Below, piece after piece: positions 1-35,271 of a stretch of 35,271 nucleotides of DNA (position 1 is its first letter; each line of letters opens with the position of its first letter). Location: assembly GCA_001874005.1 (NCBI GenBank), contig MNYJ01000188.1, forward strand, positions 1-35,271. Direction: 5' to 3'. The stretch comes from Desulfobacteraceae bacterium CG2_30_51_40. GTDB taxonomy: Bacteria; Desulfobacterota; DSM-4660; Desulfatiglandales; Desulfatiglandaceae. A program made the translations under genes and the position numbers. The notes below the pieces were generated by a model. That model was not told the DNA's origin, made no database searches, and was given only the letters and a program-made list of their open reading frames with translations.

Positions 1-2
1 TG

Positions 3-1715
3 GCGATGATCGGAGACAACAGGCCGGAGGGTCTGTGGGCTGAGATGGCCGCCATGTGTGCCGGGGGAATCGGGGTCTGGCTCTTCCAGGACTGTATGAT
101 GGACGAGGTGAAATACATAATTGACCACTCCGACACCACCTTTTTCGTGGGCGAGACCCAGGAGGAGGCCGACAAGGCCCTTGCAATAAAGGATGCCTGC
201 CCGAGGCTTAAATGGATTTTGTGGGATGATCCGAAGGGCATGAGGAACTACAAAGAGGACTTCCTCATAAGTATCAAAGAGCTTCAGGAAAAGGGCAAGG
301 AGCTTGACAAGAAAGATCCGGGTCTTTTCGAAAAGATGGTCAGTGATGGTCATGGAGACGAAACATGCCTTCTCTTTTACACATCAGGAACCACCTCCTT
401 ACCTAAGGGCGCGCTTTTAAGCCATTGGAACATGCTGACCATGGGACACAATCTCATGTCGGTTGACCCATGCTACGATACCGATGATTTTGTTTCCTAT
501 CTGCCTTTCGCCTGGATAGGGGAGCAGATGATGTCCATATCATGCGGCCTTCAGATAGGCTATACCCTCAATTTCCCCGAAGAACCCGGGACAGCCAGGG
601 AAAATATCAGGGAAATAGGACCGCATGTAATGTTTGCGCCACCCAGACTTTATGAGGGAATGACCAGGCAGGTGCAGGTCAAGTATATTGACTCAACCTG
701 GATAAAGAAGAAGGTATATGAATTTGCCACATGGGTAGGCTACAGGGTGGCGAATTTGAAATTCGAAGGAAAGAGCGTGCCTGCCGGTATGACAATTCTT
801 AACTGGATCGCATATCTCCTCATGCAGAAGAAACTCAAGGACCACTTGGGTATGTCTCATCTGAGGCATTGCTATACGGGAGGCGCTGCGATGGGACCTG
901 ACCATTTCAGGTTCTTTCACGCCCTTGGGGTAAACCTCAAGCAGATTTACGGGCAGACCGAGATAGCAGGAATCTCAATCGTCCACAGGGACGGAGGCGT
1001 TAAATTTGATACCGTCGGGACACCTATTCCGGAGACCGAAGTCAAGATCACGGATGCAGGGGAGATTATAACAAAAAGTCCTTCCGTATTTCTGGGATAT
1101 TACAAGAATGATGAGGCTACAGTTAAGACCCTTGTGGACAATTGGCTCTATTCCGGGGACAGGGGATTTATTGACGAGGATGGGCACCTTGTTGTTTTCG
1201 ACCGTTCAAAGGATGTCATGACTCTTAGAGACGGGAGACCCTTCTCTCCACAGTACCTGGAGACAAGGCTCAAATTCAGCCCTTACATACAGGAGGCATG
1301 GGTTATCGGGGACAAGAGGGACTACATAACGGCGGTCATGTGTATTGATTATGCGGTTGTAGGAAAGTGGGCCGATGAAAAGAAGCTCAACTACACCAGC
1401 TATCAGGAGCTTTCCCAGAAGGTGGAGGTCTATGATCTGGTGCAAAAACAGATCGAGGAGGCCAACAGGGACCTTCCGGAAGTGGCGAAGATACATAAAT
1501 TCGTAAACCTCTACAAGGCATTTGACGCAGATGATGAGGAACTTACAAGGACTTCCAAGCTCAGGAGGGCCTTTGTGGAAAACAGGTACAAGGATATCCT
1601 TGCGGCCCTGTATTTGGATGCGGATATGGTACACATGGATACGACAATCACCTATGAGGACGGCAGGGAACAGCGCATCAAAACCGATCTCGCGATTCGG
1701 AAGGTCAAGGTCTAG
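3..1715 (+). CDS. AMP-dependent acyl-CoA synthetase (long-chain FadD15-like), 5' partial
   Basis: This enzyme is expected to activate a carboxylic acid to its CoA thioester with ATP. The reading frame is open to the left edge, so the true start lies upstream. About 569 residues are visible, and the family is usually 600-650 long. Numbering from the ATG at position 6, the P-loop-like motif YTSGTTSLPKG is at about 125-135, the adenylate-binding YGQTE at about 315, and the YSGDRGFIDEDGHLVVFDR block that opens the C-terminal lid near 382. No membrane segment is evident. It ends 13 bp before livH, and the livH ribosome-binding site overlaps its stop, so the two are co-transcribed. A CoA ligase inside a LIV-type transporter operon suggests that the imported substrate is an organic acid rather than an amino acid. 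The exact substrate cannot be read from the sequence. Confidence 0.9.
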   Translation, partial: AMIGDNRPEGLWAEMAAMCAGGIGVWLFQDCMMDEVKYIIDHSDTTFFVGETQEEADKALAIKDACPRLKWILWDDPKGMRNYKEDFLISIKELQEKGKELDKKDPGLFEKMVSDGHGDETCLLFYTSGTTSLPKGALLSHWNMLTMGHNLMSVDPCYDTDDFVSYLPFAWIGEQMMSISCGLQIGYTLNFPEEPGTARENIREIGPHVMFAPPRLYEGMTRQVQVKYIDSTWIKKKVYEFATWVGYRVANLKFEGKSVPAGMTILNWIAYLLMQKKLKDHLGMSHLRHCYTGGAAMGPDHFRFFHALGVNLKQIYGQTEIAGISIVHRDGGVKFDTVGTPIPETEVKITDAGEIITKSPSVFLGYYKNDEATVKTLVDNWLYSGDRGFIDEDGHLVVFDRSKDVMTLRDGRPFSPQYLETRLKFSPYIQEAWVIGDKRDYITAVMCIDYAVVGKWADEKKLNYTSYQELSQKVEVYDLVQKQIEEANRDLPEVAKIHKFVNLYKAFDADDEELTRTSKLRRAFVENRYKDILAALYLDADMVHMDTTITYEDGREQRIKTDLAIRKVKV

Positions 1716-1728
1716 GAGGTAAGGCACT

Positions 1729-2613
1729 ATGGAACTCTTCTTAATGACCATCACGACGGGTATCATGGTGGGGGGAATCTATGCCCTTGTAGCTCTCGGG
1801 TGGGTGCTCATCTACAAATGCTCAGGGGTACTCAATCTTGCCATGGGCGAACTTACCCTCATTGGGGCATACGTTACCTATTCACTCTATGAGGCCGGTC
1901 TTCCTTTCATAGTTGCGGTTCTGGGAACGCTTGCCGTAGGTATTGTGCTTGGTTTTCTTTGTGAAAGGATTTTTTTGGATAAACTAATAGGAGAGCCGAT
2001 CCTTTCGGTCATAATGGTGACAGTGGGCATGTCATTTTTCTTCAAGGGCGTAGTCCAGTTCATTTGGGGGTCGGACACGAGAGTTTTCGATCCCCCGGTT
2101 TTTTCCCTGCACCCTATTGAGATAGGTTTTCTAAGAGTTTCATCTGTTTATCTGTGGTCTTTTATCCTTTCAATAGTGCTGCTTCTCATATTTGTGGCGT
2201 TTTTCAAATATACAAGGTGGGGGCTTTCCATGCAGGCAACGGCTGACGATGAAACGGCCGCGCTTTCTCTCGGTGTCAGCGCCCGCTTTGTTTACGCTGC
2301 GGCCTGGGCCATAGCGTTTATGAGCGCCGGGGTCGGGGGGGCACTACTAGGCAACATAAACGGCATAAATATCTCTGTAGGATATCTTGGCCTGCTGGTA
2401 TTGCCTGCGGTTGTTCTCGGAGGACTCAATTCCGTGCCTGGAGCCATAGCCGGTGGTATCATAATAGGGCTCTTGCAGAATCTTGGAGGCACCTATCTCG
2501 ATCAGTATTTTCCCGGAGGAGTAAAGGAAATAATGCCCTTTGCATTTATGGCGGTATTCCTGCTCTTTAAGCCTTATGGTCTGTGGGGATGGGAAAGAAT
2601 AGAGAGGGTTTAA
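1729..2613 (+). CDS. livH: LIV-type ABC transporter permease LivH
   Basis: Inner-membrane permease, one of the two membrane subunits of a branched-chain amino acid (HAAT) type ABC importer. The 294-residue length is normal for LivH. The protein is hydrophobic throughout, with about eight membrane segments. The N-terminal GGIYALVALGWVLIYK and the LNLAMGEL segment are characteristic of the family, as is the TADDETAALSLGV stretch near residue 165. That cytoplasmic loop is the likely coupling site for the ATPase. AGGAGGT directly precedes the ATG and overlaps the stop of the ligase gene. Its partners are LivM, LivK-like and LivF downstream. Substrate specificity is unknown. Confidence 0.94.
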   Translation: MELFLMTITTGIMVGGIYALVALGWVLIYKCSGVLNLAMGELTLIGAYVTYSLYEAGLPFIVAVLGTLAVGIVLGFLCERIFLDKLIGEPILSVIMVTVGMSFFFKGVVQFIWGSDTRVFDPPVFSLHPIEIGFLRVSSVYLWSFILSIVLLLIFVAFFKYTRWGLSMQATADDETAALSLGVSARFVYAAAWAIAFMSAGVGGALLGNINGINISVGYLGLLVLPAVVLGGLNSVPGAIAGGIIIGLLQNLGGTYLDQYFPGGVKEIMPFAFMAVFLLFKPYGLWGWERIERV

Positions 2614-2699
2614 GGATAATCGAAGAAAGGCCCGAAGAGATATAGTTTATGAGAAAGGCCTTTTAATTATTAGCAAATAACTCGGAGGGGGATTCCTAT

Positions 2700-3800
2700 A
2701 TGTCCAGTGTGTGGCTACCGTGTGGTGACTACCATGAGAATTACCTTCAGGATCAGGGATGGTGGCAGTCTAACTTCGTTAAGTTTAAGATGCTTCTTCT
2801 TCTGGCCGTCGTCTTTATCGGGATCCCTCTTTTTGCTGCAGAATACTGGATCGGTGTGGGGACCATGATCGGGTTCACGGCCATGGGAGCGCTTGGCGTG
2901 CAGCTCCTGATCGGCTACACCGGTCTGATTACGCTGGGACATGCCGCCTTTATAGCCGTTGGTGCATATACAAGCACCCTTATGGTTCTTCAGTTTCCAT
3001 GGCCTCAGTTCATGGTTGACGCCGGACTGGCTTATCCGGTGAGCGTAATAGCAGCCGGCTTTGCAGCAGGATTATGGTGCGTGCTCTTCGGTCTTCCCTC
3101 CGCCAAGGTAAAAGGGTTCTATCTAATCCTAACAACCATGGCCGCCCAGTTTATTACTGTTGATTTCATCCTGACGCAGTATGTCAGCCAGATAGGAGGA
3201 AGGGGACAGGCCTTTTCACTCCCGCCCGGAACAATAAAGATCGGCCCGATCGTGATGGACTCGGAAAGAGAGATTTATTATTTTATGGCGGTGCTCCTCA
3301 CCCTTATGATTATAGGGCTAGCCAATCTCCTGCGCTCAAGGGCCGGAAGGGCGTGGGTTGCCATCAGGGATAATGATATCGCCGCCGAGGCACTGGGCAT
3401 AAATATTGTCTGGTACAAGTTGCTCGCATTTTTTGTAGCGGGCTTCATGGGAGGTGTGGCCGGGGCATTCTGGGTGAGTAATACTGCGGCGCTCAGCCCT
3501 GAGCATTTTCCTTTTTTTCTGTCCCTCTGGCTTGTGGGGGTAATCCTGATAGGAGGGGTGGGTTCCATCCACGGCGCCATATTCGGTTCGGTATTTATGG
3601 TGGTAATCATGGAACTACTGCAGATGGCAGTGATACCAATGGGTGATTACTTTCCCAAACTGCTGATTGACTTCGCCTACATTAAGGATGCCGCCTTCGG
3701 CCTTGCGATATGCGGCTTTGTCATATATGAGCCCAACGGCATCGCTTACCGATGGTGGCAGATTAAGAACTACTTCAACCTGTGGCCTTTTTCTTATTAG
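2700..3800 (+). CDS. livM: LIV-type ABC transporter permease LivM
   Basis: Second membrane subunit of the importer. The 366-residue protein carries a hydrophilic N-terminal leader of about 25 residues before the first membrane segment, followed by the family hallmark GYTGLITLGHAAFIAVGAY. It also has the RAGRAWVAIRDNDIAAEALG coupling loop, which is conserved in LivM. The start is set by GGAGGGGG at about 2683-2690, ten bases before the ATG. The 86 bp between livH and livM contain only a weak AAAGGCC/GGCCTTT inverted repeat, which is not a convincing terminator. Confidence 0.93.
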   Translation: MSSVWLPCGDYHENYLQDQGWWQSNFVKFKMLLLLAVVFIGIPLFAAEYWIGVGTMIGFTAMGALGVQLLIGYTGLITLGHAAFIAVGAYTSTLMVLQFPWPQFMVDAGLAYPVSVIAAGFAAGLWCVLFGLPSAKVKGFYLILTTMAAQFITVDFILTQYVSQIGGRGQAFSLPPGTIKIGPIVMDSEREIYYFMAVLLTLMIIGLANLLRSRAGRAWVAIRDNDIAAEALGINIVWYKLLAFFVAGFMGGVAGAFWVSNTAALSPEHFPFFLSLWLVGVILIGGVGSIHGAIFGSVFMVVIMELLQMAVIPMGDYFPKLLIDFAYIKDAAFGLAICGFVIYEPNGIAYRWWQIKNYFNLWPFSY

Positions 3801-3813
3801 AAGGGAGGTGAGA

Positions 3814-3870
3814 ATGGTTTTTGGCTGTGGTTTTGGTGTTGGCGATAACCTTTTTTTACCTTTAGAGTGA
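3814..3870 (+). CDS. possible 18-residue leader peptide ORF between livM and livK
   Basis: A short frame (MVFGCGFGVGDNLFLPLE, then TGA) begins 13 bp after the livM stop. It is preceded by a near-perfect Shine-Dalgarno sequence (AAGGGAGGTGAG) at close spacing, stronger than that of the following gene. It ends 18 bp before the livK ATG. The peptide is rich in Gly, Phe and Val and resembles nothing I know. It could be a translated leader tuning livK expression, or the SD could be the remnant of an earlier gene start. There is no direct evidence of function. Confidence 0.25.
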   Translation: MVFGCGFGVGDNLFLPLE

Positions 3871-3888
3871 CCAAGGGGGAAAAGATCT

Positions 3889-5136
3889 ATGCGAAAGCGT
3901 GCACTTTTTAGTTTGTTAGTTCCTTTTTTGGCAGTCATCCTGATCGCGGGGCTCTGCCCTGTTGCCGGTGCCGCGGATATAAAGATAGGCGGCATCATGG
4001 ATACAACCGGTGCCACATCCGATGTCGGGAAGGATTATGCATTGGGTATGGACGAGGCCTTCAAATGGATCAATGAGCAGGGAGGTGTAAACGGGAAAAA
4101 GATTAAATACACTTGGTTCGATTACGGGTATCGAATCCCTGAGGCCATAACCAAATATAAACTTCTCAAGAGGCTGGGTAGCATAGTAATCATGGGATGG
4201 GGTACCGGTGATACGGAAGCCCTTTCTCCAACAGTCAATAAGGACAAGCTTCCTTACGTTTCGGCGTCCTACTCTGCTCATTTGACTAATCCTGCAAAGA
4301 CGCCTTACAATCTTTTTTTCTCTTCCGACTATTCAACCAATGCGAGGGCTGCTCTCACCGCCTGGTTCGACAAGAAGTGGCCCGGCAAGTCCGGTTTTAA
4401 GGAAAACAGGAAGCCTCGCTTCGCGGCTGTCTATATGTTTGCCTCACCCTATTGCAGCGCGCCTATCAAGGCCATAAAGGATCAGGCCACAATGCTCGGT
4501 TTTGAGATCGGCCCTGATCAGGACGTCTCCCTTTTCGCTCTTGATACAAAGAGCCAGGTGATGGCCCTGAAGGAGTTCAAGCCTGATGTATGCTGGCACG
4601 GCAACACAACCATGTCGGTTTCGGCAACCTTGCGCGACGCCTATGGCCTTGGCCTCGGCGCGGACTGGATCGTAAATAACTGGGGATATGATGAAAATCT
4701 GCCCAGGCTTGCCGGCGAGGCTGCCGAGGGAGTCATGGGCGCCACCCCTATAGCTTTTTACGGACAGAACTATAAAAATATGGATATCGTGGTAGCGGCA
4801 GCCAAGAAATACAACCCTGGCGTACCGCAGGAAAAGCGCCTCATAAGAACGCCCCAGGCATGGGGTGATGCGCTCGTAACATGGGAGGCCTTGAAGAGGG
4901 CGGATAAGGCCGGCGATCTTACCGGTGACGGAATTATGAAGAAGGGTTTTGAGACCTTGTCCCTTTTTGACATAGGCCTTGGAGCGTCACCCATTACCTT
5001 TACTGCCACAGATCACCGCCCCACAACCGGATGCCTCATTCAGGAATGGAAAGGCGGAAAGTTCCAGGAAGTGGAAAGGGTTGACTTAAAGCAGCGGTGG
5101 CCGGAAAAATGGGCAAAAGAGTGGCTGGGATGGTAG
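3889..5136 (+). CDS. livK: periplasmic substrate-binding protein of LIV-type ABC transporter
   Basis: Binds the transported ligand in the periplasm and delivers it to LivHM. The 415-residue protein starts with a clear Sec signal peptide (MRKRALFSLL, a hydrophobic core, then a VAGAA cleavage region near residue 29). The mature part opens with DIKIGGIMDTTGATSDVGKD, the typical type I periplasmic-binding fold strand and loop of the Leu/Ile/Val-binding family. It is somewhat longer than E. coli LivK, as is common for the versions paired with CoA ligases. The SD is AAGGGGG, about ten bases before the ATG. The ligand cannot be assigned; an organic or aromatic acid is an inference from the ligase gene in the operon. 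Confidence 0.9.
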   Translation: MRKRALFSLLVPFLAVILIAGLCPVAGAADIKIGGIMDTTGATSDVGKDYALGMDEAFKWINEQGGVNGKKIKYTWFDYGYRIPEAITKYKLLKRLGSIVIMGWGTGDTEALSPTVNKDKLPYVSASYSAHLTNPAKTPYNLFFSSDYSTNARAALTAWFDKKWPGKSGFKENRKPRFAAVYMFASPYCSAPIKAIKDQATMLGFEIGPDQDVSLFALDTKSQVMALKEFKPDVCWHGNTTMSVSATLRDAYGLGLGADWIVNNWGYDENLPRLAGEAAEGVMGATPIAFYGQNYKNMDIVVAAAKKYNPGVPQEKRLIRTPQAWGDALVTWEALKRADKAGDLTGDGIMKKGFETLSLFDIGLGASPITFTATDHRPTTGCLIQEWKGGKFQEVERVDLKQRWPEKWAKEWLGW

Positions 5137-5168
5137 GAAAAGCTAATCATCACCCCTGGAGGTAGGTC

Positions 5169-5978
5169 TTGGATACGGTAGAATCCATACTGAAGATCAA
5201 TAACATCGAGGTCAAGTATCATGAGGTCATTCTGGTACTAAAGGGTGTCTCCATTGAGGTGCCGAGGGCGGGAATAGTGGCCCTTCTGGGCGCCAACGGC
5301 GCTGGCAAGAGCACTACGCTTAAGGCCATTTCAGGCCTCCTGGGTACTGAAGACGGTGAGGTCACAGACGGTGCCATCGAATACGAAGGCCGCCTTATTC
5401 ATCATGAAAGGGCCGCTAACATTGCGAGGTGGGGGATAGTACAGGTCATAGAGGGTCGCCGGGTCTTCGAGCACCTCACGGTCGAGGAGAATCTCAAGGT
5501 CGGGGCTCATCTCAGGAAGACCGGTTCCGTCAAGGAGGGTCTTGAACTGGTGTATCACTATTTCCCCCGTCTTCGGCAGAAACGCAATGAAACGGCCGGA
5601 TTAGTGAGCGGCGGTGAGCAGCAGATGACCGTCGTGGGAAGGGCACTTATGACCGAGCCTAAGCTGGTGCTCCTTGATGAACCCTCAATGGGACTTGCCC
5701 CGATGCTGATCCATGAGATCTTCAACATCATAACCAAGCTTAACAAGGAGGAGCATATCTCCATCCTCCTTGTGGAGCAGAACGCCAAGCTTGCTCTTAA
5801 CGTGGCTCCCTATGCCTACGTTATGGAGACCGGAAGGATCGTGATGGATGATAACTCCGAAAAGCTTAGCCAGAATGAGGACATAAAGGATTTTTATCTT
5901 GGCCTGACCGATAAGGGCGGAAAGAAAAGCTTCCGAGATGTCAAACATTATAAGCGTAGAAAAAGGTGGCTGAGTTAG
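5169..5978 (+). CDS. livF: LIV-type ABC transporter ATP-binding protein LivF
   Basis: Cytoplasmic ATPase powering the LivHM importer. Walker A is GANGAGKST (41-49), the signature is VSGGEQQ (Val in place of the usual Leu), and Walker B is LVLLDEP (166-172), followed by SMGLAP. The start is TTG at 5169, supported by GGAGGTAG immediately upstream; no ATG lies near it. At 269 residues it is about 30 longer than typical LivF because of a basic tail (KSFRDVKHYKRRKRWLS) after the usual FYLG ending. The companion ATPase LivG is not in the window and probably precedes the ligase gene off the left edge. Confidence 0.93.
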   Translation: MDTVESILKINNIEVKYHEVILVLKGVSIEVPRAGIVALLGANGAGKSTTLKAISGLLGTEDGEVTDGAIEYEGRLIHHERAANIARWGIVQVIEGRRVFEHLTVEENLKVGAHLRKTGSVKEGLELVYHYFPRLRQKRNETAGLVSGGEQQMTVVGRALMTEPKLVLLDEPSMGLAPMLIHEIFNIITKLNKEEHISILLVEQNAKLALNVAPYAYVMETGRIVMDDNSEKLSQNEDIKDFYLGLTDKGGKKSFRDVKHYKRRKRWLS

Positions 5979-6077
5979 GCAACGGGCTTTAATCGAGAAT
6001 CACCCGCTGGATGGCTTTTGAGCTTCGGTTCTAAAGGAAATCAAGCGGCGGTTCTCCTACGTTATGGAGGTTTTGGT

Positions 6078-6701
6078 ATGAGGAAATTGGTTTTACTGAC
6101 CGTACTCATTGTTTCGATGGCGCTGGCAGCAACGGCTTTTGGGCAGACTGCTGCCAAGGGAGTAAAGAAGGCGGATGTGCAAAAGAAGGCGGCCCAGGCG
6201 GTAATGATAACTCCTATAGTGACGCTTGAGTCCTTCGAGGTTCCCCAGTATGACGGCTGGTGGTATTTTGCTGCTAAGGTGGAACCTACCAAGGGAGACA
6301 AGGGTGATAGAGGCGCGCCACTTCCCATGAGCTTTCTCTTTACAGTCAAAAATCCCAACAAGTATCCTATAGCCCTTGAAGGCGCTAAATTTACGGTGGC
6401 ATTTGACAGGGAGTTTGAAGTGATAACCTACAACAACAATGACGTGATGTGGATCCCTGCCGGGAAGACAAACCATTTCCGGGCCACCACGATGATAACC
6501 GCACGATCTGCATTATTGAGCCTGCTGGTTACCGGGGGTTATAAGTTAAAGGAGAAGGGATGGGATGCTTTTGGAGCCCTTGAGAGATGGTGGAAAGGAG
6601 TCCCCGATTATACGGTTCCGGTTACCGTAAAGGAGGGGGCCTTTACCTTTACCGGCAAGGGCATGACCAAGGTAATACCGTTTGACGCGACCGTTAAGTA
6701 A
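6078..6701 (+). CDS. secreted WHy/LEA14-like domain protein
   Basis: Predicted exported protein of 207 residues. The start is the ATG at 6078, preceded by GGAGG at 6067; it places a signal peptide (MRKLVLLTVLIVSMALAATA, cut near FGQ) at the N-terminus. The frame is open further upstream but has no signal there. The central part, SFLFTVKNPNKYPIALEGAK followed by a beta-rich stretch, resembles the NPN-containing WHy (water stress and hypersensitive response, LEA14) fold; this is recognition by eye. It is the last gene before the terminator at 6718 and lies 99 bp after livF, so it may belong to the transporter operon. Its role is unknown; a periplasmic or cell-envelope location is likely. Confidence 0.7.
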   Translation: MRKLVLLTVLIVSMALAATAFGQTAAKGVKKADVQKKAAQAVMITPIVTLESFEVPQYDGWWYFAAKVEPTKGDKGDRGAPLPMSFLFTVKNPNKYPIALEGAKFTVAFDREFEVITYNNNDVMWIPAGKTNHFRATTMITARSALLSLLVTGGYKLKEKGWDAFGALERWWKGVPDYTVPVTVKEGAFTFTGKGMTKVIPFDATVK

Positions 6702-6717
6702 TCCTTAATCTTATTGT

Positions 6718-6750
6718 GCCCTTTGCCTCTCAGGCAAAGGGCTTTTTTTT
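6718..6750 (+). terminator. strong intrinsic terminator after the transporter operon
   Basis: A perfect 11 bp stem (GCCCTTTGCCT at 6718-6728 and AGGCAAAGGGC at 6732-6742) encloses a CTC loop and is followed by eight T. It ends the plus-strand transcript that starts upstream of the acyl-CoA synthetase. It also argues that recO starts downstream of it, at 6773. Confidence 0.93.
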
Positions 6751-6772
6751 ACCCTTTCTCCTTGTAAACAGA

Positions 6773-7513
6773 ATGCCCATTTCCAGATCAAATTCCATAG
6801 TGATGCGGGTAAGTGAGTTCGGCGAGACGGACCTGCTTGTGAGCTTTTTTTCCCGCGAGCATGGGAGGCTCAAGGGAGTTGCGAAGGCCGGCAGAAAAAG
6901 CGTAAAGCGTTTCGCAAACTCCCTGGATATCTTATGTCTCACCGACATGGAATACGAGCAGGGGCGGGGAGATTTGTGCTTTCTGCATTCAGGCAGGCTG
7001 GTTGACAACTTCGGCAGGATAAGACAGAGCTATGAGGGGCTGGCAACCGCAAGTTACCTGCTTGAGCTTACCGAGATACTCTTTCCGCTCGATCTGAAGG
7101 CAGAAAGGATGTTCGATTTTCTTGAAAATGCCTTGAGGTCGCTGGACTCGGGAATGGATGAGTTTATGGTTAAGACGGCATTTGAGGCCGGCGCGATGTC
7201 TCTGGGCGGATTCGCCCTTGGCCTCAACCGGTGCTGCCGTTGCGGAAGGGCCTATGCAGGTAAGGGAAGAGCTGTAGTTATCCCGGCAAAGGGGGCAATC
7301 GCGTGTCTTAAGTGTGAGAAGGAATCGCTTGAATCTCCGGGCCTATCCCCTCAGGGGATTGCGTCACTAAAGGCGATGCAGCTCCTGAAATTCCTTACTT
7401 TACCGCCGCCTTCCCCTTCGGCTCAGGAACTAAAAGAGATCGGGGCGGTATTGGCCAGGCACATAGACTATCGCCTTGGCCGAAGACCAAGAAGCGCACG
7501 CTTCCTCCTATAG
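6773..7513 (+). CDS. recO: DNA repair protein RecO
   Basis: RecO anneals single strands and loads RecA together with RecR in the RecFOR pathway. The 246-residue protein has the N-terminal OB-fold region (ISRSNSIVMRVSEFGETDLL, SFFSREHGRLKGVAKAGRKS) and a zinc site of two CxxC pairs, C154/C157 and C178/C181. The in-frame extension upstream runs through the terminator hairpin, so the ATG at 6773 is preferred although no good SD precedes it. Its own promoter must lie in the short gap after the terminator or overlap it. The 3' end overlaps the convergent acyl-CoA dehydrogenase gene by 6 bp. Confidence 0.92.
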   Translation: MPISRSNSIVMRVSEFGETDLLVSFFSREHGRLKGVAKAGRKSVKRFANSLDILCLTDMEYEQGRGDLCFLHSGRLVDNFGRIRQSYEGLATASYLLELTEILFPLDLKAERMFDFLENALRSLDSGMDEFMVKTAFEAGAMSLGGFALGLNRCCRCGRAYAGKGRAVVIPAKGAIACLKCEKESLESPGLSPQGIASLKAMQLLKFLTLPPPSPSAQELKEIGAVLARHIDYRLGRRPRSARFLL

Positions 7514-8647
7514 AAGCCTCCTTGATATCGTCAGCTTCTCCGCCTCCTTCGCACCCTCGTATATCTCGAGTATCTTGGCATCCCTGTAAAACCTCTGGAC
7601 ATCATACTCGTCAATATAGCCGTAACCACCATGGAGTTGCAGCGCCTTGTCGCAGACCCACACCGCCATTTCACCTGAAAAATACTTGGCCATGGCGTTG
7701 AGCGCCGGGTCAATCTCCCCCTGGTCAACCTTCCAGGCGGCCCGGTAAGTCAGGGTACGCGCAAGCTCAATCCTGGTAGCCATCTCGGCAAGCTGAAATT
7801 GCACCCCCTGATTCACGGCCAGAGGTCTTCCAAAGACTGTTCGCTCTTTCACATATCGGACGGTCTTGTCAAGGGCGCCCTGGGCGATACCCACACCCTG
7901 CCCAGCCACCATGGTTCTGGTCGCGTCGAAGAAATGCATGACGTGATAAAATCCCTGGCCCTCTTTACCGATGAGATTTTCACAGGGAACCCTCACATCC
8001 TCGAAGGCAATCTCAGCAGTGTCGCTTGCCCTAATCCCGAGCTTGCCTCTAATCTTGTTGGCGGTTATTCCTTTTCTGTCTGATTCCACAAGTATCAGGC
8101 TGTGTCTGCCGTGCTTTTTTGCCTCATCGTCACCGGTGACACAGAGAACAACCATCCAGTCACAGACGGTTCCGTTGGTTATGAACATCTTGTTTCCGTT
8201 GATGACGTACTCATTACCCTGTCGCACCGCCCGGGTCCTTGTCCCGGCGACATCGGTTCCGGCATTGGGCTCGGTATAAGCCCCTGCCGCAATAACATCC
8301 TCATTGACGAGTGGAGGAAGATAAGTGCGCTTCTGTTCCTCAGTGCCGTTAAAAAGAATGTTTTCGGAGCCGAAGGTGGCCGTCATGATGCAGACATTTA
8401 TTCCAAGATCAACCCGAGCAAGCTGTTCGCTTATTAAAGCGACCTCGAGGAAGCCGTAGCCGGGCCCACCGTACTGGTCGGGAATAAATGCCCCCACAAG
8501 GCCGGTCTCCCTGGCCTTTTTTACAATCTCACGCGGATATTTTTCTTCTCTATCGTATTGTTTTGCAACCGGCTCAATCTCTTGCAGGGCAAACCTGTAG
8601 GTAGTTTCCTGAATGAGTCGTTGCTCCTCGCTCAGATTAAAATCCAT
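7508..8647 (-). CDS. acyl-CoA dehydrogenase
   Basis: FAD-dependent enzyme introducing the alpha-beta double bond in an acyl-CoA and passing electrons to ETF. The 379-residue length fits the family. Visible features are the N-terminal helical domain (NLSEEQRLIQ), the flavin-contacting AYTEPNAGTD and FITNG, and the GGYGYIDEYDVQRFYRDAKI helix. The catalytic glutamate sits in IYEG (E364). The start is supported by GAGGAGG on the minus strand. It lies 205 bp downstream of the thiolase on the same strand with a dispersed repeat between them. Chain-length or substrate specificity is not evident. Confidence 0.93.
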   Translation of the reverse strand: MDFNLSEEQRLIQETTYRFALQEIEPVAKQYDREEKYPREIVKKARETGLVGAFIPDQYGGPGYGFLEVALISEQLARVDLGINVCIMTATFGSENILFNGTEEQKRTYLPPLVNEDVIAAGAYTEPNAGTDVAGTRTRAVRQGNEYVINGNKMFITNGTVCDWMVVLCVTGDDEAKKHGRHSLILVESDRKGITANKIRGKLGIRASDTAEIAFEDVRVPCENLIGKEGQGFYHVMHFFDATRTMVAGQGVGIAQGALDKTVRYVKERTVFGRPLAVNQGVQFQLAEMATRIELARTLTYRAAWKVDQGEIDPALNAMAKYFSGEMAVWVCDKALQLHGGYGYIDEYDVQRFYRDAKILEIYEGAKEAEKLTISRRLL

Positions 8648-8698
8648 TTTGTCCTCCTCGTGGGATACTCATATCTCTTTCTCAGGTGCCGACCCGTT

Positions 8699-8779
8699 AC
8701 CCCTCCCCCTCGACGGGGGAGGGAGGGGTGGGGGTGATTTTCATCCTACGTTGTACCTGCCCGGGCATGAAAGTTAGTG
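8699..8779 (+). repeat. dispersed cassette repeat, copy A (G-rich core)
   Basis: This copy contains a CCCCTCCCCCTCGACGGGGG palindrome-like core running into GGGAGGGGTGGGGG, then ATTTTCAT (8737-8744). After that come GTTGTACC, a short spacer, GGGCATG and GTTAGTG. The left end ATGAAAAT seen in copies B and C is not recognisable here. It occupies the gap between the minus-strand thiolase and acyl-CoA dehydrogenase genes, and nothing else was seen in that gap. Confidence 0.8.
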
Positions 8780-8852
8780 AAAGCGATTACCTGCACCACA
8801 AGTTTTTATCAGCTAAAAACATTTGGATATCCGCTTCATGCCGCGCCTTATA

Positions 8853-10103
8853 TTAAAGCATCTCCAAGGCGCAGGCCATGGAAACCCCTCCTCCGCCGCA
8901 AAGGGTCGCAAGACCCAGGGTCTTACCCTGTTTCTTCATGGCGTAAAGAAGTGTCACCATTATGCGGCATCCGGTTGAGCCTACCGGGTGCCCAAGACCG
9001 ATGCCTGAACCGTTGATATTTGTTATCTCACGGTTAAGGCCCAGTTCCCTCTCACAGCCGATGTACTGTGAGGCGAAGGCCTCATTTACCTCGATAAGTT
9101 CAAAATCCTTAAGGCCTAGTCCTTTGTTTCTTGCAAGAAGGTCCTTCACGGCCGGGACAGGGCTCAGCCCCATGACGGACGGGTGGCATGCCCCCCTTCC
9201 TATAGCCTTGATCCTGGCAATGGGCGCAAGGCCGAGTTCCTTTGCTTTCTCGGCTGACATAATGATCATAGCGCTCGAACCGTCATTTATGCCTGAGGAA
9301 TTGCCTGCCGTAACCTTCCCAATTTTAGGAACGAAGGCCGGAGGCAGCTTTGCGAGCTGCTCCATGGTAAGTCCCGGCCTGTAATGCTCGTCTTTATCGA
9401 AGACCTTGGGTGGGCCCTTTCTTTGGGGAACTTCGATCGGCACAATCTCTTCTTTGAAATCGCCCTGGATGGTTGCCCTTTCGGTATTGTTATGGCTTCT
9501 TAGGGCTACCTCATCCATCTCCTCGCGGCTGATATTGAGCAGTTGAGCCACCAGTTCGGCTGTTTGGCCCATTATATATGGCTTACCCTTGAAAAGCTCG
9601 AGAGGCATTCCACTCTTGACAGGCCCATCCTCAGGATGAGGCATCAGATGTGAGCCGCAATGCAGGGCATGTATGAGGGAGTCCACAAAGGCGTGATCCT
9701 GAAGCCTGCATCCCCATCTGGCTCCGTAAACCGCATAGGGAGCGCCCGACATATGCTCGACTCCGCCTGCAAGGATAACATCGGCCATGCTTGCCTGTAT
9801 CATGGCCATACCGGAAACCACAGCCTCCATCGCTGAAATGCAGACCCTGTTAATGGTAACGGCCGTGATGTTTTCGGGAAGACCGGCCATGAGCGCTGCC
9901 ACCCTTGCCACATTTAGGTTGTCCGGGTGCTCAAGACAGCATCCAAACCTAATGTCGTCAATTAACGCAGGATCAATTCCAGCCCTCTTAATTGCCTCCT
10001 GCATTACAACGCCGGCTATTACCGGTCCATTCAAATCTCTAAGACTGCCCCCGAATGCTCCGATGGCGGTTCGGCATCCGGATACTATAACAACATCTTT
10101 CAT
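8853..10103 (-). CDS. acetyl-CoA acetyltransferase (thiolase)
   Basis: Cleaves 3-ketoacyl-CoA with CoA, or condenses two acetyl-CoA. The 416-residue protein has the nucleophilic cysteine C88 in NRVCISAMEAV, the NEAFASQ loop, the catalytic H372 in GIGLGHPVGSTG, and C402 in LCGGGGVSMA. It is slightly longer than the usual 390-400 because of an insertion around residues 140-170 that is rich in His (CGSHLMPHPEDG). AAGGAG on the minus strand supports the start. It precedes the acyl-CoA dehydrogenase gene in the direction of transcription, consistent with a beta-oxidation pair. Confidence 0.93.
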   Translation of the reverse strand: MKDVVIVSGCRTAIGAFGGSLRDLNGPVIAGVVMQEAIKRAGIDPALIDDIRFGCCLEHPDNLNVARVAALMAGLPENITAVTINRVCISAMEAVVSGMAMIQASMADVILAGGVEHMSGAPYAVYGARWGCRLQDHAFVDSLIHALHCGSHLMPHPEDGPVKSGMPLELFKGKPYIMGQTAELVAQLLNISREEMDEVALRSHNNTERATIQGDFKEEIVPIEVPQRKGPPKVFDKDEHYRPGLTMEQLAKLPPAFVPKIGKVTAGNSSGINDGSSAMIIMSAEKAKELGLAPIARIKAIGRGACHPSVMGLSPVPAVKDLLARNKGLGLKDFELIEVNEAFASQYIGCERELGLNREITNINGSGIGLGHPVGSTGCRIMVTLLYAMKKQGKTLGLATLCGGGGVSMACALEML

Positions 10104-10224
10104 CAGTATCTCCTTGAGCTTAAGGTCAAATAAATTTGGTATTGATCCAAGGCGGGAGCTGAGGCGGCCGGATAGATGGACTCAGCGCTGATCTCCGCTT
10201 AATCCTCGCAAATGCCGCGAAGGG

Positions 10225-10359
10225 TTAGGCCTCGGAAGCAAGCTCTTTCAATATCTCGGCATTCTTCTGAATGCGCTTTTGGTCGGCCTTTAGGTTACGT
10301 TTATTGAGTTTATCTTTATTAGAACGAATCAGTTTTGTTTTTGTGGTGTTTGAAGGCAT
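10225..10359 (-). CDS. 44-residue basic hypothetical protein
   Basis: A small gene between the thiolase and the repeat block. The peptide starts MPSNTTKTKLIRSNKDKLNK and ends with an acidic-tipped helix (NAEILKELASEA). It is very rich in Lys, Arg and Asn, predicted mostly helical, with no membrane segment or signal peptide. GAGGAG lies eight bases before the ATG on the minus strand. I recall similar short Lys/Arg-rich proteins with the same NAEILKELA ending in other Deltaproteobacteria, but I cannot verify that here. RNA or nucleic-acid binding is a guess from composition only. It may head the transcript that includes the thiolase, 121 bp downstream. Confidence 0.7.
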   Translation of the reverse strand: MPSNTTKTKLIRSNKDKLNKRNLKADQKRIQKNAEILKELASEA

Positions 10360-10479
10360 TATTATTCTCCTCTGTAAGCTTTGTGATTATGTGCGAAATG
10401 ATACTTTCTGCCGCTAGTGCTGTCAAGATGTTATGGGTCCGGAAGACGGGATATTGACAAGCGGCTTTTTCAGGAGGTA

Positions 10480-10621
10480 GTGTCCATCCGTAAATGGCTA
10501 TTTTCACCGATCTCGGCGTTGGGCTCAAATTTTAATCCTCGAAATACCTCAATGTATTCCTGTGCTTAAAATCATCGCCCGCCTTGAACTCGACGAAACT
10601 ATCTCATTTACGGATGGACAC
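10480..10621 (+). mobile_element. MITE-like foldback element, full copy 1 (142 bp)
   Basis: The element begins GTGTCCATCCGTAAATG and ends with the reverse complement (CATTTACGGATGGACAC). It is flanked by a perfect 6 bp direct repeat, GAGGTA, at 10474-10479 and 10622-10627. The interior is itself an imperfect palindrome (CAAATTTTAATCCTCGAAATA against TATTCCTGTGCTTAAAATC), so the whole unit can fold into one long hairpin. It has no coding capacity. The reverse complement of 15745-15886 is almost identical and the same length. Confidence 0.9.
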
Positions 10622-10644
10622 GAGGTAGCATTCGGACGATTGTG

Positions 10645-10767
10645 TGGAAAAAAATGCCCGAATTCAAGGCCTGCGATATCCCGAGGAATGGGTCGTAATT
10701 GAAGATACTCCGCAGTGACGAGGGATGAGCGAAACACAGTAGATGGTCGTTTTTCAACTGCGGTTAA
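10645..10767 (+). repeat. third dispersed repeat family, copy a
   Basis: This unit starts around TGGAAAAAAATGCCCG, continues through GGCCTGCGATATCCC and CGCAGTGACGAGGGATGAGC, and ends with GTTTTTCAACTGCGGTTAA. The same order of blocks is seen at 15490-15618 and 22681-22830, and the end alone at 16300-16353. It lies directly downstream of MITE copy 1 and runs towards the gene at 10892. Boundaries are approximate. Confidence 0.75.
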
Positions 10768-10891
10768 GCGTTCTCGCCGGTGAGATGGAGTGTCCATGAG
10801 CGGGGCAGCAAAATATGCGTGCCATGAAGGTCCGGGAAATTGCAGGGAAGATTCGAGGGATGGCAGCAAATCTTATTGGGAGGCTTTGCCG

Positions 10892-11386
10892 ATGAAAATT
10901 GGAAAAAGTTGTGTGATTATAACCAGCCTTATGGCGTTGCTTTTGTGGCCATTGTTTCCCGCGCAGGCCCAGTGGTGGCAGGATAAGGGCCTCAAGGAAA
11001 AATATGCCATCTCTGAAACACAGGCTAAGGAGATGGATGTGGTCTATAACTCTTTTCAGGCCAAGAGAAAGGATCTGGCAAATGCATCGAGAAATCTCCA
11101 GAAGGACCTGACTGATCTTCTGGAGCAGGAGAAAGTCGAAAAAGAGGCCATAGAGAAAAGCGTGACGGCGCTTGAAGCGGTTAGGAACAGACTCTTTAGT
11201 GAGACGGTTGAGGCGCGGCTCGCTATCAGGAAGATACTTAGCGAGGATCAGATAAAGAGGATAAGGGCGGAGAATCCCAAGCTCCTTTCATCAGAAGGCT
11301 ACAGGCCGTTAAGACCTCTTCCCAAGATTGAGCCGAGACCCGGTGCCGGTCTGGTTCCACAGAAGACGGCGCCGAAGCAGAACTAG
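10892..11386 (+). CDS. periplasmic Spy/CpxP/ZraP-like protein
   Basis: Predicted small periplasmic helical protein of 164 residues, possibly a chaperone or metal-responsive factor. The start at 10892 is supported by GGGAGG ten bases upstream and gives a clean signal peptide (MKIGKSCVIITSLMALLLWP, cleavage after AQA). The mature region is almost entirely charged alpha-helix (about residues 35-135) and carries ILSEDQIKRIRAENP, similar to the LTxxQ-type motif of the CpxP/Spy and heavy-metal-resistance families. The C-terminus is a Pro-rich tail. It stands alone between repeats and the convergent purQ. The family assignment is by pattern only. Confidence 0.65.
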   Translation: MKIGKSCVIITSLMALLLWPLFPAQAQWWQDKGLKEKYAISETQAKEMDVVYNSFQAKRKDLANASRNLQKDLTDLLEQEKVEKEAIEKSVTALEAVRNRLFSETVEARLAIRKILSEDQIKRIRAENPKLLSSEGYRPLRPLPKIEPRPGAGLVPQKTAPKQN

Positions 11387-11442
11387 AACGATATGCATCT
11401 GAAAAAGGCCGGCAGTAAGATCCACGGCTCTACGCCCTGGAA

Positions 11443-12279
11443 TTAAAGATTTTCCCTCGCATAATCTACGGCATTTCTGAATATTCTTATGCCGTCCCCT
11501 TCTCCTGAAGGAGGCACTTTACCCTTTCTGCTGAGGCATTCTTTCTTTCTTGTCCAGTCCGGGTGATTGGTGAAATGATTATATGCCTCGGGATGAGGCA
11601 TGAGACCGAATAGGCGGCCCGTGGGATCACAGATTCCTGCAATGTCTCCAAGCGAGCCGTTCGGGTTTGCCGGCCAGGCGCCCTTTGCCTGTTTTCCCAT
11701 CCTGTCGGCATAGGTCAGGACTACCTGGTTGTCTGTTAAGAGCCTTCCGATCCGTTCGTCTTCCGCGAAGAATTTTCCCTCCCCGTGACGAACCGGGAGT
11801 TCGATGGTATCTATGCCTTGCGTGAAAATACATGGAGAGAGGTTATTGACCCTTAGATTCACCCATGTGTCTATAAAATTTCCGGAGTCGTTATAGGTCA
11901 GGGCCACAGTCCTTTCCCGGTATTTCATTCCGAAGGCCGGCACGAGCCCGAGATTGACCATCGCCTGAAATCCGTTACATATTCCTAAAACAAGCTTTCC
12001 TTCTGAAATAAAGCTTGAGAGTTCTTCCCCCAGATGGTGCCTGATCTTAGCGGCCATCAATACGCCCGCTCCGTGATCGTCTCCCCAACTGAACCCTCCT
12101 CCGAATACCAGAATCTGATATGGGTCAAGGCTGTTTTTCGGCTGCAAAGAGGCGGGCGAGATAATCTGATTTATATGAACCCTGTGGGAATCGGCCCCGG
12201 CAGTCTTGAGCGAGTAATCGGTTTCATAGTCGCAGTTAAGGCCGTAGCCTGTTAAGACAAGTGCCCTTACCTTTTTCAT
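11443..12279 (-). CDS. purQ: phosphoribosylformylglycinamidine synthase, glutaminase subunit PurQ
   Basis: Hydrolyses glutamine to supply ammonia for FGAM synthesis, the fourth step of de novo purine biosynthesis. This is a class I glutamine amidotransferase of 278 residues with nucleophile C101 in GICNGFQ and the H229/E231 dyad in MPHPEA. It is longer than the usual 220-230. The ATG at 12279 overlaps the purL stop (ATGA), and GGAGG lies upstream inside purL, so translation is coupled. The in-frame sequence further upstream is the purL tail and is not taken as the start. Confidence 0.94.
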   Translation of the reverse strand: MKKVRALVLTGYGLNCDYETDYSLKTAGADSHRVHINQIISPASLQPKNSLDPYQILVFGGGFSWGDDHGAGVLMAAKIRHHLGEELSSFISEGKLVLGICNGFQAMVNLGLVPAFGMKYRERTVALTYNDSGNFIDTWVNLRVNNLSPCIFTQGIDTIELPVRHGEGKFFAEDERIGRLLTDNQVVLTYADRMGKQAKGAWPANPNGSLGDIAGICDPTGRLFGLMPHPEAYNHFTNHPDWTRKKECLSRKGKVPPSGEGDGIRIFRNAVDYARENL

Positions 12280-15266
12280 ACAAGACCTCCGAAGGGGCCT
12301 TTCCAGCACTCCTTTAGGGCCATGACATCCTCTGACATGACTATCTCGTCCCCCCGGCGCAATTTAAAGCTTCCGGTGTTCACGCATCTCCCTATCAGGG
12401 CGGCAGGGGAGCCGGACATGGCAGTTTCAAAAGCCTCTTGGCCTTCCTCAGAAACTGTGATTATGAAGCGCCCCGCTGACTCGGAAAAAAGCCTCCTGCT
12501 GGTTGAAAGCCCCTTATCAGCCTGGATGGCCCCTAAATCCAGATCCATCCCTATTTCTCCCGCCATGGCTACCAGCGCCAGATGCACCGCCAGTCCTCCT
12601 CTTGAAACGGCGTGGCAGGAGGCCACAAGACCTTTTTTCATTGCCGAACTCAAGAGTTGATAGGATTGAAAAGACCTCTTTGCGTCAACCGCCGGCACGT
12701 TTGCGCCTGTATAGCCCAACATCTGATAGTATTCACTTCCCCCGAGTTCATCGCGCGTCTTTCCAAGGAGATAGACGAGGTCTCCTGCGCACTTTGCGTC
12801 CATGGAGACGCATCCAGCAATATCTTCAATGACGCTGCAGACTGTAAATAGAAGTGTGGGTAGCCCCGAGACCCTCCTTCTCTCCCCGTAAGGGCCGGCG
12901 AGATTGCCGTCAATATACATGCTGTCTTTGCCTGAGAGAAGCGGAATACCGTATGCCAGGCAGTAGTCTCTGAGCGCCCAGTTAGCTCTTACAAGCTGAG
13001 CGGCCTTATATTTGCCATCAGGATTAAGCCGTTCATCAAACTGGATGGTGGGCCAGCAGAAATTATCAACCCCTCCGAGGTGTCGGGGATCGCCTCCCAC
13101 CGCAATGACCTTCCGCACGGCTTCATCAATCGCATTTGCAACCATGTTGTATGTATCTATTGCGGAGTAATGAGGGCAAAGCGCTTGGGACACGGCTATG
13201 CCCCTTAAGGATGAAAGGATGGGCCTCACGACTGCGGCATCCCCGGGGACGTCCCTGTTTTTTCCGACCAGGGGCTTTATTACGCTCCCTCCCTGCACCT
13301 CATGATCGTATTGCCTTGCTATCCAGTTCCTTGAGCAGATATTGGGCCTTGCGAGTAGAGTTCTGAGGATAGCCCCGTAACCGGTGGGCTCTGTTATCAC
13401 AGGCTCAGCTAATCCTCTTAATACAGGGGGAATCCATTCTGCATCGAATTCCCATTTAGGAAACTCAGACTCAAGAAAATCCATGCGCACATAGGCGCAG
13501 GTTTTGCCTTTATAGTCGAGACGGAGGTATCCTGAGTCATTAAATTCTCCGAGGACAGTGCTTTCAACCGCGTGTTTTCGGGAAAGCTCCATGAATCTCT
13601 CTATATTTTTAGGGCTTACCGCGAGGGTCATTCTCTCCTGAGATTCCGAAACCCAAATCTCCCACTGATCCAGCCCTTCGTATTTAAGGGGAACTCTGTC
13701 AAGATCCACCCTGCAGCCGTTACTGAAGCGCGCAGATTCTCCTATGGATGAGGAAAGCCCGCCCCCGCCGTTATCGGTTATAAATGAAAACAGGCCTTCA
13801 TCACGCGCCTCTATCAGAAAATCATGCATCTTTTTCTGGGTATAGGGATCACCTATCTGTACATGACCTGCGGGGGTATGTTCGCTGAAAGTCTCGGATG
13901 CTGCCGTCACGCCGTGAATGCCGTCCTTTCCAACCCTCCCCCCGCACATGATTATAAGATCGCCGGGTCTGGCGGCTTTTTCGTGGCTGGGCCTTCCGGT
14001 CACCCTTGCGGGCATTATTCCCATGGCGGTGACAAATACCAGACATTTGCCCAGGTAGCTTTCATCAAAAAGGAGCAGTCCGTAAGGCGTGGGTATTCCA
14101 CTTTTGTTTCCGCCGTCCCGTACCCCCTCTATTACTCCGTCCAGAAGGCGTCTGGGATGAAGATGCGGGCTGAGATCTCCGGCGTAGTTGCGCGGGCCGA
14201 CGCAGAAGCCGTACATACCGAGTATCAGCCTTGAACCCAGACCTGTCCCCATCGGGTCTCTGTAGATTCCCACTATGCCTGTAATGGCGCCTCCGTATGC
14301 CTCCATGTTGGAGGGGCTGTTATGAGTTTCGCCTGTTATGACGTAAAGGTGGTCATCGTCAAAACGTCCTACGCCGGCATTGTCCCAGAGCACGGAAACC
14401 ACCCAGTCCTTTTCCTTCTGGATGGCAAGGGTGGGAGCTTCAATACACGTCTTGAAGAGGTTGTCAACAGTAACGGCTTCACCTGTTGAGAGATCCCTGT
14501 ACCTGAAAAGACCTCTGAAGGTGTTGTGGTTGCAATGATCGCTCCTGGCCTGGGAGATGTATTCGATTTCCACATCGGTGGGAAGGTCAAGCCCCATCTT
14601 CTTTCTCTTTTCCCTTATGTCATCACGGAGAAAGTAATTCCTTATTACCGGGATATCTCTGGGATTGAGGGCCAGGTTTCTTTCTTTCGATATCTTTTCC
14701 AGGTCCTCATCGCTTTCAATCGGTATCTCGCTCACGGAAGGGCTCTTGGCAATGATAACCTTCGGGGTGATATGCCCTATTCCTATTAAAGGATCCCACT
14801 GCTCCTTTGAAATGACCTTCCATTGCTGAATGATTTCATTGGCCAGGAGATACTTTGCTATTGTCTCCACACATTCTTTTTGTATGTCACCCTTGACCTC
14901 GAAGAGCTTGGAGGTGAATATGGCCTCTTCTTCACGGAAGGTGATTCCCAGCAGGTCTTCCACGGCCTCCTGAGCCGTGCTTCCTGCCGTGTCCCTTACT
15001 CCCGGCCTGTAGCCGACCCGGATCAGCCAGTCAAAATCTTCTGCGAGGGGAGAATAAGAGGATTTCTCAGTCACCGGATTCGTGAAGAGATCATCTCTTA
15101 TTCTTTCAAGCTGGGGTTCGTCCAGTTGCGCCTCTATTGTAATGACCCTTATTACTCTTATCCTTTCAACTTCGTATCCGAAATACTCTTTGGCCTTCCT
15201 CTTTATGGAGTAGCCTTCGGCATCCAGAAGCTCTTTCTTCAGTCTTATTTCCAGTCTAACAGGCAT
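12276..15266 (-). CDS. purL: phosphoribosylformylglycinamidine synthase, PurS-PurL type (996 aa)
   Basis: Synthetase subunit converting FGAR to FGAM with ATP and PurQ-derived ammonia. The first 170 or so residues look like a duplicated PurS-type segment (VRLEIRLKKELLDAEGYSIK). The two-lobed AIR-synthase fold follows, with ARSDHCNHNTF and the ATP-contacting GETHNSPS (312-319). The glycine-rich ITDNGGGGLSSSIGESA lies in the first lobe and SRGGLAVHLALVAMAG in the second. The length is intermediate between small PurL (about 740) and the 1290-residue fused enzyme; the glutaminase is separate (purQ). ATG 15266 is preferred over the in-frame GTG at 15275 because GGTGGGAG lies just upstream of it. 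Confidence 0.94.
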   Translation of the reverse strand: MPVRLEIRLKKELLDAEGYSIKRKAKEYFGYEVERIRVIRVITIEAQLDEPQLERIRDDLFTNPVTEKSSYSPLAEDFDWLIRVGYRPGVRDTAGSTAQEAVEDLLGITFREEEAIFTSKLFEVKGDIQKECVETIAKYLLANEIIQQWKVISKEQWDPLIGIGHITPKVIIAKSPSVSEIPIESDEDLEKISKERNLALNPRDIPVIRNYFLRDDIREKRKKMGLDLPTDVEIEYISQARSDHCNHNTFRGLFRYRDLSTGEAVTVDNLFKTCIEAPTLAIQKEKDWVVSVLWDNAGVGRFDDDHLYVITGETHNSPSNMEAYGGAITGIVGIYRDPMGTGLGSRLILGMYGFCVGPRNYAGDLSPHLHPRRLLDGVIEGVRDGGNKSGIPTPYGLLLFDESYLGKCLVFVTAMGIMPARVTGRPSHEKAARPGDLIIMCGGRVGKDGIHGVTAASETFSEHTPAGHVQIGDPYTQKKMHDFLIEARDEGLFSFITDNGGGGLSSSIGESARFSNGCRVDLDRVPLKYEGLDQWEIWVSESQERMTLAVSPKNIERFMELSRKHAVESTVLGEFNDSGYLRLDYKGKTCAYVRMDFLESEFPKWEFDAEWIPPVLRGLAEPVITEPTGYGAILRTLLARPNICSRNWIARQYDHEVQGGSVIKPLVGKNRDVPGDAAVVRPILSSLRGIAVSQALCPHYSAIDTYNMVANAIDEAVRKVIAVGGDPRHLGGVDNFCWPTIQFDERLNPDGKYKAAQLVRANWALRDYCLAYGIPLLSGKDSMYIDGNLAGPYGERRRVSGLPTLLFTVCSVIEDIAGCVSMDAKCAGDLVYLLGKTRDELGGSEYYQMLGYTGANVPAVDAKRSFQSYQLLSSAMKKGLVASCHAVSRGGLAVHLALVAMAGEIGMDLDLGAIQADKGLSTSRRLFSESAGRFIITVSEEGQEAFETAMSGSPAALIGRCVNTGSFKLRRGDEIVMSEDVMALKECWKGPFGGLV

Positions 15267-15301
15267 ATCTCCCACCTTGGAGCAGTTATTACAATTTTTA
15301 T

Positions 15302-15368
15302 ATGAAAATGCCCGATCTTTTTATCCCTCACCCTCGACGGGGTAGGTAGTGGTGGGGGTGCTTTTCAT
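15302..15368 (+). repeat. dispersed cassette repeat, copy B (G-rich core, interrupted)
   Basis: The left end is ATGAAAAT (15302-15309), the core CCCTCACCCTCGACGGGG and GGTGGGGGTG, and the right end TTTTCAT (15362-15368). The expected downstream part (TTAGTTGTGCCCC, spacer, GGGCAT) resumes only at about 15435, because a half copy of the MITE-like element sits in between. The left end lies about 36 bp upstream of the purL start, so the purL promoter region overlaps it. Confidence 0.78.
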
Positions 15369-15373
15369 ACTTA

Positions 15374-15434
15374 GTGCCCATCCGTAAATGGCTATTTTCA
15401 CCGATTTTGGCGTTGGGCTCAAATTTTAATCCTC
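15374..15434 (+). mobile_element. half copy of the MITE-like element inside cassette B
   Basis: GTGCCCATCCGTAAATG and the following bases to TTTTAATCCTC match the first 61 bp of copy 1 (10480 onward) with few changes, then stop before the palindrome centre. The fragment is bordered by TTAG on both sides, and the surrounding cassette sequence continues after it. Confidence 0.8.
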
Positions 15435-15489
15435 TTAGTTGTGCCCCACCAGGGCATTACCTTTAGTAGCGCGGTGAAATAGCGGCTGA

Positions 15490-15618
15490 CGACCGGCTGA
15501 GAGAAAATACCCGGATGCAAGGCCAGCTAAATCCCGAAAATGGGCGTATAAGGGATAACGCCGCAACGGCGGGGGATGAGCTAAACGAAACAGACGGGCA
15601 TTTTTGACAGCCTGTTAA
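15490..15618 (+). repeat. third dispersed repeat family, copy b
   Basis: Shares the order GAGAAAATACCCGGATGCAA, GGCCAGCTAAATCCC, GGGATGAGC..AAACG and the closing CATTTTTGACAGCCTGTTAA with copies at 10645 and 22681. The 125 bp that follow, up to the second MITE copy, hold no recognisable feature. Confidence 0.7.
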
Positions 15619-15744
15619 TGCCTACTGTAAAGCAACAATCAGGGGGAGTCAATATCGCGGCCGAGCCTCTAACTTTCTTTGGGGGTCGAAAGCCGTGATT
15701 CGTCCCGGCAAACAAGTGACCTGAAATGAACGCTATGCTAACTA

Positions 15745-15886
15745 GTGTCCATCCGGAAATGAGATAGTTTCGTCGAGTTCAAGGCGGGCGATAATTTTAA
15801 CCACAGGAATACATTGACGTATTTCGAGGATTAAAATTTGAGCCCAACGCCGAAATCGGTGAAAATAGCCATTTCCGGATGGACAC
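15745..15886 (-). mobile_element. MITE-like foldback element, full copy 2 (142 bp)
   Basis: The ends GTGTCCATCCGGAAATG and CATTTCCGGATGGACAC are perfect inverted repeats. The flanks carry a perfect 6 bp duplication, TAACTA (15739-15744 and 15887-15892). The interior is the reverse complement of copy 1 with only scattered substitutions. Both terminal repeats have G where copy 1 has T at the same position, so the two ends have stayed matched to each other within each copy. Confidence 0.92.
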
Positions 15887-15907
15887 TAACTACACTTAGG
15901 AAGTGCC

Positions 15908-16039
15908 ATGGATCAGAAGGAGATTCCAATGGGTGCACTGACCCCGACGCAGACCCGGGCCGTATTGGCGGTTGAAATACACTTGCGTCATGAGTATATT
16001 TTAAAATCAAAAAGAGGTCTTAAGAATTTTGACAAATGA
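15908..16039 (+). CDS. possible 43-residue hypothetical ORF
   Basis: An ATG with AGGAAG five bases upstream opens a 43-codon frame starting MDQKEIPMGALTPTQTRAVL and ending in a basic stretch (KSKRGLKNFDK). It begins 22 bp beyond the second MITE copy and is isolated in a repeat-rich gap. I do not recognise it. It may be a real small protein, a decayed gene end or chance. Confidence 0.25.
   Translation: MDQKEIPMGALTPTQTRAVLAVEIHLRHEYILKSKRGLKNFDK
15972..16000 (+). promoter_or_regulatory. candidate sigma70-type promoter upstream of the ClpX-like gene
   Basis: TTGAAA (15972-15977) and TATATT (15995-16000) are separated by 17 bp, close to the sigma70 consensus. It faces the ClpX-like gene, whose ATG is 375 bp further on. 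The stretch is AT-rich and a chance match is possible. The distance would imply a long leader containing the repeat remnants. Confidence 0.3.
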
Positions 16040-16169
16040 GGACTTCTATGCAAAACCGATACAGTCGGGAATTATAGCACGTTACAAAACGGACACAGGA
16101 CAGGCTGAGCAAAATGGGCCGGGAGCTAGACCAGCTATATTTTGAAATATGAGGCCTAACGAGAAAATG

Positions 16170-16267
16170 AATTGTTATAGCGGCGTAGGCAGCTATACAA
16201 TTTACCCCTTCGATGGGAGAAATGATTTTCATCCTTCGTTGTGCCCCAATAGGGCATGGGGGTTAGT
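16170..16267 (+). repeat. dispersed cassette repeat, copy D (CGGCGTAGGC-type core)
   Basis: The right part is well preserved: ATTTTCAT (16225-16232), GTTGTGCCCC, a short spacer, GGGCATG and GTTAGT. The core holds a small inverted repeat, AATTGTTATAGC (16170-16181) and GCTATACAATT (16192-16202), around GGCGTAGGC. This resembles the core of copy F near phoH rather than the G-rich core of copies A to C. Confidence 0.65.
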
Positions 16268-16269
16268 TG

Positions 16270-16353
16270 GTGTCCATCCGTGTCTAGAACACGAAGCAAA
16301 GGCGAAGGTTGAGCGAAACCAAGAAGAAAGGCGTTTTTTGAGCAGCCTATAAA
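16270..16353 (+). repeat. repeat remnants: MITE tip and third-family tail
   Basis: GTGTCCATCCG (16270-16280) matches the first 11 bases of the MITE-like element and then diverges. From about 16300 the sequence follows the third repeat family (GGTTGAGCGAAACC and GCGTTTTTTGAGCAGCCTATAAA). These remnants abut cassette D and end 21 bp before the ClpX-like start codon. Confidence 0.55.
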
Positions 16354-16374
16354 GGAGAAAAAGGTTTTAGGAAT

Positions 16375-18216
16375 ATGGAAAAAGAAGATATTGAAAACAA
16401 GGTATTGGACGCAACCGGAAAGGTTCCTTCGCAGCACGAACTAGAAAAGGAATTGAGTGAGTATCTTTCCAAGAAATATGGAAATCGCGTAAAAATCATA
16501 TCTCCGTTTGTTTTCCCCAGGAAGGAAGAGGCCGGAGTGGCCGGAGGCCCCGGTGTGGAAGATACCGGCCGGTCCCCGGCCTTCGATATGCTGCCTGAGG
16601 AAATGGAATCATACCTGGACAGTTACGTGGTGAAGCAGCATCAGGCAAAGGCCGTCCTCGCTACAAAGGTATGCACCCATTTTAACAGAAGCCGGCTTAC
16701 AAGGAGAATCTCCGGCAGGAAAAGATCAGCCGGGGTCGGAATGATCAAGAACAATGTCTTGATGATTGGCCCTACAGGAGTCGGCAAGACCTATATCGTG
16801 AAGCTAATTGCCCAGAAGATGGGTGTTCCGTTTGTAAAGGGAGATGCCACAAAATTCAGCGAGACAGGTTACGTGGGAGGCGATGTCGAGGACTTGATCC
16901 GGGATCTCCTATATGAGGCGAATGATAATGTCTCACTAGCCGAAAACGGTATTGTATATCTGGATGAAATAGACAAAATAGCCTCTTCGCAGAACATTAT
17001 AGGCCATGATGTCTCCAGAACCGGGGTACAGAGGGCCCTCTTAAAACCAATGGAGGAGACCGAGGTTGATCTGAAGGTCCCCCATGACCCAATTTCTCAG
17101 ATCCAGGCGATAGAACAGTATCGCAAGACCGGAAAGAGGGAGAAAAGGGTTATCAATACGAAAAATATCCTCTTTATAATGAGCGGTGCCTTCGGTGGTC
17201 TTGCGCCCATTATCAAGAAGAGGCTCCAAAGTCAGGGAATCGGATTTGAGGCCGATGTCAGGCCGACTGAAGTCCCCTGGGAGATACTGAAACAGGTGAC
17301 GGCCCAGGACCTGATTGAGTTCGGCTTCGAAACGGAATTTGTAGGCAGACTTCCCGTAGTGGTGGTGTTTGATGAACTCACCAGCGATGATCTGGTACAG
17401 ATACTCAAGAATCCGAATAACCCCATACTCATGAGCAAGAGGATGGATTTCAAGGCCTACGGCATTGATATCAGGTTTGAGGAAGGGGCACTTGCAGGAA
17501 TCGCGAAGCTTGCAGCCGCTGAAAAAACGGGAGCAAGGGGGCTTGTAAGCAGCATTGAGAGGGTGCTTGTGCCGTTTGAGAAAAAGCTTCCCTCAACTGC
17601 GATCTCCAGGTTTCTTGTAACCCCCGAGGTGGTGGCAAATCCTGTTGCTGAGCTGGCAAATCTGCTCTCAAATCCGGAAGGTCCTGAAATCGAAAGACGA
17701 TTCCGGGAGGCATCCGGAGAGGAATTAAACAGCATCAAGCAATATGTCCTCCAGAGGAGCGCAGACTTAGAGAAGAAGTCAGGGCTTAGGCTCTATGAAG
17801 CCAGGATTGATATAATCGCTTGGATGTGCATGGAGACCATTACCGACGTAAACACAGCCTGTGATGATTTCCGCCGGATGTATAAAGACATCAAGGATAA
17901 GGAGGAGAGTCTGCTTGCTGAGCTTGATCTGGCAGTTGTCTTCGAAGATGAGGCCATTGACGCTATAATACGTCAGGCTGTCAGTTCGAGTCAGGATGTA
18001 GCCCTGATCGTTGACCAGATTGCAAGAAGACTGGAGTATGGCCTTAAGCTTGTCAAGGATCGCTCGATGCTCGATAAATTTGTCCTGACAACCGAAGCGA
18101 TAGAGAATCCCGAGGCCTTCCTGAACGATCTCATAAAGCGCTTCTACAGGCAGAAGCCCTTATATCCGGAAAACGATGCGCTGGAGCGTGCTGAGGAGGC
18201 TGAACAGCAGGCATAG
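16375..18216 (+). CDS. ClpX-like AAA+ ATPase without zinc-binding domain
   Basis: Predicted hexameric protein unfoldase of 613 residues. Walker A is GPTGVGKT (132-139), Walker B IVYLDEID (193-200), and the arginine-bearing sensor GARGL is present. The substrate-gripping pore loop GYVG is intact, and so is the IGF tripeptide (289-291) used by ClpX to dock ClpP. Differences from classical ClpX (about 420 residues) are clear. The N-terminal four-cysteine zinc domain is replaced by a charged segment of about 75 residues, there is a charged insert after Walker B (QAIEQYRKTGKREKR), and about 180 extra C-terminal residues are mostly helical. No clpP or trigger-factor gene is adjacent. It is probably an accessory ClpX paralogue. 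AGGA lies six bases before the ATG. Confidence 0.85.
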   Translation: MEKEDIENKVLDATGKVPSQHELEKELSEYLSKKYGNRVKIISPFVFPRKEEAGVAGGPGVEDTGRSPAFDMLPEEMESYLDSYVVKQHQAKAVLATKVCTHFNRSRLTRRISGRKRSAGVGMIKNNVLMIGPTGVGKTYIVKLIAQKMGVPFVKGDATKFSETGYVGGDVEDLIRDLLYEANDNVSLAENGIVYLDEIDKIASSQNIIGHDVSRTGVQRALLKPMEETEVDLKVPHDPISQIQAIEQYRKTGKREKRVINTKNILFIMSGAFGGLAPIIKKRLQSQGIGFEADVRPTEVPWEILKQVTAQDLIEFGFETEFVGRLPVVVVFDELTSDDLVQILKNPNNPILMSKRMDFKAYGIDIRFEEGALAGIAKLAAAEKTGARGLVSSIERVLVPFEKKLPSTAISRFLVTPEVVANPVAELANLLSNPEGPEIERRFREASGEELNSIKQYVLQRSADLEKKSGLRLYEARIDIIAWMCMETITDVNTACDDFRRMYKDIKDKEESLLAELDLAVVFEDEAIDAIIRQAVSSSQDVALIVDQIARRLEYGLKLVKDRSMLDKFVLTTEAIENPEAFLNDLIKRFYRQKPLYPENDALERAEEAEQQA

Positions 18217-18233
18217 GTTCACTGGATTTTCAT

Positions 18234-18336
18234 ATGAAAATGCCTCTTCCCTTTACCCCTCCCCCTTGACGGGGGAGGGAAGGGTGGGGGTGATTTTCAT
18301 CTTTAGTTGTGCCACGTTCGGGCATGACCGTTAGTG
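18234..18336 (+). repeat. dispersed cassette repeat, copy C (G-rich core)
   Basis: The best-preserved copy: ATGAAAAT (18234-18241), core CCCCTCCCCCTTGACGGGGG followed by three further G-runs, ATTTTCAT (18293-18300), then GTTGTGCC, spacer, GGGCATG and GTTAGTG. It fills the gap between the ClpX-like gene and ahbC. Confidence 0.85.
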
Positions 18337-18417
18337 GTAAAGTTTGCCGCATGAACTTCGCTGCAAGATAATTAAAGGGCAGCAGGGACGCAGCTTTCAG
18401 CCCTAAAGGTGGATTAA

Positions 18418-19611
18418 ATGATAGGAATCTCAAAACTTTATTGCGGCACGGTAGAGGCATCGGACCCGCTACGTTACGGAAGAAGGTCAGGTGATCTTCC
18501 TTCCCATCTTCTGCAGTTTTCCATGGATAAAAAACCCGTGGTGGTGTGGAATGTTACAAAGGCCTGCAACCTCAACTGTATCCATTGCTATGCAGGGGCC
18601 GGAGCCGGAAGACCAGCGGTTGAGGAACTCTCCAATGAAGATGGAGTAAGGCTTATTGACGATCTAGCCTCCTTCGGGGTCCCCGTTATCTTGTTCTCAG
18701 GCGGAGAGCCCCTAATGAGACCCGATCTGAATGAGCTTGCAAGCTACGCGGTCGGCAAGGGCTTGAGGGCGGTTATTTCAACCAACGGTACCCTTATAAC
18801 AGAGCAAAGGGCCAGGGAACTTAAGGGCATCGGGCTGTCCTATGTAGGTGTGAGCCTTGACGGGCTTGAGGCTGTGAATGACCGTTTCAGAGGAAAAAGC
18901 GGGGCCTTTGCCCTGGCCATGAGGGGGATCAAAAACAGCATGGAGGCCGGACTCAAGGTCGGCCTTAGATTTACAATAAACAAACACAATGCCGAAGAGA
19001 TATCCAATATCTTTGACCTTCTCGAGAAATACAGAATTCCGAGGGTCTGTTTCTATCACCTGGTCTATGCCGGCAGGGGCTCTCAGATGATTGACCAGGA
19101 TCTAAGCCTTGATGAGACAAGGGGTGCGGTTGATTTGATAATGGACCGTACCCGCCTTCTCCATGAAAAGGGATTCCCGGTAGAGGTTCTTACGGTGGAT
19201 AACCATGCGGACGGCCCTTATCTCTACATGAAAATGTTGAAGGAAGGTAATCCCAAGGCAGGAGAGGTTTTTGAACTTCTTAAGATGAACGAGGGGAACA
19301 GCTCGGGAAGAGGCATAGGATGCGTGAGCTGGGATGGTTCCGTGCATGCCGACCAGTTCTGGCGCCACCTGAGCTTCGGGAACGTCGTTGAAAGACCTTT
19401 CAGCGAGATATGGCAGGATATCTCACATCCGGTCATGGCCAGGCTCAAGGACAGGAAAAAATATGTTAAGGGGCGCTGCGCTGAGTGCAGATGGCTTTCT
19501 ATATGCGGAGGCAATTTCAGGGTGAGGGCCGAAGCGGTTACAGGGGATCTGTGGGCCCCCGATCCGGCCTGCTATCTGACGGATGATGAGATAAAGGGGG
19601 AGAAGATTTGA
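18418..19611 (+). CDS. ahbC: 12,18-didecarboxysiroheme deacetylase AhbC (radical SAM)
   Basis: Removes the two acetate side chains of didecarboxysiroheme to give iron-coproporphyrin III in the siroheme-dependent heme pathway. The 397-residue protein begins [20 protein letters not shown], which I recognise as the AhbC N-terminus. The radical SAM cluster motif is C50-x3-C54-x2-C57 (CNLNCIHC), with GGEPL and a C-terminal cysteine-rich SPASM-like region ([20 protein letters not shown]). AAGGTGG precedes the ATG. The stop overlaps the hemB start (TGATG). It is first in a tightly overlapping heme operon. Confidence 0.9.
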
Positions 19612-20576
19612 TGCTGATTAGACCTCGCAGGCTTAGAAGGACGGCGGCCGTAAGAGACATGGTAAGGGAGACGAAGGTTTCGCCTGATGACTTTATCGCA
19701 CCTCTATTTGTAGCCCACGGAAGAGGCATAAAGGAGCCGATCGCCTCCCTGCCGGGCCAGTTCAGGTTCTCTCCTGATACGGTTTCAGAGGAGGTGAAGG
19801 AAATCCATGCCCTTGGTATCCCCTCTGTAATACTTTTCGGACTGCCTGACAGCAAGGACGAATCGGGAAGCCGCTCATGGGCCGATGACGGTGTCGTTCA
19901 GATGGCCATAAAAAAGATCAAGGATAAGGTCCCCTCGATGGTGGTGATAACCGATGTCTGCCTTTGCGAATACACCAGCCACGGCCACTGCGGAATACTT
20001 AAGGGAGAAACGGTTGACAACGACGAAACAATTGAGCTTCTGGCCAGACAGGCCGTTTCCCATGCCAAGGCCGGCGCCGACATGGTGGCCCCTTCCGATA
20101 TGATGGACGGCCGGATAGGAGCGGTGCGCCAGGAGCTGGATACAGAGGGGTATCAAGATACTGCGGTGATGGCCTATTCGGCCAAATACGCTTCGGGGTT
20201 CTACGGACCCTTTCGGGATGCAGCGGATTCCGCCCCTCAATTCGGAGACAGGTCTTCCTATCAGATGGACCCGGCAAACGCAAGGGAGGCGCTCCGTGAG
20301 ATAAGGCTGGACATTGAGGAAGGGGCCGACATCGTCATGGTGAAACCCGCGCTGGCATATCTAGATATCATAAGAGCAGCCCGGCAGGAGACGCTTCTGC
20401 CCCTTGCCGCCTATAACGTGAGCGGAGAATACGCTATGGTGAAGGCCGCGGCACGGAACGGATGGATAGACGGGAAAAGGGTGATGCTTGAAATCCTTAC
20501 AGCGATAAGGCGGGCCGGGGCTGATATCATCCTTACATATTTTGCCAAAGAGGCGGCCAGGGAGCTGAGAGCATGA
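19611..20576 (+). CDS. hemB: delta-aminolevulinic acid dehydratase (porphobilinogen synthase)
   Basis: Condenses two 5-aminolevulinate molecules to porphobilinogen. The 321-residue protein has the zinc-site cysteines C117, C119 and C127 ([11 protein letters not shown]) and the two Schiff-base lysines K192 (AYSAKYAS) and K245 (MVKPAL). ATG 19611, with GGGGGAG upstream, is preferred over the in-frame TTG three bases earlier. It overlaps ahbC by one base and ahbD by four (ATGA). Its position between the two radical SAM genes couples the early tetrapyrrole supply step to the final heme steps. Confidence 0.97.
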
Positions 20577-21694
20577 AGGAAAAGGGTGTGGCGGCAAGTC
20601 CCGGACCTCATCAGCCCAGGCTTGTTGCCTGGGAGATCACGAGGAGATGCAATCTCAATTGCGTCCACTGCAGGGCATCCGCCGAGAGAGGCCCCTATGA
20701 GGGCGAGCTTGACCACGGCAGAAGTCTTAAAATCCTTGACGAGATAGCCCGCATCGGCAATCCCATAGTTATCCTTACAGGCGGAGAGCCCCTCTTGAGG
20801 GAGGATGTCTTTGATCTGGCAAGGCACGGGGCATCTCTGGGCCACAGGATGGTCATGGCCACAAATGGAACCCTTCTTGACGGAGGCATCGCAACGAAAA
20901 TCAAGGAATCCGGAATTCAAAGGGTGAGCATTTCCATTGACGGTAAAGGAGCCGCCGAACATGACTCCTTTAGGCGGGTGACCGGCGCATTCGACGGTGC
21001 GCTTGCCGGCATAGAGTGCCTCAAGAGGGAGGGAGTAGAGTTCCAGATAAACACTACTGTTACCAGGCACAATGTATCGAGCATCCATTCCATAATGGAG
21101 CTTGCGGTCAGGCTTGGTGCCGCAGCCCACCACCTCTTTCTACTTGTTCCCACGGGGAGGGCAAGGGAGATGTCCTCACAGGAGATAGACGCGCAGGACT
21201 ATGAAAGACTTCTCACCTGGCTTTGCAGCGTGAGGGACCAAGTCCCCATACATGTCAAGGCCACCTGCGCCCCGCACTATTACAGGATTCTAAGGCAAGA
21301 GGCACACAGGAAAGGGGAGAGCGTCACATTTGAAAAATACGGTCTCGATGCAGTGAGTCGCGGATGCCTTGGCGGAACTTCTTTCTGCTTCATATCATAC
21401 GACGGGATAGTCCAGCCTTGCGGGTACCTGGAACTTAACTGCGGAGACCTAAGAAAATCCTCCTTTGATGAGGTCTGGATGGGATCAAAGATATTCAACA
21501 GACTTCGCAATTATGATGAATATAAGGGAAAATGCGGTGTCTGCGAGTACCTGCGTGTCTGCGGAGGATGCCGGGCCAGGGCGTTTGAGTCAACAGGCGA
21601 TTACATGGCTAGCGAGCCCCTATGCGCCTATATCCCAAAAGGAAAAGCAAATGTGGAAAGTAACCTCAAGGGTATGAATGGACCAATTAGATAA
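20573..21694 (+). CDS. ahbD: heme b synthase AhbD (radical SAM/SPASM)
   Basis: Oxidatively decarboxylates the two propionates of iron-coproporphyrin III to vinyl groups, giving heme b. The 373-residue protein opens [19 protein letters not shown], typical of AhbD, with cluster cysteines C26, C30 and C33. GGEPLLRED follows, and the C-terminal SPASM region has several cysteines ([20 protein letters not shown] and a later LCAY) for an auxiliary [4Fe-4S] cluster. It overlaps hemB by four bases and the siroheme decarboxylase gene by 17. Confidence 0.9.
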
Positions 21695-22124
21695 AGGAAT
21701 CCTTAATGAGATTCAGTCCGACTTTCCCATCTCGGAGCGGCCTTATAGGGAGATAGCTGCGCGGCTGGGACTGGAAGAGGATGAGGTAATAAGGCGTGTC
21801 GGCACCCTCAAGGCAGAGGGAGTGATTAGGCGTATCGGGGCGAGCTTTAATTCCAGGCGCCTCAGTTTTTCATCGACCCTCTGCGCCGCCCGGGTTCCTG
21901 AAGACCGGATCAGAGAGTTTGTTTCGGTAGTAAATGAATACCAGGGTGTGACACATAATTACCGCAGAAATGGAACATATAACATCTGGTTTACATTGAT
22001 TGCCAGAGACCGTGAGAGAGTATCAGCGATACTGGAAGAGATAGCGTTAAGGACCCGCATAAGCTACATATTAGATCTCCCTGCGGTAAGGACATTCAAG
22101 ATAAAGGTGGATTTTGAAGTCTAA
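21678..22124 (+). CDS. ahbB: siroheme decarboxylase subunit (Lrp/AsnC-like fold)
   Basis: Subunit of the enzyme that decarboxylates siroheme to 12,18-didecarboxysiroheme, the first step of the alternative heme pathway. The 148-residue protein looks like an AsnC/Lrp regulator: an N-terminal helix-turn-helix ([37 protein letters not shown]), then an alpha-beta domain with THNYRRNGTYNIWFTLIA, a stretch characteristic of the Ahb/Nir decarboxylases. Only one subunit gene is present here although AhbA and AhbB usually form a heterodimer, so the A/B assignment is uncertain. The partner may be elsewhere. A true regulator is possible but less likely given the neighbours. Confidence 0.75.
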   Translation: MDQLDKGILNEIQSDFPISERPYREIAARLGLEEDEVIRRVGTLKAEGVIRRIGASFNSRRLSFSSTLCAARVPEDRIREFVSVVNEYQGVTHNYRRNGTYNIWFTLIARDRERVSAILEEIALRTRISYILDLPAVRTFKIKVDFEV

Positions 22125-22146
22125 CAGGGCCTTTAAAAAGCGGCTG

Positions 22147-22431
22147 TCAACGCCCATTCACCTCACTGAATTCATCCATAAGGGCAGCCTTTTCTCCTTC
22201 ACTCATCTTACCCAGCCGTACCAACAGGTCCGCTATCCCGGCATCACGCAGTACCTTTATTGAGACAATGGAACGGTTGGATTTACCGTGGGTGCTGAAA
22301 AAGGTATAATTCATGGATGGGCTTGTTTTGTCCAGAAAACTGACGGTGCCTCCGACAAATATGACGTGATAATACAGCATCCCATAAATACAAGCCGATG
22401 TAATTGCAAGAAAAAAGAATTTTTTGAGCAT
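22147..22431 (-). CDS. small membrane-anchored hypothetical protein
   Basis: A 94-residue protein with one N-terminal membrane segment (LKKFFFLAITSACIYGMLYY) that is either an uncleaved anchor or a signal peptide. A polar region follows (GKSNRSIVSIKVLRDAGIAD) and a helical acidic end (EGEKAALMDEFSEVNGR). AAGG lies upstream but at wide spacing. It converges on the heme operon, 22 bp from its end, with no terminator hairpin between. I do not recognise the family. Confidence 0.55.
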   Translation of the reverse strand: MLKKFFFLAITSACIYGMLYYHVIFVGGTVSFLDKTSPSMNYTFFSTHGKSNRSIVSIKVLRDAGIADLLVRLGKMSEGEKAALMDEFSEVNGR

Positions 22432-22680
22432 ATTTTCAGAACCTTAAATATTAGTTTCTCCTTCCCCGTTACCAGAGGAAGGGATAGGGGCCGCAATATT
22501 ATCTTTCGATCAAAAAATAATGCACTTTCAATGTGTTGTCAACTGCACTTTCCTCTCTTGGGACAAGGCTTATACCTCATCATGATGGGATGAAATTAAA
22601 TCATGAGGCCGGATGAAAAGCAGTTACAGGAGAAAACAGATGGAACATTCTTACAAGAATTGATCTGAAGGATTAGCAGG
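22432..22680. other. intergenic stretch without recognised feature
   Basis: About 250 bp with a short CCTTCCCCGTTACC..GGAAGGGA inverted motif near 22463-22486 and several stop codons in every frame. I see no gene, RNA or convincing promoter. It presumably contains the upstream control of the minus-strand small protein gene. Confidence 0.4.
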
Positions 22681-22830
22681 GTGTTGAAAAACCGCTGTTG
22701 AGAGGCTGAGGGAAAATGCCAAGACGCAGAGCTTGCGATATCCCTCGGAACGAGAAACAGTTAGACGTAATACGCAGTGAAAAGGGATGAGCAAAACGCA
22801 GCAGATGGACGTTTTTTAACGGCCTGTTAA
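22681..22830 (+). repeat. third dispersed repeat family, copy c (longest)
   Basis: Starts GTGTTGAAAAACCGCTGTT and ends ACGTTTTTTAACGGCCTGTTAA, which are imperfect inverted repeats of each other. Between them the blocks GGAAAATGCC, GCTTGCGATATCCC, CGCAGTGAAAAGGGATGAGC and AACGCAGCAGATGG follow in the same order as at 10645. Confidence 0.75.
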
Positions 22831-22851
22831 CTCATTCATATCGAAACGGAA

Positions 22852-22998
22852 GTATCGGCTCAATAAAGTGGGGAGACTGTTTTCGCCGCGATATTTCTGG
22901 ATTCCGGCTTTCGCGGGAATAACAAATAGTCGGCTTGTTCGATCTTTCCGGCGAAAGCCGGAATCCAGTGGTTTTACCCCCAATTATTGAGCTGATAC
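22852..22998. repeat. nested palindromic repeat
   Basis: Outer arms are GTATCGGCTCAATAAAGTGG and on to 22873, pairing with 22977-22998 (ending ATTATTGAGCTGATAC). Inner arms are CTGGATTCCGGCTTTCGCGG (22897 on) and CCGGCGAAAGCCGGAATCCA (22948 on). The inner pair is the kind of GGATTCCGG..CCGGAATCC intergenic repeat found in many bacterial genomes. The structure ends 42 bp before the DsrE-like gene. Confidence 0.75.
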
Positions 22999-23039
22999 AA
23001 ACAGCACTCATCAAACTCAAATAGAAAGGAATGGAGACC

Positions 23040-23411
23040 ATGGGTGAAGAAAACAGGAAGCTTATGTTTATAGTCACTAGTGCGGAGGAACAGCCCGAGA
23101 GGGCAACCATCCCGTTTGTGCTGGCGAATGCCGCACTGGCAATGGATTCAGAGGCAACGGTCGTCTTGCAGACCATGGGGGTTTATCTTGCCATGAAAAA
23201 TTACGCAAGGCACGTACATGCCTCAGGATTTTCTCCCTTGCAAGACCTTATTGAGATGTTCCTTGAGCAGGGCGGAAAGCTCTGGGTTTGCGAGCCCTGC
23301 ATCAAGGCGAGGCAGATATCACAGGATGAACTCATAGAGGGGGCTACCATAGTTGCGGGGGCATCCCTTGTGGATGCAATGCTTGACGCAAAGAATGTGG
23401 CGGTTTATTAA
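23040..23411 (+). CDS. DsrE/DsrF-like family protein
   Basis: Small cytoplasmic protein of 123 residues with the DsrE-like alternating alpha-beta pattern (KLMFIVTSAEEQPERATIPF, then EATVVLQTMGVYLAM). A conserved-looking C84-x2-C87 lies in WVCEPCIKARQI. Members act in sulfur transfer or as small redox or binding proteins. This one lacks the neighbouring dsr or tus genes, so its role is open. ATG 23040 is chosen because the in-frame ATG at 23031 directly abuts the AAAGGA site, leaving no spacer. Confidence 0.75.
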   Translation: MGEENRKLMFIVTSAEEQPERATIPFVLANAALAMDSEATVVLQTMGVYLAMKNYARHVHASGFSPLQDLIEMFLEQGGKLWVCEPCIKARQISQDELIEGATIVAGASLVDAMLDAKNVAVY

Positions 23412-23539
23412 TTAAAACTTGCGACTCTTTTTTTGTCTGCACCGAAACACACTCAGGCATACTTCGAGGGCAGAGGTAAATAAAAGAGACCGTATCCGGC
23501 GCCTTAACCCTGCGTAAAAGGCATTCAGGAGGAGCTGAA

Positions 23540-24688
23540 ATGGGCACCAATAACTTGATCTTTCTTGAGGTTATAGAGTGGTTTGATCAGGCAGGCGATG
23601 AGCTGGTTCACAGGATTCCGGAGACAGGCTCGGGGGAGATAAAGTTCGGGGCCCAGCTCATAGTGCGTGAGAGTCAGGCGGCGGTTTTGTTTTACAACGG
23701 TAAAGCCCTGGACGCCTTTGCCGCCGGACGTCATACCATCAGGACGGCCAACATACCGCTGCTCAATAAGGTCATTGCCATTCCATGGGGGCTCACAAGC
23801 CCCCTCAGGGCCGAGGTGTATTTTGTAAGTCTCAAACTCTTCCCCAATCTCAAATGGGGAACAAGAGACCCCGTGGCCTTCAAGGATTCGAAGTTGGGCC
23901 TTATAAGGCTGAGGGCACATGGCGTCTTCAGCCTCAGGGTGGTTCAACCGGTGCTCTTTATCAACACCCTGGTCGGCACCATGGGGCGTTACAGCACCTT
24001 TGAGATACAGGATTACTTGAGGGACGTCCTGGTCTCAAGGCTTAACGATTATCTCGGCCAGAAGGGCGACAGCATTATTACGCTTCCGGGCAGATATGAT
24101 GAATTTGCAACGGGATTGAAGGAACGTCTCCGCGATGACTTTATTGGCATGGGTCTGCTACTGGATAATCTCTATATAACTGCAATCACGCCTCCATCCG
24201 ACGTTCAGAAGGCCATTGACGACAAGAGCAGGCTTAACGTTATTGAGGATCTCGACAGGCTATTGAAGCTGAAGGCAGCAATGGCAATGGAAAAGGCATC
24301 CGAGTCGCAAGGTGAAGCCGGCAGCGGGATGGGCCTTGGACTTGGTCTTATGCTTCCTTCCATGTTTGCGGGTCTTTTCGGTAAGGCAGGTACTCAGACC
24401 GGGGTTTTTCCTGCAAAGGCGGTATGCCCTGAGTGCGGATATGAGATTCCTTCGGATGCAAGGTTCTGCCCTTATTGCGGTCACCAGCAGGTCGTGTTTA
24501 AAAAATGCTCCTATTGCGGGAAGAACCTTCCCCCGAACGCCACGTTCTGCCCCAGGTGCGGGAAAAGCGTTGAAGAAAAGAAACCTGCGCGTGTATGCAC
24601 AAAATGCGGTGAGGCGAATCTGCCCGACTCTGTTTTCTGCAATCGCTGCGGCGAGAAGCTCTCTGAAGATGGGATGGAGGGTAACTGA
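23540..24688 (+). CDS. SPFH-domain protein with three C-terminal zinc ribbons
   Basis: A 382-residue membrane-associated scaffold-type protein. Residues 1-240 form an SPFH/virion-core-like domain (starting LEVIEWFDQAGDELVHRIPE, with ESQAAVLFYNGKALDAFAAG). A Gly/Leu-rich hydrophobic patch (GMGLGLGLMLPSMFAGLFG, about 259-278) follows that could touch the membrane. From about 296 three four-cysteine ribbons follow in tandem (CPECG/CPYCG, CSYCG/CPRCG, CTKCG/CNRCG). AGGAGGAG precedes the ATG. Related SPFH proteins such as Bacillus YdjI act with PspA-like partners at stressed membranes; that link is inference. It overlaps the next gene by 20 bp. Confidence 0.85.
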   Translation: MGTNNLIFLEVIEWFDQAGDELVHRIPETGSGEIKFGAQLIVRESQAAVLFYNGKALDAFAAGRHTIRTANIPLLNKVIAIPWGLTSPLRAEVYFVSLKLFPNLKWGTRDPVAFKDSKLGLIRLRAHGVFSLRVVQPVLFINTLVGTMGRYSTFEIQDYLRDVLVSRLNDYLGQKGDSIITLPGRYDEFATGLKERLRDDFIGMGLLLDNLYITAITPPSDVQKAIDDKSRLNVIEDLDRLLKLKAAMAMEKASESQGEAGSGMGLGLGLMLPSMFAGLFGKAGTQTGVFPAKAVCPECGYEIPSDARFCPYCGHQQVVFKKCSYCGKNLPPNATFCPRCGKSVEEKKPARVCTKCGEANLPDSVFCNRCGEKLSEDGMEGN

Positions 24689-25847
24689 GACCTGCCCCCA
24701 GTGCGGGGGCTTGGTGACAATGGAGGAAAACGGCCGTCTTTTCTCCTGCCCTTTTTGCGGTGTGCGCCACGCGGTCATCTGGCCTGATCTGCCGAGCTAC
24801 GCCTTTGCGGGGAGATATGATGGAGGCTTTCTTTTTCTTGCTCCCTACCTTCGATTCAAGGGAAATATCTTTACATGCCGTGAGGATGCAGTCTTATCTC
24901 GCGTAGTGGATGTTTCTGTAAAAGCGTTTAATTTGGATCAGGCCCCCTTTTCTCTTGGGATGAGAACCCAGAGCATGAGGATTTCCTTTGCCCCGGAGGC
25001 TTCGGATGCGTGCTACCTTGGTTCATACATAGAAGTGTCGGAGGTTCTCCGGAGGGCGGTAAACTCGATGCCGGAGAGAGATCCCGGGTTTCATCGGGCC
25101 TTTCTGGGTGAGGTGATAAGCCGCATCTACCTTCCTTTATTGCTTGACGGGAAAGTCCTCAGAGACGGTCTTTCCGGAAAAGAACTGGGTACTTTAAAGG
25201 GTGGGGCTGCAATTCTTGACGGATTGATAACCAAGGAGGCGCCGAGACGACCCATGCTTGTTCCGGCTCTGTGTCCCGAGTGCGCATCGGATCTCACAGG
25301 CGAGGCAATGAGCCTGGTATTTGTTTGCGGCCATTGCGGGGCAGCCTGGGAAACAGCCCCGGCGGGGCTCACGAGGATACAGGTTTTTTTTGCTGAGTGT
25401 ACAAAAACAGGTTCACTCAACCTACCGTTCTGGAGGATCGAGGCAGGCATTTCCGTACCAGGGCAGACGGTGAATGGAGATATGCCTGAGCTGCTTACAA
25501 CCTGGACTCCGGCATTCAAGATAAGACCCGATCTATTTCTTAGCCTGGCTCGGCGCCTGACCTCATCTACGGTAGATATCGGCCTTACTCAAGATAGGCT
25601 TGGCGCTGCGGTTTATTTCCCGGTTACTCTGCCGGCCAGAGAGGCCATCCAGGCCCTAAAGGTCATCCTTTATAAATGCTCGGTAAAAAAGAAAATCATA
25701 GGCCCTCTGCTTTCAGGGATGAAAGTGACTCCGAGGGCCATTGACCTTTGCTACCTTCCCTTTGATCAATCCGGCTACGACCTGGTATGCCTTTGCCTTC
25801 CTCTTGCTGTAAATAAGAATTCCCTCAAATTCGGCCGCTCCCTCTAG
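24669..25847 (+). CDS. hypothetical zinc-ribbon protein partnered with the SPFH protein
   Basis: The coding frame is 392 residues from ATG 24669. It is open upstream, but that part lies inside the SPFH gene in another frame and is not used. The N-terminal ribbon uses C9, C12, C27 and C30 (CPQCGG, CPFCG). A second ribbon lies near 202-224 (CPEC, CGHCG). The rest has no membrane segment, and the protein ends with a conserved-looking NKNSLKFGRSL. I do not recognise a named family. The 20 bp overlap with the SPFH gene and the shared ribbon chemistry suggest that the two proteins work together. Confidence 0.75.
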   Translation: MGWRVTETCPQCGGLVTMEENGRLFSCPFCGVRHAVIWPDLPSYAFAGRYDGGFLFLAPYLRFKGNIFTCREDAVLSRVVDVSVKAFNLDQAPFSLGMRTQSMRISFAPEASDACYLGSYIEVSEVLRRAVNSMPERDPGFHRAFLGEVISRIYLPLLLDGKVLRDGLSGKELGTLKGGAAILDGLITKEAPRRPMLVPALCPECASDLTGEAMSLVFVCGHCGAAWETAPAGLTRIQVFFAECTKTGSLNLPFWRIEAGISVPGQTVNGDMPELLTTWTPAFKIRPDLFLSLARRLTSSTVDIGLTQDRLGAAVYFPVTLPAREAIQALKVILYKCSVKKKIIGPLLSGMKVTPRAIDLCYLPFDQSGYDLVCLCLPLAVNKNSLKFGRSL

Positions 25848-25939
25848 GTGCGGTGTAACCTAAGGGTTATAACAGCCTCGTGAGTCTCTGGGCCGTCATA
25901 AACGCCGCATCCTGAAAGGAGAACCCCTATCTTCCCCAT
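25844..25939 (-). pseudogene. elbB: truncated elbB (isoprenoid biosynthesis/DJ-1-type) remnant
   Basis: A minus-strand ATG with a strong AAGGAGGG site opens a 31-codon frame, MGKIGVLLSGCGVYDGPETH then EAVITL. It matches the ElbB N-terminus (E. coli MKKIGVILSGCGVYDGSEIH) almost residue for residue and includes the GCG-containing start of the fold. After EAVITL it runs into unrelated residues and a stop that overlaps the end of the plus-strand zinc-ribbon gene. Full-length ElbB is about 217 residues, so roughly 190 are missing and none is seen nearby. The remnant is non-functional as ElbB, but its translation start is intact. Confidence 0.8.
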
Positions 25940-26119
25940 ATTCTAGCCCTCCTTCTAAGAGATATTTAACATGCTGATATTAATAGCATAAAGGCCCTAT
26001 ACCAAATGCCGGCCGGCCGTCTTAAAAGCGTCCGTATTGCAAGACCTACCGTGCTGTGATACTAATATAAACATTGGAAATATCAAACAGGCGTAGCCGT
26101 GAAGATATTTGAGTTTTAT
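25940..26119. other. intergenic stretch upstream of the elbB remnant and phoH
   Basis: About 180 AT-rich bases carrying the elbB ribosome-binding site near 25948 and the GCCGGCCGGC palindrome near 26009. No gene or convincing promoter pair was identified, although the phoH operon promoter probably lies here. Confidence 0.35.
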
Positions 26120-26251
26120 ATGAAAATACATTGTCATACCGGCGTAGGCCGGTATCCAGTCATTTATACCTGGATTCCGGATCAAGTCCGGAATGACGTG
26201 CAGCATTTTCAGGTTTCGTTGTGTCCCAGAAGGGCATGAGCGTTAGTGACG
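26120..26251 (+). repeat. dispersed cassette repeat, copy F (CCGGAATCC-type core)
   Basis: The left end is ATGAAAAT (26120-26127) and the right end ATTTTCA (26205-26211), then GTTGTGTCCC, a short spacer, GGGCATG and GTTAGTG. The core is different from A to C: GTCATACCGGCGTAGGCCGG, TATCCAG, a short spacer, then CTGGATTCCGGATCAAGTCC and GGAATGAC. This common intergenic inverted repeat spans 26133-26197. The right part of the cassette continues into the phoH reading frame. Confidence 0.82.
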
Positions 26252-27291
26252 GCACGGGGAAAGGATTCCGGGAATTGAGGCGGGATTTATCGGAAAGTGA
26301 TGCGCCACGAACTGATGATGGGCTTACAAAGAGGCTGGTATTTGATGATCAGGACTTGCTCAGGGCTCTGTGCGGAGAGCAGAATTCCAACCTGAAACTC
26401 CTCGAAGCCAAGGTCGGGGTATCGGTCAATATTAGAGGCAACGCTGTTACCGTTCATGGGGGACAGTGGCAGGTGGATCTGGCGGAGGCAGTCCTCAATC
26501 AACTCTATGAGGTGCTTAAGGCAAGATTTCCCGTCTTTACAAGCGATGTGGATCATGCAATAAGGATACTGAGTTCAGACAGGGGAACGGACCTCAAGAA
26601 GTTCTTCAAAGATCAGATCCTGATTTCTTCCAACAAGAAACTTATTGCTCCCAAGACAATAAATCAGAAACAATATGTTGACAGCATAAGAGGATTCGAT
26701 ATTGTTTTCGGCATAGGTCCAGCGGGAACCGGAAAGACATATCTTGCCATGGCCATGGCCATATCGGCCCTGCTAAAAAAGGAGGTCAACCGCCTTGTCC
26801 TTGCCAGACCTGCGGTAGAGGCAGGGGAGCGTCTAGGTTTTCTTCCCGGTGACCTTTATGAAAAGGTGAACCCCTACTTGAGGCCCCTTTACGACGCCCT
26901 GCACGATATGATGAGCTATGAGAGTGCCTCCAGACTCATTAATCAGGGAGCTATAGAGGTTGCGCCACTTGCCTTCATGAGGGGGAGAACCTTAAATGAC
27001 GCATTCGTCATACTTGATGAGGCTCAGAATGCCACTTCAGAGCAGATGAAGATGTTTCTAACGAGACTCGGCTTCAGCTCAAAGGCGGTCATTACGGGTG
27101 ATGTGACACAGACGGATCTGCCGGACGGAAAGGTGTCGGGGCTTAATGAGGCTTCCGCACTCCTTAGGGGTATCCAGGGGATCAAGTTCGTATATTTTAC
27201 AAGGGATGATGTTGTAAGGCACCCCCTTGTGCAGGAGGTAATTGACGCTTACGACCGCTGGGAAAAGCAGAAGAGGAATCCAGCCGCGTGA
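26236..27291 (+). CDS. phoH: PhoH family ATPase (YbeZ-like)
   Basis: P-loop ATPase linked to RNA metabolism and commonly found beside ybeY. Counting from ATG 26236 the protein has 351 residues. The KH-like N-terminal part is LVFDDQDLLRALCGEQNSNL, Walker A GPAGTGKT (161-168), then LARPAVEAGERLGFLPGD, and Walker B VILDEAQN (258-265). Three starts are possible: GTG 26221 and ATG 26236, both inside the dispersed repeat with poor SD spacing, or TTG 26275 with AAAGGA nine bases upstream. The last would give 338 residues and fits the conserved start best by SD. The HD-family gene follows. Confidence 0.93.
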   Translation: MSVSDGTGKGFRELRRDLSESDAPRTDDGLTKRLVFDDQDLLRALCGEQNSNLKLLEAKVGVSVNIRGNAVTVHGGQWQVDLAEAVLNQLYEVLKARFPVFTSDVDHAIRILSSDRGTDLKKFFKDQILISSNKKLIAPKTINQKQYVDSIRGFDIVFGIGPAGTGKTYLAMAMAISALLKKEVNRLVLARPAVEAGERLGFLPGDLYEKVNPYLRPLYDALHDMMSYESASRLINQGAIEVAPLAFMRGRTLNDAFVILDEAQNATSEQMKMFLTRLGFSSKAVITGDVTQTDLPDGKVSGLNEASALLRGIQGIKFVYFTRDDVVRHPLVQEVIDAYDRWEKQKRNPAA

Positions 27292-27372
27292 TGTTCGTCA
27301 TCCGGTGTGGCCGAAAGAGCCTTCTGAGATTGCCGATGATTGAGTCGTAAGAGAATAACAGGCTTTGAAGCA

Positions 27373-29823
27373 ATGAAATCCAAATCAAATAAACCGCCCC
27401 TCCTCGAAAGGATAGGGATACGTAAGAGATCTGAGAAGGAAAGCCGTTCAGGATCAGGAGCCATACCGGCGGATCTTGATCGGAGAAACTGGTTTATCCT
27501 CTTTTCTCTTAGTGTAGTTATCTCGGTTCTGCTGTTTCCCCATGCCATCACCGGCCCCAGGATATATCTTGCCGGAGACATTGCGGAAAGGGACATTAAG
27601 GCCTCTCAGGATTTCCTTGTGGAGGACGCTTCCTTGACCGAAAAGGGGAGGGTAGAGGCCTCCAGATCTGCTTTGTCTGTGTATGATTTCGATCCGGAGG
27701 GCATGAACCTCATCTCCCGTATCAGGGATACTTTCCGGTTGGGCAGGGAATATCTCGCAAAGAGCAAACTTGCGGCTGGGGCGCATGATTCCGCGCCTGC
27801 CGCCGAAATCCAGCGTCCTTCCAGGGAATCCTTCCGCAATGAAGTAATGGAGGCACTGGGCATCACCCCGGGCGAAGACCTTCTGAACCAGCTTATAAAG
27901 ACGGATTTCTCTGCAGAGACTGAAGAAACCGCCATAACGCTTCTTGTCAATTGCTTGAGAACCGGTGTTGTAGCAGATGAATCCGTCTTGAAAGGCGAAG
28001 CCGGGAAGGGTCTTTTGCTCAGAGATATACGCACTGAGAAAGAGAAGGCCTATTCTGAGACCGGCGGTTTTTTCACTCTGCATGGGGCTAGAAATTTCAT
28101 AAAAGAGCAGGGAAAGATGATTGCCGCTTCACTCAGCTCGCCGGAGGTTGCCAAGGCATCCTACAGTCTGGCAGCTGCGGTCGTTCAGGCCAACGTCACC
28201 TTTAACAAGAGGGAAACCGAACTGAGACGAGATCAGGCCTTGAGAGAAGTGAAACCCATCTATTTTATAGTAAAAAGGGGCGAGATGCTTGTAAGGGAGG
28301 GCGAAAGGATTACTCCCGAACACCTGATTAAATTGACCGAGCACAACAAGGTACTTAAAAGAAAGGAGATGCTTACGGGCGCTCCTGCAATGGCCTTGCT
28401 TATCAGTCTCGTTCTCTCGGCCCTCTATCTGGTGGGACTTCTCAAGAGCAAGTTCTCAAGGGCGGGCTCAACAGATCTTCTCCTTTTCGCGGTGACTCTG
28501 GTAGGCCTGTTCCTGGTTATTATGGCGGCGGGATTTATCGCCGATGAACTGGCAAGAGGCACCGGGCTTTTCAGCTCGCGAGCATTTATATTCGCGATGC
28601 CTGTTGCAACAGGGGCTATGGTGATAGCGGTTTTCAACGGCATGAAGGTGGGAGCGAGCTTTTCAATTATTGCATCCATTCTTTCGGCCATTGTGATCGG
28701 TGGACGCATAGAATGGTTCATGTATTTTTTTATAAGCTCGCTGTTGTCGGCTTACGGGGTAAAGGATTGCCGTGAAAGGGCGGTATTCATAAAGACGGGC
28801 GTCAAGGTAGGTTTAGCCCATATTGTGATGGCCCTTGCCATACAGGCACTGGACGGATCCCTCGCAACCCCGGAGACCGCTGTAGTGTGCGCCGCAGGCT
28901 TTGTTGGAGGGATCCTTTCAGGAGTTATAACTACCGGTATCATTCCCATCATAGAGATCACATTCGGCTATACAACAGACATCAAGCTTCTAGAACAGGC
29001 AAACCTGGATCAGCCGCTTTTGCGGGAGCTGATGGTGCAGGCCCCCGGCACCTACCATCATAGCGTCATAGTGAGCACAATGGTTGAGGCTGCTGCAAAG
29101 GGTATAAAGGCTAATCCGCTTCTGGCAAAGGTCGCGGCCTACTATCACGACATAGGAAAGGTGAAAAAACCTCTTTATTTCGTGGAAAATCAGTTGGGTG
29201 GCGAAAACAGGCATGAGCGGCTGGCGCCTTCCATGAGTAGTTTGATACTCATATCTCACGTTAAGGAAGGATGCGAGCTTGCGGGAAAATTCGGACTGGG
29301 TCGAGAGATCCGGGACATCATAAGACAGCATCACGGAACTAGTCTGATAAGCTTTTTCTACGAGAGGGCAAAGGAACAGGCCGAAAAGAAAGGCGATAAG
29401 GCCGTAAAGGTCAAGGAGGAGGATTTCAGATATCCGGGACCCAAACCCCAGACCAAGGAGGCGGGGCTAATAATGCTAGCAGACGCTACGGAGGCTGCCT
29501 CCCGAACCATCTCAGAGCCTACGGCCGCAAGGATACAGGGTCTGGTCCAGAAGATTATAAACAAGGCCTTCTCCGACGGACAGCTTGACGAGTGCGAACT
29601 CACCCTTAAGGACTTAAACGAGATTGCCAGGAGCTTTAACAAGACCCTTGGCGGGATATTCCATCAGCGCATTGAATATCCGCAGCCTGTAATAAAGATC
29701 GCGCCGGTAAGGAGAGGCTCAATTGGAAATACAGATTCAGTTCAGGCGGAGGACTCCAGGATTAAGCGCCGCGAAGATAAGAAGGAAGGCGGCGGCACTC
29801 TTAGACGCCTTGGGCTGTCCTAG
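27373..29823 (+). CDS. pgpH: 7TM-HD family phosphohydrolase (PgpH-like)
   Basis: Predicted membrane cyclic-di-AMP phosphodiesterase or related phosphohydrolase of 816 residues. Order: a basic cytoplasmic N-terminus, a first membrane segment near residues 40-58 (WFILFSLSVVISVLLFPHA), a large extracytoplasmic 7TMR-HDED domain, a block of about seven membrane helices (residues 330-540), and a cytoplasmic HD domain. The HD domain has HHSVIVSTMVE (H562/H563) and the metal-binding YYHDIGK (H592-D593). ATG 27373 was chosen; an in-frame TTG at 27340 is possible, and neither has a strong SD. The end overlaps ybeY by 101 bp. Cyclic-di-AMP as substrate is known for some members only. Confidence 0.9.
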   Translation: MKSKSNKPPLLERIGIRKRSEKESRSGSGAIPADLDRRNWFILFSLSVVISVLLFPHAITGPRIYLAGDIAERDIKASQDFLVEDASLTEKGRVEASRSALSVYDFDPEGMNLISRIRDTFRLGREYLAKSKLAAGAHDSAPAAEIQRPSRESFRNEVMEALGITPGEDLLNQLIKTDFSAETEETAITLLVNCLRTGVVADESVLKGEAGKGLLLRDIRTEKEKAYSETGGFFTLHGARNFIKEQGKMIAASLSSPEVAKASYSLAAAVVQANVTFNKRETELRRDQALREVKPIYFIVKRGEMLVREGERITPEHLIKLTEHNKVLKRKEMLTGAPAMALLISLVLSALYLVGLLKSKFSRAGSTDLLLFAVTLVGLFLVIMAAGFIADELARGTGLFSSRAFIFAMPVATGAMVIAVFNGMKVGASFSIIASILSAIVIGGRIEWFMYFFISSLLSAYGVKDCRERAVFIKTGVKVGLAHIVMALAIQALDGSLATPETAVVCAAGFVGGILSGVITTGIIPIIEITFGYTTDIKLLEQANLDQPLLRELMVQAPGTYHHSVIVSTMVEAAAKGIKANPLLAKVAAYYHDIGKVKKPLYFVENQLGGENRHERLAPSMSSLILISHVKEGCELAGKFGLGREIRDIIRQHHGTSLISFFYERAKEQAEKKGDKAVKVKEEDFRYPGPKPQTKEAGLIMLADATEAASRTISEPTAARIQGLVQKIINKAFSDGQLDECELTLKDLNEIARSFNKTLGGIFHQRIEYPQPVIKIAPVRRGSIGNTDSVQAEDSRIKRREDKKEGGGTLRRLGLS

Positions 29824-30160
29824 TAAGGAGCTTAGTATCCTTTTTACCGATGACGGTCATATAGCGAAGCTTAACGGAATATATCGAAAGAAGGAAGGGC
29901 CTACGAATGTGCTTGCATTTCCGCAGGGTTCCCCTGATGACCTCTTTACCGATATGCTGGGCGACGTAGTCATTTCCGTTGATACGGCAGGCAGGGAGGC
30001 CGAATCCCTCGGAGAGCCCTTCGAGATTACTATTCAAAGGCTTATGATTCACGGACTGCTGCATCTTTTGGGATATGACCACGAACGTTCCGGGGAGGCT
30101 GCCGAAGAAATGGAGAAAGAAGAGAGGAGACTTCTTGCTATGATAAGGGAGGATAATTAG
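29723..30160 (+). CDS. ybeY: endoribonuclease YbeY
   Basis: Metal-dependent RNase in rRNA maturation and ribosome quality control. The 145-residue length is normal. The zinc triad is complete: H110, H114 and H120 in [12 protein letters not shown]. The start is TTG 29723 with AAGGAG eight bases upstream, placing the first 101 bp inside the HD-protein gene in another frame. The N-terminal MEIQIQFRR is a normal first strand for YbeY, so the long overlap looks real. Confidence 0.94.
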
Positions 30161-30162
30161 GG

Positions 30163-30882
30163 ATGGCACGTCTGGCAGTCAATGTGGATCATGTCGCAAC
30201 TATCAGGCAGGCAAGAAGAACTATTGAGCCTGATCCGTTGCTTGCAGCGGGCATTGCGGAGCTGGCCGGGGCTGAAGGGATAATATGCCATCTAAGGGAG
30301 GACAGGCGTCACATAAACGACAGAGATTTGAGACTCCTCAGAGAGACTGTCAAGACCAAGCTCAACATGGAGATGGCGGCAGTAGGAGAGATGGTTGGCA
30401 TCGCCCTTGAAATAAAGCCAGATCTTGTCACTTTGGTGCCTGAGAAGAGGATGGAACTTACCACGGAAGGAGGCCTCGACGTAGCTGCGAGGACAGGGGA
30501 AATAGATAAGGTATGCGAAAGGCTCAGATCGGCCGGCATCCCAGTGAGCCTCTTTGTTGATCCGTCCGAGGCCCAGATCAGGGCCGCGAGACAATGCGGA
30601 GGCGATATAGTTGAAATCCATACCGGAAGGTATGCTGAGGCAAGGGGAGAAAAAGAGGCGTCAAGCGAATTTGAACGTATCAGTAGAGCAGTTCAAGTTG
30701 CCCTGGAGGCGGGCCTCAGGATAAGCGCAGGGCACGGTCTGAACTACGTCAATATAAAACGCTTCAAGGCAATCCCTGCTATAGAGGAATACAGCATAGG
30801 GCACAGCATAGTTGCAAGGGCCGTTATAGTGGGATTCGCAAAGGCGGTGCGGACAATGGCGGAGCTGGTAGAGGGTTTCTAG
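30163..30882 (+). CDS. pdxJ: pyridoxine 5'-phosphate synthase PdxJ
   Basis: Condenses 1-deoxyxylulose 5-phosphate with 3-amino-2-oxopropyl phosphate to pyridoxine 5'-phosphate in vitamin B6 synthesis. The 239-residue TIM barrel shows the family signatures [12 protein letters not shown] (residues 7-18), [26 protein letters not shown] and [12 protein letters not shown]. It starts two bases after the ybeY stop, with AAGGGAGG ten bases upstream inside ybeY. The gene is co-transcribed with its neighbours. Confidence 0.96.
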
Positions 30883-30887
30883 AATAG

Positions 30888-31373
30888 ATGGCTTCAGCCT
30901 GTGCAAGCGCCGAAGATGCCCTCGTCTTTTACACCTTTGGTCCGGATGAGACAAAGAGGCTTGGGGCAAGACTCGGAAGGTGTTTAAACCCGGATGCTGT
31001 GGTTGCCCTCTCAGGTGATCTAGGCACAGGCAAGACCTGTTTTGCCCGGGGGGTGGCGCTAGGGCTCGGGCTCCCCTCTTCCCTGCATATCACCAGCCCC
31101 TCTTTTTCCCTGGTCAATGAGTACGAAGGCGGAAGGATAAGACTATACCACATGGATGCCTACAGGCTGGAGAGCTTGGAAGCCTTTTTTGACGCTGGTC
31201 TTGAGGAGTATTTCTATGAGGGAGGGGTGGCGGTCTTGGAATGGTCCGACAGGTGGCCCCAGGTACTGCCGGCAGGAAGCGTTAGGGTTTTACTTGTTAT
31301 TGAAGGGTTGTCCGAGGGCGGGCACCGCCTGCGGGTCGAAATTTCAAACCCGCCCGAGGGCTTTACTATATGA
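30888..31373 (+). CDS. tsaE: tRNA t6A biosynthesis ATPase TsaE
   Basis: ATPase assisting TsaB/TsaD in N6-threonylcarbamoyladenosine synthesis at position 37 of ANN-decoding tRNAs. The 161-residue protein has Walker A GDLGTGKT (43-50), the family pattern TSPSFSLVNEYEG, and the LYHMDAYRL and VAVLEWSDRWP motifs. The SD is weak and distant (GAGGG), which fits translation coupled to pdxJ five bases upstream. TsaD is found 1.9 kb further on. Confidence 0.93.
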   Translation: MASACASAEDALVFYTFGPDETKRLGARLGRCLNPDAVVALSGDLGTGKTCFARGVALGLGLPSSLHITSPSFSLVNEYEGGRIRLYHMDAYRLESLEAFFDAGLEEYFYEGGVAVLEWSDRWPQVLPAGSVRVLLVIEGLSEGGHRLRVEISNPPEGFTI

Positions 31374-31389
31374 TGGATGGAGGATTTTT

Positions 31390-32622
31390 ATGGCATTGAT
31401 AGTACAAAAATACGGGGGGACTTCAGTCGGAACGGTTGAAAAGATAAAGGCCGTAGCCACCAAGGTCATTGACTCTTACAAGAAGGGTGACAGGATGGTG
31501 GTTGTTCTCTCAGCCATGGCCGGAAAGACGGATGGGCTTATAAAGCTTGCAAGACAGGTCGCCTCCGAACCCGATCCGAGGGAGATGGATGTGCTTTTGG
31601 CGACAGGGGAACAGGAAAGCGTCGCTCTTTTTTCCATGGCGGTAAAGGATATGGGCTTTGAAGCCCAGTCCATGCTGGGTTTCCAGATCGCCATCCATAC
31701 GGATCATATTTTTGGTCGCGCTAAGATTAACCAGGTGGAAACGGATCGTATTCTGAAGGCGCTGGATGAAAAAAAGATCGTCGCAATAGCCGGTTTTCAG
31801 GGACTGGATGAAAAGGGTGATATAACGACTTTGGGCAGAGGCGGATCGGATACCACCGCCGTGGCCATAGCTGCGGCCGTCAAGGCGGATAGGTGCGAAA
31901 TTTTTAAGGACGATGTGGAGGGTATTTATACGACGAACCCTGATGTTTGTCCGAAGGCAAAAAAAATGGACACAATCTCCTATGAGGAGATGCTCGAGAT
32001 GGCAAGCCTGGGCGCCAAAGTGCTGGAGATAAGGGCGGTTGAGTTTGCCATGAAATACAACGTTCCTGTTTATGTGAGATCAACTTTTTCAGACAAGAGG
32101 GGTACCATGGTCGTTGCAGAGACAAAGGATATGGAGAAGGTTCTGGTTTCCGGGGTAGCTTACAGCAAGAATGAATCGAGGGTTACCATCAGGAAGGTGC
32201 CCGACCGCCCCGGGATTGCAAGCGGGATTTTTCAGCCTGTCTTCGAATCGGGTATTGTGGTTGACATGATCGTTCAAAATACAAGCGAAGACGGCTCCAC
32301 GGATATTACCTTTACGGTGCCGAAGCCGGATTTCTACAGGACCATGAAGCTGGTCAGCCAGGTGGCGCAAGATATAGGAGCCGAAAAGGTGCTGGGAGAT
32401 GAAGACATAGCAAAGGTCTCCATAGTAGGGGTCGGCATGAGGACGCATGCCGGTGTGGCAAATCGTATGTTTGCCGCCCTTGCAGCGGAAAACATAAACA
32501 TAATGATGATAAGCACATCAGAGATAAAGATATCGGTTGTTATCGAGGCAAAATACCTTGAGCTGGCTGTCAGAACGCTTCATAAGACCTTCGGGCTGGA
32601 CGACGAGACAAAGGGCGAATAG
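31390..32622 (+). CDS. lysC: aspartate kinase
   Basis: Phosphorylates aspartate, the entry step to lysine, threonine and methionine. The 410-residue monofunctional enzyme starts ALIVQKYGGTSVG, with the K7-containing nucleotide motif, then FQGLDEKGDITTLGRGGSDT, followed by two C-terminal ACT domains (from about residue 265) for feedback control by amino acids. ATG 31390 has GGAGGA upstream; the open frame further left lies inside tsaE and is ignored. In many relatives an internal start yields a separate small subunit; I did not find a clear one here. Confidence 0.96.
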   Translation: MALIVQKYGGTSVGTVEKIKAVATKVIDSYKKGDRMVVVLSAMAGKTDGLIKLARQVASEPDPREMDVLLATGEQESVALFSMAVKDMGFEAQSMLGFQIAIHTDHIFGRAKINQVETDRILKALDEKKIVAIAGFQGLDEKGDITTLGRGGSDTTAVAIAAAVKADRCEIFKDDVEGIYTTNPDVCPKAKKMDTISYEEMLEMASLGAKVLEIRAVEFAMKYNVPVYVRSTFSDKRGTMVVAETKDMEKVLVSGVAYSKNESRVTIRKVPDRPGIASGIFQPVFESGIVVDMIVQNTSEDGSTDITFTVPKPDFYRTMKLVSQVAQDIGAEKVLGDEDIAKVSIVGVGMRTHAGVANRMFAALAAENINIMMISTSEIKISVVIEAKYLELAVRTLHKTFGLDDETKGE

Positions 32623-33145
32623 AGAAAAAGGCGCAGCCCTACTGCTGGTTTTGCTTGCACTCCTCATTATAAGGGAGGGGATTGCTCTGGAGTTCCGGCC
32701 TGAATCATCCGTGCGGCAGGGTGGGATATGCGTGGAGGCGCGAGGTGATGTGAAGGCGGCGGGGATTTACTGCTTCGCGAAAAGGCCTACCATAGGGGAG
32801 CTACTCTCAAGGGCCAAGGCTCCTGGACGGCTCACAGGCCCCGAAATGAATTCTGTAATTGATAACGGCACCGGAGTTGAAGTCTCTATGCGCGGAGAAG
32901 GGATTAATATCTCACGATTTGAGATGTCGGCCTTCTACAGGATCAGCCTCGGGATTCCGCTATCCCTCAGTGAGGAATCCAGGGAAGGGCTCATGGCAGT
33001 GCCGGGGATAGGACCCCGGCTCGCGGACAACATTATTGAAGAGAGAAACCGCAGGGGAGGCTTAATGACAGTCAAGGATCTGGAACACGTCAAGGGCGTA
33101 GGTCCTAATTTTCTGAGGGATATCAGACCGTATTTTGGTGAATGA
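32537..33145 (+). CDS. ComEA-like helix-hairpin-helix protein
   Basis: A membrane-anchored DNA-binding type protein. A hydrophobic segment (AALLLVLLALLIIREG) lies near residues 33-48 and a competence-style helix-hairpin-helix at the C-terminus (AVPGIGPRLADNIIEERN, then KGVGPNFLRDIRPYFG). The start is unclear: TTG 32537 lies inside lysC without a good SD, while another TTG at 32651 would begin inside the membrane segment. In either case translation seems coupled to lysC. No other competence genes are nearby. A terminator follows 35 bp after the stop. Confidence 0.7.
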   Translation: MLSRQNTLSWLSERFIRPSGWTTRQRANREKGAALLLVLLALLIIREGIALEFRPESSVRQGGICVEARGDVKAAGIYCFAKRPTIGELLSRAKAPGRLTGPEMNSVIDNGTGVEVSMRGEGINISRFEMSAFYRISLGIPLSLSEESREGLMAVPGIGPRLADNIIEERNRRGGLMTVKDLEHVKGVGPNFLRDIRPYFGE

Positions 33146-33179
33146 GAGATAAAAATGTTTTACGGATTATCATCCGGAG

Positions 33180-33208
33180 GGGTGGCGCCTCTGCGCCGCT
33201 CTTTTTTT
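33180..33208 (+). terminator. intrinsic terminator after the ComEA-like gene
   Basis: A 9 bp stem with two G-T pairs (GGGTGGCGC at 33180-33188 and GCGCCGCTC at 33193-33201) and a CTCT loop, followed by seven T. It separates the pdxJ-tsaE-lysC transcript from tsaD. Confidence 0.85.
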
Positions 33209-33238
33209 ATGAGTCCAATATCGGTTAGGAAGTGAAAT

Positions 33239-34252
33239 TTGATAGTTCTTGGAATAGACAGTTCCTGCGATGATACGGCTGCTGCTGTAGTGGCGGACGG
33301 CCGGACAACACTTTCCAGTGTGGTGCATTCACAGATTCCCCTTCACCGGCCCCATGGAGGTGTCGTGCCTGAACTTGCCTCCAGGGAGCATCTGAGAAAC
33401 ATCGGCCCTGTGGTCAGGGAGTCATTGAAGCGGGCCGAGGTCTCACTTGAAAAAATAGAGGGCATAGCCGTCACTGTAGGCCCCGGTCTTATCGGGTCGC
33501 TCCTTGTGGGACTTTACTATGCCAAGGCAGTGTCTTATTGTAGGGACATACCCATTGTGGGGGTTAATCATCTTGAGGGCCACATCCTCTCCATATTTCT
33601 GGAGGATAGTGCTCCTGAATTTCCCTTCGTGGCAATGACGGTTTCCGGGGGACATACGAATATCTACCTGGTCAAGGGTTTCGGAGAATACGAGCAACTT
33701 GCCCACACTGTTGATGACGCTGCAGGCGAGGCCTTTGACAAGGCGGCTAAGCTCATGGGGCTTGGTTATCCGGGAGGATGGGCCATAGAAAGCCTCGCGC
33801 GTGAAGGATCTACTGACAGCATAAGGTTCCCCAGACCGATGCTTTCATCCGAGAGTTCGGATTTCAGCTTCAGCGGCCTGAAAACGGCCCTTGCCCTTTA
33901 TTACAGGAAATGGAAAGACACCGAAGATAAACAGGGCAACCTTACTATGGCCGATATAGCGGCATCCTTTCAAGAGGCGGTAGTGGATGTCCTGGCTGGG
34001 AAGCTTGCCTCTGCAGTAAGGATGACCTGTGTAAAAGCGGTTGCGGTTGCGGGGGGAGTGGCCTGCAACAACCGTCTTAGGACCAGGCTCACGGAACAAA
34101 TGGGTCATGAAGGAGTAAGGGTTTTCTTCCCGAGGGCAGCCTATTGCACTGATAACGGCGCTATGATAGCGGTAGCAGGTTTTCACAGGCTGATTAAGGG
34201 TGAGAGGGCGGATCTGGGTATTGACGTTAGATCCAGATATCCTATTGATTGA
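33239..34252 (+). CDS. tsaD: tRNA threonylcarbamoyladenosine transferase TsaD
   Basis: Transfers the threonylcarbamoyl group to A37 of tRNA. The 337-residue ASKHA-fold protein starts VLGIDSSCDDTAAAVV. It carries HGGVVPELASREH, the metal-binding H111 and H115 (NHLEGH), VSGGHTNIYLV, and late AVAGGVACNNRLR and YCTDNGAMIA. The start is TTG 33239 with TAGGAAG eight bases upstream; no better start exists before the conserved IVLGID. Confidence 0.95.
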   Translation: MIVLGIDSSCDDTAAAVVADGRTTLSSVVHSQIPLHRPHGGVVPELASREHLRNIGPVVRESLKRAEVSLEKIEGIAVTVGPGLIGSLLVGLYYAKAVSYCRDIPIVGVNHLEGHILSIFLEDSAPEFPFVAMTVSGGHTNIYLVKGFGEYEQLAHTVDDAAGEAFDKAAKLMGLGYPGGWAIESLAREGSTDSIRFPRPMLSSESSDFSFSGLKTALALYYRKWKDTEDKQGNLTMADIAASFQEAVVDVLAGKLASAVRMTCVKAVAVAGGVACNNRLRTRLTEQMGHEGVRVFFPRAAYCTDNGAMIAVAGFHRLIKGERADLGIDVRSRYPID

Positions 34253-34273
34253 TCGGCAGAGGGCTTACGGGCA

Positions 34274-34804
34274 TTGGTATTAAAGAGGCGAGTTAAATAT
34301 TACTATTTGAAATTGCTCAGGCTTAAGGGTGATCCCCATGATCTTGCCATGGGTATGGCTCTAGGCGTATTTGCGGGGACACTGCCGGCTCTTCCTTTTC
34401 AGTCCGCGCTGGCCATAGCCTTGGCGCTGTTATTCAGGGCGAGCAAGATCACTGCACTCTTGGGCACATGGATCAGCAATCCCCTTAACTGGTATTTTCT
34501 ATACTTTTATTCCTATAAGATCGGTGCCGGACTGATGGGCATCAAGGAAAAAGGGAAATCTTTTTCAACTATTATAGATGCGATAAAGCATTCCGGGGAC
34601 CCAGTGGAGCTTGCCGGGACGATCTTCGGGGCCGGCGGATGGACATTGGCTGCCTTTTTCCTGGGGGGGCTTGTGCTTTCAGCGTTTACAGCCCCTGTTT
34701 TCTACTGTCTGTCTCTATATTTCTTTAGAGCCGTCAAAAGGTGGCGCGAAAACAGAAGGATGGAAGGAAAGAGGTGTCCGCTCTTCCCGTGGAGAGTGTT
34801 TTGA
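34274..34804 (+). CDS. DUF2062 membrane protein
   Basis: A 176-residue inner-membrane protein of the DUF2062 family. The family-type stretch GDPHDLAMGMALGVFAGTLP is followed by ISNPLNWYFLYF and several hydrophobic helices, with a basic tail (RAVKRWRENRRMEGKR). The function of the family is not established; members often sit near glycosyltransferases or, as here, housekeeping genes. The start is TTG 34274 with only a distant AGAGGG. It overlaps the rsmA start by four bases. Confidence 0.8.
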   Translation: MVLKRRVKYYYLKLLRLKGDPHDLAMGMALGVFAGTLPALPFQSALAIALALLFRASKITALLGTWISNPLNWYFLYFYSYKIGAGLMGIKEKGKSFSTIIDAIKHSGDPVELAGTIFGAGGWTLAAFFLGGLVLSAFTAPVFYCLSLYFFRAVKRWRENRRMEGKRCPLFPWRVF

Positions 34805-35271
34805 TACGTCCTCCCAAGAAATCACTCGGGCAGCACTTTCTCAAAGAAAATGCAATCATAGATAATATCATCAGACTGGCACACTTTGACGAATCCGATA
34901 TCGTGCTTGAGATAGGGCCGGGCCGCGGAGCCCTTACCATCCCTCTGGCTGGAAAAGTTAAGACCCTTGTGGCCGTGGAAAAAGATGAAGAACTGGCAGT
35001 GGAGCTTAAGAGAAAATTGAGTCTTAATGGTATCCTGAATGTGACCGTGGTACCAGGGGATATTCTCAAGTGGGATTTCAAGGCGATGCCATGCAGCGGG
35101 GGGCGATTTCATGCGATCGGAAACCTTCCATATAATATTTCCAAGCCTGTCCTCGAAAGGCTTATGGTGAACCGCGATTTGATGGGCAGGGCAATGCTCA
35201 TGCTCCAGAAGGAAGTTGCGGCCAGGGTTACGGCTTCGCCCGGCGGTAAGACCTACGGGGCGCTTAGTGTT
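34801..35271 (+). CDS. rsmA: 16S rRNA dimethyladenosine transferase RsmA/KsgA, 3' partial
   Basis: Dimethylates two adjacent adenosines near the 3' end of 16S rRNA. The first 157 residues are in the window and the frame runs off the right edge. Visible motifs: PPKKSLGQHFL at the N-terminus, the SAM-binding LEIGPGRGALT (36-46), and the catalytic NLPY (108-111). The start is TTG 34801 with GGAGAG six bases upstream; an in-frame GTG at 34789 is possible. The full protein is usually about 265-280 residues. Confidence 0.94.
   Translation, partial: MIRPPKKSLGQHFLKENAIIDNIIRLAHFDESDIVLEIGPGRGALTIPLAGKVKTLVAVEKDEELAVELKRKLSLNGILNVTVVPGDILKWDFKAMPCSGGRFHAIGNLPYNISKPVLERLMVNRDLMGRAMLMLQKEVAARVTASPGGKTYGALSV

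Follow-up and report, generated by a model that had tools for sequence, protein, structure and literature searches.

A young TANNTA-targeting MITE family in a Desulfobacteraceae genome and a phylum-wide hairpin core with changing ends

The two complete elements in the window (the whole 35,271-nucleotide stretch analyzed here, which is a complete contig, C100, of the Desulfobacteraceae bacterium CG2_30_51_40 assembly; 3.44 Mb, 229 contigs, 97% complete) are members of a real, recently active, young and high-copy MITE family. We think it probable that this MITE inserts at TANNTA sites and depends for its movement on a DDE-type transposase acting in trans, that it is one lineage of a superfamily found throughout the phylum, and that one of its strands must fold for mobility.

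The two 142-bp copies lie in opposite orientation with perfect flanking hexamers, exactly as the original prediction described them. That description left out a third copy, truncated to its right half, and the hairpin, which spans all 142 bp of the element and not its ends alone. The features are:

10474..10479: target-site duplication left of copy 1, GAGGTA (TACCTC on the element's strand)
10480..10621, minus strand (consensus orientation): MITE copy 1, 142 bp, of the older T-A subfamily, with terminal inverted repeats GTGTCCATCCGTAAATG
10502..10598, minus strand: conserved hairpin core in copy 1 (covariance model R1, 97.4 bits)
10622..10627: target-site duplication right of copy 1, GAGGTA
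15374..15434, minus strand: third MITE copy, truncated to the right half, which ends in GGATGGGCAC, with TAAGTA next to it
15739..15744: target-site duplication left of copy 2, TAACTA
15745..15886, plus strand: MITE copy 2, 142 bp, a member of the young G-C subfamily, whose genome consensus it matches at every base
15768..15864, plus strand (the better-folding strand): conserved hairpin core in copy 2 (covariance model R1, 106.7 bits on the plus strand versus 32.3 on the minus strand)
15887..15892: target-site duplication right of copy 2, TAACTA

Copies 1 and 2 differ at six positions (12, 49, 57, 74, 110 and 131), the pair at element positions 12/131 being T-A in copy 1 and G-C in copy 2, and an inverted-repeat finder pairs 10475–10631 with 15735–15891 at 94%. 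A single strand of the element folds 9.5 standard deviations below shuffled sequences. At 142 bp the element is too short for a transposase gene, and no fitting transposase is present among the ten window proteins scanned or could be recognized in the list of open reading frames, in agreement with what had been predicted for the window.

Other repeats are also present in the window. In a second dispersed repeat (8670–8751, 15294–15375 and 18226–18307), ATTTTCATATGAAAATGCC precedes and GGGGGTGATTTTCAT follows a G+C-rich hairpin of the CCCTCCCCCTCGACGGGGGAGGG type, and similar sequence adjoins or sits within elements at other loci (L041 and L039). Three intergenic stretches beside the MITEs (10650–10768, 15296–15375 and 16224–16269) each match several places in the congener G001, so they probably represent further repeat families common to the genus. 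At 22897–22968 there is a 23-bp inverted repeat, CTGGATTCCGGCTTTCGCGGGAA, forming a REP-like hairpin.

Across this sulfate-reducer-type genome, the 41-nt left arm has 224 matches with three or fewer mismatches, a few of which may be counted twice because contigs overlap at their ends (e.g. C83 and C206), and the reversed control pattern has none. The element is exactly 142 bp long in 99 of the 101 copies read, and the terminal inverted repeats of the consensus are perfect over 17 bp. The proposal of a MITE-like family with 6-bp duplications, which was to be judged by the flanks of further copies, holds across the genome: 44 of the 59 copies lying more than 150 bp from a contig end have perfect 6-bp duplications versus 4.2% of mispaired flanks, and among the same 59 there are eight more with a one-mismatch duplication and one with 7 bp. 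Twenty different hexamers are duplicated, with the consensus TANNTA. Copies nearer to contig ends have matching duplications in only 13 of 36 cases, a low rate that we attribute to the assembly, as flanks are unreliable there. These positions account for 36 of the 95 copies with enough flanking sequence, and the MITE is probably a main cause of contig breaks in this assembly, a practical nuisance in its own right.

Fourteen of 99 copies are identical to the consensus, and the mean divergence is 1.5%. The earlier view that different duplications reflect independent insertions is supported, and one nested locus (L024), with a young copy inside an old one, provides an empty site: without the inner copy and one duplication, the sequence becomes a continuous 130-bp match to the consensus (84%). 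A search for an orthologous empty site in congener G001 did not find the window region, and only other repeats match there. No open reading frame is interrupted by any of the 38 copies with enough context (frames of at least 80 aa, from a simple ORF call rather than a gene finder), and copies are located between tandem (17), divergent (14) and convergent (5) genes. Half-elements, left-only or right-only, were considered as IS ends and rejected, being truncations, contig ends or insert-bearing copies. Two MITE derivatives, L039 (C24:27044) and L239 (C138:1174), carry related inserts close to the apical region of the core; in L039 the copy has GACCTA on both sides, so that a cargo-carrying copy has apparently moved.

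The T versus G difference between the window copies, also noted originally, is real and corresponds to the pair 12/131, which among 99 copies is G-C in 67, a mismatched G.A in 21, T-A in seven and something else in four. Changes from the subfamily's own consensus number 4.2–5.5 for T-A, 1.3–1.4 for G.A and 0.9–1.1 for G-C; T-A is the oldest subfamily and G-C the youngest, and T-A is also found at this pair in several relatives. The mismatched G.A subfamily was itself amplified without correction, so that T-A to G.A to G-C requires just two ordinary steps by way of an amplified mismatch. Of the two explanations first offered, separate subfamilies is therefore retained, whereas template-directed correction is unnecessary, G.A bridging T-A and G-C.

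Searches of relatives gave matches in 37 of 61 genomes (source genome included), several of them in the interior only and with different ends. Of 297 genomes sampled from the phylum, 59, representing 48 genera, contain the core according to the covariance model, and a pattern from the middle of the core gave at least 75 loci in MAGs titled Deltaproteobacteria, Desulfobacterales, Desulfobacteraceae or Proteobacteria, with Candidatus Desulfatibia vada among the core loci listed. At least four kinds of ends surround the core, with duplications of 4, 5 or 6 bp to match:

Kind A (the window's own kind): ends GTGYCCATCC; duplications of 6–7 bp, TANNTA-like
Kind B: ends GAGACCTTTG; 5-bp duplications in 14 of 29 (0.07 expected)
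Kind C: ends GAGCCAGTTTC; 4-bp duplications in 13 of 19 (0.44 expected)
Kind D: ends GTGCCYGAACG; duplications of 6–7 bp, TANNTA-like

More distant genomes contain further tips, such as GGGTGTCTTG, which has some 4-bp repeats. The elements are mostly 141–142 bp in total, with a core of roughly 96 nt and tips about 23 nt outside it on each side. Between kinds, the 48 terminal bases are 42–52% identical (68% for B and C); the 30 core bases to the left of the search pattern are 78–85% identical between kinds versus 84–88% within kinds, and although sampling of the common core relied in part on a pattern that fixes most of its middle, the regions compared lie outside that pattern. Ends resembling kind A (GTGYCCATCC) also bound elements with other interiors in relatives; those at L112, L114–L116, L119–L122 and L128–L138 are 75–435 bp long, their interiors are often composite hairpins, and several have TANNTA duplications. 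Two kind C elements in different genomes (L145 and L210) are left-truncated and both start at CAAGGTCAAGG with the right end intact, reflecting either chance or a preferred break. No match to the core was found in plasmid and phage records, and neither the core string nor the kind A ends appear in the open-access papers searched. A conserved, strand-specific core with alternative ends is not visible from a single window.

The fold of the core is reflected in covariation and in a preference for one strand. Across 97 distinct cores, pairing is seen in 97.6% of cells and 20 of the 31 pairs have changed on both sides, counts that lean towards the structure because the alignment was fitted to it; the covariation score is 0.234, whereas slid structures reach no more than 0.068 and shuffles 0.103. 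With RNA parameters, the same strand is more stable in every element (68 of 68 of the family's own, 26 of 26 in kind B, 15 of 15 in C, five of five in A, and four of four in D). Where the commonest pair in a column is Watson-Crick there are 62 G.T wobbles versus 22 A.C mismatches, and the bias has the same sign when the structure is optimized for the reverse strand. On a tree, 48 changes lead from Watson-Crick to G.T and 19 to A.C (p = 5e-4; the elements are related, so p-values here and below are not from independent events), and the internal branches have ten G.T versus three A.C intermediates.

These patterns bear on whether this is an ordinary MITE, i.e. a short deletion derivative of an IS that is moved in trans, in which the palindromic interior is a relic without a role and the covariation arises by quasipalindrome correction through template switching. 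The classical features are present, and the occurrence of GTGYCCATCC-type ends with other interiors indicates that such ends can do without the core. Nonetheless, palindrome correction brings back Watson-Crick pairs irrespective of strand and predicts no strand bias, as opposed to the 48 versus 19 seen, nor does it predict the stable asymmetric mismatches common to the source-genome copies (e.g. positions 18/125, 19/124 and 21/122) or the uncorrected amplification of the G.A subfamily. Nor would one expect a relic to retain the same core throughout a phylum in which its ends vary, and we regard this explanation as rather unlikely.

The resident copies of the source genome behave differently from the lineages. 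Their private changes include 15 to G.T and 16 to A.C, there are 0.63 changes per site in the core versus 0.58 in the ends, and paired and unpaired sites are changed about equally often. The ratio of structure-preserving to disruptive changes is 97:48 between lineages versus 15:49 within the genome (p = 6e-9), and the direct G.T/A.C contrast between lineages and resident copies gives only p = 0.04. The resident copies decay neutrally and the fold is kept only in the lineage of still-moving copies, suggesting a role in mobility rather than host benefit, and we infer that, among mobile elements, selection favours a single-stranded fold that serves in moving.

The same data argue against a reading that we consider improbable, in which the core is a functional host RNA (a small RNA, or an element for mRNA stability or termination) carried by different MITE ends and retained because the host profits from it. 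The covariation and strand bias are as in structured RNA, and more copies lie between divergent than convergent genes, but neutral decay of the residents is not expected of such an RNA, and copies between tandem genes face either way about equally often (eight versus nine). There are also about 200 copies in the one genome and no match by whole-element search in a congener that is 66% complete, and no Rfam family corresponds at the gathering score (Rfam 15, all of the window; the best match at the element is mir-75, with 19.1 bits versus a cut-off of 60).

An ORF-bearing element with these ends was not found in the source genome or its relatives, the MAGs being fragmented at repeats. In the source genome the end pattern with a non-MITE interior has 13 matches, a minority of which were read, and the sole repeated end (C83 and C206) corresponds to one locus, without a transposase; the same pattern in 46 genomes of the family recovers small elements with other interiors and ordinary genes. 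End pairs of kinds A to D at a spacing of 450–4000 bp, sought at 222 loci, yielded one chance pair, and a search for DDE_Tnp_1 in 41 genomes, with an inverted-repeat scan around 30 loci, yielded other IS only. There are two DDE_Tnp_1 matches in the source genome, and the one for which flanks were read lacks such ends. In genome G014 the elements are numerous but DDE_Tnp_1 has no match, so the driver may belong to another family, be lost, or be missing from fragmented assemblies. Kind B tips are identical to published IS5-family (ISNme1) ends over 10 bases, which suggests that kind B is driven by IS5-type DDE enzymes, whereas the window's kind A tips lack this resemblance; the window element itself would presumably be moved in trans.

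Mobilization of a folded single strand by a Y1 (HUH) transposase, as in REP/RAYT or IS200/IS605-like systems, would account for a strand-specific imperfect hairpin, as such hairpins are the substrate of these enzymes, and Y1_Tnp genes are present in 55 of the 61 relatives. They are, however, common both with and without the element, and the core is matched, weakly, at only one of 30 Y1_Tnp loci. Moreover, Y1 systems leave no duplication, in contrast to the clear 4-, 5- and 6-bp duplications here. Membership of the RAYT or IS200/IS605 groups was rejected on these two grounds, and a Y1 mechanism is very improbable.

In the DDE-type reading that we prefer, a non-coding MITE would insert into TANNTA and duplicate those 6 bp, with the transposase acting in trans on the element tips. 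The window family would be one lineage of an old superfamily with a common hairpin core that has spread through the phylum, its tips having diverged into 4-, 5- and 6-bp kinds, presumably by tracking different transposases. One element strand would have to fold as single-stranded nucleic acid for mobility, most likely as ssDNA exposed in replication (the lagging-strand template), thereby bringing both ends together for the transposase, or alternatively as a transcript. DDE transposases act on double strands, so known IS biochemistry provides no reason for a single-strand requirement.

MITEs are usually seen as short-lived leftovers of a single parent IS. In these elements it is the ends that vary more and the interior that is better preserved, and selection for folding of one strand appears to act only among those that move. 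It is possible, if somewhat doubtful, that the core is a transposase-independent scaffold, a strand-specific hairpin required for movement that is served by several DDE-type drivers through changing tips and persists by change of driver. This would imply a single-stranded step in transposition (ssDNA or RNA) that still leaves ordinary 4–6-bp target duplications. Two questions are thereby made testable: whether a bacterial DDE-type pathway involves a folded single strand, and whether a parasite of transposases can change its driver while keeping its body. A MITE family as such is a known kind of thing; to our knowledge, and relative to the open-access papers searched, the variant is new in its phylum-wide core with changing ends, in its duplications of three lengths, and in a strand-specific fold that is apparently under selection in moving elements alone.

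Several known systems share features with these elements. Correia elements, ERIC and RUP are likewise imperfect palindromes of 100–150 bp that are mostly intergenic and present in high copy, but their sequences and targets differ from those here, the target of Correia and RUP being TA, and in none of the three are we aware of a fixed core framed by a series of alternative ends. REP/RAYT elements and integron attC sites similarly use single-stranded, strand-specific hairpins in movement, a use that would apply here too, but they have no target duplications, whereas duplications are the rule here and no linked Y1 gene is seen. The IS5-family element ISNme1 has the ends GAGACCTTTGCAAAA (PMC4596501), the first 10 bases of which match the kind B tips of other genomes (GAGACCTTTGAAAAATG, 5-bp duplication). 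The window's kind A tips (GTGTCCATCC, TANNTA) differ from it, and no IS5-type transposase was found with either kind of end. Bacterial MITEs in general, such as Chunjie of Geobacter uraniireducens (PMC10969869) and BrickBuilt of Porphyromonas gingivalis (PMC4596501), each described for a single species, are also short, non-coding and intergenic, with terminal inverted repeats, target duplications and no internal transposase. In P. gingivalis, different interiors are served by the same ends (PMC4596501); unlike those MITEs, the elements here also combine one interior with different ends and duplication lengths, throughout a phylum and around a covarying, strand-specific core.
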